Below are positions 1 to 63,238 of a DNA stretch of 63,238 nt, one piece after another; the first letter of the stretch is position 1; each line of letters begins with the position of its first letter. A model generated the notes under the pieces. The model worked only from the letters and a program-made list of their open reading frames with translations. It was not told where the DNA came from and made no database searches. Origin of the DNA: Desulfovibrionaceae bacterium (GTDB taxonomy: Bacteria; Desulfobacterota; Desulfovibrionia; Desulfovibrionales; Desulfovibrionaceae); assembly GCA_016932995.1 (NCBI GenBank), contig JAFGBU010000024.1, positions 1-63,238 on the forward strand, in the 5' to 3' direction. Made by a program: the position numbers and the translations under genes.

Positions 1-1156
1 GGCCCTGGCCGAGGCCCAGGTGCCTTGCGATGAACGCGCGCATCCTCTGGCGCTGCTCGAAAAAGGGCTCCTCCCCGGCCAAGGCCGAATAGGTGACCCC
101 CAGGGAATCGAAAACACTCTCAAAGACCGTTGCCTTGGGCGGCAGGTGCTCGGCCCTGCCGGTCGCCAGAAAGCGGACCAGACCCGGGTCCCTGAAGCAC
201 TCCAGGCAGCGCACCCGGTGCGGGCAGTCCCGGGTCTCCAGGCAGGGCAGGCAGTCGTCGAGCGCCTGGTAGACCGTGTGCCCCAGGCCGTAGGGCCCGG
301 TCTCGAAGCACCAGGCCGAGGACAGGAAAAAGGCCCGCACCGGCACGCCCAGGTGCGCGGCCAGGTGCATGGTCCCGGTGTCCGGGGTCGCCAGCATGTC
401 CAGGCCGGACACGGCCTCCACCAGCCCGGCCCAGTCGGTCCTGCCGGACAGGTCAACGGCCGCCTCTCGGGCCGCCTTCGGGAGATACTTCAGCACGGCC
501 CGGGCCGCGGGCCGCATCGAGGCGTCGCCCAGAAGCGTGATCCTGCCGGTCGAGGTCCGATCCCTGAGCACCGTGACGATACGGGCCAGGACCTCCGGGG
601 GAAGCGAACGCCTGGCCCGCTTTCCGGCCAGGACCACGCCCAGGCCCCCGCCCCTGGGCCCGGCCTCGGGATTGACCATGTCCGGCGCGATCATGTCCCG
701 GGCGTACGCGGCCCAGAAGTCCATGAGGTTTATGCCCAGCCTCCGGGCCCCGGACCAGCGCATGGCCAGCGACGGCCACGCGTCCTTGATCTCCTGGCCG
801 TTCTTCCATTTGTAGCCGCGAACGAGCCCGGGGTCGAACAGGGCCGCCAGCCTGAAGTTCAGGGCCGAGAAGTTGAGGTTGAAGACCGCGTCCGGCTCGA
901 GCCGTTTGAGCTCGGCAAAGGCCGACCGGTTGACAGTGAGCGCGGACCGGTCCGCATCGCCGCCGGGCCCTGCGGCGGGGGCGACCAGCGGATGGAGCGC
1001 GGCCGTGGGGTACAGGATTTCGGCCAACGGGGCCAGGCCGCGGTCCAGGCACAGGTGGACCTCGGAGTCCGGCCGGCCGCAGAGCGTGGCCATGAGCCGC
1101 TTGGTCTGGACAAGGTCGCCGAAGCGGGCGAGCTGGACGACCAGATATTTCTTCAT
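1..1156 (-). CDS. Glycosyltransferase family 9 (heptosyltransferase-like), 3' end cut by window
   Basis: The minus-strand frame opens with ATG at 1156 (MKKYLVVQLARFGDLVQTKR) and stays open to the window edge, so about 385 codons are visible and the C-terminus is missing. The N-terminal LARFGDLVQT resembles the start of ADP-heptose:LPS heptosyltransferases. The later segment with LDMLATPDTGTMHLAAHLG matches the C-terminal donor-binding half of the family (D-T-G-x-x-H-L-A). A Cys-rich stretch CLPCLETRDCPHRVRCLECF follows, a pattern I recall from other deltaproteobacterial members. The likely role is sugar transfer to LPS core or another surface glycan at the cytoplasmic membrane face. A GGAG lies just upstream of the ATG. 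The gene is transcribed divergently from the siroheme/haem block. The family is fairly certain; the acceptor is unknown. Confidence 0.8.
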   Translation of the reverse strand, partial: MKKYLVVQLARFGDLVQTKRLMATLCGRPDSEVHLCLDRGLAPLAEILYPTAALHPLVAPAAGPGGDADRSALTVNRSAFAELKRLEPDAVFNLNFSALNFRLAALFDPGLVRGYKWKNGQEIKDAWPSLAMRWSGARRLGINLMDFWAAYARDMIAPDMVNPEAGPRGGGLGVVLAGKRARRSLPPEVLARIVTVLRDRTSTGRITLLGDASMRPAARAVLKYLPKAAREAAVDLSGRTDWAGLVEAVSGLDMLATPDTGTMHLAAHLGVPVRAFFLSSAWCFETGPYGLGHTVYQALDDCLPCLETRDCPHRVRCLECFRDPGLVRFLATGRAEHLPPKATVFESVFDSLGVTYSALAGEEPFFEQRQRMRAFIARHLGLGQG

Positions 1157-1242
1157 GCTCCGGGATTTGCTTGAGGTTGCGCGCTGACTGCAAATGCTGT
1201 AGCCCACAACCGCGCCCGGTGGCAAGAAAGCCCATTTCCGGT

Positions 1243-1271
1243 TTTACATAGGGCCGGGCCTTTAGTACATT
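1243..1271 (+). promoter_or_regulatory. Candidate sigma-70 promoter for the siroheme/haem operon
   Basis: TTTACA (1243-1248), 17-base spacer, TACATT (1266-1271). The predicted start of transcription falls at about 1278-1280, directly on the ATG of the next gene, and no Shine-Dalgarno sequence precedes that ATG. If the promoter is right, the message is leaderless or nearly so. Confidence 0.5.
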
Positions 1272-1279
1272 CACCAGCC

Positions 1280-1957
1280 ATGCGTTACTACCCCATCTTC
1301 GTGAACCTCGAGGACAAACACTGCCTGGTGGTCGGCGCCGGACAGGTCGGCCGCCGCAAGATCGAGGTCCTGCTTCGCTCCGGCGCGGGCAGGATCACGG
1401 TCATCGACGTCAACGAGCCCGGCCCGGACCTGGCCGCGACGCTCAAGGACGAGCGGGTCTCGTTCCGCCGCGGGGAGTTTGCGGACCGCGACCTGGACGG
1501 GAAGTTCCTGGTCATCGCCTCCACCAGCAGCGAGGAGCTCAACTGGCGGATCAGCAACCTGTGCCGGGACCGGGGCCTGCTGTGCAACATCGTGGACCAG
1601 CCGGAAAAATGCAGCTTCATCGTGCCGGCCATGGTCAGGCAGGGCGACCTGACCCTGGCCATATCCACCGGCGGCCGGAGCCCGGCCCTGGCCAAGCGCA
1701 TCCGCAAGGACCTCGAGGAGAGCTTCGGGGCGGAGTACGGCGGATTCCTCATGCTCATGGGCAGGCTCAGGCCCATGATGCTGAGGCTCGGCCTGGAGAC
1801 GGACGAAAACACCGCGGTGTTCCGGTCCGTGGTCGACTCAAGGCTCATGGAGGCCCTGGAAAAAAAGGACTCGGCCCTGGCCAGGGACATCCTGGCCGAA
1901 AAATTGCCCCCAGGTCTGCACAACGCCATTTCGGAGCTGTTAGATGGGCTCGTTTGA
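1280..1957 (+). CDS. Precorrin-2 dehydrogenase / sirohydrochlorin ferrochelatase family (siroheme synthase N-terminal module)
   Basis: This 225-aa protein matches the CysG/Met8p N-terminal module without the methyltransferase half. An N-terminal Rossmann motif VVGAGQVGRRK binds NAD. The mid-protein NIVDQPEKCSFIVPA and STGGRSPALAKRIRKDLE segments are typical of the family. The reaction is NAD-dependent oxidation of precorrin-2 to sirohydrochlorin, which feeds siroheme (for sulfite reductase) and the alternative haem route. Family members differ in whether they also insert iron, and this cannot be read from the sequence. It is the first gene of a tight operon: the next gene overlaps it by 14 bases. 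No SD is seen before the ATG. Confidence 0.88.
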   Translation: MRYYPIFVNLEDKHCLVVGAGQVGRRKIEVLLRSGAGRITVIDVNEPGPDLAATLKDERVSFRRGEFADRDLDGKFLVIASTSSEELNWRISNLCRDRGLLCNIVDQPEKCSFIVPAMVRQGDLTLAISTGGRSPALAKRIRKDLEESFGAEYGGFLMLMGRLRPMMLRLGLETDENTAVFRSVVDSRLMEALEKKDSALARDILAEKLPPGLHNAISELLDGLV

Positions 1958-2753
1958 ACTCCTGCAGATAAGCATAATCGGCCTCTATCTGCTGGGCACA
2001 ATCCTGTTCCTCGGCGGGGCCGCCGGACAGAAACCGGGCCTCAAGACCGCGGCCGGGGCCTGCGCGGGCCTGGGCTTCGGCCTGCACACCCTGGACCTGA
2101 TCCTGGTCCTGGCCGTGTTCAAGATGCTCGCCCTGGGCGGCGGGGATTTCTACTTCAGCCTCCTGTCCTGGACCCTGATCCTGGTCTATCTCGTGCTCTG
2201 GTGGCGGCTCAAGCTCCAGTTCCTGGCCCTGACCGCCCTGCCCCTGGCCCTGTTGGCCTTTGTCTCGTCCATGGCCGCGGGCGGCATAAAGGTCCTGATG
2301 CCCCAGACCATGACCATGCTCTTCTTCGGGCTGCACGCCAGCACCCTGACCCTGGCCTTGGCCCTGCTGACCATGGCCTTCGGCGCCGGGGTCATCTTCC
2401 TGCGCCTGAACCGCAAGATCAAGACCAAGTCCGGGCTAAAAGGCCTGGACAAAGAGAGCCCTCCCCTGTCGCGCTTCGACAGCCTGAACCACTGGGCGGT
2501 GATGCTCGGGTTCCCCCTGTACACCCTGGGCGTGGTCAGCGGCTTTGTCTGGACCTGGCTCAACCCCAAGAAGACCTTTTCCTGGGACCCGATGAACGTG
2601 ATCTCCACGGCCGCCTGGTTTCTCTTCGCCTTCCTCTACCACCAGCGCATCGTCATGGGCTGGAAGGGCCGCAAGCCGGCCCTGGTGGCCATGGCGGTCT
2701 TTCTGCTCGTGATTCTGTCCTTCATCCATCACACAATCACCTTCAAACCCTAA
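1944..2753 (+). CDS. CcsA/HemX-family membrane protein (cytochrome c assembly)
   Basis: 269 aa with about eight hydrophobic segments, typical of the CcmC/CcsA/HemX superfamily. Conserved His residues lie in membrane-proximal positions (LHTLDLI, LHASTLTLAL, FLYHQRIVMGW, FIHHTITF), consistent with haem handling. The SWDP segment near residue 213 is in the position of the W-rich/haem-adjacent loop in CcsA-like proteins. The gene sits between the siroheme enzyme and hemA, overlapping the former and 4 bases before the latter. HemX-type proteins near hemA can affect glutamyl-tRNA reductase levels in Gram-positives, whereas CcsA proteins export haem for cytochrome c maturation. Context does not separate the two roles here. 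Confidence 0.8.
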   Translation: MGSFELLQISIIGLYLLGTILFLGGAAGQKPGLKTAAGACAGLGFGLHTLDLILVLAVFKMLALGGGDFYFSLLSWTLILVYLVLWWRLKLQFLALTALPLALLAFVSSMAAGGIKVLMPQTMTMLFFGLHASTLTLALALLTMAFGAGVIFLRLNRKIKTKSGLKGLDKESPPLSRFDSLNHWAVMLGFPLYTLGVVSGFVWTWLNPKKTFSWDPMNVISTAAWFLFAFLYHQRIVMGWKGRKPALVAMAVFLLVILSFIHHTITFKP

Positions 2754-2757
2754 GCCT

Positions 2758-4128
2758 ATGCGCCCCAAAATATACCTGCTCGGCCTGAACCACCGCACCG
2801 CCGGAGTCGAGGTGCGCGAAAAGTTCGCCCTGACCAACATCGAGGGGTTCGAACAGGGCCTGCTCAAGGCCTGCCCGGTCAGCGAGGCCATGGCCCTGTC
2901 CACCTGCAACCGGGTGGAGATACTCGCGGTCTGCGGCCATGATCCGGGCGGCGGGCAGGACGCGGCCGAGGACGTGCTCATGTATTGGGCCCGGGCCTGC
3001 AACGGCGATCCCGAGGCCCTGAGGCCCCACGTATACGCGCACCAGGACCTGGACGCGGTCAAGCACCTGTTCTGCGTCGCGGCCAGCCTGGACTCCATGG
3101 TCATGGGCGAGCCCCAGATACTCGGCCAGCTCAAGGACTCCTACCGCAGCGCTGTGGACAGGGGCACGGCCAGGGTCATCGTCAACAGGCTGCTGCACAA
3201 GTCCTTTTCCGTGGCCAAGCGCGTGCGCTCCGAGACCCAGGTCGCGGCCAGCGCCGTGTCCATCAGCTACGCGGCCGTGGAGCTGGCCAGAAAGATATTC
3301 GGAGACCTCTCCGGCAGGACCGCCATGCTCATCGGCGCCGGGGAGATGGCCGAGCTGGCCGCCACCCACCTCATGGGCCACGGCACGGAAAAACTGCTCA
3401 TCGTCAACCGCACCCTGTCCAGGGCCAGGGAGCTGGCCAAGGCCATGCGCGGCCGGGCCCTGCCCTTCGAGGAGCTGACCCTGCACCTGGCCGAGGCGGA
3501 CATCGTGATCTCCTCCACCGGCTCGCCCACCGCGATCATCAGGGCCAGGGACATCAAGTCCGTGCTCAGGACGCGCAAGAACCGGCCCATGTTCTTCATC
3601 GACATCGCCGTGCCCAGGGACATAGACCCGGACGTCAACAGCCTGGACAACGTCTATCTCTACGACATCGACGACCTCAAGGAGGTGGTCGACGAGAACC
3701 TGGCCCAGCGCCAGGAGGAGGCGGTCAAGGCCAGGGCCATTGTCGAGGCCGAGACCAGGTCCTTCGACGCCTGGCTCAGGTCCCTTTCGCTCGGCCCGAC
3801 CATCACCGACCTGCTCGGCCGCGGCGACGAGCTGGCCCGCAAGGAGCTGGCCAGGACCCTGAGGCGGCTCGGCCCGGTGGACGAGGACACGCGCCGGGCC
3901 CTCGAAATCCTGGTCCTGTCCCTGAACAGGAAGCTGCTCCACGAGCCCATCGCCTTCCTGAAGAGGCGGACCCGGGAGGAGGGCTCGGCCCGGAAGTTCA
4001 TCGGCCTGGCCCGGCGCATGTTCAACCTCGATGACGAGAACGCGCCCTCCGAGGCCCACCAGGGACGCGGCAAGGACAGCGCCGAGGCGCCCGACCCCGG
4101 CCGGGACGAAAAAACAGGAGAGGACTGA
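2758..4128 (+). CDS. hemA: Glutamyl-tRNA reductase
   Basis: 456 aa, with the canonical N-terminal LNHRTAGVEVREKFAL and the catalytic-cysteine motif STCNRVEI. A Rossmann segment (MLIGAGEMAELAATHL) binds NADPH, followed by VISSTGSPTAII and FFIDIAVPRDIDP. The C-terminal helical dimerisation domain runs from about residue 300. The enzyme reduces glutamyl-tRNA(Glu) to glutamate-1-semialdehyde, the committed step of C5 tetrapyrrole synthesis. A charged tail of about 30 residues beyond the usual end (from about EAHQGRGKDS) is poorly conserved in type. Its stop overlaps the next ATG (TGATG). Confidence 0.96.
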   Translation: MRPKIYLLGLNHRTAGVEVREKFALTNIEGFEQGLLKACPVSEAMALSTCNRVEILAVCGHDPGGGQDAAEDVLMYWARACNGDPEALRPHVYAHQDLDAVKHLFCVAASLDSMVMGEPQILGQLKDSYRSAVDRGTARVIVNRLLHKSFSVAKRVRSETQVAASAVSISYAAVELARKIFGDLSGRTAMLIGAGEMAELAATHLMGHGTEKLLIVNRTLSRARELAKAMRGRALPFEELTLHLAEADIVISSTGSPTAIIRARDIKSVLRTRKNRPMFFIDIAVPRDIDPDVNSLDNVYLYDIDDLKEVVDENLAQRQEEAVKARAIVEAETRSFDAWLRSLSLGPTITDLLGRGDELARKELARTLRRLGPVDEDTRRALEILVLSLNRKLLHEPIAFLKRRTREEGSARKFIGLARRMFNLDDENAPSEAHQGRGKDSAEAPDPGRDEKTGED

Positions 4129-4466
4129 TGCGCGTCTATCAGGTCGAGGACATCCAGGCCCAGGACATGGACAAGATCGAGAACAAGCTCACGGACTTGG
4201 GCCTTAGAGGCGCGATCGAGGACATCTTCTTCCTGCCCCTGCCCCCGGAGCTTCTGGAGCCGGAGCAAAAAGAGCACCAGGACTCCTGCGGCCCGTACGC
4301 CTGCGGACTGGAGATCTGGGACCAGAACACCATCAAGCTCGAGCTCCTGGTCCGGGCCAGGAACAAGCTGCGCTGCTCCTGCGTGGCCTACGCAACGCCC
4401 AGGCAGCGCGAGTACGTCATCAACTACGTGGACACGCTGATAAAAGAACTGGACATCCCGGTCTAA
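4128..4466 (+). CDS. Conserved-looking small cytoplasmic protein of unknown function
   Basis: 112 aa, no signal peptide or membrane segment. Five cysteines cluster in two groups (SCGPYACGLE and LRCSCVAYA), suggesting possible metal binding or redox chemistry, but I recognise no family. The ATG overlaps the hemA stop and tilS follows after 4 bases, so it is co-translated with both. High codon-position bias (third-position G/C) like its neighbours supports a real gene. I cannot assign a function. Confidence 0.7.
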   Translation: MRVYQVEDIQAQDMDKIENKLTDLGLRGAIEDIFFLPLPPELLEPEQKEHQDSCGPYACGLEIWDQNTIKLELLVRARNKLRCSCVAYATPRQREYVINYVDTLIKELDIPV

Positions 4467-4470
4467 AGAC

Positions 4471-5496
4471 ATGGCCCTTGCCCAAAGCATCCAGGACCTG
4501 CCCCCGAGATGGGCCCGCCTGTGCCTGGACGTCGAACGCTTTGTGAGCCGGGAACTCAATGTTGAGCCGTTTGCATCAAACGTCCTGGTCGCCCTGTCCG
4601 GAGGCCCGGACTCCAGCGCCCTGCTCCTGGTCAGCCTGATGCTGGCCCGCAAGAACCACGGCTCTGTGCGGGCCGCGCACCTGGACCACGGCCTGAGGCC
4701 CGAGTCCGGGCTCGAGGCCGAGGCCGTGCGCAGGCTGTGCGCCGAGCTCAAGGTGCCGCTGAGCAGCGAAAAACAGGACGTCTCCGGGTTCGCCCGGGAA
4801 AAGGGCCTGGGCCTCGAGGAGGCCGCGCGCGACCTGAGGTACGAGTTCCTGGAGCGGACCAGGGCCGCGCAAGAGGCCGAGTTCATCCTCTTGGGCCACC
4901 AGTTGGACGATCTGGCCGAGGACGTGCTCATGCGCCTGGTCCGGGGGGCCGGATGGCCGGGCCTGGCCGGGATGCCCGCCTTGGACCGCGAAAGGCGCGT
5001 CCTGCGGCCGCTTCTGCTCCTTCCCAAGGCCGAGCTAAAGGCCTTTTTGTCCGATCTGGGCCTGGCCTGGATCGAGGACCCGAGCAACGAGTCCCGGGAC
5101 ATGAGGCGAAACCGCTTCCGCCGGGCCGTCCTACCGTTGATCGTTGAGGAGAACCCGGGGTTCAGCGGCCAGATCATCAGGCTCTGGCGCCAGGGCCGCC
5201 TGGACGCCGACTACTGGGACCGGCTCCTGGACCGGGCCGCGTCCGCACAGCAGGACCTGGGCCCGGACCTGCTCCTGCCCAGGGCCGAGATACTCGCCGC
5301 GCACAAGGCCCTGAGGCTTCGGTGGTACAAACGCGCGCTCGACGGCCTTGGCCCGGGCCAGGTCCTGGCCGACTCCCTCCTGGCCCTGGACGCGGCCCTT
5401 GTCCAAGGCAGGATCGGGACCGTGCACCGCTTCCCCGGAGGCAAGAGCGCCAGGGTCGCGGCCGAGGGCGTGGTCTTTTCGGTCGAGGACCGCTGA
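4471..5496 (+). CDS. tilS: tRNA(Ile)-lysidine synthase
   Basis: 341 aa. The N-type ATP pyrophosphatase PP-loop is LVALSGGPDSSALLL near residue 45, followed by AAHLDHGLRPES and the LLGHQLDDLAEDVLMRLVRG signature. IEDPSNESRDMRRNRFR is the typical substrate-binding segment. The enzyme attaches lysine to C34 of the CAU-anticodon tRNA-Ile, changing its decoding from AUG to AUA. It is shorter than the E. coli enzyme (about 430 aa), as in many bacteria that lack one C-terminal domain. It is the last gene of the hemA operon, with about 100 bases to adk. Confidence 0.93.
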   Translation: MALAQSIQDLPPRWARLCLDVERFVSRELNVEPFASNVLVALSGGPDSSALLLVSLMLARKNHGSVRAAHLDHGLRPESGLEAEAVRRLCAELKVPLSSEKQDVSGFAREKGLGLEEAARDLRYEFLERTRAAQEAEFILLGHQLDDLAEDVLMRLVRGAGWPGLAGMPALDRERRVLRPLLLLPKAELKAFLSDLGLAWIEDPSNESRDMRRNRFRRAVLPLIVEENPGFSGQIIRLWRQGRLDADYWDRLLDRAASAQQDLGPDLLLPRAEILAAHKALRLRWYKRALDGLGPGQVLADSLLALDAALVQGRIGTVHRFPGGKSARVAAEGVVFSVEDR

Positions 5497-5529
5497 GCGG
5501 CGGCCGGCCTGGTATTTCGGCCGCAGCGA

Positions 5530-5558
5530 TTGACAGTGTCTGGTTCAGCGGCTAAGAG
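5530..5558 (+). promoter_or_regulatory. Candidate sigma-70 promoter of adk
   Basis: TTGACA (5530-5535), exactly 17 bases, then TAAGAG (5553-5558). The -35 is perfect and the -10 is weak, which suits a regulated promoter. Transcription would start at about 5565, inside the palindrome listed next. Confidence 0.5.
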
Positions 5559-5559
5559 C

Positions 5560-5578
5560 TTGTGAATATTTTGCACAA
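5560..5578 (+). promoter_or_regulatory. Operator-like palindrome at the adk start site (Rex/CRP-FNR-like)
   Basis: TTGTGAATATTTTGCACAA has arms TTGTG and CACAA around a 9-base centre, one base more than the Rex consensus TTGTGAA-N4-TTCACAA. It lies immediately downstream of the -10 and over the expected transcription start, the classical position for a repressor. Which regulator binds is inference. Confidence 0.45.
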
Positions 5579-5599
5579 TCCTTGAAGGAGGAACCGCTC

Positions 5600-6271
5600 G
5601 TGAATATCCTGATTTTCGGACCCAACGGCAGCGGCAAGGGCACCCAGGGCGCCCTGGTGAAGAAGAAATACGGCCTCGATCATATCGAATCCGGCGCCAT
5701 CTTCCGCAAACACATCGGCGGCGGCACCGAACTGGGCAAAAAGGCCAAGGCGTTCATCGACCGCGGCGAGTTGGTGCCCGACGACATCACCATCCCCATG
5801 GTCCTGGACGTGCTCAAGGGCGCCGGCGCGACCGGCTGGCTCCTGGACGGATTCCCGCGCAACATCGTCCAGGCCGAGAAGCTCTGGAACGCCCTGCAGA
5901 AGGACAACATCAATATCGACTACGTGATCGAGATACTGCTCCCGCGCCAGGTGGCCAAGAACCGCATCATGGGCCGCAGGCTCTGCGCCAAGGACAACAA
6001 CCACCCGAACAACATCTTCATCGAGGCCATCAAGCCCAAGGGCGACAAGTGCCGGGTCTGCGGCGGGGACCTGTCCAGCCGGGCCGACGACCAGGACGAA
6101 GAGGCCATCAACAAGCGCCACAACATCTACTACGACACCAAGACCGGGACCCTGGCCGCCTCGTACTTCTACAAGGACCTGGCCGGCAAGGGCAAAACCA
6201 AGTACATCGAGCTCGACGGCGAAGGCAGCATCGACTCCATCAAGGAGACCCTCCTGTCCCAGCTGGACTAG
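5600..6271 (+). CDS. adk: Adenylate kinase with Cys-His-Cys-Cys metal site in the lid
   Basis: 223 aa from a GTG start, chosen because AAGGAGG sits 8 bases upstream and the product then begins MNILIFGPNGSGKGTQ (P-loop). The AMP-binding and lid regions follow. The lid contains C-X5-H-X15-C-X2-C (LCAKDNNH ... KCRVCG), the spacing reported for the metal-binding adenylate kinase of Desulfovibrio gigas. The enzyme interconverts AMP+ATP and 2 ADP. In sulfate reducers it recycles the AMP released when adenylylsulfate is reduced. It is preceded by its own promoter and operator-like site and followed by a strong terminator. Confidence 0.95.
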   Translation: MNILIFGPNGSGKGTQGALVKKKYGLDHIESGAIFRKHIGGGTELGKKAKAFIDRGELVPDDITIPMVLDVLKGAGATGWLLDGFPRNIVQAEKLWNALQKDNINIDYVIEILLPRQVAKNRIMGRRLCAKDNNHPNNIFIEAIKPKGDKCRVCGGDLSSRADDQDEEAINKRHNIYYDTKTGTLAASYFYKDLAGKGKTKYIELDGEGSIDSIKETLLSQLD

Positions 6272-6297
6272 ACAAGGCCCGTCAACGCCCCCAAAAA

Positions 6298-6328
6298 AAG
6301 CCCCTTCCGGCATCGCCGGAAGGGGCTT
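6298..6328. terminator. Bidirectional intrinsic terminator between adk and secF
   Basis: Stem CCCCTTCCGG (6301-6310), loop CATCG, stem CCGGAAGGGG (6316-6325), extended by A-T pairs. An A-run lies on the left (6293-6299) and a T-run on the right, so it can stop both adk (+) and secF (-). Confidence 0.9.
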
Positions 6329-6344
6329 TTCACATCGCGAAACC

Positions 6345-7421
6345 TCAGACCGCCTTGGCCGCGGTCTTGTCCGGCAGCAGGCTGGGCCCGAAGCCGAGCA
6401 GGATGGGGCTGGCCACGAAGATCGAGGAGTAGGTGCCCACGAAAATCCCGATCAGCAGGGCCAGGGCGAAGTCGTGGATCACCGCCCCGCCCATGACAAA
6501 GAGGCAGACGACCACGATCAGCGTGGTCCCCGAGGTCAACAGGGTCCTGGAAAGGGTCTGGTTGATGCTTGTGTTTATGGTCTTTGCAAAGGAATCCGAG
6601 GTCTTGTTCTTTATATTCTCGCGGATGCGGTCAAAGACGATGATCGTGTCGTTCAGCGAGTAGCCGATGATGGTCAGAAGCGCGGCGATGATCGTCAGGT
6701 CGAACTCCTTGTCCATCAGCGAGAAGACCCCGACGGTGATCATCACGTCGTGGATGAGCGCGACCACCGCCCCCAGGGCGTAGTTCAGCTTCAGGACCCA
6801 GCACAGAACGAGCGTGATCAGCATGGCCGCGACAATGAGCCAGCCCGTGTCCGCGCCGAGCATGTCCAGCAGGCTGACCCCCCCGAACAGGGCGGCGGCC
6901 ATGATCCCGGCGGCCATCCAGCGCTGCTCGAAGCGCCCCGAGATGTAGATGGCGATCAGGAGCACGGCGAAGAACAGGGCCTCCAGGGCCTTGGTCCGCA
7001 GGTCCGCGCCGACCTTGGGGCCGACCATCTCCAGGCGCTGGATGTCCAGGGACTTGCCGGCCAGATTGGCCTTGAAGGCCTCGGAGACCATGCTGCGTAC
7101 CTGCTCCGAGGGGATGTCCGAGGTCGAGGTGCGCAGCAGGAATTCGTTGTCCGCCTCGTCGCCGAGCCTCTGGATGACCAGGCCGGGCATATCCACATCC
7201 GCAAGCGCCCCCCTGACTTGGGAGAGCTCGGTGGCCGAGTCGAACTTGACCTGGACGATGATGCCGCCGGCAAAGTCGATGCCGTACCTGGGCCCGCCCT
7301 TGATGAACAACGAGAGCGCGCCGACGAGTATCAACAGGCCCGAGACCACGAAGGCCAGCCGCCTGAGGCCGATGAAATCGATGTTCGTGTCCGGCTTTAT
7401 TATCCTCAGACCCATGTCCAA
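6345..7421 (-). CDS. secF: Protein translocase subunit SecF
   Basis: 358 aa. One N-terminal membrane segment is followed by the DFAGGIIVQVKF periplasmic signature and then five further membrane segments, including the D4-like GVFSLMDKEFDLTIIAALLTIIGYSLNDTI region and FDRIREN. With SecD it uses the proton gradient to pull exported proteins across the inner membrane. It lies 6 bases downstream of secD and ends the long minus-strand transcript, facing the terminator after adk. Confidence 0.95.
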   Translation of the reverse strand: MDMGLRIIKPDTNIDFIGLRRLAFVVSGLLILVGALSLFIKGGPRYGIDFAGGIIVQVKFDSATELSQVRGALADVDMPGLVIQRLGDEADNEFLLRTSTSDIPSEQVRSMVSEAFKANLAGKSLDIQRLEMVGPKVGADLRTKALEALFFAVLLIAIYISGRFEQRWMAAGIMAAALFGGVSLLDMLGADTGWLIVAAMLITLVLCWVLKLNYALGAVVALIHDVMITVGVFSLMDKEFDLTIIAALLTIIGYSLNDTIIVFDRIRENIKNKTSDSFAKTINTSINQTLSRTLLTSGTTLIVVVCLFVMGGAVIHDFALALLIGIFVGTYSSIFVASPILLGFGPSLLPDKTAAKAV

Positions 7422-7427
7422 CCCCCG

Positions 7428-9032
7428 CTATATTCTGAAGGCCGCGCCCGGCTCGCGCCTGGCCAGGTAGAGATCGAAAAGTATCCTGGACACGAAGATG
7501 GCCGTGAACATGGAGGCGATGATGCCCAGCACCAGGGTCACGGCGAATCCCCGTATCGGGCCGGTCCCGAACTGGTAGAGGATCACGGCCGCGATCACCG
7601 TGGTCACGTTGGCGTCTAAAATCGTCAGCGTGGCCCGGGAATAGCCCTCGTCCACGGCCGCCCTGGCGCCCAGGCCGGCGCGGATCTCCTCCCGGATGCG
7701 CTCGAAGATGATCACGTTGGCGTCCACGGCCATGCCGATGGTCAGGATGATGCCCGCTATGCCCGGCAGGGTCAGGGTCGCGCCGAACGCGGCCAGGCCG
7801 GCCAGGATGAGCACGATGTTGAACATCAGGACCAGATCGGCCACCAGGCCGGCGAAGCTGTAGTAGACGAGCATGAACACGAGCACCAAAACGCCGCCGA
7901 CAAGGGCCGACTTGACGCCCTTGTCTATGGATTCCTGGCCCAGGGAGGGCCCGACCGTGCGCTGCTCGAGGACCTTGACCGGCGCGGGAAGCGAACCGGC
8001 CCTGAGCACGATGGCCAAATCGTGGGCCTCCTCGGTGCTGAACCTGCCGGTGATGCTCGCCGTGCCTCCGGAGATGCGCTCCTGGATGACCGGGGCGGAA
8101 TAGACCTTGCCGTCGAGCACGATGGCCAGGCGCTTCTTGACGTTCTCAGTGGTCAGGCGCTCGAAGATGCGGCCGCCGCGGCCGTTGAAGCTCAGGGTCA
8201 CGTAGGCCCGGCCGAAGGAGTCGAACCGGGTCTGGGCGTCGGTGATGTACTCGCCGGTGAGCACGGCCTCCTTTTTGAGCACGATGGGCTCCTCGGAGTA
8301 CGAGCCGTCGGCGCGCCTGTGCAGCAGGGCGTTGAGCTCGCGGCCCGGGGCCAGGACGCCATTTTTGGCCTTGGCCAGGTCCGCGTCGTCGTCCACGATC
8401 TTGAACTCCAGGTGCGCGGTCTTGCCGATGATCCTGATGGCCCGCTCGGGGTCCTGGAGACCGGGCAGCTGGACCTGGATGCGGTTGCCCTGCTGCCTGC
8501 GGATGTCCGGCTCGGCCACGCCGAACTGGTCGATGCGGTTGCGGATGGTCTTGATCGCCTGGTCCAGGGTGAGCTTGGTCAGATATTTTCTGAACTCCGG
8601 CTTGAGCGACAGGAGATACTCGGTCTTTCCGTGATCAACAGTGCTCACGCTGTCCACGTCCAGGACCGTTTTGAACTGTTCATTCAGTATCTTGTCCACG
8701 ATCTCCCGGCGATCGGAATTGACCAGGACGACGTTGATCCTATAGCCCGGAAGGACCTTGGGGCTGAGGATGATGGCGTTGTCCTCCCTGGCCGCGGACT
8801 TCAGATCGTCGCCGATGCGGGTCAGGTTGTTGTCCATGGCCTTGTCCATGTCCACGCCCAGGGTCAGGTATATGCCGCCCTTGAGGTCCAGGCCCAGGCC
8901 GATGGTGTCCTTGGGCAGTATCCTGCCCAGCATGGACTGGCCGACCCCGGGGATCGACGGAAGCACCCAGGCCACGCCGAAGACCATGACCGCCAGGGCC
9001 AAAATGATTCGCCAGTGCAGAGCCTTTTTCAT
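7428..9032 (-). CDS. secD: Protein translocase subunit SecD
   Basis: 534 aa. I chose the ATG at 9032 (MKKALHWRIILALAVMV), which has AGGGGA upstream, over a longer frame that adds a Pro/Phe-rich leader. An N-terminal membrane helix is followed by GLGLDLKGGIYLTLGVD, the large periplasmic P1 domain, and the C-terminal RND-like membrane bundle with IAGIILTIGMAVDANVIIFERIREE. It is the partner of SecF and YajC in the Sec accessory complex. Order yajC-secD-secF is the common bacterial arrangement. Confidence 0.95.
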   Translation of the reverse strand: MKKALHWRIILALAVMVFGVAWVLPSIPGVGQSMLGRILPKDTIGLGLDLKGGIYLTLGVDMDKAMDNNLTRIGDDLKSAAREDNAIILSPKVLPGYRINVVLVNSDRREIVDKILNEQFKTVLDVDSVSTVDHGKTEYLLSLKPEFRKYLTKLTLDQAIKTIRNRIDQFGVAEPDIRRQQGNRIQVQLPGLQDPERAIRIIGKTAHLEFKIVDDDADLAKAKNGVLAPGRELNALLHRRADGSYSEEPIVLKKEAVLTGEYITDAQTRFDSFGRAYVTLSFNGRGGRIFERLTTENVKKRLAIVLDGKVYSAPVIQERISGGTASITGRFSTEEAHDLAIVLRAGSLPAPVKVLEQRTVGPSLGQESIDKGVKSALVGGVLVLVFMLVYYSFAGLVADLVLMFNIVLILAGLAAFGATLTLPGIAGIILTIGMAVDANVIIFERIREEIRAGLGARAAVDEGYSRATLTILDANVTTVIAAVILYQFGTGPIRGFAVTLVLGIIASMFTAIFVSRILFDLYLARREPGAAFRI

Positions 9033-9180
9033 CGCCACATCCCCTGAAAGGGCCCTTGGAGGCGCTTCGGGTCTAAAGGGATAAAAGAAAGGCAAGCGCG
9101 ATCCGGCCCCTCAAGGCCGGGAACGCCTGCCCGCCTTTGTTGCGCCGGATTGAATCGCGTGCTTGCCGTCAATCCTTTTT

Positions 9181-9528
9181 TTATTTCTTTTCCTGGGGGT
9201 TGGCCGCCGCCTCAACAAGGCTGGAAATGAAGTTCCGGTGGACCTGGATAGTCACGTTCTCGGCGATCTCCACGCTGAGGGTGTCCCCGTCTATGTCCGT
9301 GATCCGCCCCTTGATGCCCCCGCCGGTCCAGACCCGGTCGCCCTTCTTGAGCTCCTTGAGCATGGTCTTGTGCTGCTTGGCCTTTTTCTGCTGGGGGCGG
9401 ATGAGCAGAAAATAGAAGATGCCGAACATGAGGATCAGGGGCAAAAAGGCGCCGAGGGAGCTGCCGCCGCCGCCCTGACCGCCTCCCGGGATGGCTCCCA
9501 TCGCGTGGGCCAGAGTTTCAAAAAACAT
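9181..9528 (-). CDS. yajC: Preprotein translocase subunit YajC
   Basis: 115 aa from the ATG at 9528, which has a strong TAGGAGGA. An upstream extension adds ten residues without an SD of its own. A Gly-rich N-terminal stretch precedes a single membrane helix (FLPLILMFGIFYFLLIRPQQKKAKQH), with the family hallmark IRPQQKK. The C-terminal domain contains LKKGDRVWTGGGIKGRI. Forms a complex with SecDF. It lies about 37 bases after the last glutamate-synthase gene on the same strand. Confidence 0.93.
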   Translation of the reverse strand: MFFETLAHAMGAIPGGGQGGGGSSLGAFLPLILMFGIFYFLLIRPQQKKAKQHKTMLKELKKGDRVWTGGGIKGRITDIDGDTLSVEIAENVTIQVHRNFISSLVEAAANPQEKK

Positions 9529-9565
9529 GATTCCTCCTAAGGTGTATGCGCTAATCACGCCCCAA

Positions 9566-10330
9566 TCAGGCCGGGACGTAAAGGTTGCCGTAAGGACGGT
9601 GGGAGAATGGTCTGACCTTCATGAAGCCCCCGGAGAGGATGTCCTCGCCGTCGAGCTTGAGTTCCCGGGCGTAGTCCTTGACGATGCCGCGGATCGTGCG
9701 CAGATCGTCGGCCCCGACGGGCTGCGCGTGCAGGCCGGGCCCCAACTGCTCCTCCGGGACCTCGCCGCGCACGTAGATCACGCCGCCGTGCATGCCCGTG
9801 CCCATGCTCCGTCCCGTGATCGGCGAACAACGCTTATCAGAAAACATACCCAGAAGCAAAATAATTCCGCCGGCCATATACTCGCCCAAAAAGTCCCCGG
9901 ACTTGCCGCCGACGACGATGACCGGAACGTTGTCCATGTAGGCCTTCATGTGGATGCCCACGCGGTATCCCACGTCCCCGCGGACGTAGATCCGGCCGCC
10001 GCGCATGGCGTATCCGATGACGTCGCCGGCTATGCCGTCGATGACCACCTTGCCCCCGTCCATGGTGTTGCCCACCCCGTCCTGGGCGTTGCCGCTGACC
10101 CGGATGAGCGGGCCGCACATGAACGCGGCCATGTCCTGACCCGGCACGCCGTGAATGTCGAAGACCAGGTCCCCGACAAGCCCGGTGGCTATGTACCGCT
10201 GGCCGTTGACGTTGTTCAGCACGAACCTGCTGACGCCCTGGGAGGCGGCCTGCCTTATGCGCTCGTTCAGCTGGCGGTAGTACACCCCTCTGGCGTCCAG
10301 GGTGAGCTGTTTCCTGGCCCTAGTTGCCAT
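9566..10330 (-). CDS. Glutamate synthase GXGXG-domain subunit (split, archaeal-type)
   Basis: 254 aa starting at MATRARKQLTLDARGVYYRQ. The body is a run of Gly-rich turns (GNTMDGGKVVIDGIAGDVIG, MRGGRIYVRGDVGYRVG), the beta-helical GXGXG domain found at the C-terminus of large glutamate synthase chains and as a free-standing subunit in archaeal-type enzymes. It helps hold the ammonia tunnel between amidotransferase and synthase. Its ATG shares bases with the stop of the amidotransferase gene upstream, so translation is coupled. Confidence 0.88.
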   Translation of the reverse strand: MATRARKQLTLDARGVYYRQLNERIRQAASQGVSRFVLNNVNGQRYIATGLVGDLVFDIHGVPGQDMAAFMCGPLIRVSGNAQDGVGNTMDGGKVVIDGIAGDVIGYAMRGGRIYVRGDVGYRVGIHMKAYMDNVPVIVVGGKSGDFLGEYMAGGIILLLGMFSDKRCSPITGRSMGTGMHGGVIYVRGEVPEEQLGPGLHAQPVGADDLRTIRGIVKDYARELKLDGEDILSGGFMKVRPFSHRPYGNLYVPA

Positions 10331-11427
10331 CACGCCTCCAGATTGACGATGACCGGTTCGCCCGCCTTGGGCATCCAGACCCTGTCCAGCTCCGGGCAGA
10401 CCTCGCGCACGGCCGACTCCTCGCTGGACATGAAGACCATGTCGTCCTTCTCGGCCACCAGAAGGGGCCTGAGCTTGATGCGGTCGTTGAGACCGAACAG
10501 CCCGCTGTTGTCGGCCACCAGGATGGCGAACGGGCCGTTGAGCATGGCCGATCCGTAGGTGATCCTCAGGGCGCGCATGGCCTCGGCCTCGGCCTTGGGC
10601 ATGCGCTCGATCTCGTCCCAGAAAGGCGGGGCAAAGACCTTGGCGGCCATCTGCTTGCTCAGGCCGTGCTTGCGGATGAGCAGGTCCAGGAGATAGGCCA
10701 CCACCTCGGTGTCGGTCATGAGCGTGCATTCGTAATCGTTTTCGCAGAGATAGCGGCGATTTATCCCGTAGGAGGATATCTCGCCGTTGTGCACGATGGA
10801 CCAGTCGAGCAGGGTGAAGGGATGGGCCCCGCCCCACCAGCCCGGGGTGTTGGTCGGAAAGCGGTTGTGGCCGGTCCAGATGAAGGCCGAGTACTCCTCC
10901 AGGCGGTAGAACTCGGCGATGTCCTCGGGAAAGCCCACGCCCTTGAACGCGCCCATGTTCTTGCCGCTGGAGAACACGAACGCGCCCGGGACCCTGGTGT
11001 TGATGCGCATGACCACCGAGACCACGTAGTCCAGCTCGTCCAGGGAGCGGTATCCCGCGGGCCGGTCCTTCTTGGGGCTGACGAAGTAGCGCCAGACCAC
11101 GGGCGGCTTGCGCACGGCCGGAACGCGCCTGGTCGGAATGGGCTCGGACTCGGCCACGTCGAAAAAGCGCCTGAGCAGCTGCTCGGCCGCGTCCACCCCG
11201 GCCTCGTCGTCGCACATGAGGTGAAAGGCGTACTTGTCCGCGAACTCGGGGTAGATCCCGTAGGCCGCGTAGCCCGCGCCCAGGCCGTTGCCGCGGTCGT
11301 GCATGCAGGCCATGGCCCTGATCGGCATCTCGCCGGGCAACAGGCCCCTCTTCTTGTGGATGACCCCGAAGATGCCGCAGCCGGAGATGTCCTTCTGAAA
11401 GTCGAAATCGCGATGCGCTGCCTTCAT
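10330..11427 (-). CDS. Class II glutamine amidotransferase subunit of glutamate synthase
   Basis: 365 aa from the ATG at 11427 (MKAAHRDFDFQKDISGCGIF), preceded by AAGGGA. The predicted nucleophile is Cys17 in SGCGIFGVI; a short propeptide would have to be removed to expose it, as in Ntn-hydrolase amidotransferases. Further class II motifs are GHNRFPTNTPGWWGGAHPF and VHNGEISSYGINRR. It hydrolyses glutamine and passes ammonia to the FMN subunit. It corresponds to the first domain of the large bacterial GltB, here a separate gene. Confidence 0.88.
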   Translation of the reverse strand: MKAAHRDFDFQKDISGCGIFGVIHKKRGLLPGEMPIRAMACMHDRGNGLGAGYAAYGIYPEFADKYAFHLMCDDEAGVDAAEQLLRRFFDVAESEPIPTRRVPAVRKPPVVWRYFVSPKKDRPAGYRSLDELDYVVSVVMRINTRVPGAFVFSSGKNMGAFKGVGFPEDIAEFYRLEEYSAFIWTGHNRFPTNTPGWWGGAHPFTLLDWSIVHNGEISSYGINRRYLCENDYECTLMTDTEVVAYLLDLLIRKHGLSKQMAAKVFAPPFWDEIERMPKAEAEAMRALRITYGSAMLNGPFAILVADNSGLFGLNDRIKLRPLLVAEKDDMVFMSSEESAVREVCPELDRVWMPKAGEPVIVNLEA

Positions 11428-11465
11428 GCTTGTCCCTTGCGGCGGAAATCCGCCCTGTCCGGCCC

Positions 11466-12749
11466 CTAGTCGGTCCCGGGGTTCCAGGTCTGGTTGAAGA
11501 ACTCGTCCGGCCACAGGAGCACGCCGGGTTCTCCGGAAACGAGCTTGCGCCTGGTCTCCTCGGCCACCGGGAGCTTGAACTTGACGAACGCGGTGTACAT
11601 GCCCGCCTGGTCGATGTCCCCGACCAGGACGTAGCCCACCAGGCGGCCCTGGTGAAAGACCAGCTTGCGGTAGCTCTGCTTTTTCTCGTCCAGGGTCGCG
11701 GCGACCTCGTAGTCCGGGTCGGCCTCGGGCGGATTGACCGTGCCCACGGACATGGTCGGCAGGCCGTAGAAGCTTATGGAGTTCATGGCCAGGCCGCCCA
11801 CGTAGGGCTCGTGCGCCCCGGCCATGTTCTTTCCGGCGCAGAAGCCCTGGTTGTAGGCGTTGGTCCAGATGGGCACGACCCGGTTGTCGCCGGTCAAAAG
11901 GTCCTTGGCCTGGGCCACGTCCCCGGCCGCGAACACCTCCGGGTCCGAGGTGCGCATGGTCTCGTCCACGACAATGCCCTTGTCCACCTTGATGCCGCAG
12001 TCCCTGGCCAGCTCGAAGTTGGGGACCACGCCGATGGCGATGACCACGACCCCGGTCTCCAGAAAAAGCCCGTCGGTCAAGAGCAGGCCCTTGATCGCGC
12101 CCGTCTCGTCGCGCCTGATCTCCTTCGCGGTCACCCCGCAGTGGACCGCTATGCCCGCGTCCATCAGGCGGCGGGAGGCGAGCTGGGCCGCGTTCTCGTC
12201 AAAGGCCAGGCTCAGGATGCGCGGCGCGAGCTCCAGGATGGACACCTCCACGCCCCGGTCAAAGAGGCTCTCCGCGGCCTTGAGCCCGATCAGCCCGCCG
12301 CCCACGACCACCGCCCGCTTCATGGTCTTGGCGAGCGAGATCAAAACCTGGGCGTGGTCCAGGTTGGTGAAGTTGTAGACCCCGGGGCCCTCAAGGCCCG
12401 GGATGGCCGGGGTGAAGGGCTTGCCGCCCGTGGCCAACAGCAGCCGGTCGTAGGCCACGGCCTCGCCCTTGTCCGTGTGGACCCTCTTGGCCTTGGGATC
12501 GACCCTGAGCACCCGGGTGCCGAGCTTCAGGGCCACCCCGCTCTTCTTGTAGAACTCCTCGGGCCGCAGGGCCAGCTGGTCCGGGCCGATCTTGCCGGCC
12601 AGAAGGTAGGAGATGAGCGGCCTGCCGTAGGCCGGGGAGTCCTCGGCCCCGATCACGGTGACCGCGCCCCGGGCGTCCTGCCTGCGGATGCCCTCGATGG
12701 CCCCGATGCTGGCTATGCCGTTTCCGATCAAGACGTAGTGCATGTTCAC
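11466..12749 (-). CDS. FAD/NAD(P)-dependent oxidoreductase of the glutamate synthase operon
   Basis: 427 aa. The N-terminal YVLIGNGIASIGAIEGIRR is the FAD Rossmann motif, and RAVVVGGGLIGLKAAESLFD the NAD(P) one. VFAAGDVAQAKDLLTG is the second FAD motif near residue 280. Its closest general likeness is nitrite reductase/NADH oxidase/rubredoxin reductase-type proteins. Position between the four-cluster ferredoxin and the amidotransferase suggests it moves electrons between NAD(P)H and that ferredoxin, but this is inference. ATG at 12749, with an in-frame alternative two codons later. Confidence 0.85.
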   Translation of the reverse strand: MNMHYVLIGNGIASIGAIEGIRRQDARGAVTVIGAEDSPAYGRPLISYLLAGKIGPDQLALRPEEFYKKSGVALKLGTRVLRVDPKAKRVHTDKGEAVAYDRLLLATGGKPFTPAIPGLEGPGVYNFTNLDHAQVLISLAKTMKRAVVVGGGLIGLKAAESLFDRGVEVSILELAPRILSLAFDENAAQLASRRLMDAGIAVHCGVTAKEIRRDETGAIKGLLLTDGLFLETGVVVIAIGVVPNFELARDCGIKVDKGIVVDETMRTSDPEVFAAGDVAQAKDLLTGDNRVVPIWTNAYNQGFCAGKNMAGAHEPYVGGLAMNSISFYGLPTMSVGTVNPPEADPDYEVAATLDEKKQSYRKLVFHQGRLVGYVLVGDIDQAGMYTAFVKFKLPVAEETRRKLVSGEPGVLLWPDEFFNQTWNPGTD

Positions 12750-12779
12750 CTCTAAGAGCTGGCCGCGCCTGCCAAAGGC

Positions 12780-13226
12780 TCAGCGCTCCTCATAGACCAG
12801 GGCCTGGTTCGGGCAGGCCTGGACGCAGGCCGGGCCGGCCTCCCTGCCCTGGCACAGGTCGCACTTGACGATCTTGGCCTTGAGCGGGTGGCGGCGGATG
12901 GCCCCGTAGGGGCAGGCCATGAGACAGGACCAGCAGCCCACGCACTTCTGCTCGTCGTAGACGGTCCGGCCGGTCTCCGGGTCCTTGCGCAGGGCCCCGG
13001 AGATGCAGGCCGCCACGCACGAGGGCTCGTCGCAGTGGCGGCAGCTGATGGCCACGCACTGGGCGCCCCGCTCAAAGACCCGCTTGCAGGGCGAGAGGCC
13101 CTCGGCCGTGCGCTCCTCGGTGTAGGCGATGATCAAATCCTGGCTCTTGGAGTGCGCGGTCAGGCAGGCCAGCTCGCAGATGTGGCAGCCTATGCAGAAG
13201 TCCTTGTTGGGATAGACCCTCTTCAT
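12780..13226 (-). CDS. Multi-cluster 4Fe-4S ferredoxin-like electron transfer subunit
   Basis: 148 aa, no signal peptide. Four Cys groups are seen in order: CIGCHICELAC (18-28), CRHCDEPSCVAAC, CVGCWSCLMACPYGAI and CDLCQGREAGPACVQACP. This is the HycB/CooF/DmsB-like pattern able to hold up to four [4Fe-4S] clusters. In this operon it probably carries electrons between the FAD oxidoreductase and the ferredoxin-dependent synthase subunit. 16 bases separate it from the synthase gene upstream. Confidence 0.9.
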   Translation of the reverse strand: MKRVYPNKDFCIGCHICELACLTAHSKSQDLIIAYTEERTAEGLSPCKRVFERGAQCVAISCRHCDEPSCVAACISGALRKDPETGRTVYDEQKCVGCWSCLMACPYGAIRRHPLKAKIVKCDLCQGREAGPACVQACPNQALVYEER

Positions 13227-13242
13227 GTCCTTAACCTCCGGC

Positions 13243-14769
13243 TCAGTTGCCGGCGTGCTTGACGCCCAAAATGTCCATCTCCTCGCGGGACAGGCCCACG
13301 GCCCTCAGCTTGTCGCGGTTGCCGCGCAGGCTCTCGATGGAGTTCAGGCCCATGCCGCCGAGCATCTCCTCCATCTCGTGGCCCCAGGCCCGGATGAGGT
13401 TGGCCAGCTTCCTGGCGGCCAGGTCCGGGTTCTGGCGTTTGGCCAGCTTGGGATCGTTGGTCGCGATGCCCCAGGGACACTTGCCCGTGTAGCAGCGGGC
13501 GCACAGGGTGCAGCCCACGGCCACCAGGGCCGCGGTGCCGATGTACACGGCGTCCGCGCCCAGGGCGATGGCCTTGACCGCGTCGGCGCTGCAACGGATT
13601 CCACCGGCCGCGACAATGGAGGCCTGGCTGCGGATGCCCTCGTCGCGCAGCCTCTGGTCCACGCTGGCAATGGCCAGCTCGATGGGGATGCCCACGTTGT
13701 CCCGGATCATGCACGGCGCCGCGCCGGTTCCGCCGCGCACGCCGTCTATGGCCACGATGTCCGCGCCGGCGCGGACAATGCCCGAGACAATGGCCGCGAC
13801 GTTGTGCACGGCCGCGACCTTGACCGAGACCGGGAGCCGGTACTCCGAGGTCTCCTTGAGGGCGTAGATGAGCTGCAAAAGGTCCTCTATGGAGTAGATG
13901 TCGTGGTGCGGGGCCGGGGAAATGGCGTCCGAGCCCAGGGGGATCATCCGGGTCTCGGCGACCATGGCCGTGATCTTCTCGCCGGGCAGGTGCCCGCCGA
14001 TGCCCGGCTTGGCGCCCTGGCCGATCTTGATCTCTATGCCCACGCCGGCGTTGATGTAGTCGCGATGCACCCCGAAGCGGCCCGAGGCCACCTGGACGAT
14101 GGTGTTCGGCCCGTATCTGTACAGGGTCTTGTGCAGGCCGCCCTCGCCGGTGTTGTAGCAGATACCGGTCTCCTCGGCGGCCCTGGCCATGGCCAAATGC
14201 AGGTTGTAGTTGATCGAGCCCAAAGACATGGCCGAAAACATAATCGGATAGCGGAGCTCGATCTGGGGGGGCATCTTGGTCTTGAGCCTGCGGGAGCCGT
14301 CCCTGGCCGTGGCGAACTCCAGGGACCGGGGCTTGGACCCCAGAAAGGTCTTGAGCTCCATGGGCTCGCGCAAGGGGTCGATGGACGGGTTGGTGACCTG
14401 GCTGGCGTCAAGGAGCAAATGGTCCCAATAACAGGGGATGTCCACGGGCGAGCCCATGGCCCCCAAGAGCACGGCCCCGGTGTCGGCCTGCTTGTAGATG
14501 TTCTTGAGAAACACGGGCCGCCACAGGGCGTTGTCCCGGAACTCCGAGGGATTTTTCCTGATGGTCAAAGCGGCCGTGGGACAAAGGGCCTCGCAGCGGT
14601 GGCAGCCCACGCACTTGGAGTTGTCGTGCATAACCCGCTGGCGGTTTTCGTCCCAATAATGGGCCTCGTAGGAGCACTGGCGCACGCAGACCTTGCAGTT
14701 GATGCACCGGTCCTTGTCCCTGTCGATGACGAAGTCGTGGTAATTATTGTTGACGGGCCTGAAAAGCAA
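13243..14769 (-). CDS. Glutamate synthase FMN/Fe-S subunit with N-terminal ferredoxin domain
   Basis: 508 aa, first gene of the operon. I place the start at a TTG at 14769 with GAGGTG upstream. Residues about 20-75 carry two 4Fe-4S motifs (CINCKVCVRQC and CVGCHRCEALCP). The rest is the FMN-binding synthase domain with PAPHHDIYSIEDL, DGVRGGTGAAPCMIRDNVG and the Cys-rich CTLCARCYTGKCPWGI that binds the synthase Fe-S cluster. It makes glutamate from 2-oxoglutarate and ammonia using low-potential electrons. The ferredoxin fusion and separate GATase and GXGXG genes are the archaeal-type split architecture. Confidence 0.92.
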   Translation of the reverse strand: MLFRPVNNNYHDFVIDRDKDRCINCKVCVRQCSYEAHYWDENRQRVMHDNSKCVGCHRCEALCPTAALTIRKNPSEFRDNALWRPVFLKNIYKQADTGAVLLGAMGSPVDIPCYWDHLLLDASQVTNPSIDPLREPMELKTFLGSKPRSLEFATARDGSRRLKTKMPPQIELRYPIMFSAMSLGSINYNLHLAMARAAEETGICYNTGEGGLHKTLYRYGPNTIVQVASGRFGVHRDYINAGVGIEIKIGQGAKPGIGGHLPGEKITAMVAETRMIPLGSDAISPAPHHDIYSIEDLLQLIYALKETSEYRLPVSVKVAAVHNVAAIVSGIVRAGADIVAIDGVRGGTGAAPCMIRDNVGIPIELAIASVDQRLRDEGIRSQASIVAAGGIRCSADAVKAIALGADAVYIGTAALVAVGCTLCARCYTGKCPWGIATNDPKLAKRQNPDLAARKLANLIRAWGHEMEEMLGGMGLNSIESLRGNRDKLRAVGLSREEMDILGVKHAGN

Positions 14770-14884
14770 GACAACACCTCGCCCTTGATGGTTTTGCCAA
14801 AAATGTCATCTGGCGTTGAGACGAATGTTGGTCTTGAACGCCGGTTTCACAAAAGATGGCATTCCCGAAACCCGGAGGGCACAT

Positions 14885-14913
14885 AAACAAACACTTTCCT
14901 CCGGGCCTGTCAA
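14885..14913 (-). promoter_or_regulatory. Candidate sigma-70 promoter of the glutamate synthase operon
   Basis: On the minus strand a perfect TTGACA (14908-14913) is followed after 17 bases by TTGTTT (14885-14890), or after 18 by TGTTTA. The weak -10 suggests dependence on an activator. The rest of 14770-15115 shows no gene that I can support. Confidence 0.45.
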
Positions 14914-14940
14914 GATATGTTTTTATCCCTATAACATATC
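14914..14940 (-). promoter_or_regulatory. Perfect inverted repeat abutting the -35 of the glutamate synthase promoter
   Basis: GATATGTT (14914-14921), 11-base centre, AACATATC (14933-14940). It directly touches the -35 on its upstream side, the usual place for an activator contacting RNA polymerase. It is strikingly AT-rich for this genome. The regulator is unknown. Confidence 0.5.
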
Positions 14941-15115
14941 CGCCCGGCCCACAAACCCCGCGCCCCGGAAACATGCCCGGCCCGCCGGGCAACACCGGCT
15001 CAGGGATGAATAACTACCCATCCCAAACGGTCAAGGCCGGTCAATTGACATGACTTGCCATAAAGATCATTTAAACGCCATCGCCAACGAACAAGACAGC
15101 GGGGGTTTGCTGCAC

Positions 15116-15565
15116 ATGGACGTCAAGGTGCGGTTTTTACACGATGTCTGGGCCGAAAACGGGCTCGATTACGCCACCCCCCTCTCGGCCGGCGTGGACC
15201 TGAGGGCCTGCATCGACCAGGAGCACATGGACATAAACCCCGGCGAACGGGCGGCCGTGCCCGCGGGTCTGGCCATCGAGATCACCAGGCCCGGGGTGGC
15301 CGGGTTCGTGTTTTCCAGGAGCGGCCTGGGGACCAGGGAGGGGCTGACCGTGAGCCAGGGGGTCGGGGTCATCGACCCGGACTACCGGGGCGAGATCATC
15401 GTCTCCCTGCTCAACACCTCGGACCGGACGCGCCGGGTGACCAGGGGCCAGCGCATCGCCCAGCTGGTGTTTCTCCCCTGTTTTCAGGCCGTGTTCCACA
15501 AGGTCGAGGACCTGGGCGCGACCCAGAGGGGCGGCGGCGGTTTCGGACACACGGGCAAGAATTAA
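15116..15565 (+). CDS. dut: dUTP diphosphatase
   Basis: 149 aa from the ATG at 15116 (MDVKVRFLHDVWAENG), which matches where trimeric dUTPases begin. The frame is open to an earlier ATG at 15050 that would add 22 unlikely residues. All five motifs are visible: AGVDLRAC, SRSGLGTREG, GVIDPDYRGEI, RGQRIAQLVF and the C-terminal RGGGGFGHTG. It hydrolyses dUTP to dUMP and PPi, keeping uracil out of DNA and supplying dTMP synthesis. It is followed after 21 bases by the aminotransferase gene. Confidence 0.93.
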   Translation: MDVKVRFLHDVWAENGLDYATPLSAGVDLRACIDQEHMDINPGERAAVPAGLAIEITRPGVAGFVFSRSGLGTREGLTVSQGVGVIDPDYRGEIIVSLLNTSDRTRRVTRGQRIAQLVFLPCFQAVFHKVEDLGATQRGGGGFGHTGKN

Positions 15566-15586
15566 AGGATAAAAAGGATAAAATAG

Positions 15587-16786
15587 ATGAGCGATTCATT
15601 CAACGCACTGAAGGCCAGGGAGGAGAAGCTCCTCTGCCGGACCTACGGCAGATACCCCCTGGCCGTGGCCAGGGCCGAGGGCTGCCGGCTCTTCGACCCC
15701 GAGGGCAGGGAGTACGTGGACCTGCTCGCGGGCATCGCCGTGGCCGGGCTGGGCCATTGCAGGCCCGAGCTGGCCGAGGTCATGGCCGAGCAGGCGCGCA
15801 GGCTGGTGCACGTGAGCAACCTCTTCTACCAGGCCGAGCAGCTCGACCTGGCCGAGAGGCTCTTGTCCACCTGTCACCTGGGCAAGGTCTTTTTCTGCAA
15901 CTCCGGGGCCGAGGCCAATGAATCGGCCATCAAGCTGGCCAGACGCTACATGCGCAAGGTCAAGGGCCGCGAGGCCTTCGAGATCGTGACCCTGGAGGGC
16001 TCGTTTCACGGCCGGACCCTGGCCACGCTGACGGCCACCGGCCAGACGGCCAAGATCAAGGACGGCTTCGGCCCCCTGCCCGAGGGCTTCGTGATCCTGC
16101 CCTTCGGCGACCTGGAGGCCATGGACCGGGCCGTGGGCGACAAGACCGCGGCGGTGATGGTCGAGATGATCCAGGGCGAAGGCGGGGTGCGCCCCCTGCC
16201 CCCGGGCTATGTCCAGGCCCTGGCCCAACTCTGCCGCGACAGGGACGTGCTCCTGGTGGCCGACGAGGTCCAGACCGGGCTGTGCCGGACCGGAAAGTTC
16301 TGGGCGCACCAGCACTTCGGGATCAAGCCGGACATCCTGACCTCGGCCAAGGGCCTGGCCAACGGCCTGCCCATGGGCGCCATGCTGGCCACGGACGAGG
16401 TCGCCAGGGGCTTCGAGCCCGGCAGCCACGCCACGACCTTCGGCGGCGGGGCCCTGGTCTCGGCGGTCGCCTCCAGGGTCATCGACATCCTGATCCGCGA
16501 AGACCTGGCCCGGCGGGCCGCCGAGATGGGCCGCTTCGCCATGGGCGAGGCGCGCAAGCTGGCCGAGAAGCATCCGGACAAGATATCCACGGTCCGGGGC
16601 ATGGGCCTGATGATCGGCATCGAGCTCAAGTTCCCCGGCGAGGAGGTCTGGAAGGCCCTGCTCTCGCGCGGCTTCGTGCTCAACCTGACCCACGAGCGCG
16701 TGCTCAGGCTGCTGCCGCCCCTGATCATCCCCAAGCAGGACATTTTGGCCTTCATGCGCGCCCTGGACGAGGTGCTCGGCGGCTAG
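15587..16786 (+). CDS. argD: Acetylornithine-type aminotransferase (class III, PLP)
   Basis: 399 aa. The class III aminotransferase fold is shown by FFCNSGAEANESAIKLARRY, GSFHGRTLATLTATGQ, the PLP-Asp segment LLVADEVQTGLCRTGKFWAH and the Schiff-base lysine in TSAKGLANGLPMGAMLA. TTFGGGALVSAVASRV follows. Size and motifs fit ArgD, which transaminates N-acetylglutamate semialdehyde in arginine synthesis and may also serve in lysine synthesis. Related omega-amino acid transaminases cannot be excluded. The ribosome site lies in a short duplicated AAGGATAAAA sequence. Confidence 0.88.
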   Translation: MSDSFNALKAREEKLLCRTYGRYPLAVARAEGCRLFDPEGREYVDLLAGIAVAGLGHCRPELAEVMAEQARRLVHVSNLFYQAEQLDLAERLLSTCHLGKVFFCNSGAEANESAIKLARRYMRKVKGREAFEIVTLEGSFHGRTLATLTATGQTAKIKDGFGPLPEGFVILPFGDLEAMDRAVGDKTAAVMVEMIQGEGGVRPLPPGYVQALAQLCRDRDVLLVADEVQTGLCRTGKFWAHQHFGIKPDILTSAKGLANGLPMGAMLATDEVARGFEPGSHATTFGGGALVSAVASRVIDILIREDLARRAAEMGRFAMGEARKLAEKHPDKISTVRGMGLMIGIELKFPGEEVWKALLSRGFVLNLTHERVLRLLPPLIIPKQDILAFMRALDEVLGG

Positions 16787-16798
16787 GACTGTCGGGGA

Positions 16799-16827
16799 TT
16801 GACCCCGGAGGCCGGCGTCCCTAATAT
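16799..16827 (+). promoter_or_regulatory. Sigma-70 promoter upstream of the small ORF and prmA
   Basis: TTGACC (16799-16804), 17 bases, TAATAT (16822-16827). It is a close match to consensus, placed 24 bases before the next ATG. Confidence 0.6.
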
Positions 16828-16851
16828 GGGTCAGAAACAAACGGAGGCCGC

Positions 16852-17055
16852 ATGGAACCCGTTTCCGCAGCCGGAACTCCACCGCCGGCCCAGGACCTGG
16901 CCGAGGCCGGGGAGGCCCGCGCAACCGAGCGGGCCGCGGCGCAGTCGCGCCAGGAGGCGCTGCGCGTCTCCGAGGAGGAGACGCGGGCCGCGGGCCTGAC
17001 CCTTTACCAGGCCATCTACACCGGAAAGGGCTCGATCATCGACACCCTGGTCTGA
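16852..17055 (+). CDS. Small protein of unknown function
   Basis: 67 aa with ATG preceded at the right distance by GGAGG, and a good sigma-70 promoter 24 bases upstream, so expression signals are strong for such a short frame. Residues 1-45 are Ala/Glu/Arg-rich and probably helical. The C-terminal 20 residues (LTLYQAIYTGKGSIIDTLV) look ordered. No family recognised. It is followed after 28 bases by prmA, probably in the same transcript. Confidence 0.55.
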   Translation: MEPVSAAGTPPPAQDLAEAGEARATERAAAQSRQEALRVSEEETRAAGLTLYQAIYTGKGSIIDTLV

Positions 17056-17083
17056 GCCGTTCCGCGCAAGACCCGAAGACACC

Positions 17084-17956
17084 ATGCCCTGTCTGCTGGA
17101 GATCAAGTTCACGGTCCCGGCCTCGGCCGAGGACGACTGCGCCGCCTTTCTCTGCGCCAAGGCGCCCCACGGCTGGCAGGAGGAGAGCGGCGAATCCGGG
17201 GTCAGCTACCGGCTCTTCCTGGAGAACCACCCCCTGGCCCAGGAGATCGCGGCCGAGATATCCGGGCGCTGGCCGGGCTGCGGCCTGTCCCTGGAACAGC
17301 CCACGGCCCGGGACTGGACCATGGCCTGGCGGGAGTTCTTCACCCCGGTGTCCTGCGGCGAGCGCTTCGATATCCTGCCGCCCTGGCTGGCCAAGGACCG
17401 CGACAACAAGCTGACGGCCATCGTCATCGAGCCCAAGATGGCCTTCGGCACCGGACACCACCCGAGCACCGCCCTGTGCCTGGACTGGCTGGCGGATTTC
17501 CACCGCGCCGGGCGCATCGCCCGGGGCCAGAGATTCCTGGACCTCGGGACCGGCTCCGGCATCCTGGGCATCGGCCTGTGCAAGCTCGGCCTCTCGGGCC
17601 TCGGCCTGGACATCGACCCCCAGGCCGTGGTCTGCGCCATGGAGAACGCGGCGCTCAACGGCGTGGCCCCGGACATGGCCTGCGCAGTGGGCAGCGTGGA
17701 CTGCCTGGGGCCGGGCCAGCGCTTTGCGGTCATCGTGGCCAACATCCTGTCCGAGCCCCTCAGGGCCATGGCCCGGGACATCGTCTCCCTCCTGGCTCCG
17801 GACGGCTGCCTGGTCATCTCCGGCATCCTGGCCGAGCAGGCCGATGGCGTGGCCGCGGCCTACACGGACCTCGGCCTTGACCGGCCAGGGCTGAAGCAGG
17901 ACGGGGAGTGGACCGCCCTGGCCTGGGCCGGGGCGCTTAAGGGGGAAAACCCTTGA
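17084..17956 (+). CDS. prmA: Ribosomal protein L11 methyltransferase-like protein
   Basis: 290 aa. An N-terminal substrate-binding domain is followed by EPKMAFGTGHHPSTALCL, the PrmA hallmark. The SAM-binding motif LDLGTGSGILGIGLCKLG and acidic LGLDIDPQAV come next, then VIVANILSEPL (NIL/NPPY-type motif). It methylates lysines and the N-terminus of L11 in E. coli. The stop overlaps the TTG start of the next gene, giving translational coupling. Confidence 0.92.
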   Translation: MPCLLEIKFTVPASAEDDCAAFLCAKAPHGWQEESGESGVSYRLFLENHPLAQEIAAEISGRWPGCGLSLEQPTARDWTMAWREFFTPVSCGERFDILPPWLAKDRDNKLTAIVIEPKMAFGTGHHPSTALCLDWLADFHRAGRIARGQRFLDLGTGSGILGIGLCKLGLSGLGLDIDPQAVVCAMENAALNGVAPDMACAVGSVDCLGPGQRFAVIVANILSEPLRAMARDIVSLLAPDGCLVISGILAEQADGVAAAYTDLGLDRPGLKQDGEWTALAWAGALKGENP

Positions 17957-18612
17957 GCCGCCGGGACCTGCTGCTCGAGATGTACCGGGCCATGCTCGAG
18001 GAACTCGGCCCGAGCAACTGGTGGCCCGGGGACACGGCCTTCGAGGTCGCGGTGGGCGCGATCCTGACCCAGAACACCAACTGGCAGAACGTGGAAAAGG
18101 CCATCGCCAACATGAAGTCGGCGCGCGTCCTGGACTTCGAGTCCCTGTCCGGGATCGAGAACACACGGCTCGAAGAGCTCATAAGGCCCGCTGGATACTA
18201 TCGGATCAAGGCCGCCAGGCTGCTGAACTTCCTGGACTTTCTGGGCCGCGAGGCCGAGGGGTCCATGACCCGGCTGGCAGGCCTGGGCCTGGAGCGGGTC
18301 CGGCCCAAGCTGCTCGCGGTCAAGGGCGTGGGCCCGGAGACCGCGGACTCCATCCTGCTCTACGCCCTGGGGCTGCCGACCTTTGTCGTGGACGCCTACA
18401 CCGCGCGGATGATGTCCAGGCACGGCCTGGCGCCCGAGGACGCGGCCTACGACGAGCTCAGGGACCTGTTCATGGACGCCCTGCCCGGGGACGTGGACCT
18501 GTACAACGAATACCACGCCCTGATCGTGCGCCTGGGCAAGAGATGGTGCGCCAAGCGGCAGGGCCTGTGCGCGACCTGCCCCCTGGGGCGATTCCTGGGC
18601 ATTGCCCCCTGA
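17953..18612 (+). CDS. HhH-GPD DNA glycosylase of the endonuclease III superfamily
   Basis: 219 aa from a TTG start overlapping prmA by 4 bases. VGAILTQNTNWQNVEKAI, the helix-hairpin-helix VKGVGPETADSILLYALG and the catalytic Asp segment FVVDAYTARMMSRHG are clear. Two departures from E. coli Nth are seen. The lysine of the G-R-K-T-A motif is replaced (GPETAD), so a monofunctional glycosylase rather than an AP lyase is likely. The Fe-S motif C-X6-C-X2-C lacks its fourth cysteine. This resembles the MagIII-like (3-methyladenine) branch more than Nth; the substrate is not certain. Confidence 0.85.
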   Translation: MSRRDLLLEMYRAMLEELGPSNWWPGDTAFEVAVGAILTQNTNWQNVEKAIANMKSARVLDFESLSGIENTRLEELIRPAGYYRIKAARLLNFLDFLGREAEGSMTRLAGLGLERVRPKLLAVKGVGPETADSILLYALGLPTFVVDAYTARMMSRHGLAPEDAAYDELRDLFMDALPGDVDLYNEYHALIVRLGKRWCAKRQGLCATCPLGRFLGIAP

Positions 18613-18630
18613 CAAAAAGACCCGCCTGGC

Positions 18631-19758
18631 ATGAAACGCTGTCCACTGCTCATCCTCCTGGCCTGCCTGAGCTGCGCCCTGTGGCCCTTTCCGGCCCACA
18701 GCGGCCCGGCCGAGATCGAGCGCGTCCTGCGCCTGGAGCAGGAGCAGGCCGAGCAGCGCGAGCAGGAGATACGCAGGCTGTCCAAGGAGCAGAACAAGCT
18801 CTCCCAAAGGCTGAGAAGCATCGACGAGAGGATACGCGTCAACAGCGCCAGGGTGGCCGATCAGCAGGCGGCCCTGGACAAGATCAGGGCCGATGAGGCC
18901 CGGACCAGGGAGCAATACTTCGGCCTGGAGCGGGAGAAAAAACGCACCGAGGGCGAGCTCATGGGCCTCATGGCCACGCTCTGGCCCGTGCACATGCAGA
19001 ACATTGAGCAGCGCTTCCGGGGCGTCGGGACCTGGGACGCGGCCGACCGGCGCTTCACCTGGCTGGCGGGCATCTACAAGGCCACCCGGGACAAGCTCGC
19101 CCAGGCCCGGGAGCAGGCCCGCAAGGTCGCCGAGAACCTGGAGGCGCAGCGCGAGCTGGAGCAGGAGGCAGGCAGGCGCCTGGCCGTGGTCAACAAGACC
19201 AAGGACGACCTTCTGCGGGACAAGCTCCTGTTCCGCTCCAGGCTGAGCGAGGTCAGGACGAAGAGAACCGACCTGGAGACCGAGCTCAGGGACATCCTGG
19301 AGGCCATCCAGGAGCTCAACTACCAGTTGAGCACCCAGAAGACCAAGCGCTTCGCCGGCCACAAGCGCAACCTGCCCTGGCCGGTGGCCGGAAAGGTGGT
19401 CGGCGACTTCGACCTGGAAGCCGACCCGCCCATGCGCGGCCTGGGGATGTCCGTGGCCGAGGCGGGCGAACCCGTGAAATGCGTGTTCTGGGGAAAGGTG
19501 GTCCACAACGACACCCTGAGGGGCTTCGGCCAGGTGATCATCGTCTATCACGGCTACGACTACTACAGCCTGTACGCCTTCTTGTCCGAATCCTTTGTCC
19601 AAAGCGGGCAGGAGGTCGAAAAGGACGAGACCATCGGCCGGGCCGGCTACTACCCCAGGGCCCAGGGCCCAGGCCTCTATTTTGAATTGCGTTTTCGCCA
19701 GAAACCAATTAACCCAATCTTCTGGCTGTCCGCTTTGCGGAAAGCGCAGGGTCAATAG
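18631..19758 (+). CDS. EnvC-like periplasmic protein with degenerate M23/LytM domain
   Basis: 375 aa. A signal peptide (MKRCPLLILLACLSCALWPF, cleavage after AHS) leads to a long Glu/Arg/Gln-rich coiled coil, residues about 25-235. The C-terminal domain has the LytM fold landmarks but not the zinc ligands: the usual H-x(3)-D site reads PPMRGLGMSVAEAG and the H-x-H site reads YSLYAFL. EnvC family members with this loss activate amidases rather than cut peptidoglycan, so a role as amidase activator in cell division is the best guess. It precedes ctpA, as often seen. Confidence 0.85.
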   Translation: MKRCPLLILLACLSCALWPFPAHSGPAEIERVLRLEQEQAEQREQEIRRLSKEQNKLSQRLRSIDERIRVNSARVADQQAALDKIRADEARTREQYFGLEREKKRTEGELMGLMATLWPVHMQNIEQRFRGVGTWDAADRRFTWLAGIYKATRDKLAQAREQARKVAENLEAQRELEQEAGRRLAVVNKTKDDLLRDKLLFRSRLSEVRTKRTDLETELRDILEAIQELNYQLSTQKTKRFAGHKRNLPWPVAGKVVGDFDLEADPPMRGLGMSVAEAGEPVKCVFWGKVVHNDTLRGFGQVIIVYHGYDYYSLYAFLSESFVQSGQEVEKDETIGRAGYYPRAQGPGLYFELRFRQKPINPIFWLSALRKAQGQ

Positions 19759-19787
19759 CCGGCAGGGACTGACCGGACGGAGGATAT

Positions 19788-21080
19788 ATGCGCGTTTTTC
19801 TTTGGCTCGCCACGGTGCTGCTGCTCTTCACCCTCATGGTCTCCCCCGGGCCCGGCCTGGCCGAGAAGGACTCCCACTTCGAGGCCCTCAGGCGCTTCAG
19901 CCAGGTCCTGGACATGGTCGAGACCCACTATGTGAAGGACATATCCAGACAGGAGCTCATCGAGGACTCCATAAAGGGCATGCTCGAGCAGCTCGACCCG
20001 CACTCCTCGTACCTCTCGGCCGACGACTTCAAGGAAATCCAGCTCAGCACCAAGGGCGAGTTCAGCGGCATCGGCATCGAGATCAGCCTGGACAACGGCC
20101 GGCTGGTCGTTGTCTCGCCCATCGAGGACACGCCCGCCTACAAGGCCGGCATAGAGGCCGGGGACATAATCTTCGAGATAGACGGCACATCCACCCAGGA
20201 CATCACCCTCATGGACGCGGTCAAGAAGATCCGCGGTCCCAACGGCACGCCGGTTGTCCTGTCCATCCTGCACAAGGACTCCCAAAAGCCCGAGGAAGTC
20301 ACCGTGGTCAGGGGCACCATCCCCATAGTCAGCGTCAAGTCCAGGGAGCTCGAGGACGGCTATCTGTACCTCAGGCTGACGCGGTTCAACGACAACACCA
20401 CGCCCAACATGCGCAAGGCCATCGACGACTACGCAAAGGACAAGAAGCTCAAGGGCATCGTCCTTGACCTGCGCAACAATCCGGGCGGCCTCCTGGAACA
20501 GGCCGTGTCCGTGAGCGACGTGTTTCTGCCCGGCGGCCTGGTCGTGTACATCCAGGGCAAGCACAAGGAACAGAGAAAGGACTTCCCGGCGCACAAGAAC
20601 ACCGACGACGTGACCGCGCCCATCGTCACCCTGATCAACTCCGGCTCGGCCTCGGCCTCGGAGATCGTGGCCGGCGCGCTCCAGGACCACAAGCGCTCGC
20701 TTCTGCTCGGGGAAAAGACCTTTGGAAAGGGCTCGGTCCAGACGGTCATACCCCTGTCCGACGGGGCGGGCATAAAGCTGACCACGGCCCTCTACTACAC
20801 GCCCAACGGACGCTCCATCCAGGCCGAGGGCATAGTCCCGGACCTGGCCATTCCCTATATGCCCCCGCCCTCCAAGGAGGACGCCGAGTTCCTGGACCTC
20901 AAGAAGCGCTACACCTACAGGGAAAAGGACCTGACCCGGCATCTGCACAACAACGTCAAGGGCGGCAAGGGCAAGCGGGAGATCGACGAGAAGACCAAGG
21001 ACATGCTCGAAAAGGACAACCAGCTCCGCCTGGCCCTCGAGCTCGTAAAACAGCTGCCCAACATCAAGAAGATTCAGTAG
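19788..21080 (+). CDS. ctpA: Carboxy-terminal processing protease (S41 family)
   Basis: 430 aa. An N-terminal signal/anchor (MRVFLWLATVLLLFTLMV) is followed by a helical segment. A PDZ domain lies at about 85-165 (FSGIGIEISLDNGRLVVVSP). The S41 catalytic core has LKGIVLDLRNNPGGLLEQAV, the nucleophile in LINSGSASASEIVAGALQ and the lysine in LLLGEKTFGKGSVQT. It cleaves periplasmic substrates at their C-termini. A GGAGG precedes the ATG. The gene follows the EnvC-like gene by 29 bases, a conserved pairing. Confidence 0.94.
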   Translation: MRVFLWLATVLLLFTLMVSPGPGLAEKDSHFEALRRFSQVLDMVETHYVKDISRQELIEDSIKGMLEQLDPHSSYLSADDFKEIQLSTKGEFSGIGIEISLDNGRLVVVSPIEDTPAYKAGIEAGDIIFEIDGTSTQDITLMDAVKKIRGPNGTPVVLSILHKDSQKPEEVTVVRGTIPIVSVKSRELEDGYLYLRLTRFNDNTTPNMRKAIDDYAKDKKLKGIVLDLRNNPGGLLEQAVSVSDVFLPGGLVVYIQGKHKEQRKDFPAHKNTDDVTAPIVTLINSGSASASEIVAGALQDHKRSLLLGEKTFGKGSVQTVIPLSDGAGIKLTTALYYTPNGRSIQAEGIVPDLAIPYMPPPSKEDAEFLDLKKRYTYREKDLTRHLHNNVKGGKGKREIDEKTKDMLEKDNQLRLALELVKQLPNIKKIQ

Positions 21081-21109
21081 GCTTGATGGGCCGCGGCTGA
21101 CCTCAGCCA

Positions 21110-22327
21110 ATGGACGAACACCCCTCAGAGGACAAACAAGGGCAGCCGCCCGAATCCCCGGGCAAACGGCTCCTCGGGCTCGTGTACAAGCCGGCGCCGC
21201 TGGTGGGTGTTTTCCTGGTCTGCTTCGCCGCCCTCCTGTTTCTGATCGCCGACCTGCTCTCGACCCCGGCCGGACCACAAGGCCCGGAAAAAAACGGCCC
21301 CGGCCAGATCCTCTACGAGGAGGGACCGGGCCAGGAGCTCGACGACAAGGTCAGGCAGACCGACTTCGCGCTCATCAAGGCCCTCAAGGCCGCGGGCGTG
21401 GACGCCGAGGACCTCGGGCTCGTGGACGTCCAGGTCAGACGCCGCCAGGGCAAGACCTACCACTTCCAGACCATCGAGGTCCCGGCCAAGGGGCGGGCCC
21501 AGGAGATACTGAACGCCCTGTCCGAGGCCGTGGCCGAGCACGTGCCGGGCGCCCTGCTCGTGCCCGAGACACAGACCACGGCCTGCCTGAGCATAGACGG
21601 CGTGCCCACGCACCGGATAGTCCTGGACGGCGGGATCAAGGCCCGGACAGCGCCCGCCGGGCCCGGGCCCGTGCTGGCCGTGGTCATCGACGACCTGGGC
21701 GAGGACGCGGAGTTCGGACGCTGTCTGGCGGCCCTCGAGGTCCCGGTCAGCTTCTCCATCTGGCCCTGCGCAAGCCAGTCAGAAAAGGTCGCGGACATCG
21801 CGGCTGCGGCCGGCCGGGAGATACTGGTGCACCTGCCCATGCAGCCCAAGGGCTACCCCCAGGTCAAGCCCGGTCCGGGCGCGGTGTTCGTGGACATGGA
21901 CGCCCGGGAGATCGGACGCGTCGTGGACCAGGACCTGTCCAGGATCAAGGGCGCGGTCGGCGCCAACAACCACATGGGCTCCCTGTTCACCGAAAACCGG
22001 CCGGCCATGCGCGCGGCCCTGTCCGCGGTCAACTCCCGGGGGCTCTTTTTCCTGGACAGCCTGACCACCCAGAGGAGCGTGGCCGGGAGCGTGGCCAGGT
22101 CCCTGGGCATGCGCTTCTTCCGGCGCGACGTGTTCCTGGACAACGTCAGGGACGTGCAGGCCATCCTGTACCAGCTGCGCAAGGCCGAACGCCTGGCCAA
22201 AAAGACCGGCTCGGCCATAGCCATCGGCCACCCCCACCCCGAGACCCTCGCGGCCCTGCGCATCTGGACCGGACGCAGGGACAGGGATGTCTCCGTGGCC
22301 CCGGTCTCCTCGCTGGACAAAAAATAG
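21110..22327 (+). CDS. Divergent polysaccharide deacetylase family protein (YibQ-like)
   Basis: 405 aa. A cytoplasmic N-terminus of about 35 residues is followed by one membrane helix (LVGVFLVCFAALLFLIADLL) and a periplasmic domain. The C-terminal half has the family motifs VLAVVIDDLGEDAEFGRCLA, VSFSIWPCASQSEKVA, VGANNHMGSLFTEN and GSAIAIGHPHPETLAAL. These form a deacetylase-like (beta/alpha) barrel with conserved Asp/His. The substrate is unknown. It commonly follows envC and ctpA, as here, so a cell-envelope role is likely. Nothing terminator-like is seen before the fliM promoter. Confidence 0.88.
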   Translation: MDEHPSEDKQGQPPESPGKRLLGLVYKPAPLVGVFLVCFAALLFLIADLLSTPAGPQGPEKNGPGQILYEEGPGQELDDKVRQTDFALIKALKAAGVDAEDLGLVDVQVRRRQGKTYHFQTIEVPAKGRAQEILNALSEAVAEHVPGALLVPETQTTACLSIDGVPTHRIVLDGGIKARTAPAGPGPVLAVVIDDLGEDAEFGRCLAALEVPVSFSIWPCASQSEKVADIAAAAGREILVHLPMQPKGYPQVKPGPGAVFVDMDAREIGRVVDQDLSRIKGAVGANNHMGSLFTENRPAMRAALSAVNSRGLFFLDSLTTQRSVAGSVARSLGMRFFRRDVFLDNVRDVQAILYQLRKAERLAKKTGSAIAIGHPHPETLAALRIWTGRRDRDVSVAPVSSLDKK

Positions 22328-22403
22328 CCCCCAAGTGTTGCCAAAGTCCGATCGACAGAGGTAATAAATATTAAGGGGGCAAGGCGGCCGGAAAATGCTT
22401 CCC

Positions 22404-22417
22404 GGCCCGATTCTTGC
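22404..22417 (+). promoter_or_regulatory. Sigma-54-type -24/-12 promoter of fliM
   Basis: CGGCCCGATTCTTGCT contains GG (22404-22405) and GC (22416-22417) exactly 10 bases apart, with TTGC at the -12 as in TGGCAC-N5-TTGC. Flagellar genes are often sigma-54 dependent, and rpoN itself lies in this window. A small hairpin (ACGCCCC/GGGGCGT, 22454-22469) follows in the leader. Confidence 0.6.
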
Positions 22418-22483
22418 TAAACCAGCCCTGAACACAGCGTAAATACGATAAAAACGCCCCTCGGGGCGTCAAGGACCAGGCGC

Positions 22484-23461
22484 ATGAGCAAGATCCTCGA
22501 ACAAGACGAAGTTGATGCGTTGTTGCGCGGGCTCTCCGGAGGCGACGTCGAGACAGAGACCGAGCTTCCAGAGGACGACACCGGGGTCGTGGCCTTTGAC
22601 CTGGCCAACCAGGACCGCATCATCCGCGGCCGGATGCCGGTCCTGGAGATCGTCAACGACCGCTTCGCCAGGCTGTACACCAACGCCCTGGCCAACACCA
22701 TGCGCAAGCGGGTGGACATCAACCCGATATCCATCGACATGTCCAAGTTCGGGGACTTCATGCGCTCCCTGCCCGTGCCCACGAGCATCTCGATCTTCAA
22801 GCTGGACCCCTTGCGCGGCAACGCCATCCTGGTCGTGGACTCGCGCCTGGTCTTCGCCCTGGTGGAAAACTTCTTCGGCGGCGCGGGCTCCCAGCCCAAG
22901 GTCGAGGGCCGCGACTTCACGCCCATCGAGCAGGCCATTGTCGAACGGGTGGTCAAGATCGCCCTGGCGAACATGGAGGAGTCCTGGAAGCCGGTGCACG
23001 AGGTGCACATCGAGCTGATCCGCACCGAGGTAAACCCGCAGTTCGCGGCCATCGTGCCGCCCTCGGACGTGGTCATCGTGGTCACCTTCGAGGTCGAGCT
23101 GGAGAACGCCATCGGCTCCCTGGTCTGCTGCCTGCCCTACGCCACCATGGAGCCCATCCGCTCGAAGCTGCACGCCTCGTTCCAGTCCGAGCGCCTGGAG
23201 GTGGACCACGCCTGGATCAACCGCTTCAAGGAGCGGCTCATGGAGACCCCGGTGGAGATGGTCGTGCGCCTGGGCCGGACCAAGATCACCGGCCGCCAGC
23301 TCCTGGACCTGCACCTGGGCGACGTGCTCCTGCTGGACACCGACGAGGACGAGCTCCTGGAGGCCGAGATCGAGGGCATCAAGAAGTTCCACTGCTCTCC
23401 GGGCAGGATCAAGGGCAACAAGGCCGTGCAGGTGGTCAAGGAAGAGCAGATCCGCTTCTGA
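22484..23461 (+). CDS. fliM: Flagellar motor switch protein FliM
   Basis: 325 aa. MSKILEQDEVDALLRGLSGG is the N-terminal CheY-P-binding peptide. The middle CheC-like domain includes the PTSISIFKLDPLRGNAILVVDS region and FFGGAG. The C-terminal SpoA/C-ring domain follows, with LGRTKITGRQLLDLHLGDVL. It forms the rotor switch complex with FliG and FliN in the cytoplasm. No other flagellar gene lies nearby, so it is transcribed alone from its own sigma-54-type promoter and ends at a terminator. Confidence 0.95.
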   Translation: MSKILEQDEVDALLRGLSGGDVETETELPEDDTGVVAFDLANQDRIIRGRMPVLEIVNDRFARLYTNALANTMRKRVDINPISIDMSKFGDFMRSLPVPTSISIFKLDPLRGNAILVVDSRLVFALVENFFGGAGSQPKVEGRDFTPIEQAIVERVVKIALANMEESWKPVHEVHIELIRTEVNPQFAAIVPPSDVVIVVTFEVELENAIGSLVCCLPYATMEPIRSKLHASFQSERLEVDHAWINRFKERLMETPVEMVVRLGRTKITGRQLLDLHLGDVLLLDTDEDELLEAEIEGIKKFHCSPGRIKGNKAVQVVKEEQIRF

Positions 23462-23480
23462 CAGGCCAAGTGAAAGACGA

Positions 23481-23512
23481 AAAAAGGCCGGCCCTTTGGG
23501 GTCGGCCTTTTT
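23481..23512 (+). terminator. Intrinsic terminator after fliM
   Basis: AAAAAGGCCG (23481-23490), 12-base loop, CGGCCTTTTT (23503-23512). A 10-bp stem ends in a T-run. Confidence 0.9.
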
Positions 23513-23658
23513 CAACCGCAAACAAGCCCGGGCCCGAGATTGCCTAACAGCCCCATCCAAGATAAAACACGCCCTGTCGCCCAGGGCCGGGCCCCACGGG
23601 CCGATGACTGGCGAAAAGCCGCCTTTGGGTATAACGAAACAAGAACGGAGGCCCGAAC

Positions 23659-24078
23659 ATGACTGAGCTGACCTTTTCGATCATCAAACCCGACGCTGTC
23701 GAGCGGGGGCTCGTGGGCGACATCCTCAAGATGATCGCCGACAGCGGCCTGAAGATAAAGGCCATGAAGATGCTCCGGCTGACCAAGGCCCAGGCCGAGG
23801 GCTTCTACGCCGTGCACAAAGAGCGGCCCTTTTTCGGTGAGCTCGTAAAATACATGGTCTCCGGTCCGGTGGTGGTCTCGGTCCTTGAGGCGGACAACGC
23901 CGTCGAGCGCTATCGCGGCCTGATGGGCGCCACGGACCCGGCCAAGGCCGCGGAAGGCACCATCCGCAAGCGCTTCGGCCTGAACATCCAGAACAACGCC
24001 TGCCACGGCTCGGACGGCCCGGCCACGGCCGCGACCGAGGTGGCCTATTTCTTCAACCAGTTGGAAATGGTGGGATAA
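23659..24078 (+). CDS. ndk: Nucleoside diphosphate kinase
   Basis: 139 aa. [20 protein letters not shown] is the standard N-terminus. The phosphorylated histidine is in [13 protein letters not shown], near residue 116. It exchanges the gamma phosphate between NTPs and NDPs. GGAGG lies before the ATG, and a TATAAC about 22 bases upstream may be its -10, although the -35 is weak. The final A of its stop is the first base of proC. Confidence 0.97.
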
Positions 24079-24875
24079 TGAGCTCGAGCATCGGATTCAT
24101 CGGCCTGGGCAACATGGGCTCGGCCATCATCAAGGGCCTGTCCGGCCTGGGGGCCGAGGTCCACGGCTTTGACCTGGACCGAACCAAGATGGACGCCCTG
24201 GCCGGCCAATGCGGGCTTGCGCCCGCGGACTCGCCCAAGGACCTGACCGCCAAGTGCGAGTTCGTGGTCCTGGCGGTCAAGCCCCAGCACGCCGCCGGGG
24301 TCCTGGAGGAGATCGCGCCGGAGCTCAATCCGGGCAAGTGTCTGGTGTCCATAGCCGCGGGCATCCCCCTGGCCAGGCTCAAGGACCACTCCGAAAACCG
24401 CTGCCCCGTGGTCCGGGTGATGCCCAACACCCCGGCCCTGGTCAACGCCGGGGTGTTCGCGGTCTGCCTGGAGGACCCGCACCTGAGCGAGGGCCAGAAG
24501 AAGTTCGTCCTGGACCTGTTCCGGCCCCTGGGCCGGGTGCACGTCCTGGAAGAGAAGTTCTTCGACGCCTACACCGCGCTCATCGGCTCTGGCCCGGCCT
24601 ATGTCTTGTACTTCATGGAAGCGCTCATCGAGGCCGGGGTGAGCCTGGGATTCGCCCGGGACCTGGCCGCGGACATGGTCCTGGCCCTGTTCGCGGGCAC
24701 CTCCAGGCTGGCCGTTAAGAGCAAGGAGCACGTCAGCCTGCTCAGGGAGATGGTCACCTCCCCGGGGGGCACGACCATAAGCGGCCTGGCGCACATGGAC
24801 CGCTGCGCCCTGCGCGCGCACGTCATGGACGCGGTGCGCAAGGCCTGGGAACGCAGCAGGGAGCTCGGCAAGTAG
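24078..24875 (+). CDS. proC: Pyrroline-5-carboxylate reductase
   Basis: 265 aa. SIGFIGLGNMGSAIIKGLSG is the N-terminal NAD(P)-binding motif, followed by VVRVMPNTPALVNAGVF. The C-terminal dimer domain carries ALIGSGPAYVLYFMEALIEA and REMVTSPGGTTISGLAHMDR. It reduces pyrroline-5-carboxylate to proline. It overlaps ndk by one base, so the two are co-transcribed, and it is followed by a strong hairpin. Confidence 0.96.
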   Translation: MSSSIGFIGLGNMGSAIIKGLSGLGAEVHGFDLDRTKMDALAGQCGLAPADSPKDLTAKCEFVVLAVKPQHAAGVLEEIAPELNPGKCLVSIAAGIPLARLKDHSENRCPVVRVMPNTPALVNAGVFAVCLEDPHLSEGQKKFVLDLFRPLGRVHVLEEKFFDAYTALIGSGPAYVLYFMEALIEAGVSLGFARDLAADMVLALFAGTSRLAVKSKEHVSLLREMVTSPGGTTISGLAHMDRCALRAHVMDAVRKAWERSRELGK

Positions 24876-24897
24876 CCGAAGGACCATCAAAAGACAC

Positions 24898-24937
24898 GGC
24901 CGGAGCGCCGCGGGGATCTGCCCGTAGCGCTCCGGCC
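24898..24937 (+). terminator. Intrinsic terminator after proC
   Basis: GGCCGGAGCGC (24898-24908) pairs perfectly with GCGCTCCGGCC (24927-24937), followed by TGCTGTTTT. It sits between convergent proC and the SemiSWEET gene. Confidence 0.8.
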
Positions 24938-24972
24938 TGCTGTTTTCCGCCCTGCCCGGGGCGGTCGCCAAG

Positions 24973-25233
24973 CTAGCGGTACCTGATCTTCATGACCAGA
25001 ATGGCCACGGTCAGGACAAAGGTTACGATATTGGCCAAAATCACCGAAATGGAGTCGATGAGCAGGCCGTAGACGATCCAGAGCAATATGCCCGAGGTCA
25101 AAATCAGGTACATGGCCAGGGAGATGTCCTTGACCTCCTTGGACCTCCAGGTCTTGACCACCTGGGGGAAGAACGAGACCGTGGTCAGGGTCCCGGCGAC
25201 GATCCCGAAGGTCTCCATCCACAGTGCGGGCAT
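24973..25233 (-). CDS. SemiSWEET-family small transporter
   Basis: 86 aa from the ATG at 25233, with AGGAGCAGGAA upstream. Three membrane helices are visible (MPALWMETFGIVAGTLTTVS, SLAMYLILTSGILLWIVYGL, and a last ILANIVTFVLTVAILVM). The PQ-loop is FFPQVVKTWRSK. SemiSWEETs dimerise to form a sugar uniporter, although many bacterial members have unknown substrates. It is the second gene after cbiB on this strand, about 80 bases apart. Confidence 0.9.
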   Translation of the reverse strand: MPALWMETFGIVAGTLTTVSFFPQVVKTWRSKEVKDISLAMYLILTSGILLWIVYGLLIDSISVILANIVTFVLTVAILVMKIRYR

Positions 25234-25313
25234 TTCCTGCTCCTTTGCGGTTTTTCGATCACAACCCGGCCGGCGTCCGGGCAACCACCCGCCGCGCCGG
25301 GCCTTTCCCGCGC

Positions 25314-26252
25314 CTAGAAGGCATATCCGAGCCCGAGCGCGGCAAGCAAAATGGCCGCCGCGGCCAGGAGCCCGGCCCGGGTCGTGAGTCTGAGGAGCGC
25401 GGCCAGGCGCGTCGAGGTCCATTCGCCCTGCGGGCCGAGCACCGGCTTTTCGCGCCGCTGCCCGAAGTACACGGCCGGCCCGCCCATGGACGCCCCGCAC
25501 AGCCAGGCCGCCGCGGCCATGGGCCAGCCCGCGTTCGGGCTCTCGGTCTTCCTGGCGTCCGGGCGCGTGTTCCTGAACGCGGCCCTGGCGTTCAAACCCA
25601 TGAGCCAACCGGCAAGGACCATGAATCCGGCCGTGAGCCGGGCCGGGACAAAGGCCAGGACATCGTCGGCCCTGGCCGAGGCCCAGCCGAAGCGCGCGTA
25701 TTCCGGCGTCCTGTAGCCCCACATGGAGTCCAGGGTGCTGACCGCCTTGTAGGTCCACAGCCCGGGCACCCCGAACAGGACCAGAAAGAAAAACGGGGCC
25801 GCAAAGGCGTCGTTCAGGTTCTCGCTCAGGGTCTCGGCCAGGGTCCGGCGCAGGCCGGACTCGTCCAGGCCCGCGACCTCCCTGCTGACCAGAAGCCCCA
25901 GGGCCTGCCTGGCCTGGTCCAGACGCCCGGCCTCGATGAGCGCGTGGACCGCGCGGCATTCCCGGACAAGGCCGCCCAGGGCCAGGCCCGCGTAGGCCAG
26001 ATAGATCGAGGCCAAAACCCCGAAGACCGGAATCCCCGCGGCCAGCCGGGTCAAAAACCAGGCCCCCAGGCAGATGAGCAAAAGGCAAATCGTACCGGCC
26101 AGCCTCAGGTTCAGGCCGCCGGTCCTACACAGGCCCTCCAGCCGGGCCGCAGCCCGGCCGATGAGCCTCACCGGATGGGGAAGGCGCGCCGGATCGCCAA
26201 AGGCCAGGTCCAGGACCAGGGCCAAGACCGCTATGCTTAATGACTGGTGCAT
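25314..26252 (-). CDS. cbiB: Adenosylcobinamide-phosphate synthase (CbiB/CobD)
   Basis: 312 aa. VLALVLDLAFGDPARLPHPV is the family N-terminus, and several membrane segments follow. SENLNDAFAAPFFFLVLFG and YKAVSTLDSMWGYRTPEYARFG are signature stretches. It joins cobyric acid to the aminopropanol arm in cobamide synthesis at the membrane. The ATG lies just beyond the rpoD terminator, so it starts a new transcript. Confidence 0.94.
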   Translation of the reverse strand: MHQSLSIAVLALVLDLAFGDPARLPHPVRLIGRAAARLEGLCRTGGLNLRLAGTICLLLICLGAWFLTRLAAGIPVFGVLASIYLAYAGLALGGLVRECRAVHALIEAGRLDQARQALGLLVSREVAGLDESGLRRTLAETLSENLNDAFAAPFFFLVLFGVPGLWTYKAVSTLDSMWGYRTPEYARFGWASARADDVLAFVPARLTAGFMVLAGWLMGLNARAAFRNTRPDARKTESPNAGWPMAAAAWLCGASMGGPAVYFGQRREKPVLGPQGEWTSTRLAALLRLTTRAGLLAAAAILLAALGLGYAF

Positions 26253-26253
26253 G

Positions 26254-26279
26254 AAAAAAGGGGGCCGTCTGCGGCCCCC
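26254..26279 (-). terminator. Intrinsic terminator of the rpsU-rpoD operon
   Basis: Stem GGGGGCC (26260-26266) / GGCCCCC (26273-26279), with six A on the left that read as a U-run on the minus strand. It ends 8 bases after rpoD and overlaps the first codon area of cbiB. Confidence 0.9.
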
Positions 26280-26287
26280 TCAGGGTC

Positions 26288-28028
<1,741 letters not shown>

Positions 28029-28042
<14 letters not shown>

Positions 28043-29756
28043 CATCCCTCCAAATGGATTCGTGCAGGGCCCGGATGCAGTCCAGGCCCTTTTCCCGATC
28101 TCCGGACTCCCAATGCCGGCGCAGGGCGTCCTTGATATCCTTCCTGTGACTTTCCTGCCGGGCCTTTCTGACCAGCCCGACCATGAGGTCGCGCTCCCTG
28201 ATCCGATCCTCGGGGCTCAGGCCCGCCCCGTCCAGGTCAAGGCGGCAACTGGTCCACAGGGCCTTTTGCGTCTCGTCCAGCCAGGGAAGGATGTCCTCTC
28301 CCCGGCGGGAGACCAGCTTGCGCCACAGGTCCCTGGCCCAGTCCCCGGTCAACAGGACCTCGAAGCCCTCCGCCTCCAGTTCGGCAACGAATTCAGGATA
28401 CTGGATGGCGAACCTGAGCAGCTGCCTGTCCCTCTTGTCCTCCCGCTCAGCCGGCCTGTCGGCCGGTCCCGGGGCCGCTGCCGCCCGGGCGGTCCTGGCC
28501 CGGCCCATGCGCTGCCTCAGCTCGGCCTCGGAGAGCCCGAGCCCGGCGCTCAGCTTGGGGATGAAATAGGCCAACAGCCCCGGATCAGCGAGGCCGTCCA
28601 TGAAATCCCCGGCCCAGGCCACGACCTCCTTGGGGGAGAAATGCCCGCGCACCGTGCTCAAGCAAAAAGCCAGCCCATCGAGGGCCTTGTCAAGACATTT
28701 CTCAAAACCTTCCCTGCCCTTGGCCTGAAGGAGACTGTCCACGTCCTCGCCCTCGGGCAGAAGCACCACCCGGCAGGACACGCCCTGGCGGAGCAGCATC
28801 TCGGAGCTGCGCAGGGCCGCCTTCCTGCCGGCCGAATCGCCGTCAAAGACAAGATCGACCCTGGAGCACAGACCGGAGAGCCGCCGGACCTGGTCGTTGG
28901 TCAGGGCGGTGCCGAGCACGCCGCAGGCGTCCTGGTACCCGAACTGGTGCATGGACAGCACGTCCAGGTAGCCCTCGGTGAGCAGGGCCCGTCTGGTGCG
29001 GGTTATGGCCCGCCTGGCCTGATACAGGCCGTAAAGATGTTCCCCCTTCTTGTAAATGGGCGAATCGCTGCTGTTTAAATACTTCGGTTCACCCTGTGTA
29101 ATTATTCTTGCGCCAAAGGCAATGACCTGGCCGGACAAATTCTGGATCGGAAACATCAATCTTCCACGGAACCGATCGTAGACATTGCCTTTTTCATTCC
29201 TGGTCAAAAGCCCGGCCTCAAGGCCCAGGTCCGAATCCAGGCCCTTGCCGCGCAAGAACCGCTCCAGGCCCTGCCACTCGTCCAGGCTGTAGCCCAGGCC
29301 GAAGGCCTCGACCGTTTCCGGGGACACGCCCCGGCCCGCGAGGTACTGCCTGGCCCCGGCGCCCGCGGCCAGCCTGAGATTGCGGCAAAAAAAATCCCTG
29401 GCCTGCTCGTGCATGGCCAAGAGGACCTTCTTGCGCTCGCGCTTCTCGGCCGCGGCCGGGTCCCTGGCCACACGGCCGAGCTCGACGCCCGCCTCGGCCG
29501 CGAGCTGCTCCAGGGCGTCCTGGAACTCCAGGCCGTTGATGCGCATGTAGAAGTCGATGACATCCCCGCAGGCCTGGCAGCCGAAGCAATAGTAGAAGCC
29601 CTCGTCCTCCTTTACGCTGAACGAGGGCTTGGTCTCCTGATGAAACGGGCAGGGGCCCATCCAGCGACCGGAGACCGGACGCAGATCGACATAGCGCCGG
29701 ACCACGTCCACGATGCTCAGCCTGGACTTTACGGCCTGTATGGTCCCGGAATCCAT
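28029..29756 (-). CDS. dnaG: DNA primase
   Basis: 575 aa. The N-terminal CHC2 zinc ribbon is [11 protein letters not shown] followed by [15 protein letters not shown]. The primase core with TOPRIM motifs includes [16 protein letters not shown] and [17 protein letters not shown]. The C-terminal DnaB-interacting part (from about residue 430) is less conserved. It makes RNA primers at the replication fork. Its place between mutS2 and rpoD is the classical macromolecular synthesis order. Confidence 0.96.
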
Positions 29757-29804
29757 GTCTCGACCGATCCCATGTCTGTCTATCGTCAGGCCATTGGCGC
29801 GGCT

Positions 29805-32099
29805 TTACCGGAGCAGGACCTCGGTCATGCCGTCGCCGCCGCGTTCCTCAGTGGCCAGGGAAAAGCTCTCCACCGCCGGGAACAATCTCAGGCATTCGTG
29901 GACCTCGCGCCTGAGCGCGCCCGTGCCCCGGCCGTGGATTATCTCCAATTTGTAAAACCCGCCGAGTAGGGCCTCGTTCAGAAAGCGCTCCAGCGCGCTT
30001 TTGGCCTCGTCGGGCCTCATGCCCCGCAAATCCAGGCTCCTGGCCGGGCCTTGGGCCCCGGCCGCGGCCGGGGTCGGACTTGGGGCCGGAGGCTTGACAC
30101 CCTGGAGGGGCCCCAAATCGTCATGATTCACCCACATGGTCATTCCGTCAAGGTCCAGCTTGACCTGGCCGCGCTTGTCGTCCTTTTCCAGGACCAGACC
30201 CGGCTTGCCCCAGGACAAATACTCGACCCGGCTGCCCGCGACCAGGTCCTCCCAGGAAAAACCGGGCTCTGCCCCGCTCTCCCGATCTTGATCCGCCAAC
30301 TCGATCTTGGCCCGGGAAAGCTCCTTCAGGGCCTGCTTGCGGCCCAATTTGCCCTCGCGCCACTGGTCCACGATCTCGCGCGACCTGGACCTGATCTCCT
30401 CCAGGAGCGCGGCGCCGCGCTCCTCGAACCTGGCCTTCAGGGCCTTGCGCTCCTTGGCCAGCCTGAGCCGCTCCTTTTCCAGGGCCCGGTTCTCCTCCTC
30501 CCGGAGCACGGCCAAGCGGTTCAGCCGGTCTATGAGCGCGCCGGAGTCGGAGCCGTCCAGGAGCAGATAGCCCTCGGCCTTGGCCAGAATCTCCGGCGGC
30601 AGGCCGTGCTCGCGGGCCACGTCCAGGGCGATGCTCGCGCCTACCTGGTCATAGGCCAGCCTGTAAAGAGGTCTCTTGGTCCGGGGCTCGAAGAGCACGC
30701 TGGCCGCGCGGACGCCCTCGGCGGCCATGGCCCAGGCCTTGAGGCCCGGGAAATGCGTTGCGGCCACGGCCATGGCCCCGCGCTCCAGGACGCAGTCCAT
30801 GACCGCCTGGGCCAGGGCCGCGCCCTGGGTGGGGTCGGTGCCCGCGCCGAACTCGTCCAGGATGAACAGGGTGTCCGGCCCGACCTGGTCCCAGACCCGG
30901 CCGAGATAGCGGATCTGGGCCGTGAAGGTGCTCACGTGGCCCTCCAGGCTCTGCTCGTCGCCCATGACCACCAGCAGCCTGGACCAGAAAGGCAGGCTGC
31001 TGCCCTCCAGGGCCGGGACCGGGAGCCCGGAAAAGGCCATCAGGGCCGACACGCCCACGGTCTTGAGGCACACGGTCTTGCCCCCGGCGTTGCCGCCGCT
31101 GATCACCAGGACCCGGTGGCCGGGCAGAAGCTCTATGTCCTGGGGCTCGACCGAACCGGCCTCCAGGGCCAGGAGCGGGTGCCTGGCGCCCTTGAGCGCC
31201 AGGGGGGCGTCCGCGCGGACCTCCAGAAAGGTCCCGCCAAGGGCCTGGCCCAGGGCGGCCTTGGCCTGAAGGACATCGATCAGCACCAGGCCCTGATAAC
31301 AATCCCTGACCCCGTCGGACTCGTTGCGCGCCAGGCCGGTCAGATAGGCCAGGACCTTGCGCTCCTCTTCGCGCTCCCTGTTCTTCAACTCCTGGAGGCT
31401 GTTGTTGATCTCCACCAGGAACATGGGCTCGAAGTAGCAGGTCTCGCCGGTCTGGGAGTAGTCGTGGATCACGCCCTTGAGCCGATTCTTGTACCCGACC
31501 TTGAGGGGCAGGACGTAACGGTCCGAGGAGATGGTCATGAAGTCGTCCTGGAGCTGTCCGCCCAGGTCCTCGGAGAGGATGAAATCCTTGACCTTTCTCG
31601 TGCAGCGCTGGTGAATCCGGCGGATGGAGTCTCTCACCGCCGAGAGTTCGGGCGAGCTCTCGTCGCGCAACAGGCCCTCGTCGTCGAGGCAGCGGCGCAG
31701 CGCGGACCAGGTCCTGCCGGGCCAGCCCGGACCGAGCACGAGCGCCTCCAGCTCGTCCCAGCCGCGGCCGGCAAAGCGCTTCAGACAATCCCGGGCCTCC
31801 CGGTATTGGCCCAGGACCCCGGACAGGGCAAAGAGCGCGTCCGTATCCAGGATTTCGCGCCTGGAGTCCAGAAAGCCCAACAGGCCCTCGAGCCCGGGAA
31901 AGCGCCTCAAGCAAAAATCGGACTCCCCGAGCCATTGCCGGGCCTGGTCCGAGAGCCTGCCCTGGGCGGCTATGGCCTCCAAATCCGTAAGCGGGGCGAT
32001 CTCTCGGCAGGCCGCGGCCCCGGGCCCTGAGACCGCCAACTCGGAAAGCCTGTTCAGGATCTTGGGGAACTCCAGCAACTGAAGTGTTCTGGATTCCAT
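29805..32099 (-). CDS. mutS2: MutS2-family ATPase with C-terminal Smr domain
   Basis: 764 aa. An N-terminal clamp/lever region is followed by the ATPase with VISGGNAGGKTVCLKTVGV, FILDEFGAGTDPTQGAALAQ and VAATHFPGLKAWA. A coiled segment (600-640), a KOW-like part and the C-terminal Smr nuclease domain (LDLRGMRPDEAKSALERFL, IIHGRGTGALRREV) complete it. There is no mismatch-recognition domain. Known roles are suppression of homologous recombination and, in Gram-positives, splitting of collided ribosomes. Confidence 0.95.
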   Translation of the reverse strand: MESRTLQLLEFPKILNRLSELAVSGPGAAACREIAPLTDLEAIAAQGRLSDQARQWLGESDFCLRRFPGLEGLLGFLDSRREILDTDALFALSGVLGQYREARDCLKRFAGRGWDELEALVLGPGWPGRTWSALRRCLDDEGLLRDESSPELSAVRDSIRRIHQRCTRKVKDFILSEDLGGQLQDDFMTISSDRYVLPLKVGYKNRLKGVIHDYSQTGETCYFEPMFLVEINNSLQELKNREREEERKVLAYLTGLARNESDGVRDCYQGLVLIDVLQAKAALGQALGGTFLEVRADAPLALKGARHPLLALEAGSVEPQDIELLPGHRVLVISGGNAGGKTVCLKTVGVSALMAFSGLPVPALEGSSLPFWSRLLVVMGDEQSLEGHVSTFTAQIRYLGRVWDQVGPDTLFILDEFGAGTDPTQGAALAQAVMDCVLERGAMAVAATHFPGLKAWAMAAEGVRAASVLFEPRTKRPLYRLAYDQVGASIALDVAREHGLPPEILAKAEGYLLLDGSDSGALIDRLNRLAVLREEENRALEKERLRLAKERKALKARFEERGAALLEEIRSRSREIVDQWREGKLGRKQALKELSRAKIELADQDRESGAEPGFSWEDLVAGSRVEYLSWGKPGLVLEKDDKRGQVKLDLDGMTMWVNHDDLGPLQGVKPPAPSPTPAAAGAQGPARSLDLRGMRPDEAKSALERFLNEALLGGFYKLEIIHGRGTGALRREVHECLRLFPAVESFSLATEERGGDGMTEVLLR

Positions 32100-32112
32100 T
32101 CAGGATACCGGT

Positions 32113-32559
32113 TCAGGACGCCAGCCGGGAGCGGACGACCTGGCTGGCCTTTTTCCCGTCCACCCGGCCCTTGTGGCTGTTGAGCAATTCCTGCATCACC
32201 CGACCCATGTCCTTGAGGCCGGAGGCGCCGAGTTCGGCCACGGCCTGGTCAACCGCGGCCCGCAGATCCTCCTCGGACAGGGGGCTGGGCAGATAGCCCG
32301 ACAGGACCTCGAGCTCGCGCGACTCGGCCTGGACCAGGTCCGTTCTTCCGGCCTTGGCGTACTGTTCGATGGATTCGCGACGCTGTTTGACCTGCTTGGC
32401 CAGGGCGTCCAGGACCTCGTCTTCGGTGAGCTCCCGGCGGAGTTCTATCTCCTGGTTCTTGATGGCTGTCTTGAGCAATCTCAAGACAGCCACCCGAACC
32501 GCATCCCTGGCCTTGTATGAGGATATGTAATCCTTCTCAAGGATTGACTTAAGGCCCAT
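32113..32559 (-). CDS. GatB/YqeY domain-containing protein
   Basis: 148 aa. KSILEKDYISSYKARDAVRV and LSGYLPSPLSEEDLRAAVDQ are typical of the free-standing YqeY family, which resembles the tRNA-binding tail of the GatB amidotransferase subunit. The biochemical role is not established. Its ATG overlaps the stop of rpsU (TAATG). Position between rpsU and mutS2/dnaG is common in proteobacteria. Confidence 0.92.
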   Translation of the reverse strand: MGLKSILEKDYISSYKARDAVRVAVLRLLKTAIKNQEIELRRELTEDEVLDALAKQVKQRRESIEQYAKAGRTDLVQAESRELEVLSGYLPSPLSEEDLRAAVDQAVAELGASGLKDMGRVMQELLNSHKGRVDGKKASQVVRSRLAS

Positions 32560-32759
32560 TAAAGCATCTTGATCTTGCGCATTTTCTTGAGCAGCCGTTT
32601 CTTTGCCGCGGCCTTCTTCTTCTTACGCTGGACGCTGGGCTTTTCATAGTGCTGGCGCTTCTTCAGCTCGGAGAGGATGCCGGACTTCTCGACCTGCTTC
32701 TTGAACCGCCGAAGGGCGATATCGAAGTTGTCCGAATTTTCAAGATATACTCCCGGCAA
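32559..32759 (-). CDS. rpsU: Ribosomal protein bS21
   Basis: 66 aa with a basic C-terminus ([20 protein letters not shown]) and the core [20 protein letters not shown]. The start is TTG, supported by the excellent SD GGAGGTGA five bases upstream. bS21 sits on the 30S platform near the anti-SD. It is the first gene of the macromolecular synthesis operon, with its own promoter. Confidence 0.95.
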
Positions 32760-32805
32760 ATTGAATCACCTCCCCTTGCGCGCGCCTGGCCTCGGCGCGC
32801 CGTGA

Positions 32806-32835
32806 ATTAAAAAAAGTTAGCTATCCTCTTTTCAA
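32806..32835 (-). promoter_or_regulatory. Candidate sigma-70 promoter of rpsU operon
   Basis: Minus strand TTGAAA (32830-32835), 18 bases, TTTAAT (32806-32811). The predicted start is near 32799, about 40 bases before the rpsU TTG. Confidence 0.5.
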
Positions 32836-32870
32836 AAAACAAGCAAGGTCCGAAAAAAAGAAAAAATAAA

Positions 32871-32887
32871 TTCCGGGAGACCCGGAA
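32871..32887 (-). terminator. Intrinsic terminator on the minus strand after the small membrane protein
   Basis: TTCCGGG (32871-32877), loop, CCCGGAA (32881-32887). Read on the minus strand it is followed by a long U-rich tract (complement of 32843-32870). It separates the 32974-33165 gene from rpsU. Confidence 0.7.
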
Positions 32888-32900
32888 AATACTTGCAATC

Positions 32901-32935
32901 GGCGGCCCGCCTGAATCGGATTCAGGCGGGCCGCC
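32901..32935. repeat. 35-bp perfect palindrome (17-bp arms)
   Basis: GGCGGCCCGCCTGAATC (32901-32917), one central base, GATTCAGGCGGGCCGCC (32919-32935). It lies 13 bases from the terminator hairpin. It lacks a T-run on either strand, so it is not itself a typical terminator. It may be a transcript 3'-end stabiliser, a protein site or a repeat-family copy. Confidence 0.85.
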
Positions 32936-32973
32936 TTATCAACTAAGGGCTAGGACTGGGCCGGGATCGTCGC

Positions 32974-33165
32974 CTACTCGGCCTCGTGCGAGGCGTGTCC
33001 TGTGTCGAACTTGCTGTCCCACCAGGACTTGACTATGCAGTAGCCCATTCCAATCCCGATGACCCCCAGGACCAGGTAGAGAACGCCGAAAAAGACCGCG
33101 TGATCCGGCATCCACCACGGAAGGTCCATGGGCAGGGGACTGTGCACTGTTTCACCATGAAGCAT
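32974..33165 (-). CDS. Small single-span membrane protein of unknown function
   Basis: 63 aa. PWWMPDHAVFFGVLYLVLGV leads into one or a hairpin of membrane segments, followed by KSWWDSKFDTGHASHEAE. His residues near both ends (MLHGETVH, GHASHEAE) could bind metal or haem, but this is speculative. GGGGGT lies before the ATG, and a terminator follows. It is probably co-transcribed with HU, whose stop is 18 bases upstream. Codon use matches the neighbours. Confidence 0.65.
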   Translation of the reverse strand: MLHGETVHSPLPMDLPWWMPDHAVFFGVLYLVLGVIGIGMGYCIVKSWWDSKFDTGHASHEAE

Positions 33166-33183
33166 CGGAACACCCCCGGTAAG

Positions 33184-33456
33184 TTACTTAACGGCTTCCT
33201 TGAGGAGTTTGCCCGGGCGGAACTTGACGACCTTGGTGGCGGGAATCTTGATCTCGGCGCCGGTGCGCGGGTTGCGGCCCACGCGCGACTTCCGCTTGTC
33301 GACCTGGAAAGTGCCGAATCCGGTCAGGGTCAGTTTGCCTTCTTTTACCAACGTTCCCTCGACAGTCTCCAGAAAGGCGTTCAAGGCGCGTTCGGCGTTC
33401 GCTTTGGTGAGATTAGCCTTCTCAGCGATCTTGACAACCAACTCAGCCTTAGTCAT
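33184..33456 (-). CDS. hup: HU-family DNA-binding protein
   Basis: 90 aa. [40 protein letters not shown] and the beta-arm segment [20 protein letters not shown] are the complete HU fold. A dimeric nucleoid protein that bends DNA without strong sequence preference. A strong GAGGAGGAAGG precedes the ATG. A second HU/IHF-like gene is at 45050. Confidence 0.96.
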
Positions 33457-33655
33457 CAGTCCTTCCTCCTCATTATGGTTTTCACAAAAAAAACCGTTTT
33501 AACGTCTCGCCTGCTCCGCAACCATCTTGGGCAAGAAGGCCCGTCTTTCGTACCTTAAGCCAATAATTGAAAGTCCGGCCTCTGTCCAGAGAATCGGCCG
33601 ATAAAAATAAAAAAAGGAGGAAATGGAAACCGATTCTCATTTTCCGCTGCTCCGT

Positions 33656-33684
33656 TTAAAACAAAATTTTTTCACTCAAGTCAA
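33656..33684 (-). promoter_or_regulatory. Candidate sigma-70 promoter for HU with long leader
   Basis: Minus strand TTGACT (33679-33684), 17 bases, TTTTAA (33656-33661). This implies a leader of about 190 bases containing a long hairpin (arms at 33589-33597 and 33630-33638). No gene is supported in 33457-33711. Confidence 0.45.
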
Positions 33685-33711
33685 TAGGAATCTCCGACCG
33701 GCGCTTGTTTT

Positions 33712-34500
33712 TTACAAAAAAAACAGCAGGCCCTTGAACTCGTCCGGGCCGAGGCGCTCGGCCCGGACCTCGGGGTCGAAACCGCGGGAAGCAAGCCAGT
33801 GCGCCATTTCCGGGCTGAAGCCGGAGCCCAGCACGCCCCTGATCTGCTTGCGCCGGTGCTGGAAGCAGAGCCTGATCAGCCGGGCGTAGGCCTGGGGGTC
33901 AACAGGCCGCTCCGCAGGGCCAAGGGGCCGCAGCGACACGACCGCGGAATCCACCCTGGGCCTGGGCCTGAAGACCGTGGGCGGCACCCGGAACAGATAC
34001 CGGGCCTGGGCAAAGCCCCGGGTCCAGGCGCCCAGGGCCCCGTAATCCCGATTTCCCGGGGCTACGGTCAGCCTCAGGCCGACCTCGTGCTGGACCATGA
34101 ACACCGCCCTCTCGAAACGATCGAACGCAAGGGCCAGGTCCCAGATCAGACGCGAGGCCACGTTGTAGGGCAGATTCCCGACGAGCTTGAAGCCCGGGGG
34201 CAATCCGGCCCAATCAAACTTCAAGGCGTCAACGGCCCGGACCTCGATCTCCGGCCACGTCTCGGCCAGCCGGCCGGCCAGGACCTCGTCCTTTTCCAGG
34301 GCCACGAACCTCTCCGGCCCGGCCTCGACTATCCAACGGGTCAGGGCGCCCCGGCCGGGCCCGATCTCCAGGACCCGGTCGCCGGGCCGCAGGTTGAGGG
34401 CGGCGACGATCTTGCGGGCCACGTTGGCGTCGATCAGAAAGTTCTGGCCCAGGCTCTTCTTGGGCGCGGGCGCCTTGCGCTGCGGGTCTTTTGCGGGCAT
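33712..34500 (-). CDS. ksgA: 16S rRNA dimethyladenosine transferase
   Basis: 262 aa from the ATG at 34500 (MPAKDPQRKAPAPKKSLGQN). The SAM-binding GDRVLEIGPGRGALTRWIVE and catalytic FKLVGNLPYNVASRLIWDL are diagnostic. It dimethylates two adjacent adenosines in helix 45 of 16S rRNA during 30S maturation. The frame is open to a TTG three codons earlier. It is convergent with nothing nearby and divergent from apt. Confidence 0.95.
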   Translation of the reverse strand: MPAKDPQRKAPAPKKSLGQNFLIDANVARKIVAALNLRPGDRVLEIGPGRGALTRWIVEAGPERFVALEKDEVLAGRLAETWPEIEVRAVDALKFDWAGLPPGFKLVGNLPYNVASRLIWDLALAFDRFERAVFMVQHEVGLRLTVAPGNRDYGALGAWTRGFAQARYLFRVPPTVFRPRPRVDSAVVSLRPLGPAERPVDPQAYARLIRLCFQHRRKQIRGVLGSGFSPEMAHWLASRGFDPEVRAERLGPDEFKGLLFFL

Positions 34501-34557
34501 GGCCAACAACTGCCCTGCTTGCCCGGCCCAGTCAAGCCGCGGCCCGGCGGAGTCCGA

Positions 34558-34586
34558 TTGACAATGAGCGGGGAGTATTTTTAAAA
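34558..34586 (+). promoter_or_regulatory. Candidate sigma-70 promoter of apt
   Basis: TTGACA (34558-34563), 17 bases, TTAAAA (34581-34586), 27 bases before the apt ATG. Confidence 0.5.
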
Positions 34587-34613
34587 GGTTGAACCTTTTT
34601 CAAGGAGGAGGAA

Positions 34614-35126
34614 ATGGACCTCAGAGCCCTGATCAGGGAAGTCAAGGACTTCCCCAAGGAAGGCATCGTGTTTCTGGACATCACCCCCATGCTCCTGGTG
34701 CCGGACGCCTTCCGCCGGGCCGTGGACAGGCTGGCCGAGACCTTCGAGGACAGCGGCGCGACCAAGATAGTCGCTGCCGAGGCCAGGGGATTCATCTTCG
34801 GCGCCCCCCTGGCCTACAAGATGGGCCTCGGCTTCGTGCCCATCCGCAAGCACGGCAAGCTGCCGCACACGGTCTGCTCCGTGTCCTACGACCTGGAGTA
34901 CGGCACCGACACCCTGTGCATGCACGACGACGCCATAGCCAAGGGCGAAAGGGTCCTGGTCATCGACGACCTGCTGGCCACCGGCGGGACCTGCGCCGGC
35001 ATGATCAAGCTCGTGGAGACCATGGGCGGCGTGGTCGCCGGGATCGGATTCCTCATCGAGCTCGGATTCCTCAACGGACGCGAGAAGATCACAGGCTACG
35101 CCTGCCACAGCCTGATGACCGAGTAG
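34614..35126 (+). CDS. apt: Adenine phosphoribosyltransferase
   Basis: 170 aa. MDLRALIREVKDFPKEGIVF is the usual N-terminus, and the PRPP-binding loop is RVLVIDDLLATGGTCAGMIK. Salvages adenine to AMP with PRPP. A strong AAGGAGGAGG precedes the ATG. It is followed after 30 bases by mtnP, which releases adenine from methylthioadenosine, so the two genes form a two-step salvage route. Confidence 0.96.
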   Translation: MDLRALIREVKDFPKEGIVFLDITPMLLVPDAFRRAVDRLAETFEDSGATKIVAAEARGFIFGAPLAYKMGLGFVPIRKHGKLPHTVCSVSYDLEYGTDTLCMHDDAIAKGERVLVIDDLLATGGTCAGMIKLVETMGGVVAGIGFLIELGFLNGREKITGYACHSLMTE

Positions 35127-35156
35127 GCCCGAACACACGCCACCACTGGAGCGCAC

Positions 35157-35942
35157 ATGATCAAGATCGGCATAATCGGCGGGAGCGGGCTCAACAACGC
35201 CGACGTCATCGAGGACGCCTACGAGAGCCTGAGGGTCGAGCCCGGCACGGACCTGGAGGTCGACACCCGCTACGGCAGGCCGAGCTCGGCCCTGCGGACC
35301 ATAAAGCTCAACGGCCGGCAGGTCTTCCTCTTGGCCAGGCACGGCCGGGAGCACACCATCCCGCCCAGCCAAGTCAACTTCAGGGCCAACATCCAGGCCC
35401 TCAAGGACCGGGGCTGCGACTTCGTGCTCGCGACCACGGCCTGCGGCTCCCTGCGCCGGGAGATAGGCCGCGGCGACCTGGTCATCCTGGACCAGTTCAT
35501 CGACTTCACCAAGCAAAGGACCATGACCTTCTTCGAGCGCTTCGAGCCGCACGAGCCCATGCACACGCCAATGGCCGACCCGTTCTCCGAATACCTGCGC
35601 CAAAGGCTCATCGAGTCCTGCCGAAAGCTCGGCCTGGCCCATCACGAGCGGGGCACGGTGGCCACCATCGAGGGCCCGCGCTTCTCGACCCGGGCGGAGT
35701 CCATAATGTTCAGGTCCCTCGGCGCCGACGTCATCAACATGAGCGTCGCCACCGAGGCGGCCCTGGCGGCCGAGGCCGGCCTGCCCTATGCGGCCGTGGC
35801 CATGTCCACGGACTACGACTGCTGGAAGACGGACGAGCCGCCCGTGACCTGGGAGGAGGTGCTCAGGATATTCTCGGACAACGCCCAGAAGGTCACCGCG
35901 CTGCTGATAAACACCGTGATCGGGCTCGACCGCCAGGCCTGA
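35157..35942 (+). CDS. mtnP: S-methyl-5'-thioadenosine phosphorylase (MTAP/PNP family)
   Basis: 261 aa. KIGIIGGSGLNNADVIEDAY binds phosphate, LLARHGREHTIPPSQVNFRA and VATIEGPRFSTRAESIMFRS are family motifs, and TEAALAAEAGLPYAAVAMST with DYDCW shows the purine-site Asp pair typical of MTAP rather than inosine-specific enzymes. It splits methylthioadenosine into adenine and methylthioribose-1-phosphate. Adenine would be used by Apt next door. Confidence 0.92.
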   Translation: MIKIGIIGGSGLNNADVIEDAYESLRVEPGTDLEVDTRYGRPSSALRTIKLNGRQVFLLARHGREHTIPPSQVNFRANIQALKDRGCDFVLATTACGSLRREIGRGDLVILDQFIDFTKQRTMTFFERFEPHEPMHTPMADPFSEYLRQRLIESCRKLGLAHHERGTVATIEGPRFSTRAESIMFRSLGADVINMSVATEAALAAEAGLPYAAVAMSTDYDCWKTDEPPVTWEEVLRIFSDNAQKVTALLINTVIGLDRQA

Positions 35943-35985
35943 GCGCGGCCGGAGCGCAACGCGCCCGAACCGGACTGCAAGGGCC

Positions 35986-36014
35986 TTGACAACCCGCGCG
36001 CGCGGGCATATGCA
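35986..36014 (+). promoter_or_regulatory. Candidate sigma-70 promoter upstream of the leader hairpin
   Basis: TTGACA (35986-35991), 17 bases holding a CCCGCGCGCGCGGG palindrome, TATGCA (36009-36014). The start would be near 36021, so the terminator hairpin at 36041-36071 lies inside the leader. Confidence 0.5.
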
Positions 36015-36040
36015 CACCTCTTTGAAAATAGACCGCGTCA

Positions 36041-36071
36041 AGCCGGCCTCAACCAAAAGGCCGGCTTTTTT
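36041..36071 (+). terminator. Terminator/attenuator hairpin ahead of the PxxKW gene
   Basis: AGCCGGCC (36041-36048), 10-base loop, GGCCGGCT (36059-36066), then TTTTTT to 36071. The SD AAGGAGG starts two bases after the T-run. It may simply end mtnP, or attenuate the transcript from the promoter at 35986. Confidence 0.8.
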
Positions 36072-36089
36072 CAAGGAGGAAAAACAGAA

Positions 36090-36383
36090 ATGGCCAATAA
36101 CAACAAAAAGCACGCCGGCCATCTCGACGGCGCTGAAATGACCGCCCAGGGACTGTCCTTCAAGGGGGTGATCATGGAGGAGATCGTGGACAAGTGCGAG
36201 GGCTGCGAGCGCATCCTCGAGTTCCAGGGCAAGAAGTACTGCCCGAGCTACCCGCGGCCGGCCGGCAAATGGCATTTCGGGGTCTGCAACTTCGCCACCC
36301 ACGTCCGCTCCGCAGTGGACAAGGAGGGCAAGGTCAAGATCAACCCCCTCAAGGCCTCCAAGCGCGCCGCCAGGGGTCGCTAG
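36090..36383 (+). CDS. PxxKW-type cysteine-rich small protein
   Basis: 97 aa. Four Cys are seen as C-x2-C (KCEGCERIL), C (KKYCPSYPRP) and C (GVCNFA), a possible zinc or Fe-S site. The P-x-x-K-W signature is PAGKWHFGVC. The C-terminus is basic (LKASKRAARGR), which could contact nucleic acid. The family has no established function that I know. A strong AAGGAGG and a leader with an attenuator-like hairpin precede it, and a 14-bp terminator-like hairpin follows, so it is a free-standing, possibly highly expressed unit. Confidence 0.85.
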   Translation: MANNNKKHAGHLDGAEMTAQGLSFKGVIMEEIVDKCEGCERILEFQGKKYCPSYPRPAGKWHFGVCNFATHVRSAVDKEGKVKINPLKASKRAARGR

Positions 36384-36394
36384 CCCCTTTTCCG

Positions 36395-36424
36395 GGCAGG
36401 GGCGGGCCGCGGCCCGCCCCTGCC
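36395..36424 (+). terminator. Terminator-like hairpin after the PxxKW gene
   Basis: GGCAGGGGCGGGCC (36395-36408) pairs perfectly with GGCCCGCCCCTGCC (36411-36424). It is followed only by TTGTC, so the U-run is short. Confidence 0.65.
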
Positions 36425-36485
36425 TTGTCATCCGGCCGCGGCTCCATTATCCTTTGGCCCTTGCCAGACACAAAAGGAGCCGGCC

Positions 36486-37709
36486 ATGACCGACAAAATA
36501 TTCAAGTACATCGACGGCCTCGGACCCGAGGTCGCGGCGCTCCAGACGCTGCTCGTGTCCATCCCGGCCCTGGGCCCCAAGAACGGCGGGGACGGGGAAA
36601 AGGCAAAGGCCGAGCAGATCTCAAAATACCTCCGCTCCCTGGGCCTGAAGGACATCCGCGAGTTCAGGTCCCCGGACCCCTCGGTGTCCTGCGGCTACCG
36701 GCCGAACCTGGCGGCGGTGACGCCCGGCAGAAACAGGGACAAGACCCTGTGGATCATCTCCCACCTGGACGTGGTCCCGCCCGGCGACCCGGCGCTCTGG
36801 GACAGCGACCCCTATGCGCTCAAGCAGGACGGGGACATCATCATCGGCCGCGGGGTCGAGGACAACCACCAGGGCATGGTCAGCTCGCTCATGGCCGCCA
36901 AGGCCTTAAAGGACCTGGACATCACCCCGGACATCAACCTGGGCCTGCTGCTCGTGGCCGACGAGGAGACCGGAAACGCCCACGGCCTGGAATACCTGGT
37001 CCGGGAGCAGCGCGGCCTGTTCAATGAAAACGACCTCTACCTGGTGCCGGACTTCGGCCTGCCCAGCTCGGAGATGGTCGAGGTCGCGGAAAAGAGCATG
37101 CTCTGGCTGAAGTTCACGGTCACGGGCAGACAGTGCCACGCCTCCACCCCGGCCAAGGGCCTGAACTCCCTGGTCGCGGCCTCGGCCCTGATCCTGGACA
37201 TCCAAAACCTGCACAACGAGTTCGATAAAAGCGATCCGCTCTTCGACCCGCCCTGCTCGACCTTCACCCCGACCAAGAAAGAGGCCAACGTGGAGAACGT
37301 CAACACCATCCCGGGCCGGGACGTGTTCTACGTGGACTGCCGGGTCCTGGCCGACTACGGCCTGGACCGGGTCGGGGCCGCGTTCAAGGACCTGGCCCGC
37401 AAGGTCGAGGCCCGCTACGGGGTCAAGGTGGACATCGAGCCGGTGCTCAGGGAGCAGGCCGCCCCGGCCACCCCGCTCGACAGCGAGATCGTTTGCCGGC
37501 TCATCGGCCTGATCAGGCGCGTCTACGGCTGCGACCCCAAGCCCCAGGGCATCGGCGGGGGCACCGTGGCCGCGTACCTGCGCAGGCTGGGCCTGCCGGC
37601 CGCGGTCTGGAGCACCCTGGTGGGCAACGCCCACCAGCCCAACGAGAAGTCCTCCATCGCCTACACCCTGGGCGACGCCAAGGTCATGGCCGGGCTGCTC
37701 TTCGAATGA
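36486..37709 (+). CDS. M20-family metallopeptidase (ArgE/DapE/dipeptidase-like)
   Basis: 407 aa. Zinc-site motifs in order are [31 protein letters not shown] and [17 protein letters not shown], with a C-terminal metal His in [14 protein letters not shown]. The lid domain lies between about 190 and 310. It resembles the succinyl-diaminopimelate desuccinylase/acetylornithine deacetylase/carnosinase group. The exact amide substrate is not readable. An AAGGAG lies upstream of the ATG. Confidence 0.88.
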
Positions 37710-37740
37710 GGCCCGAAAACCCCGCGCCCCGAGGCCGACC

Positions 37741-39624
37741 ATGATCCTCAAGCAACCCCGTCCCGATCCCCTGGACCTGATCGTGGTCGGCGCGGGCCAC
37801 GCCGGATGCGAGGCGGCCATGGCCGCGGCCCGGCTGGGCCTGGCCACCCTGCTGCTGACCATCAACCTGGACCGCGTCGGGCATCTGTCCTGCAACCCGG
37901 CCATCGGCGGCCTGGCCAAGGGCCACATGGTCAAGGAGATCGACGCCCTGGGCGGCCGCATGGCCCTGTGGGCCGACCAGGCCGGAATCCAGTTCCGCAT
38001 CCTGAACACCCGCAAGGGCCCGGCCGTGCGCTCCTCGCGCGCCCAGATCGACCGGGACACTTACATGAAGGTCGTCCGAAAGGACGTCTTCGGCCAGGAC
38101 AACCTCTGGCTGCTCCAGGACACGGCCTCGGCCGTGCTCGCGGAGAACGGCCGGGCCGCCGGGGTGCGCACCGCCCTGGGTGAGACCCTGCGCTCCAGGG
38201 CCGTGATCCTGACCACCGGAACCTTTCTGAGGGGCCTGATGCACATCGGGCTCACGAGCTTCAGCGGCGGCAGGCTCGGCGATCCCGCGGCCGACGAGCT
38301 GAGCGCCAGCCTCAGGGACCTGGGCTTCACCCTGGGCAGGCTCAAGACCGGGACCACGCCCAGGCTGCTCAAGGACAGCGTGGACTTCAAGGGCCTGGAA
38401 ATCCAGCCCGGCGACGACCCGCCCCGGCCGTTCAGCTTCAGGACCGGGCGCGTGCCCCTGCCCCAGGTCCCCTGCCATCTGACCTACACCAACGAGCGCA
38501 CCCACGCGGCCATCCGCAGGGGCTTTAAGCGCTCGCCCCTGTTCACCGGGGTCATCCAGGGCGTGGGCGCGCGCTACTGCCCGTCCATAGAGGACAAGGT
38601 CGCCCGGTTCCCGGAAAAGGAGCGCCACCAGGTGTTCATAGAGCCCGAGGGGCTGGACGGCCAGGAGGTCTATCCCAACGGCCTGCCCACCAGCCTGCCC
38701 CTGGACATCCAGAAGCAGATGCTGGCCACCATCCCGGGCCTGGAAAAGGCCCAGATCGTCAGGCCCGGCTACGCCATCGAGTACGACTTCGCGCCGCCCA
38801 CCCAGCTCTTGCCGACCCTGGAGGCCAAGCGCCTGCCCGGCCTGTACCTGGCCGGCCAGATCAACGGCACCTCGGGCTACGAGGAGGCCGCGGCCCAGGG
38901 CCTGTGGGCCGCCCTGAACATATCCTGCCGGCTCGCCGGCCGGGGCCCGTTTCTGCCCGGCCGGGACCAGGCCTACATGGCCGTGCTCGTGGACGACCTG
39001 GTCACCAAGGGGGCCGAGGAGCCCTACCGGATGTTCACCTCGCGGGCCGAGCACCGGCTGCTCCTGCGCGAGGGCAACGCGGATCTGCGGCTGACCCCCC
39101 TGGGCCGGGACCTGGGCCTGGTGGATGACGGGCAGTGGAAATCCTTCGACAACAAACGCCGGGACATCCAAAGGGCCCTCGAGGCCCTGCGGGAGATAAG
39201 AATCCGGCCGGACGCGGCCACCAGCGAGATTCTGGCCTCGATCAAGGCCGCGGCGCCGGGCAAGGCCGTGGACCTGGCCGCGATCCTCAGGCAGCCCGGG
39301 GTCTGCGCCCGCAGCCTGGCCCGGTTCTGGGAGCCGCTCGCGGACATGGACGACAAGGTCTTGGAAGAGGTCGAAATCCAGGTCCGCTACCAGGGCTACA
39401 TCGAGCGCCAGGAGGAGCTGGTGGCGCGCTTCCGGGACCTGGAGGACCTCGCCCTGCCCCGGGACATGGACTACTCCGCCGTGCCCGGCCTGACCCGCGA
39501 GGCCGTGGAAAAGCTCTGCGCTATCAACCCCCTGACCCTGGGTCAGGCGGCCAGGATATCCGGGGTCACCCCGGCCGCGGTGTCCTGTTTGGAGATACAG
39601 GTCAAGAGGCTGCGGGGCGTCTGA
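37741..39624 (+). CDS. mnmG: tRNA 5-carboxymethylaminomethyl-uridine synthase subunit MnmG (GidA)
   Basis: 627 aa. [20 protein letters not shown] binds [23 protein letters not shown] and IMHIGLTSF-type segments are diagnostic, and a C-terminal helical domain runs from about 550. With MnmE it modifies U34 of several tRNAs. It is followed by a candidate promoter for the next gene at 39652. Confidence 0.96.
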
Positions 39625-39651
39625 AACTCGACGGCCAACCGGCCAGGGTTG

Positions 39652-39680
39652 TTGACACAAGTCCCGGTTGTCACTAACTC
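39652..39680 (+). promoter_or_regulatory. Candidate sigma-70 promoter for the CBS-lnt-prfB block
   Basis: TTGACA (39652-39657), 17 bases, TAACTC (39675-39680). Confidence 0.4.
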
Positions 39681-39764
39681 TTAAGCAACCGGTCCACAGC
39701 AAGCCCGCCCGAGCGGCAGACCGCCGGGCCCCGGCCGGGCCAACCACCAACAAGGAGCCCTGTT

Positions 39765-40598
39765 TTGGACGACGGCCCTGAAGGTCGATTCTTCTCCCGC
39801 ATCCGCAACCTGTTCCGCAAAAACGGCCACGCCCTTGAGGAGCACATCCTGGAGGCCAAGGACGACGGCGAGATCAAGGGCGAAGACGTGTCCATGCTGC
39901 TCAACGTCCTGGACCTGGAGGACCGCCTGGTGTCCGACATAATGGTCCCCCGGGCGGACATCGACTGCGCCGAGGTCTCGGACGGGGCGACCAGAATCGC
40001 CGAAATGATCATCTCCCAGGGCCACTCGCGCATCCCGGTCTACGAGGGCGACAAGGACCACATCATAGGCGTGGTCCACGCCAAGGACCTGCTGCGCAGC
40101 CTGCTCGAGCCGGAAGAGGACCGGGAGTCGGTCAAGGACATCATGCGCGAGCCCTACTTCGTGTCCGAGACCACCAGCCTCAAGGCCCTGCTCAAGAGCC
40201 TCCAGGCGGACAAGGTCCATCTGGCCGTGGTCCGCGACGAGTACGGCGGGACCTCGGGCATCGTGACCCTGGAGGACGTGCTCGAGGAGATCGTCGGCGA
40301 GATCGAGGACGAGTACGACGAGCCAAAGCCCGAGGAGATACAGGAACAGGACGACGGCTCGGTCCTGGTCTCCGGCCGGGTGCCCCTGGACGAGCTGGCC
40401 TCGCGCCTTAAGCTCAGGCTGGACTCGGACAAGGTCGAGACCATCGGCGGATACCTGTGCGAGCTGGCCGGCCGCATCCCGGCCCAGGGCGAGTTCTTCA
40501 CCCTCCAAGGCCGCAGGCTGACCGTGGCCGAGGCCGACGCCAAGCAGATCCGCAAGATATTGATCCAACCGCTCCCGGTCCCCCGACCCAGACCGTGA
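39765..40598 (+). CDS. CBS-domain CorC/HlyC-family protein
   Basis: 277 aa from a TTG start with AAGGAG upstream. Two CBS domains follow the N-terminal helix (VSDIMVPRADIDCAEVSDGA and VVRDEYGGTSGIVTLEDVLE). The C-terminal CorC transporter-associated domain carries VSGRVPLDELASRLKL. There is no DUF21 membrane domain, as in CorC/YbeX. Pairing with lnt is widespread and suggests a link to membrane or metal-ion homeostasis. Its stop overlaps the GTG start of lnt. Confidence 0.9.
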   Translation: MDDGPEGRFFSRIRNLFRKNGHALEEHILEAKDDGEIKGEDVSMLLNVLDLEDRLVSDIMVPRADIDCAEVSDGATRIAEMIISQGHSRIPVYEGDKDHIIGVVHAKDLLRSLLEPEEDRESVKDIMREPYFVSETTSLKALLKSLQADKVHLAVVRDEYGGTSGIVTLEDVLEEIVGEIEDEYDEPKPEEIQEQDDGSVLVSGRVPLDELASRLKLRLDSDKVETIGGYLCELAGRIPAQGEFFTLQGRRLTVAEADAKQIRKILIQPLPVPRPRP

Positions 40599-42130
40599 CC
40601 GCCTGTGTCGCCATATCCGCCCTGGGCGCCTGGCTGGGCTTCGCCAACCCCTACCTCCAGGTCCCGGCCGCGGCCCTTTTCCTGCCCCTGGGGCTGTGCC
40701 TCATCGGGTTCAGGGCCGAAAGCGCCAAGACGGCCTTCATGACCGGCTGGCTGGCCGGCTGGCTGGCCTGCCTGGGCTGCCTGTACTGGGTGGCCTTTCC
40801 GGTCCAGCACTACGGCGGGCTGAACTGGCTTCTGGCCGCGCCCTGCCCGGCGCTCATGTGCCTGGTCCTCGGGGCCTACCACGGCCTGTTCTGCCTGGCC
40901 ATGCACCTGGCCGCCCGAAAAAAACTGGCCCCGGCCTTGATCTGCCTGTTCGCCGCCGCGACCTGGACGTTCATGGAGATGCTCTCGGCCACGCTTTTCA
41001 GCGGCTTTCCCTGGCTCTCGCTCTCCTCCTCGCTCGCGCCCTGGCCCGTGGCCGTGCAGGCCGCGTCCCTGGTGGGCGCGTTCGGCCTGTCCGGGCTCAT
41101 GGCCGGCCTGGCCTGCGCCATGTGCCTCTGGCGGCGCTCGAACCTGGTCAAGGTCCTGGCCGCGGGTCTGGCCGCCGGACTGCTCTGCTTCGGCTGGCTG
41201 CGCATGAACGGATGGCCGCAGCCCGCTCCGGACGCGCGCGGCCGATTGCTGGACGTGGCCCTGGTCCAGGGCGACATCGACCAGAGCCTCAAATGGAAGA
41301 GGAGCTACCAGTCGGCCACCGTGGACAAGTACCTGGGCCTGGGCCGCAGGGCCGTCACCGAGCTCGACAGTGAGCCCTCCGGCGCGCCCAGGCTCATGAT
41401 CTGGCCCGAGACCTGCCTGCCCTTCTACTTCCAGGACGACACCGATCTCAGGCTCAGGCTCACGGACTTCGCCCGGGAAAACCGCCTCGCCCTGGTCCTG
41501 GGCTCTCCGGGATACTCCCTGGACACCAGGGACAACAGCGTCGCGCTCCACAACCGGGCCTACCTCCTGGACGGCCTGGGCCTGATCAGCGGATGGTACG
41601 ACAAGGAGCACCTGGTGCCCTTTGGCGAGTACGCGCCCCTCAAGGAATTTCTGCCCATCGGCAAGCTGGTCGAGGACATCGGCGACTTCAGGCCCGGAAG
41701 GGCCCAGCGGCCCCTGGACATGGGCGCGGGCGCGAGGCTCGGGATGCTCATCTGCTACGAGGTCATCTTCCCGGACCTGGCCCAGGAGCGGGTCCGGTCC
41801 GGGGCCGGCCTGTTGGTGAGCATCAGCAACGACGCCTGGTTCGGGGAGACCTCGGCCCCCCTGCAGCACCTCTCGCTCTCGATCATGCGGGCCGTGGAGC
41901 AGGGACGCTGGCTGGCGCGGGCCACCAACACCGGGATATCGGCCCTGGTCGACCCCCTGGGCCGGGTCACGGCCCGAAGCGGCCTGTTCGAGGCCCGGGT
42001 CCTGACCGGAAAAGTGCGCTCGACCATGGACAAGACCGCATTCAACCATATATTTGACGTATTCAAATGGGTCATATATGCACTTGTTCTCCTGTTCGCG
42101 GGCCTCTTGGCCCTGCGGCGCAGGAGATAA
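40595..42130 (+). CDS. lnt: Apolipoprotein N-acyltransferase
   Basis: 511 aa from the GTG at 40595 overlapping the upstream TGA by two bases; the frame is open further upstream but without membrane-like sequence. About six N-terminal membrane helices precede the nitrilase domain. The catalytic triad is seen as Glu in LMIWPETCLPF, Lys in WYDKEHLVPFGEYAP and Cys in GMLICYEVIFPDLAQ. A final membrane helix is VIYALVLLFAGLLAL. It adds the third acyl chain to lipoproteins on the periplasmic face. Confidence 0.95.
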   Translation: MTACVAISALGAWLGFANPYLQVPAAALFLPLGLCLIGFRAESAKTAFMTGWLAGWLACLGCLYWVAFPVQHYGGLNWLLAAPCPALMCLVLGAYHGLFCLAMHLAARKKLAPALICLFAAATWTFMEMLSATLFSGFPWLSLSSSLAPWPVAVQAASLVGAFGLSGLMAGLACAMCLWRRSNLVKVLAAGLAAGLLCFGWLRMNGWPQPAPDARGRLLDVALVQGDIDQSLKWKRSYQSATVDKYLGLGRRAVTELDSEPSGAPRLMIWPETCLPFYFQDDTDLRLRLTDFARENRLALVLGSPGYSLDTRDNSVALHNRAYLLDGLGLISGWYDKEHLVPFGEYAPLKEFLPIGKLVEDIGDFRPGRAQRPLDMGAGARLGMLICYEVIFPDLAQERVRSGAGLLVSISNDAWFGETSAPLQHLSLSIMRAVEQGRWLARATNTGISALVDPLGRVTARSGLFEARVLTGKVRSTMDKTAFNHIFDVFKWVIYALVLLFAGLLALRRRR

Positions 42131-42155
42131 CGACCACATCGAGAGGCTTGGACAG

Positions 42156-43275
42156 ATGCTTCAATATCCGGAACTCAAGGCCCAAGGGGCCCAGCTTCTG
42201 GAACAGTTCCGCAGTCTTTGGGGGCGCCTTTGACTACCAGCGCGCCAAGGACAGGCTCGCGCAGATAGAGACCGAGCTCGCCAAGCCCGGGGCCTGGAAC
42301 GATCCGGACAAGATGACCCCCCTTCTCCAGGAAAAAAGCCGCCTCAAGCACCGGCTCAAGATGTACGAGCCCCTGGCCAAGGCCAAGGACGAGGCCGAGG
42401 AATGGCTGGACATGGCCGCCGAGGACAACGGGCCCGAGGTCCTGGCCGCGCTCAAGGAGCAGCTCGACATCCTGGCCAAAAGGCTCGAGGACACGGAAAC
42501 GGCCGTTCTGCTCAGCGAGCCCCAGGACCAGTTCCCGGCGATACTTGAAATCCATCCCGGGGCCGGGGGCGTCGAGTCCCAGGACTGGGCCGAGATGCTC
42601 CTGCGCATGTACACGCGCTGGGCCGAGGAGCACGGCTTCAAGGTCAACGCCCTGGACCTGATGCCCGGCCTGGAGGCCGGGATCAAGAGCGCCACCATCC
42701 AGATAGAGGGCCCCTACGCCTACGGATTTTTGAAGTGCGAGGAGGGCATCCACCGACTCATAAGGATATCGCCCTTTGACGCCTCCGGCCGCAGGCACAC
42801 CTCGTTCGCCTCGGTGGACGTGTACCCGGACGTGGAGCAGGACATCGAGATAGACATCAAGGAGGATGACCTGCGGGTGGACGTGTTCAGGGCCAGCGGC
42901 CCCGGCGGCCAGCACGTCAACAAGACCAACTCGGCGGTGCGCATCACCCATCTGCCCACGAACATCGTGGTCCAGTGCCAGAACGAGAAGTCCCAGTTCA
43001 AGAACAAGGCCACGGCCATGAAGATCCTCAAGGCCAGGCTCTACGAGGCCGAACGCGAGCGCATCGAGGAGACCAAGAGGGCCGACTACGAGGGCAAAGA
43101 GGCCATCGCCTGGGGCAGCCAGATACGCTCGTACACGCTCCAGCCCTACAGGCTGGTCAAGGACCACCGCTCCCAGGCCGAGGTCGGGAACGTGGACGCG
43201 GTGCTGGACGGGGAATTGGACGGACTGATCCGCAGCCAGCTCTTGCACGCCCATGCACAAAAACAGCAAGCATAA
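42156..43275 (+). CDS. prfB: Peptide chain release factor 2, expressed by programmed +1 frameshift
   Basis: About 372 aa when the frames are joined. Codons 1-25 run from ATG 42156 (MLQYPELKAQ...) to an in-frame TGA at 42231-42233. The downstream frame starts with GAC at 42232 (DYQRAKDRLAQIE) and ends at 43275. The recoding signal is CTT TGA C with a G-rich SD-like stretch just upstream. The tripeptide anticodon region ISPFDASG and GGQ motif (SGPGGQHVNKTNSAVRI) are present. It recognises UGA and UAA. The frameshift is the usual autoregulation by RF2 level. Its end overlaps the next start by 23 bases. Confidence 0.95.
42221..42233 (+). promoter_or_regulatory. prfB recoding site
   Basis: GGGGCGCCTTTGA: internal SD-like G-run (from 42220), slippery CTT (42228-42230), TGA (42231-42233) followed by C, the weak stop context typical of RF2 genes. 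Confidence 0.93.
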
Positions 43276-44101
43276 CCCCGCGTCCGAGGGCGGCCTGCTG
43301 GGCGAGATCAAGGCCCTGCAGCGCGAGCTCCACGACCTGGCGGGCATGGCCCATGGCCCGGGCCTGGGCATATTCCGGCTCTTGCCCGGCATCGGCCTGG
43401 ACAAGTGGGAGGACATCTCCAGGCGCCACAACCTGAACCACTGGCTGGCCCTGCCCCTGGACGGCGAGATCAGGCCCCGGCTGGAGAGCCTCCAGCAGAC
43501 CCTGGACCGCCTTTTCGCCACCGTGGCCCCGGGTCCGCTGGGCGGCCTGGCCGACTACTGCGGCCTGGAGGACATCCTGGACATGGAGATGGAGAGGTCC
43601 AGGCGCTGCCAGACCCCGGTCAGCCTGGCCATCCTCGGCCTGGACGACCCCGGGGCCGTCACCCGGACCCACGGCCGCGACGCCCCCGCGACTGCCCTGG
43701 ACGGCCTGAGCGCCCTGGTCCGGACGGCCAAGCGCAGGTACGACCTGGCCGCCATGTTCGACCGCGACCGGCTGGCCGTGGTCTTGTCCGGCACGGGCCC
43801 GGTCCAGGCCCAGAAAAAATTGACCACGGTCCTCGAAGAGTTCCAGAACACGCCCTTTTGCTGCGGCCAGGGCGCGCCGACCTTCAACACGACCTGCTCG
43901 GCCGGGGTGACCTGTTTCAGGGGCCGGACCGAGATATCGGTCAGGGCGTTCATGGACAAGGCCCTGGCCGCCATGGCCGAGGCCGTGGCCCTGGGCGGGG
44001 CGAGGGTCAACCTGTCCCCGCTGGCCGATCTGGACATGGTGCCCAGGGAGACCCTGGTCCGGTCCTCGGAAAAGAAATTCCTGTTCACGGGCAAACCATA
44101 G
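43253..44101 (+). CDS. Degenerate GGDEF-like domain protein
   Basis: 282 aa, cytoplasmic. The N-terminal 110 residues are helical and of unknown type. The C-terminal part (about 112-270) follows the diguanylate cyclase layout: helix with DILDMEMERSRRCQTPVSLA, then a strand-turn-strand where GGDEF should be, here AAMFDRDRLAVVLSGTG. The signature is therefore lost and catalysis unlikely. It could bind a nucleotide or act as a protein partner. It starts inside the end of prfB and is followed after 12 bases by the MinD-like gene, suggesting a common role. Confidence 0.7.
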   Translation: MHKNSKHNPASEGGLLGEIKALQRELHDLAGMAHGPGLGIFRLLPGIGLDKWEDISRRHNLNHWLALPLDGEIRPRLESLQQTLDRLFATVAPGPLGGLADYCGLEDILDMEMERSRRCQTPVSLAILGLDDPGAVTRTHGRDAPATALDGLSALVRTAKRRYDLAAMFDRDRLAVVLSGTGPVQAQKKLTTVLEEFQNTPFCCGQGAPTFNTTCSAGVTCFRGRTEISVRAFMDKALAAMAEAVALGGARVNLSPLADLDMVPRETLVRSSEKKFLFTGKP

Positions 44102-44113
44102 GAACCCGCGGCC

Positions 44114-44941
44114 ATGATCAACGACAACAAGACCTTCAGCCTGTCCATCCTGAGCGGCAAGGGCGGGGTGGGAAAGACCAACCTGGCCCTGAACCTGGGC
44201 TTTGCCCTGCACGCCTTCGGTCAGCCGACCATGCTCATGGACTGCGACCTCGGCCTGGCCAACCTGGACGTGCTCCTGGGCATATCCCCGGACAAGAACT
44301 TCCAGGACCTGATCGAGCAGGACGCCAGGCCCGAGGACATCCTCGTGGCCCTGGAGAGCGACGGCCTGGACGTCATGCCCGCGGCGAGCGGCGTGCCCGA
44401 GCTGGTCGAGATGGACGAGGACATGCAGGCCATGCTCTTCGACAAGCTCAAGGACCTGGTCAACAAGTACCACTTCCTGATCCTGGACCTCGGGGCCGGC
44501 ATCACCTCCACCGTGCTCTCGTTTGCCTCCATGACCCAGGCCCGGCTGCTGGTGATCACCCCGGAGCCGACCTCGCTCACGGACGGCTACGCCATGATCA
44601 AGGTGCTCTCCGCCCAGTACGGGGTCCGGGACTTCTGCGTGATCGTCAACCAGGCCTCGTCACAAAAAGAGGCCAAGGAGACCTTCAAGCGCCTGGACAT
44701 GGCCTGCCGGAAGTTTCTGGACATCGAGATCACCGGCCTGGGCAGCGTCAGCCAGGACGAAAGCATGATCGAGGCCGTGCGCAACCAGGTGCCCCTGCTC
44801 AAGTTCGCCCCCGGCTGCCGGGCCAGCCAGGACATCTCCTCGCTGGCCAAGAAGCTGCTGCGCTATCGCCAGGACAACGAAGAGGCGATCTCCGGCCGTC
44901 CGGCGCTCAAAAATTTCCCGTCCCTTGAAACCCGGAGATAG
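44114..44941 (+). CDS. MinD/ParA-family ATPase (FlhG/FleN-like)
   Basis: 275 aa. The deviant Walker A is LSGKGGVGKTNLALNLGFAL, followed by LMDCDLGLANLDVLLGI and the Walker B-like FLILDLGAGITSTVLSFA. TPEPTSLTDGYAMIKVLS is typical of FlhG/FleN/MinD-like proteins. These ATPases dimerise with ATP on membranes or partners and control placement or number of structures. Without flagellar neighbours the role here is open; pairing with a degenerate GGDEF protein hints at a polar or c-di-GMP-linked function. Confidence 0.88.
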   Translation: MINDNKTFSLSILSGKGGVGKTNLALNLGFALHAFGQPTMLMDCDLGLANLDVLLGISPDKNFQDLIEQDARPEDILVALESDGLDVMPAASGVPELVEMDEDMQAMLFDKLKDLVNKYHFLILDLGAGITSTVLSFASMTQARLLVITPEPTSLTDGYAMIKVLSAQYGVRDFCVIVNQASSQKEAKETFKRLDMACRKFLDIEITGLGSVSQDESMIEAVRNQVPLLKFAPGCRASQDISSLAKKLLRYRQDNEEAISGRPALKNFPSLETRR

Positions 44942-44944
44942 GAC

Positions 44945-44974
44945 TTGACGAAAAGAATTGTTTTTCGGCATAGA
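44945..44974 (+). promoter_or_regulatory. Weak candidate promoter for the HU/IHF gene
   Basis: TTGACG (44945-44950), 18 bases, CATAGA (44969-44974), in a short AT-richer gap. It is about 75 bases before the ATG. Confidence 0.3.
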
Positions 44975-45049
44975 TAAAAGCATAGTCAACTTGCGAGTCA
45001 GCTGTGACGTCAACCGTGTTACCCATGGGGCACGGAACCGGGGGAAGAA

Positions 45050-45325
45050 ATGAACAAAAGCGAACTCATAAAGGCCTTGGCGGAAAAGAAAAAACTGCAC
45101 GTAGACGACTCCACGAAGATCGTCTCCGCCTTTGTCGACTCCATCAAGGAGGCGCTCGTGCGCGGCGACCGGGTCGAGATCCGCGGGTTCGGCAGCTTCA
45201 AGATCAAGGATTACAGCGGCTACACCGGCCGCAACCCCAAGACCGGCGACATGGTCAAGGTCAAGCCCAAGAAACTTCCCTTTTTCAGACCCGGCAAGGA
45301 GCTGAAGGAATTCATCAACGGCTGA
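45050..45325 (+). CDS. HU/IHF-family DNA-binding protein
   Basis: 91 aa. MNKSELIKALAEKKKLHVDD, VEIRGFGSFKIKDYSGYTGR and NPKTGDMVKVKPKKLPFFRP give the full fold. The RGFGSF and KPKKLPFFRPGKELKE wording resembles IHF-alpha/HU hybrids. Nucleoid DNA bending. It is followed with one base between by the UGA-containing gene. Confidence 0.93.
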   Translation: MNKSELIKALAEKKKLHVDDSTKIVSAFVDSIKEALVRGDRVEIRGFGSFKIKDYSGYTGRNPKTGDMVKVKPKKLPFFRPGKELKEFING

Positions 45326-45326
45326 G

Positions 45327-46292
45327 ATGCGCCGCGTCCTGATCGCGGTCCTGGCCGCGGCCGCGATATTCTCGGCCGCGGGCCTGTGCCGCGCCGATCC
45401 CCTGCTGACCATCGTCTTCACCGGAAACACCTTCGGCGCCAAATGGCCCTGCCCGACCTGAGGCGGCAAGACGATCGGAGGCTTCGCCCGGCGGGCGAGC
45501 TATTTCAAGGAATTGAGGGAGGCGCGCAGGGCCGGGGACCTGCTCTTCGTCGCCGGGGCCTTTGAACTTCATCCCGCCGCGACAAAGGACGGGCCCGCCC
45601 CGGACCCGCAGGAGGCGGCCCTGCTGACCGAGGTCTACAACATCCTCGACTACGACCTGGGATACCTGTCGCCCGAGGACAGGCAATTTCTGGATCAGGG
45701 GGCGGCCGCCGCCCCGGGCGACTGGCTGTGTCCGGACTCGACGAGCACCAGGGTCCTCAAGACCAAGACCGGGGTCAGGATCGGCCTGGTCTTTTTCCCG
45801 CCCCTTCAAAAAGGGACAAAAAAACCGGACAGGGAGCTGGTCCGGGCCGTGGACCTAGCCGTGGCCAAGATGCGCGCCGAAACGGACCTGGTCCTGGCCC
45901 TGAGCCCCTGGGGCCTGATCCCCGAGCAGAGCTACCTCGACGGAAACGACAAGGGCCCGGACATACTGCTCGGCAGCGGTCCGGGCACGGGCCTCAAGGG
46001 CTATGTCCAGCCGGGCGGCAACACCTTGTGGGTCCGCGCATACTCCAAGGGCCGGGCCCTGAACCAGCTGGAGGTCTCAGGGCTCCCGGCGGGGACAAAG
46101 GGCTCCGCCTGGCGGCCGGAAAAAAACATCGCCGCCCGGATCATAGGATTGACCGAGAATATCCAAAACGATAAGCGAATGACGAGGCTCCTCGACAGTT
46201 GGCGGGGAGAATCCGACGCAAAAGGAGGAAGGCATGCAACTGCGCGGCGCGTTTACCGCATTGGCGACCCCTTTCAAGAACGGGGCCGTTGA
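45327..46292 (+). CDS. UshA-like secreted protein with in-frame UGA: candidate selenoprotein
   Basis: 321 aa if the TGA at 45459-45461 is read as Sec45. A signal peptide (MRRVLIAVLAAAAIFSAAGL, cut near CRA/DP) is followed by TIVFTGNTFGAKWPCPT-U-GG and then, in the same frame, KTIGGFARRASYFKELREA. The frame continues to 46292 with neighbour-like codon use. CPT-U is a CxxU redox-type motif. GGFARRA matches the GGLARRA seen after the first motif of 5'-nucleotidase/UshA proteins, but the metal-binding D-x-H is lost (TGNTFG). A SECIS-like hairpin follows the TGA. The 3' end overlaps dapA by 59 bases. The alternative is a pseudogene or a stop followed by re-initiation. Confidence 0.75.
45462..45499 (+). 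promoter_or_regulatory. Putative bacterial SECIS element
   Basis: Directly after the in-frame TGA: stem TTCGCCC (45483-45489), loop GGC (45490-45492), stem GGGCGAG (45493-45499). The apical loop lies 29 bases after the TGA and has G in its first two positions, which fits the usual bacterial SECIS description (short loop with early G, about 16-37 bases from UGA). Confidence 0.6.
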
Positions 46293-47118
46293 CGAGGAGG
46301 CTTACCGGGGCCTCATCGAATGGCAGATCGAACAGGGCATCGACGGCCTGGTGCCCTGCGGGACCACGGGAGAGGCCGCGACCATGGCCCACGCGGAACA
46401 GGGCAAGGTGATCAAGGTCTGCGTGGACCAGGTCAAGGGACGCGTCCCGGTCATCGCCGGGGCCGGCTCGAACAACACCCGGGAGGCCATCGAGCTGACC
46501 CTGCTGGCCAAGGCCGCCGGAGCGGACGCCGCCCTCCAGATCACCCCCTACTACAACAAGCCGACGCCCAATGGCCTGGTCGAGCACTACAAGGCCATCG
46601 CCCGCGAGGCCTCCATGCCGTTCATCGTCTACAACGTGCCGGGCAGGACCAGCCTGAACCTGCTGCCCAAGACCCTGGCCCGCATCGCCGAGGCCGTGCC
46701 CGAGGTCGTCGGGGTCAAGGAGGCCACCGGCTGCATGAAGCAGGCCTCGGAGGTCCTCGAGTACTGCGGCCAGGACTTCATCCTGCTCTCGGGCGACGAC
46801 TTCACCGTGCTGCCCCTGCTGTCCGTGGGCGGGCTCGGGGTCATCTCCGTGGTCAGCAACATCGTGCCGGACAAGATGGCCGGCATGTGCGCGGCCTTCT
46901 TCAAGGGCGACCTGAAAAAGGCCCGCGAGCTGCACTACTTCATGTCCCCCCTGAACCGGGCCATGTTCATCGAGACCAACCCCATCCCGGTCAAGACCTC
47001 GCTGCACATGATGGGCAGGATCAAGGACCTGGAGTTCAGGTTGCCCCTGGTGCCGCTGACCCCGGAGAGCGAAAAGTCCCTGCGCCGGACGCTTGATGAC
47101 TCCGGGCTGCTGTCCTGA
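46234..47118 (+). CDS. dapA: 4-hydroxy-tetrahydrodipicolinate synthase
   Basis: 294 aa. MQLRGAFTALATPFKNGAVD is the N-terminus, GLVPCGTTGEAATM binds pyruvate, the catalytic tyrosine is in VYNVPGRTSLN and the Schiff-base lysine in EVVGVKEATGCMKQ. It condenses pyruvate with aspartate semialdehyde in lysine/diaminopimelate synthesis. AAAAGGAGG precedes the ATG. It begins inside the 3' end of the UGA-containing gene, so the two are co-transcribed. Confidence 0.96.
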   Translation: MQLRGAFTALATPFKNGAVDEEAYRGLIEWQIEQGIDGLVPCGTTGEAATMAHAEQGKVIKVCVDQVKGRVPVIAGAGSNNTREAIELTLLAKAAGADAALQITPYYNKPTPNGLVEHYKAIAREASMPFIVYNVPGRTSLNLLPKTLARIAEAVPEVVGVKEATGCMKQASEVLEYCGQDFILLSGDDFTVLPLLSVGGLGVISVVSNIVPDKMAGMCAAFFKGDLKKARELHYFMSPLNRAMFIETNPIPVKTSLHMMGRIKDLEFRLPLVPLTPESEKSLRRTLDDSGLLS

Positions 47119-47148
47119 CAGCGACTTTCCTTTCCCGGCCGAAAACAA

Positions 47149-47178
47149 AAATGGCGGGGCCGTACGGCCCCGCCATTT
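47149..47178. terminator. Bidirectional hairpin between dapA and ppaC
   Basis: AAATGGCGGGGCC (47149-47161), loop GTAC, GGCCCCGCCATTT (47166-47178). A perfect 13-bp stem with A/T flanks lies between convergent genes. Confidence 0.85.
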
Positions 47179-47200
47179 GTCTATCTGTCAGGAACCAGAG

Positions 47201-48124
47201 CTACTTGCCGAAGGCCTTCTCGAAGTTGGGCACGACCTGCTTCTTGCGGCTCATGACCCCGTCCAGCCAGATGGTCGGGCCGTCAGGGGCCTTGCCGTAG
47301 GCCTTCTCGACCACCGAGGGGTCGTCCGAGGCGATGAGCATCAGGGAGCCTTCCTTCATGATGTCGGTCAAGAGCAGGAACACGCTGTGCCGCTTGCCCT
47401 CCTCCTTGACCTTCTTGATCTCGGCCAGGAGCTTGTCCTTGTAGGGCTCCAATATGGCCAGGTCCACGACCTCGAGCTGGCCGATGCCGACCTTTTTGCC
47501 GGACATGTCGAAGTCCTTGTAGTCGCGGAAGACCAGGTCGCGCATGGGCGTGCCCTCGACAGCGGACTTGACCTTGAACATCTCCATGCCCAGGGCCATG
47601 ACGTCGGAGACCCCGGCGATCTTGGCCAGCTCCGCAACCGCCTTCTTGTCGGCCTCGGTGCAGGTCACGGACTTGTACATGACCGTGTCGCTGAGGATGG
47701 AGCACAGGGTGATCCCGGCGATGTTCTTGGGGATCTCGATGCCGTAGAACTTGTACATGGAGTTGATCACCGTGCCGGTGCAGCCCACGGGCCAGACCCA
47801 CATCTCCAGGGGGTTGGGCGTGGTCACGTCGCCGAGCTTGTGGTGGTCGTAGATGCCCACGATCTCGCCCTTGGCCAGGTTGTCGAGGCTCTGGGCCAGG
47901 TCGGAATGGTCCACCAGGGCGATCTTCTGCCCGCTGGCGTCGGTGACGATCTCGGGCGCGGGCAGCCCGAACTTGTCAAGCACGAATTTGCTCTCGGGAT
48001 TGACTGCGCCCTGGGCCACGGGCTTGGCGGCCATGCCGCGCTTGGTCAGCAGGTCAGCGATGGCGATGGCGGCGGCAATGGAGTCGGTATCCGGGTTTTT
48101 GTGTCCACAAACAATGATAGCCAT
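47201..48124 (-). CDS. ppaC: Manganese-dependent inorganic pyrophosphatase (family II)
   Basis: 307 aa from the ATG at 48124, which has AGGAGGAAGG upstream. MAIIVCGHKNPDTDSIAAAI is the DHH-family N-terminus, LVDHSDLAQSLDN and GIYDHHKLGDV give further metal ligands, and the C-terminal DHHA2 domain ends with ASRKKQ-like SRKKQVVPNF. No CBS insert is present. It hydrolyses the PPi released by ATP sulfurylase, pulling sulfate activation forward. A longer frame adds a lipoprotein-like leader but starts at a poor TTG. Confidence 0.95.
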   Translation of the reverse strand: MAIIVCGHKNPDTDSIAAAIAIADLLTKRGMAAKPVAQGAVNPESKFVLDKFGLPAPEIVTDASGQKIALVDHSDLAQSLDNLAKGEIVGIYDHHKLGDVTTPNPLEMWVWPVGCTGTVINSMYKFYGIEIPKNIAGITLCSILSDTVMYKSVTCTEADKKAVAELAKIAGVSDVMALGMEMFKVKSAVEGTPMRDLVFRDYKDFDMSGKKVGIGQLEVVDLAILEPYKDKLLAEIKKVKEEGKRHSVFLLLTDIMKEGSLMLIASDDPSVVEKAYGKAPDGPTIWLDGVMSRKKQVVPNFEKAFGK

Positions 48125-48200
48125 ATCCCTTCCTCCTATAATGTTGTTGGCACTGTAACTCGACGGTTGCGGCTTCTTGGCGCATCCCCCGGCTGCGACC

Positions 48201-48236
48201 AGGCCTGCGGCCGCGAACAGGCCTGCGGCCGCGAAC
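48201..48236. repeat. Perfect 18-bp tandem duplication upstream of ppaC
   Basis: AGGCCTGCGGCCGCGAAC occurs twice back to back (48201-48218 and 48219-48236) and a third start (AGG) follows. It lies in the ppaC leader region. Confidence 0.95.
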
Positions 48237-48286
48237 AGGGTCAAATGCCAGCTATGGGTTTCATCACCCAGGGCTCGCTGATGAGC

Positions 48287-48304
48287 TTGTTCACTTTATC
48301 ACAA
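48287..48304 (-). promoter_or_regulatory. TTGTGA-type operator candidate upstream of ppaC
   Basis: On the minus strand TTGTGATAAAGTGAACAA, 18 bases, resembles Rex-type TTGTGAA-N4-TTCACAA with mismatches in the right arm. It is about 163 bases before the ppaC ATG. A related site sits at the adk promoter. Confidence 0.35.
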
Positions 48305-48322
48305 TCTTTTCCGGCTGCCAAG

Positions 48323-49032
48323 TCACAACCACCTCAGCCAGGCGAAAAAAATCACGCCCACGAATCCGAGGGTAAAGATCGCATAGGCCTTCTTGAGCCT
48401 CAGGGCCATGAGCCCGCCGATGCTCGCCGCCAGCCAAAGATGGGTCCAGGTGATCATTCCGAGCCAGTCCAGATGACCGGAGACCAGGCCCAAGAACCAG
48501 CGCACCCCGGAGACCAACAAGAAGATAAGGACAAAGAAAAACAACCAGGACCAAAAAAAGGTGACCCCCGCGGATCGGGCCACCAGCCCGCCCGGGGAGA
48601 ACCCGGCCGAGTCCGGGTGCCTGGCCCACTGCAACAGGCGGTTGTAGTTCTTGTTCTGCCATTCCCTGAGGTACGAATCCAGCCGGACGCCGAGCCAGGC
48701 CATGGGGATGCTGGCGAACACGGCGACCATGACCTCTGCGGGACGGGACAGGCCCAGATAGGTCGCCAAGCTCAGGCCGGCAAAGGTCGCGGCGGTCAGA
48801 TGCGGGGGGATGAAGGTCCCGGCCGGGAGCAGGTCCAGCCAAAAGAGCTCGAAGAATATCGAAATGTTGAGACTTGTGGCGTAATCACCGGTCAAAAGGC
48901 CCCAAAACAGGCCGATGCACAGGGGCCGCTCCAGGATGCCCACGCTGAGGTAGGTCCTGAACATGGCGAAGAGGGCAAAAAAAAAGCGCTCAGGGCGAAC
49001 CAGGCCGGCCCCGGCAGATTGTCCAAAGGCAC
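48323..49032 (-). pseudogene. PTS mannose-family IIC subunit, frameshifted at an A9 tract
   Basis: The natural start is a GTG at 49032 that overlaps the IIB stop (TAGTG). That frame gives VPLDNLPGPAWFALSAFF and then, at nine A (48977-48985; U9 in the message), runs out of frame to a stop near 48892. With one more base the product would continue ...FFALFAMFRTYLSVGILERP and on for about 213 aa of membrane protein to 48323. The C-terminal part has the EII-Sor features (FFELFWLDLLPAGTFIPPHL, five or more helices). An ATG at 48964 could give a protein missing the first helix. Assembly error, phase variation or slippage are all possible. Confidence 0.7.
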
Positions 49033-49496
49033 TACAACCTCACTTGAACCGCATCGTTGGGGACGCAGCGGAAATCCAGGCTCACGTCCCGGTTCAAAAA
49101 GTAACGCAAACAAATCTCGTCCTCCCGGCTCAGGGCCACGTTGGGCGAAAGCTGTCTGCTGCCGGCCTGGTAATGGATGTTGCCCACGTTCAAGACCTTG
49201 AATGAAAAACCCGTTTCAAAGGCCCGCCTGGCGTCCAGGCAGCAGGAGAAAAGCACCAAGGCCTCCTGCGGCGAGGGCCGGGACCAGTCCTCGGCCTGCC
49301 GGGAGATCAGCTCCTCAACGCCCACGAACACGCTGGTCACGCTGTTCGGGATGGCCAGGGACATGATCTCCTGGCGTATGGCGTCCGTGGACAGATCGTC
49401 GTTGGCGACCACGATCACGGACGCCCCCAGATAGGGAAGCCAGCTCTCGATAATTTGTCCGTGCACAAGGCGATTGTCAATACGCACCCAGACCAT
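49032..49496 (-). CDS. PTS mannose-family IIB subunit
   Basis: 154 aa. VWVRIDNRLVHGQIIESWLP contains the phosphorylated histidine (His near residue 12) of the sorbose-type IIB fold. IVVANDDLSTDAIRQEIMSL and the VGVEELI segment follow. It transfers phosphate from IIA to sugar bound at IIC. It starts 3 bases after the IIA stop. Confidence 0.92.
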   Translation of the reverse strand: MVWVRIDNRLVHGQIIESWLPYLGASVIVVANDDLSTDAIRQEIMSLAIPNSVTSVFVGVEELISRQAEDWSRPSPQEALVLFSCCLDARRAFETGFSFKVLNVGNIHYQAGSRQLSPNVALSREDEICLRYFLNRDVSLDFRCVPNDAVQVRL

Positions 49497-49499
49497 GGA

Positions 49500-49964
49500 C
49501 TAGCCCTTCTTGTGGCCGGCCTCGGGCTCTCCCTGCCTCCGCCGGACGAGTTCCCCGGCCACGACAACGCCGCGCAGGGCCATCTCCTTGGCCTTGGCGG
49601 CCAACTCCGACAAGGGCAGGCCGCGGTTCTGCATGGCGGCCAGGGTCATGGGCAGATTCACGCCGCTGACCACCTCCATGTTGAAGGACCTGATCAGGGA
49701 CAGGCTCAAGGTGGTCGGGGTGCCCCCGAAGAGGTCGGTCAACAGGAGACAGCCGCCGCCCATGTCGCTCTCGGCAATGGCCGACCTGATGGACTCCACC
49801 GTGTCCTCGACCCCGTTGGAGGGGGCCAGGCTGACCGACCGGCAGCCCTCCTGGGGGCCGAGAATCATTTCCGCGGCCTCGATGAGACTCTTGCCGAGCC
49901 CCCCGTGGGTGACCAGTATCACCGCCACCCGGCCTGCCCCTTCCCCGCCCTTTTTGTCAGCCAT
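49500..49964 (-). CDS. PTS mannose-family IIA subunit
   Basis: 154 aa. VAVILVTHGGLGKSLIEAAE holds the phosphorylated His in the family position near residue 20, and GGGCLLLTDLFGGTPTTLSL is the conserved middle. It receives phosphate from HPr. It lies 5 bases after rapZ on the same strand. Because no IID is present, a purely regulatory role is possible. Confidence 0.92.
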   Translation of the reverse strand: MADKKGGEGAGRVAVILVTHGGLGKSLIEAAEMILGPQEGCRSVSLAPSNGVEDTVESIRSAIAESDMGGGCLLLTDLFGGTPTTLSLSLIRSFNMEVVSGVNLPMTLAAMQNRGLPLSELAAKAKEMALRGVVVAGELVRRRQGEPEAGHKKG

Positions 49965-49969
49965 CTCAG

Positions 49970-50851
49970 CTACCCCAGATCGAAATGCCGGTGTTCCAAG
50001 GTCACCGCGTAGTTGTCGTTCTTCAAGGCCTTGAAGACCCTCTCGGACACGGCCACCGACCGGTGCCTGCCTCCGGTGCAGCCCATGGTCAGGGTCACGC
50101 GGTAACGCCCCTCTCCGGCATACAGGGGCAACAGATAGGCCAGAAAGTCAAGGAGCCTGGGCAAAAAGGTCCGGCCCGGCTCCCCGTCCAGGACATAGTC
50201 GGCCACGGCCCTGTCCATTCCCGACATGGGCTTGAGCCGGGCGTCGAAAAAGGGATTGGGCAGGAACCTGAGATCAAAGAGCAGGTCCGACTCGATGGGC
50301 ACCCCGTACTTGAACCCGAAGGAGATGATGTGCACCCTGAGCCCGGAGCCGCCCTCGTCCAGGGAGGACCACTTTTCCTGGAGCAGCCGCCTGAGATCGT
50401 GGATCGAGTACTCGGAGGTGTCGACCACCAGGGCCGAGGCCTGCCTCAAGGGGGCGAGGAGCGAGCGCTCCTCGTCCAGGGCCTGTTCAAGGCCCAGCTC
50501 GCGGCTCTCCAGGGGGTGCGGCCTGCGGGTCGAGGCGTAGCGCCTGACCAGGACGTCCAGCCTGGCCTCCAGGAACACGATCTGGACCCGCACGCCCTGG
50601 CCGGCGAGGTCCTGAAGCACCAGGTTCCACTCGTCGAGGAAGTCGTGCTGCCTCAGGTCCAGGCCCAGGACCAGGCCCCGGTGTTTCTTGTCCTGTTCCT
50701 GAAACAGGGAGGCCAGCTTGGGGACCATGCTCACCGGCAGGCCGTCCACGCAGAAGAAGCCCATGTCCTCAAAGACCCTGAGCGCGGTGCTTTTCCCGGC
50801 CCCGGAAATCCCGGTGACCACTATGAGCGAAAACACGTTCTTCTGCACCAA
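49970..50851 (-). CDS. rapZ: RNase adapter protein RapZ (YvcJ-like)
   Basis: About 293 aa. The Walker A motif is VVTGISGAGKSTALRVFEDM, followed by DGLPVSMVPKL. The C-terminal domain has ISFGFKYGVPIESDLLFDLR and LTMGCTGGRHRSVAVSERVF, both highly conserved. It starts at TTG (50851) or the next codon GTG. In E. coli RapZ controls GlmY/GlmZ decay and GlmS; elsewhere it is an NTP-binding regulator. It sits between ptsN and the mannose PTS, as is usual. Confidence 0.94.
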   Translation of the reverse strand: MVQKNVFSLIVVTGISGAGKSTALRVFEDMGFFCVDGLPVSMVPKLASLFQEQDKKHRGLVLGLDLRQHDFLDEWNLVLQDLAGQGVRVQIVFLEARLDVLVRRYASTRRPHPLESRELGLEQALDEERSLLAPLRQASALVVDTSEYSIHDLRRLLQEKWSSLDEGGSGLRVHIISFGFKYGVPIESDLLFDLRFLPNPFFDARLKPMSGMDRAVADYVLDGEPGRTFLPRLLDFLAYLLPLYAGEGRYRVTLTMGCTGGRHRSVAVSERVFKALKNDNYAVTLEHRHFDLG

Positions 50852-50870
50852 AAAGCCTTCCCCGGCCGGG

Positions 50871-51326
50871 TCACAGGCCCTGCAAGAGCTCCCACAGGCC
50901 GTCGCGGCCCTCCGCGGCCAGAAAGCGGTCCCTGAACCCGTCGTCGCGCAGCAGCCTGGAGATGTGCGCCAGGATGCGCAGATGCAGTCCGGCCACGTCC
51001 TCGGGCGCCAGGACCACGAAGAATATCCTGCAGGGCTTGAAGTCCAGGGCCTCGAACTCGACCCCCTCCAGGCTCCGGCCCACGGCGACCACGATCCTGT
51101 CCAGGCCCTCCAGCTTGCCGTGGGGTATGGCTATGCCGTCGCCTATGCCCGTGGTGCCGAGCCCCTCGCGCTCCATGAGCACCTTGCAGATTTTTTCGGC
51201 GTCAAGCCCCTGGACCCTCTGATCCAGGGGCTTGACGAGCTCGAAAAGCGCCTCGACCTTGGTCTTGGCGGCCAAGTCCTCGATAATCAGGTCCTTTTCC
51301 AGGTAGTCGCCCAATCTCATGTTCAA
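50871..51326 (-). CDS. ptsN: PTS IIA-like nitrogen-regulatory protein PtsN
   Basis: 151 aa. The phosphorylation site is TGIGDGIAIPHGKLEGLDRI, with the IIA(Ntr)/fructose fold around it (RIFFVVLAPEDVAGLHLRIL). It is part of the regulatory PTS(Ntr) and controls K+ and nitrogen functions in other bacteria. Start overlaps the hpf stop by 4 bases (ATGA). Order rpoN-hpf-ptsN-rapZ is conserved in proteobacteria. Confidence 0.94.
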   Translation of the reverse strand: MNMRLGDYLEKDLIIEDLAAKTKVEALFELVKPLDQRVQGLDAEKICKVLMEREGLGTTGIGDGIAIPHGKLEGLDRIVVAVGRSLEGVEFEALDFKPCRIFFVVLAPEDVAGLHLRILAHISRLLRDDGFRDRFLAAEGRDGLWELLQGL

Positions 51327-51856
51327 AATCCCGGGTCTATGAGCCCGAAGTCGCCGTTCTTTCTGCGGTATATCACGTTTATGTCCCCGGTCTCGGCGTT
51401 GCGGAAGACCAGGAAGTCGCAGTTGCGCGAGTTGAGCTGCATGGCCGACTCGTCCACGGACATGGGCTTGGGCTCGAAGGTGTCCGACTTGACGATGGTC
51501 TGGCCGCCGCTCTCGGCGAAGTTGATGACGTCCATGCGCGCGGCCCGCTCCTTGCCGCCCTTGCGTCGGCTCTTCATCTTGTCGCGCATCCTGCGGAGCT
51601 GGGACTCGACCTTGTCCAGGACCAGGTCAATGGTCGAGTACATGTCCTCGGACTCCTCGTAGGCCGAGAGATGGACGTTGTCGGCCACCAGGACCACGTC
51701 GGCCTTGTGCCTGAACTTCTCGACCAGCAGGTTGACCTGGAGCTCCGGCTCCTTTGAATCATTGACGTATTTGGCGAGCTTTCCGAAACGGGTGTCAGCG
51801 TACTGCTTCAGGTGATCGCTCGGTTCGATGTTCTTGAAGGTGATGTTGATGTTCAT
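51323..51856 (-). CDS. hpf: Long-form ribosome hibernation promoting factor
   Basis: 177 aa. The N-terminal MNINITFKNIEPSDHLKQYA and VVLVADNVHLSAYEESEDMY form the HPF/RaiA domain. The C-terminal extension (KSDTFEPKPMSVDESAMQLN, then FRNAETGDINVIYRRKNGDF) is the dimerisation domain of long HPFs that builds 100S ribosomes. It is 36 bases after rpoN. A strong GGAGG lies upstream of the ATG. Confidence 0.93.
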   Translation of the reverse strand: MNINITFKNIEPSDHLKQYADTRFGKLAKYVNDSKEPELQVNLLVEKFRHKADVVLVADNVHLSAYEESEDMYSTIDLVLDKVESQLRRMRDKMKSRRKGGKERAARMDVINFAESGGQTIVKSDTFEPKPMSVDESAMQLNSRNCDFLVFRNAETGDINVIYRRKNGDFGLIDPGF

Positions 51857-51892
51857 GCCTTGACCTCCTTGTTGATGGTGAAGCGCGGCCGG

Positions 51893-53332
51893 TCAAAAGA
51901 CCTGCTTGCGCTTGGAGGACGACAATATGCCCATGGCCGAGCGGTACTTGGCCACGGTGCGCCGGGCGATGTTCACGTCGAGCTCCTGCTTCAGGATGTC
52001 CCCGATCTTCTCGTCGCTCAGCGGCCTCTTGGGATTCTCCTCGTTGATCAGCCTCTTGATCAAGGCCTTGACGCTCTCGGACCCGACCTGCGAGCCGTCG
52101 TTCAGGTCCAGGGCGCTGTTGAAAAAGAATTTGAGCTCGAATATGCCGTGCGGGGTGGACACGTACTTGTTGGTCGTGATCCTGCTGACCGTTGACTCGT
52201 GCATGCCGATGTCCTCGGCCACCTCCTTGAGGATCAGCGGCTTGAGCCTGGTCACGCCGTGCTCGAAGAACCCCCTCTGAAAGCGGACGATGCTCTCGAC
52301 CACCTTGTACAGGGTCCGCTGGCGCTGGTACAGGCTCTTCATCAGCCATTCCGCGGAGCGCCGCTTGTCCTGGAAATATTCCCTTTCCCTGTCCGTCCTG
52401 GCCCTTACCGAGTCGGTGTACGAGGTGTTCAGCCGGAGCCTGGGCAGCCCGTCCTCGTTGAGCAGGATGACGAAGTCGTCGCCGTACTTGTGCACGTGGA
52501 CGTCCGGGCTCACGTAGTGGGGTTCGGAGCTCGAAAAACTGGCCCCGGGCATGGGATCGAGCTTGAGGATGATGTCCAGATAGGACTTGAGATCGTCCAT
52601 GCTCATCTTGAACTTGCGGATCAAGGGCTTGTAGCGGTGCTTCTCCAGGTCCTCGAGGTGGTCCCGGACCAGGGAGACGAGCACCGGATCGGTCAGGCCG
52701 CAGACCTCGAGCTGGATCAGCAGACACTCCTGGGGCGAACGCGAGGCCACTCCCACCGGGTCCAGCCGCTGCAGCCTGCCCAGCACGGCCTCGATCTCCC
52801 CGACCGAGGCCCCGGGGACCATGGCCGCTATGTCCTCCACGCTGGCCTGGAGGTAGCCGTGGGGGTCCAGGTTGCCGATGATCGCCTCGCCGATCTCTAT
52901 CTCCTTGTCCGTGAAGGTCGAAAGGAGCATCTGCCAGATGAGGTGGCCCTCGAGCGAGGGCTTGGAGCTGAGCCTGGCCTCAAAGGACAGGCCCTCTTCC
53001 GGGACCTCGAACTCCCTGGAGTGCGACTGCTTGGAGGTGCTGGAGAACTCGCCGAGATAGTTCTCCCAGTCCGCGCCCCGCAGCAGCTCCTCGTTCCGGG
53101 AGCGGTCCTCGCCCGGGACCTCGCCGGGCTCGGCCTCCGAGGCCTGGTCCTTGTCCGTCTCGGCCGGCTCGACCTCCTGCTCCTCCAGAAGGGGATTCTC
53201 CAACATCTCCTGTTGGACGGTCTCCACCAATTCCAGGCGCGACAGCTGCAACAGCTTGATTGCCTGCTGCAACTGGGGGGTCATGACCAACTGCTGGGTC
53301 AGTTTGAGTTGCTGTCGAAGTTCAAGTCCCAT
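51893..53332 (-). CDS. rpoN: RNA polymerase sigma-54 factor
   Basis: 479 aa. Region I MGLELRQQLKLTQQLVMTPQ is followed by an acidic region II. The core-binding part and the HTH region contain LILKEVAEDIGMHESTVSRI and TNKYVSTPHGIFELKFFF. The RpoN box appears as IARRTVAKYRSAMGIL. It directs transcription at -24/-12 promoters with activator ATPases; the fliM promoter in this window is a likely target. It has a separate promoter at 53516-53544 and a hairpin just before its SD. Confidence 0.96.
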   Translation of the reverse strand: MGLELRQQLKLTQQLVMTPQLQQAIKLLQLSRLELVETVQQEMLENPLLEEQEVEPAETDKDQASEAEPGEVPGEDRSRNEELLRGADWENYLGEFSSTSKQSHSREFEVPEEGLSFEARLSSKPSLEGHLIWQMLLSTFTDKEIEIGEAIIGNLDPHGYLQASVEDIAAMVPGASVGEIEAVLGRLQRLDPVGVASRSPQECLLIQLEVCGLTDPVLVSLVRDHLEDLEKHRYKPLIRKFKMSMDDLKSYLDIILKLDPMPGASFSSSEPHYVSPDVHVHKYGDDFVILLNEDGLPRLRLNTSYTDSVRARTDREREYFQDKRRSAEWLMKSLYQRQRTLYKVVESIVRFQRGFFEHGVTRLKPLILKEVAEDIGMHESTVSRITTNKYVSTPHGIFELKFFFNSALDLNDGSQVGSESVKALIKRLINEENPKRPLSDEKIGDILKQELDVNIARRTVAKYRSAMGILSSSKRKQVF

Positions 53333-53346
53333 GATATCCTTTCACG

Positions 53347-53366
53347 CCGGGACAAGCCTGTCCCGG
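53347..53366 (-). promoter_or_regulatory. Leader hairpin next to the rpoN ribosome site
   Basis: CCGGGACA (53347-53354), loop AGCC, TGTCCCGG (53359-53366). A perfect 8-bp stem ends 14 bases before the rpoN ATG, beside the AGGA SD. Confidence 0.6.
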
Positions 53367-53515
53367 GGCGCCGCTGTGTAAGGCGAAAAAATTCTTGATC
53401 CAGGTGCGCCGCGGCCCGAATTCCGTATGCCACAGAACCCGCCGTCACGCAAGAATGTAGTGGAAAAACCGCGCAAAGACTTGATTCCCGGGGAGGGATG
53501 CCCTGGCATGAAAAA

Positions 53516-53544
53516 AGTGTACCAACCTTCCCGGTCGGTGTAAA
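53516..53544 (-). promoter_or_regulatory. Candidate sigma-70 promoter of rpoN
   Basis: Minus strand TTTACA (53539-53544), 17 bases, TACACT (53516-53521). It would start rpoN transcription at about 53509, with a leader of about 175 bases. Confidence 0.5.
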
Positions 53545-53584
53545 TCAAAACCGGATTCAGGAGCCCGGGAGGCCGCGCCCGGAC

Positions 53585-53733
53585 CTAGGAGGTTGTTGAT
53601 AAACAACCTCCGCGCGCCAGGACGGCGCGCCCGGAATCATTGTCCTCCAATGATTCCGGAGAGTTGGCGAAACCGCGCTTTCGCCGAATCGAGTTGAAAA
53701 AGTCCAGGACGGACTTTTTCAACACTCTGCTAG
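53585..53733. repeat. 149-bp mosaic element: five consecutive hairpins between CTAG ends
   Basis: Five near-contiguous perfect or near-perfect hairpins: GGAGGTTGTT/AACAACCTCC (53588-53611, loop GATA); GCGCGCC/GGCGCGC (53612-53630, loop AGGAC); CCGGAATCATTG/CAATGATTCCGG (53631-53659, loop TCCTC); GGCGAAA/TTTCGCC (53666-53685); GTTGAAAAAGTCC/GGACTTTTTCAAC (53693-53723, loop AGGAC). The outer ends form an imperfect terminal inverted repeat starting CTAG (15 of 19 positions match). The right CTAG overlaps the lptB stop codon. No coding frame of note. It looks like a MITE/REP-type mobile repeat inserted between lptB and rpoN. Confidence 0.8.
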
Positions 53734-54452
53734 AGGGAGAAGCCCTCGCCCAGGTATATCTGGCGGGCCTGGCTGTTCTGGACGATCTCCTCCGGGGCGC
53801 CCTCCAGGAGCACCGCGCCCTCGTAGACCAGATAGGCCCGGTCGCAGATGTTCAGGGTCTCGCGGACGTTGTGGTCGGAAATGAGGATCCCGATGCCCAT
53901 GTTCTTGAGCACCGAGATGATCTCCTGGATGTCGATGACCGCGATCGGGTCGATGCCCGCAAAGGGCTCGTCCAGGAGGATGAACTTGGGCTTGAGGATC
54001 AGGGCCCGGGCTATCTCCAGCCGGCGCCTCTCGCCGCCGGACAAGAACATGGCCGGCTGCTCGGACAGATGCGCGATGCCGAACATCTCCAGGAGCTCCT
54101 CGGCCCGCTTGCGGGCCTTGGTCCGGTCCGGCTCGCTCTGCTCCAGGATGATGTCCAGGTTGTTGCGCACCGTGAGCTTGCGGAAGATCGAGCTCTCCTG
54201 GGGCAGGTAGCTCAGGCCCAGCCTGGCGCGCTCGTGCAGGGGCAGGTCGGTGATCGGCGTGCCGTTCAGCTCCACGCTGCCGGAGTTGGGCTTGACGATG
54301 CCGACGAGCATGTAGAAGGTCGTGGTCTTGCCCGCGCCGTTCGGCCCGAGCAGCCCGACGACCTCCTTGGGGCCCAGGCGCAGCGCGATGCCGTGGACCA
54401 CCTCGCGCTGGCCGTAGCGCTTGCTCAGATTTTCAGCCACCAGCCCGTTCAT
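53730..54452 (-). CDS. lptB: LPS export ABC transporter ATP-binding protein LptB
   Basis: 240 aa. The Walker A is LLGPNGAGKTTTFYMLVGIV, the Q-loop follows, the signature is LSGGERRRLEIARAL and the Walker B LLDEPFAGIDPIAVIDIQEI. It powers LPS extraction from the inner membrane with LptFG and LptC. The stop TAG is part of the CTAG at the end of the hairpin element. It lies 3 bases downstream of lptA. Confidence 0.96.
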   Translation of the reverse strand: MNGLVAENLSKRYGQREVVHGIALRLGPKEVVGLLGPNGAGKTTTFYMLVGIVKPNSGSVELNGTPITDLPLHERARLGLSYLPQESSIFRKLTVRNNLDIILEQSEPDRTKARKRAEELLEMFGIAHLSEQPAMFLSGGERRRLEIARALILKPKFILLDEPFAGIDPIAVIDIQEIISVLKNMGIGILISDHNVRETLNICDRAYLVYEGAVLLEGAPEEIVQNSQARQIYLGEGFSL

Positions 54453-54455
54453 GGC

Positions 54456-55682
54456 CTAAGGCTTCAGCCCCTTGGGGGAAAAGAACACCGCCTCGACCCG
54501 GCTGGCCTTGCCGCCCAGGACCTCGCTGCGCCGGTCCTTGACGTAGAACTTGATGACCTCGCCCTTGACCACGTTCTGGCCCTCCCTGATCTGCGGGTCT
54601 CCCTCCATGCGCAGGACCCCGTCCTTGACGAAATAGGCGGCCTTGTCGCAACTGCCCTCGGTGCCCTCGATCTTCATTCTGACCTTGCCCTTGGCGGTGA
54701 TGCTCTCGATGCGCTCCATGGTGTTCTCCGTGCCCTGCGTGTTGCCGGAAAAGAGCGCGGACAGGCTGTCCGCCCACAGGGACAGGCCCGAGTGCGTGGC
54801 CTGGACATTGCCGCTGAAGGTCACGGTGCTGGCCACGTCGCTGTAGGTCATCTTGTCCGAGGTGATCCTGATCGCCTCCTTGGCCTGGACCTTGGCCGCC
54901 GGGAGCGGGACCGCCGGCTCGACGACCTTGGCCTTGACCTCCGGCACGATTTTGACCTCCGGGGCGGCCGTGGCCAGGACTTTTTTCGGTTCGGGCGGGG
55001 CCGCCAAGACTGGGGCCTGGGCCTGAATGCTGAAACGGGCCTCGGGCCTGGCCGCGCCGGACCCGGCCAACTGCTCCAGGGTCCTGGGCTGCAGGGCCGA
55101 GGCCGGGACGTAGCCCACGGCGTCGGCCTCGCTCTTGACCGCGTCGTTCATCCTGAACACCGCGTACCAGCCGTCCTTCAAAAACCCGACCTGGATGTGC
55201 TCGCCCGGCGAGAGCGTGGCCGTGGCCGCCGAATCCTCGGACCGGGCCTTTCTGATCTGGACCTGGCGGTCCGCGTACTTGATCTCCCCGCTGACGTAGC
55301 GGTAGTCGTCCGAACCCGGCTTAGGCCCGGCCGCGGGCCTGACCTCGGGCCTGACCTCCGGGGCCTGCGGGGCCGCAGAGGCGACAGGCGCGGACCCGGC
55401 CGCGGGCAACAGGTACTTGGCGTTTGAATAGCCTATGGCCCGGGACTCGGAGCGCACCGGCTCGTCCAGGGCAAAGACCGCGACCCAGCCGTCCTCGAGG
55501 AAATCGACCTTGACCCGGTCGCCCTTCTTGAGGGTCTTGACGTGCTCGGAGCCCAGGTCCCTGGCCCGGCGCACGTTCAGGTCCCGATCCGCTTCGCGGA
55601 TCTCGCCCCACCCGGCCAGGGCCGGGAGCGCAAAGGCCAGGACCAAAACCAAAATCCAAAAAAGGCCGTGCTGCTTTTTCAT
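54456..55682 (-). CDS. lptA: LptA/OstA-family LPS transport protein with N-terminal SH3-like repeats
   Basis: 408 aa, about twice the usual LptA size. A signal peptide (MKKQHGLFWILVLVLAFALP) is followed by two SH3b-like repeats: residues about 28-90 (DLNVRRARDLGSEHVKTLKK, DGWVAVFALDEP) and about 125-185 (QVQIRKARSEDSAATATLSP, DGWYAVFRMNDA). A Pro/Ala-rich linker of about 80 residues leads to the OstA domain from about 270 (RITSDKMTYSDVASTVTFSG). LptA bridges LPS across the periplasm; SH3b repeats could tether it to peptidoglycan. Position between lptC and lptB supports the call. Confidence 0.85.
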   Translation of the reverse strand: MKKQHGLFWILVLVLAFALPALAGWGEIREADRDLNVRRARDLGSEHVKTLKKGDRVKVDFLEDGWVAVFALDEPVRSESRAIGYSNAKYLLPAAGSAPVASAAPQAPEVRPEVRPAAGPKPGSDDYRYVSGEIKYADRQVQIRKARSEDSAATATLSPGEHIQVGFLKDGWYAVFRMNDAVKSEADAVGYVPASALQPRTLEQLAGSGAARPEARFSIQAQAPVLAAPPEPKKVLATAAPEVKIVPEVKAKVVEPAVPLPAAKVQAKEAIRITSDKMTYSDVASTVTFSGNVQATHSGLSLWADSLSALFSGNTQGTENTMERIESITAKGKVRMKIEGTEGSCDKAAYFVKDGVLRMEGDPQIREGQNVVKGEVIKFYVKDRRSEVLGGKASRVEAVFFSPKGLKP

Positions 55683-55687
55683 CTCAG

Positions 55688-55773
55688 GGTCCTGTCAGGT
55701 CCTGTCCGACCCTGTCTGGGTCCTATTTGGGTCCTATCTGGGTTCTGCCCGGATTCTATCTGGGCCCTGATTG
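55688..55773. repeat. Degenerate 11-bp tandem repeats between lptC and lptA
   Basis: About eight units of 10-11 bp, for example GGTCCTATTTG (55719-55729), GGTCCTATCTG (55730-55740), GGTTCTGCCCG (55741-55751), GATTCTATCTG (55752-55762). The array overlaps the last codons and stop of lptC. Confidence 0.8.
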
Positions 55774-56415
55774 CAAATTCGAGGCCGAAGCCCCGGCCTC
55801 GCCCGGCCCTGTCCTCGGCCCGGCGTCCAGGTCGCCCAAAAAGTCCTCCGGGGTTATCCTGGCCGTGACCTGGCCCGCGGCCACCAGCTCCCTGGCCGAG
55901 ATGTCTATCTCGATGGCCGTGGCGTTGACCGAGATGTCCGGCCTGGACACCGAGACCCCGCCCTTCAAGAATATCTTGTCCATGGCCCCGATGTAGTCAA
56001 AGGTGTCGGCCTTGAGCACGAAGAGCCCGAAGCGGCCCTGCACGTCGTCCCACAGGGTCAGATTGTTGTCCTTCTGGTTGACCTCGCCCATCCGGCCCCG
56101 GACATAGACCTCCCGCCGGTCCTCGCCCACGTACGAGCTCATCTGCGGCCCCCGGACCAGGACCACGCCCTTTTTCTGGTCGTACTCGGCGCTTGCGGCC
56201 CGAAGCCTCCACAGGACCTTGCCCTGCTTGCCCTGGACCAGCTCTATGTCCTGGGCCACGATGTCCGCGGACTCCAGGACCGGGCCCTGGGCCGGCTCGG
56301 GAACGGGCTCCTGAACGGGCTGCTCGCCGTCGGGCCCGCCCGTGGCCAGGACCAGCCCGATTATCAGCCCGGCCAGGAAGATGAGCCCCAAAACAAGCAG
56401 CGGACGGTAGCGCAT
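55756..56415 (-). CDS. lptC: LPS export protein LptC
   Basis: 219 aa. One N-terminal membrane helix (LLVLGLIFLAGLIIGLVLAT) anchors a periplasmic domain with VQGKQGKVLWRLRAASAEYD and VLKADTFDYIGAMDKIFLKG, typical of LptC/OstA-like beta-jellyrolls. It hands LPS from LptBFG to LptA. It starts directly after the kdsC stop. The final 25 residues (Gly/Pro/Ser-rich, GPRTGPGEAGASASNLQSGP) are encoded partly by the tandem repeat and are probably disordered. Confidence 0.88.
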   Translation of the reverse strand: MRYRPLLVLGLIFLAGLIIGLVLATGGPDGEQPVQEPVPEPAQGPVLESADIVAQDIELVQGKQGKVLWRLRAASAEYDQKKGVVLVRGPQMSSYVGEDRREVYVRGRMGEVNQKDNNLTLWDDVQGRFGLFVLKADTFDYIGAMDKIFLKGGVSVSRPDISVNATAIEIDISARELVAAGQVTARITPEDFLGDLDAGPRTGPGEAGASASNLQSGPR

Positions 56416-56937
56416 CTACCCGGACAACCTCCGCCAGGCCACGTCGAAAAGCCCCTGGCTGTGCAGGATGAACTCTATGGCCTCGCGCACCGCGCCGTGG
56501 CCCCCGGGCCTGGCCGAGACCCAGGCGGCCATGCCCACTATCTCCTTGGAGGCGTTGATCACGGCCATGGGCAGGCCAACCAGCCGCAGCACCGGCATGT
56601 CCACCAGGTCGTCGCCCAAATAGGCGATCTGGCTGTAGTCGAGATCCTTGTCCCGGCGCAGCCGCTCCATGAACGGGACCTTCTTGTGGTTGCCGGGATA
56701 ATAGTCCTTGATGCCCAACTCCCTGACCCTGGCCTCCACGCAGCCGTGATTCAGCCCGGTTATGACCGCAACCCCCAGGCCCGCGGACTGGGCGAGCTTT
56801 ACGCCCAGGCCGTCCTGGACGTCGAAGCGCTTGAGAACCGAGCCCTGCTGGTCGTAGTACAGGCCGCCGTCCGTGAGCACCCCGTCCACGTCCAGGATGA
56901 GCAGCCTGATCTTCCGGGCCAGGTCTTCAGCGCGCAT
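56416..56937 (-). CDS. kdsC: 3-deoxy-D-manno-octulosonate 8-phosphate phosphatase
   Basis: 173 aa from the ATG at 56937, which overlaps the end of kdsA by 11 bases. The HAD nucleophile motif is [40 protein letters not shown] replaces the usual TGR with [23 protein letters not shown] holds the metal Asp pair. It dephosphorylates KDO-8-P in LPS core synthesis. Tetrameric C0 HAD subclass by size. Confidence 0.93.
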
Positions 56938-57751
56938 ATTTAAGGCTCCAGAGGGCCATGAGGTCCGCGAGCAGGTCCCCGGCCGCGTCCAGGTCCAGGC
57001 TGTTCGGCCCGTCGCACAGGGCCCGGTCCGGGTCCGGGTGGACCTCCATGAACACGGCGTCCGCCCCGGCCGCGGCAGCGGCCCTGGCCAGAAGCGGCAC
57101 GAACTCGCGCTGGCCGCCCGAGCTCGCGCCCCGGCCGCCCGGCAGCTGGACCGAATGGGTGGCGTCAAAGACCACCGGGACCCCGAATGAGGACATGATC
57201 GCGATGGACCGGAAATCGACCACCAGGTTGTTGTAGCCGAAGCACGAGCCGCGCTCGGTGAGCCAGACGCGCTCGTTGCCCGCGGACTTCAGCTTGTAGA
57301 CCACGTTTTCCATGTCCCAGGGGGCCAAAAACTGCCCCTTCTTGACGTTCACGATGCGCTTGGTCCTTGCCGCGGCCAGGAGCAGGTCGGTCTGGCGGCA
57401 AAGAAAGGCCGGAATCTGGAGCACGTCGGCCACCTCGGCCACGGGCCCGGCCTGCTCGGGCAAATGGATGTCGGTCAGCACCGGCAGGCCGAACTTGTCC
57501 TTGACCTCGGCCAGCCAGGCGATGCCCTTGTCCAGGCCCGGGCCCCTGAAGCTCTGGCCCGAGGTCCTGTTGGCCTTGTCAAAGGAGCTCTTAAATATCA
57601 GGGGCAGGCCCAGGTCAGAGGCCTTGGCGGCCAGAAATCCCGCGACTTCGAAGGCCGCGTCCAGGTCCTCCAGCACGCAGGGCCCGGCGATGACAAAGGG
57701 GCCCTTCAGGCTCAGGGAATAGAGGTCGGCCGGGGACATCGAGCTGGACAC
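56927..57751 (-). CDS. kdsA: 3-deoxy-8-phosphooctulonate synthase
   Basis: 274 aa. [60 protein letters not shown] and [14 protein letters not shown] are the standard motifs. It condenses PEP with arabinose-5-phosphate. Start is GTG at 57751 immediately after the pyrG stop, or ATG four codons on. Its neighbours kdsC and pyrG (CTP is needed to activate KDO) make a functional set. Confidence 0.96.
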
Positions 57752-60363
<2,612 letters not shown>

Positions 60364-60375
60364 GGCGGCAAGGAC

Positions 60376-60867
60376 ATGAAGCCCCTGCCGCCCCGGCCCG
60401 AGTCGGACTTCAAGACCACCTGGCGCGAGCTCATGGACCAGGCCCTCAACCGGGCCATGGCCGCGGGCAATGCGGGCGAGTCCCCGGTGGGCGCGGTCCT
60501 GGTCTCGAAACAGGGCCGAGTCCTGGCCCGGGCGGCCAACGCCTGCATCATTCGGAACGACCCCACGGCCCACGCCGAGATTCTGTGCCTGCGCCAAGCC
60601 GCAGAGGCCCTCGGCAACTACCGGCTGCCGGACACGGTCCTGGTTGTGACCCTGGAGCCGTGTTTGATGTGCGTGGGCGCGCTGATCCAGGCCCGGGTGT
60701 CCGGGGTGGTGTTCGGGGCGCGCGACCAAAAGGCCGGGGCCTTGGTCTCGAACCTGGACGGCCTGGCCCTGCCCTTTGCCAACCACCGGATGTGGGCCGT
60801 GGAGGGGGTCATGGCCGAGGAATGCGCCGCGCTTTTGAAGCGCTTCTTTTTGGCCCGGCGCAAATGA
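60376..60867 (+). CDS. tadA: tRNA-specific adenosine deaminase
   Basis: 163 aa. GESPVGAVLVSKQGRVLARA, the zinc/catalytic site DPTAHAEILCLRQAAEALGN and VTLEPCLMCVGALIQARVSG, then FGARDQKAGA. It deaminates A34 of tRNA-Arg(ACG) to inosine. It begins 12 bases after the PurQ-like stop. The next 180 bases hold only GC-rich sequence and the tRNA promoter. Confidence 0.94.
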   Translation: MKPLPPRPESDFKTTWRELMDQALNRAMAAGNAGESPVGAVLVSKQGRVLARAANACIIRNDPTAHAEILCLRQAAEALGNYRLPDTVLVVTLEPCLMCVGALIQARVSGVVFGARDQKAGALVSNLDGLALPFANHRMWAVEGVMAEECAALLKRFFLARRK

Positions 60868-61006
60868 GCGGCCGTGTCGAGCTCGGCCGGGGCCTGGCTG
60901 GCGGCGGGGATCACAAAACCCCTTGAGCGACCGGCTTGGGCGTGGTTTAGGGGTTGTTTGGGGCCGGGCCGCGGGGCGCGGGGATCGGCCTGGCGGGCCT
61001 TGGGGC

Positions 61007-61035
61007 TTGATAAGGCCGGGCCCAGTGATTATAGA
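61007..61035 (+). promoter_or_regulatory. Promoter of tRNA-Ser
   Basis: TTGATA (61007-61012), 17 bases, TATAGA (61030-61035). The predicted start is about 10 bases before the tRNA 5' end. Confidence 0.65.
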
Positions 61036-61051
61036 ACACGTTCCCTGGTGC

Positions 61052-61145
61052 GGAGAGGTACCGAAGCGGCCGTAACGGGCCCGACTCGAAATCGGGTTGT
61101 CTGCGATGAGCAGGCACGTGGGTTCGAATCCCACCCTCTCCGCCA
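61052..61145 (+). tRNA. tRNA-Ser (anticodon CGA)
   Basis: 94 nt including an encoded CCA. Acceptor GGAGAGG pairs with CCTCTCC. The anticodon stem CCCGA/TCGGG surrounds loop CTCGAAA, with anticodon CGA at 61087-61089. The long variable arm and T-arm GTGGG-TTCGAAT-CCCAC are class II features. It reads UCG. A T-rich tract follows at 61146. Confidence 0.97.
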
Positions 61146-61472
61146 TTTTTTATTCCTCAGAATCGTTGACTATTTCCCCCGCCGTCCGACCGAACGCAGA
61201 TATCGTCCGATTGCAGCGCCTGCGATCCCGGGTCATTGGAGCCATGCCCGGTTTGAGGAATGATTATCCATGAACGCCAACACGCCGAAAAACACTTAGG
61301 ACGTGTGCGCTACCGCCTGTACTTTCTGGTTTTCTGCGGGCTTTTTAATGGCGTCTTTTCCTGTTGAGCATATTTATTTTATTCGCCTCTTGAATATACA
61401 CCTCATTTTATCGTATCAGTCTCATTGACATTTTAGTGATTAAAAACCTCCCAATATTCTGAGGGCAACGGC

Positions 61473-62951
61473 ATGACAAACTATCTATCAAAAGTCCATG
61501 ACTACCCTGTCGACTATAATCCTAATTCTCCTTGGAGCTCGGACAAACTTGGTCGAAAGGCCTTGACTCCACCGCTTACCAACTTCATAGCCAGCCTTGA
61601 TCAACCATTTGTTTTGGCAATCAATTCCGGATGGGGAAGCGGCAAGACCTTGTTTCTTCAAATGTGGTCTGACGATCTACGATTCCTCCAAAAACGGCCA
61701 TGCATATTATTCAATGCCTGGAAACACGACTTCGCAGATGACCCTCTAATGCCTTTTGTTGATTCTATAAATCAGTTCGCTGAAAAAATTCAAAAAGAAG
61801 ACGGAAATGAAACTAAAGATATAGCAAGACAAATTGCTGTAAAAGTCGGAGCACTACTCAAAATTGCCCCTAAACATCTCTTAAAATTTGGAGCTAAATA
61901 CCTTGCCCAAAAAGGCTTAAATTTTGAGGAATGGAACCAAGGAGCCGATGACGCTATCACTAGCTCCAAAAACAATAAAGATTTTGCAGACTGTCTTGGA
62001 GAAATAGCTTATGAGGCCTATGGAACCTACCAAGCTCATAAACAAGGAATTGAAGACTTTAAATTTCTTTTGGAAAAATTAGCTAAGCATATCAAGAGCC
62101 GCAATGATGGGTTTCCTTTTGTAATCATGATCGACGAACTTGATCGTTGTAGGCCTGATTACGCTGTTGCCTTATTAGAACGCATGAAGCACCTGTTCAA
62201 TGTACCTGGAGTTATATTCGTACTAGCCATTGAAGATAAACAACTGCATCATACTATTAAATGTCTATACGGTCAAGAGATGAATGCGGAGTCTTATCTT
62301 AGAAGATTTATTGATTTATGGTATGCACTTCCTGAACCTAAAATGGATGCTTATATAGATTATATGCTTGATTATTTTAAAATTTCTGAACGATATAATG
62401 ATAACATTTATGATTTTGAAAATTTTAAAAAAGTTTTGTCGGAAATAATTGGAAAAATCAATCTCTCGTTAAGAGATATCGCCCAAATTTTTACACGCCT
62501 TAACGGAGTCATCAGAGCATACTCTTTGGACTGGATAAATGCTTTATTAGCAACATTTTATATTACTATCTATAGCTTCAACTTTGAAAAATATAAAAAA
62601 ATGTCAAAAGATATTAATTATTTTGATAAAGTTAAGGATATACTTGGAAACTTTAATATAACTCCATCTTCACATATTGGGACTGCAATATTTAAAAGTT
62701 GTTTTGCGTTCATGCGTGGTGGCAAAAAAGAGCTCAATAACCTCGTAAATGAATCTGTCAACTATTTAAATAAGCACAAGGAAAATACTGCTGCTAGTAC
62801 GAAGACTCAGCAAGCCATTCTTGAACTTAGAAAAACCGTTGAGAATTCAGCCCCCTCACACAAAAAAATAATACAATGTGTTGAAATGGCTATGGCATTT
62901 GAGCCCGCTATCACACGCGATAAACAGGAGACTGAGATAAGGGAAGAATAA
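61473..62951 (+). CDS. KAP-family P-loop NTPase in AT-rich DNA
   Basis: 492 aa. The Walker A is LAINSGWGSGKTLFLQMW (residues about 48-64). The KAP Walker B block is FVIMIDELDRCRPDYAVALL at about 215, followed by VPGVIFVLAIEDKQLHHTI. A long Lys/Asn-rich helical C-terminus follows; one hydrophobic stretch (WINALLATFYITIYSF) might meet a membrane. Codon use is A/T-ending and Lys/Asn/Ile-rich, unlike all other genes here, which suggests horizontal acquisition beside tRNA-Ser. Some KAP proteins, such as PifA of the F plasmid, exclude phages; others are membrane-linked with unknown role. GAGG precedes the ATG. Confidence 0.9.
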   Translation: MTNYLSKVHDYPVDYNPNSPWSSDKLGRKALTPPLTNFIASLDQPFVLAINSGWGSGKTLFLQMWSDDLRFLQKRPCILFNAWKHDFADDPLMPFVDSINQFAEKIQKEDGNETKDIARQIAVKVGALLKIAPKHLLKFGAKYLAQKGLNFEEWNQGADDAITSSKNNKDFADCLGEIAYEAYGTYQAHKQGIEDFKFLLEKLAKHIKSRNDGFPFVIMIDELDRCRPDYAVALLERMKHLFNVPGVIFVLAIEDKQLHHTIKCLYGQEMNAESYLRRFIDLWYALPEPKMDAYIDYMLDYFKISERYNDNIYDFENFKKVLSEIIGKINLSLRDIAQIFTRLNGVIRAYSLDWINALLATFYITIYSFNFEKYKKMSKDINYFDKVKDILGNFNITPSSHIGTAIFKSCFAFMRGGKKELNNLVNESVNYLNKHKENTAASTKTQQAILELRKTVENSAPSHKKIIQCVEMAMAFEPAITRDKQETEIREE

Positions 62952-63238
62952 CGAAATCATGTTTAGATTTTACCCTAATTATTCAACCCACATCCACCGA
63001 ATATAGATACTATCCAACCTCTTGCGCCCGCGAGTTCAAATTATCAAGGCCGTAGCTTGGTTCTAACGGACAATTTAAGGCCGGGTTCATGTTGCGCGTG
63101 CCTCCCTTGACCCTAACAGCGCGCAGGCATTGCGAACCGCCCCCCTGCCCTAACCCGGGCTCGACAATAAGCATCTTTGGGCCCGAAAAAAACACCCCCC
63201 TGGACCCGGGCCCTTGGCCGGGATAAGCTGAAAGCGCC
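62952..63238. other. Window end after the KAP gene, no supported gene
   Basis: AT-rich to about 63010, then returning to GC-rich. A 61-codon minus-strand frame (63010-63195) has no convincing start signal. No copy of the tRNA-Ser 3' end is seen here. Confidence 0.5.

Follow-up and report, generated by a model that had tools for sequence, protein, structure and literature searches.

Does the TGA at positions 45459–45461 of this stretch of DNA end a short reading frame, or is it decoded as selenocysteine, and what kind of protein would then be made? On the forward strand the window (the whole stretch analysed, 63,238 nucleotides) carries a frame that opens at ATG 45327, runs for 44 codons to this TGA, continues for a further 276 codons and closes with the TGA stop at 46290–46292. 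Read through, the gene (45327–46292) specifies 321 residues. The first-pass annotation had proposed a selenoprotein here, and its coordinates, its codon counts and the 59 bases by which it had the 3′-end of the gene overlap the start of dapA (46234–46292) all proved correct on recount.

Several features are evident in the read-through product. Approximately the first 23 residues (45327–45395) read by eye as an export signal, with residues 2–18 helical in an AlphaFold2 model, and the protein is probably exported by this means. The TGA forms the end of a CxxU motif, C42-P-T-U45 (45450–45461), in which Cys42 is encoded at 45450–45452; a few codons further on, G51-G-F-A-R-R-A57 (45477–45497) is, by alignment, the conserved stretch that opens the first helix in the phosphoesterase fold. 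The tail that lies over dapA (residues ∼303–321) has no counterpart in the relatives aligned in alignment A1, pLDDT falls below 50 from residue 304, and this part of the protein is probably an unstructured extension.

Comparison of the read-through protein with the NCBIfam model NF049981 (“UshA-like (seleno)protein family 2”, an equivalog model) gave 293.4 bits against a cut-off of 140 (E 1.5e-87). The match takes residues 27–289 unbroken across model positions 1–261 of 262, and the 29 aligned relatives also match both sides of the TGA: the likeness across the codon that had been noted from the sequence alone is thus real. All 30 members of A1 match the model at 1e-5 or better. CxxU is the motif given for NF049981 in the table of a 2026 review (PMC13188914), which lists “UshA-like selenoprotein family 2, NF049981, CxxU” with the source “GenBank annotated”; between the window protein and this family, alike in motif and matched over the whole length, no difference was found. 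Judged by its sequence the window gene is a new member of an already named and catalogued family, and its reading as a selenoprotein is well supported. A literature search by accession found NF049981 named in PMC13188914 alone, and the passages seen there on the family state no function: among selenoprotein families it is a clear example of a catalogue name to which no function is attached.

A second family of similar name is distinct. The tables of PMC2398784 (2008) and PMC9312934 (2022) contain an “UshA-like” family with CxU, assigned to COG0737, which corresponds to NF041198 (“UshA-like (seleno)protein”) in the table of PMC13188914. The N-terminal domain of NF041198 is related and carries PC-x-U ahead of GGLARR/K; in contrast to its PCGU (CxU), the window protein has CxxU, and it has no cytochrome c554-like C-terminal domain. 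Membership of NF041198 is rejected by score (36.9 bits, cut-off 275).

To survey relatives we used the window protein, rather than the family model, as query. The gene was matched in 39 of 59 related genomes, including 35 of the 50 that are at least 90% complete and at most 5% contaminated; the other 20 of the 59 gave no match to the window protein, so the gene is not essential to the group. A second copy in genome G010 (L091), which is broken by a TAA and was not read at the site, was left out, as were two weak matches in G031 (C51 and C64), which are taken to be other nucleotidase-like genes because NF041198 scores better. The family model itself, run against 297 genomes of the phylum, had matches at 1e-8 in 75 and exceeded its cut-off in only four, all belonging to the taxonomic family of the window; seven more genomes of that taxonomic family in the sample had no match at 1e-8. 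Among 27 loci the first 20 are titled Desulfovibrionales (Desulfovibrio, Solidesulfovibrio, Salidesulfovibrio, Desulfohalobiaceae and others) or “Proteobacteria”/“Deltaproteobacteria”, and the remaining seven are weaker matches, six of which are titled as other phyla.

The site of the TGA was read in all 39 genomes: at least one TGA copy is present in 37, and two (G027 and G008) have only TGC. Counted as distinct copies, TGA occupies the site in 39 of 43, and cysteine in L002, L008, L085 and L086 (codon TGC in the first three; not printed for L086); within A1 the codons are TGA in 28 of 30 and TGC in two. Cysteine is the sole alternative to TGA seen. The first-pass annotation had reasoned that a cysteine at this position in homologues would support selenocysteine, and the four cysteine copies supply it. 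Translation table 11 splits the frame into 44 codons and, from a TTG, 259 codons, as it would if the TGA were a true stop and the remainder a decaying or separate gene (a pseudogene, or two proteins). We reject an ordinary stop or pseudogene as highly improbable, given that TGA is conserved at this one site in 37 of 39 genomes, that only cysteine replaces it, and that the A1 proteins are 28–37% identical to that of the window. A sequencing error at 45459–45461, which the origin of the window in a 49-contig assembly would allow as a general possibility, is barely credible, and is in effect refuted by the many other assemblies that have TGA at the aligned position.

On the tree, read by eye, the cysteine copy L008_C stands beside L008_U (94/84) and L085_C beside L094_U (99/91). 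These pairs fall in different groups, which implies at least two separate switches between selenocysteine and cysteine; the placement of L002 and L086 is not settled, and the label-change count of the tree (“Cys changes 1”) was taken against the outgroup only and is not a number of switches. Two genomes contain both versions: in G024 a cysteine copy (L008) and a selenocysteine copy (L088) are found in tandem behind an HU-type gene, and in G002 there is one selenocysteine copy and a separate cysteine copy (L086). The first cysteine of the CxxU motif is kept in 41 of the 43 distinct copies. The two remaining copies, L018 (genome G037, TGA 1570–1572, PIKAU) and L096 (G001, TGA 1605–1607, PEAGU), have lost it and retain both the selenocysteine codon and the hairpin.

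Decoding of TGA calls on dedicated machinery, and a search for the sel genes, which the first-pass annotation had proposed as a check, found it in the genome of the window: selA (593 bits), selB (366 bits) and selD (313 bits) all score above their cut-offs, and there is also a tRNA-Sec, anticodon TCA. selA and selB lie at most ∼1.5 kb apart on contig C32. The selD gene (L038, G000:C44) is itself a selenoprotein gene of a known kind, its in-frame TGA falling at residue 10 of the match. The phylum of the window is, according to the part of PMC13188914 consulted, among those richest in selenoproteins.

In seven of the 59 genomes selB falls under its cut-off. Four of these (G006, G018, G029 and G034) have no copy of the gene. 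TGA copies are present in two others despite the want of selB over the cut-off, a situation we attribute to incomplete assembly (G014 is in 430 contigs and has tRNA-Sec; G021 is 67% complete). The seventh, G008, is 95% complete in three contigs, and here cysteine replaces selenocysteine and no selB passes the cut-off: its best selB match has 192 bits of the 242 needed, and its best tRNA-Sec match, at 47.9 bits nominally above the Rfam gathering score of 47, ranks with the second-rank matches of other genomes (∼43–53 bits), not with the clear ones (74–88 bits). However, G027 has selB and tRNA-Sec and yet only TGC at the site, so that cysteine is not solely a consequence of losing the machinery.

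The second requirement considered was a SECIS element. The hairpin with seven pairs and a GGC loop that the first-pass annotation had described after the TGA is present at 45483–45499: the stem is TTCGCCC (45483–45489) paired with GGGCGAG (45493–45499), seven contiguous pairs including one G-U, the loop occupies 45490–45492, and 28 nt separate it from the TGA. Most of the hairpin is written in the codons for G51-G-F-A-R-R-A57. The bacterial model as set out in the part of PMC13188914 consulted specifies a stem of 4–16 bp, a loop of 3–9 nt with G in the first two loop bases, a spacing of 16–37 nt and an energy of −7.5 kcal/mol or lower. The window hairpin lies within these limits, with a stem of 7, the loop GGC, a spacing of 28 and −9.5 kcal/mol. 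With stems required to be free of bulges, 32 of the 39 selenocysteine copies lie within them as against 12.0 expected from synonymous recoding, and the other seven all miss on energy. Two of the four cysteine copies (L008 and L085) pass by some hairpin. A helix of six pairs is unbroken in 33 of 39 selenocysteine copies versus one of four cysteine copies (L008, the tandem partner of a selenocysteine copy). Because the copies are related, neither these counts nor those of codons below are independent trials.

Folding energy alone does not make a convincing case. The 54-nt piece of the window has z = 0.24, not unusual for G+C-rich DNA; the 21-nt hairpin has z = −1.44 and is matched by 17 of 200 shuffles; synonymous recoding of the window gene yields a hairpin of equal quality in 9% of cases; and for the 51 bases from the site onward just three of 30 genes have 5% or fewer of recodings as stable. 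The claim is instead carried by the test against the model and by a test of codon choice. Among the 28 selenocysteine genes of A1, Ala54 is GCC in 26 of 27, Arg55 is CGG in 26 of 28, and Arg56 is CGG in 20 of 28 and AGG in six. Codons 54–56 each have p = 0.0005 against the usage of their own genes, the lowest value possible with 2000 draws from that usage, and no other conserved column tested is as constrained; there follow P41 (0.001), G242 (0.007), A57 (0.0075), L53 (0.010) and G222 (0.0105), with the rest at 0.02 or above. For Arg237, whose conservation at the protein level is almost as high, p is 0.78. Together the codons of residues 53–58 spell (T)GGCCC-GG(C/A)-GGGCC(A). The third base of codon 53 pairs with that of codon 57 as C-G in the window (TTC/GCG) and as G-C in most others (CTG/GCC), and in L093 and L095 GCTC/GAGC replaces GCCC/GGGC: with changes on both sides, the pairs are kept. 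The hairpin stands above chance because TGA or cysteine at the site and the hairpin codons are conserved across relatives, the codons more strictly than the protein requires; the window hairpin fits the published model and is of the SECIS type.

The E. coli fdhF-type SECIS also has a small apical loop that starts with G and lies 16–37 nt past the UGA. The fdhF loop is GGUCU, and a similar loop, GGTCTG, is found 18–21 nt after the TGA in seven of the 21 wider relatives listed and in one family 2 member, L089 (versus 28 nt in the window). These 21 sequences are all outside family 2 (the pattern did not catch L065, L066 and L072), and their spacings were corrected by 6 or 9 bases, the distance from the first cysteine to the selenocysteine site. 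In L092 the best hairpin is 17 nt after the TGA. In most of family 2, by contrast, the loop reads GGC or GGA and lies 28 nt past the UGA, ∼7–10 nt further than in the GGTCTG relatives. With the hairpin set in more than one register of a single protein motif, the family lends itself to studying how SECIS elements drift.

The position of the gene in the genome is stable. In the window it is preceded on the forward strand by a gene for an HU/IHF-type DNA-binding protein (45050–45325; IHF-beta model 102.6 bits, cut-off 115, with HU models lower) and a MinD/ParA-type ATPase gene (44114–44941; best MinD model 111.8 bits, below the cut-off of 201.75). A GGDEF-domain gene (43253–44101) comes before the latter. 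The selenoprotein gene is followed on the same strand by dapA, encoding 4-hydroxy-tetrahydrodipicolinate synthase (46234–47118; TIGR00674, 346 bits, cut-off 206). Gene order agrees with the placement between HU/IHF and dapA originally given. An HU-type motif is found just upstream in 25 of 30 loci; in L020 and L023, two of the five without it that were inspected, a MinD-like ATPase is directly upstream. Downstream, dapA is the next gene in 14 of 30 loci and dapF in 14 others, 13 of which have dapA behind dapF within the sequence covered; in L014 dapA is ∼1.7 kb away with no dapF motif, so that dapA lies within 2.2 kb downstream in 28 of the 30. The tandem copy L008 has neither a dapA nor a dapF motif within reach. 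HU, dapF and dapA say nothing about redox.

What the protein might do is best approached through its predicted fold. The AlphaFold2 model (mean pLDDT 88.1, pTM 0.85) superposes on SoxB (2wdc) with Z 25.0 and an rmsd of 2.8 over 260 residues; across SoxB, CD73, UshA, NadN and other nucleotidases Z ranges from 19 to 25 (19–24 for the 5′-nucleotidases), differences under 1 being ties. A Foldseek search gave 3ive at E 1.1e-13. The fold is therefore predicted to be that of the 5′-nucleotidase/SoxB catalytic domain, and the label “UshA-like” in the first-pass annotation is borne out. The GG-x-ARR helix start is also common to the window protein, SoxB and the UshA/CD73 5′-nucleotidases; the window protein differs from them in its replaced metal ligands, in having no second domain and in having CxxU instead.

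The superfamily holds its two metals by the ligands D-x-H, D, N-H, H and H-x-H, and these are not found in the window protein. The A1 profile matches solved 5′-nucleotidases weakly (E 0.03), and its alignment to 2z1a sets FTANTYGE against HTNDTHAH and GGLARR against GGVARR, which places N34 and F36 of the window protein where the first metal motif has D and H. The other ligand motifs, compared by eye in A1 and A3, also appear replaced (DSGD by VAGA, LSHLG by LSPWG, GGHD/GSHT by GSGP); in wider members they are partly kept (A3). The C-terminal 5′-nucleotidase domain is absent, the gene ending after the first domain, and no Pfam match exceeds a cut-off. The loss of UshA-family metal ligands suspected at first sight is thus upheld by the alignments, and with these residues replaced the protein should not be a phosphatase; on sequence, that default is rejected.

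Weaker NF049981 matches whose loci were read form a wider group in which PCP-x-U or PCG-U/C predominates. Nine wider members were scanned against NCBIfam: all nine match the SoxB model (up to 2.4e-32, all under its cut-off) and all nine match NF041198, four of them over the cut-off. The same four, among ten wider members chosen for the scan, carry PF13435 (cytochrome c554-like) with four CxxCH behind the UshA-like domain. In these proteins (L068, L079, L118 and L122, with PCG-U or PCG-C) a SoxB/UshA-like domain is followed by the cytochrome c554-like domain. No heme domain is found in family 2 itself. The heme-fused relatives suggest, by analogy, an exchange of electrons with c-type cytochromes. 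The existence of such a cousin narrows the question of function, as do the lost phosphatase site, the selenocysteine kept by two members without its partner cysteine, and the cysteine that takes its place in G008.

Together these data favour the view that the window gene encodes an NF049981 selenoprotein that is, with somewhat better than even confidence on our part, an exported, metal-free redox protein using selenocysteine on a dead phosphoesterase scaffold. SelB and the selenocysteine tRNA would decode the TGA at 45459–45461, helped by the hairpin at 45483–45499, and the N-terminal signal would direct export of the product. The mature part would fold as the metal-binding domain of 5′-nucleotidases and SoxB with its metal-holding residues replaced, placing Cys42-x-x-Sec45 shortly behind the first strand, in the region that ordinarily provides the first metal ligands of this fold. 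Outside the cytoplasm the selenolate would do the chemistry, forming in most members a selenenyl-sulfide with Cys42, and electrons would be exchanged with periplasmic partners, plausibly c-type cytochromes because the PCG-U/C branch is fused to a cytochrome c554-like domain with four CxxCH. If this redox reading is true, evolution has made a selenoenzyme out of a phosphoesterase scaffold.

A strict CxxU pair does not fit the two members in which selenocysteine and hairpin persist without the first cysteine: if the L018 and L096 genes are active, the selenolate must there act without Cys42. Selenocysteine retained without its partner cysteine is the most interesting loose end in these data, and it invites the alternative that selenocysteine acts alone, the selenolate serving as nucleophile towards, or as ligand of, a sulfur or selenium compound (a SoxB-like substrate) bound at the old phosphatase site with no metal. 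SoxB ranks among the best fold matches and the wider members match its model, albeit under the cut-off, as this alternative would have it; however, the first cysteine persists in the other 41 copies and the lead of SoxB over the 5′-nucleotidases, less than ∼1 Z, is a tie. We consider it unlikely, if worth keeping in mind. More doubtful still is a protein that continues to bind a metal or a phosphorylated ligand, with selenocysteine in a regulatory or structural role: the model retains the whole fold and A1 shows little or no variation at E80, E200, D212, W195, W235 and R237, but family 2 has other residues in place of the superfamily's metal ligand motifs.

A broader history may be sketched, as speculation to which we attach little probability. 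A dead dimetal phosphoesterase of the SoxB/5′-nucleotidase type would have been rebuilt as a metal-free selenoenzyme, one branch becoming heme-coupled (PCG-U with a cytochrome c554-like domain) and the other a free-standing periplasmic protein of Desulfovibrionales, in which a single selenolate would act on sulfur or selenium compounds and the neighbouring cysteine would be dispensable.

Two further features of the window were recorded. At 42156–42234, what we take to be prfB (release factor 2) seems to contain CTT TGA C, the programmed +1 frameshift site classical for this gene and of a known kind; its TGA (42231–42233) is codon 26 from ATG 42156, and with the frameshift site reckoned from that ATG the mechanical ORF start at 42067 would be wrong. 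A single tRNA gene, at 61052–61142, is the sole Rfam match over the gathering score in the window.
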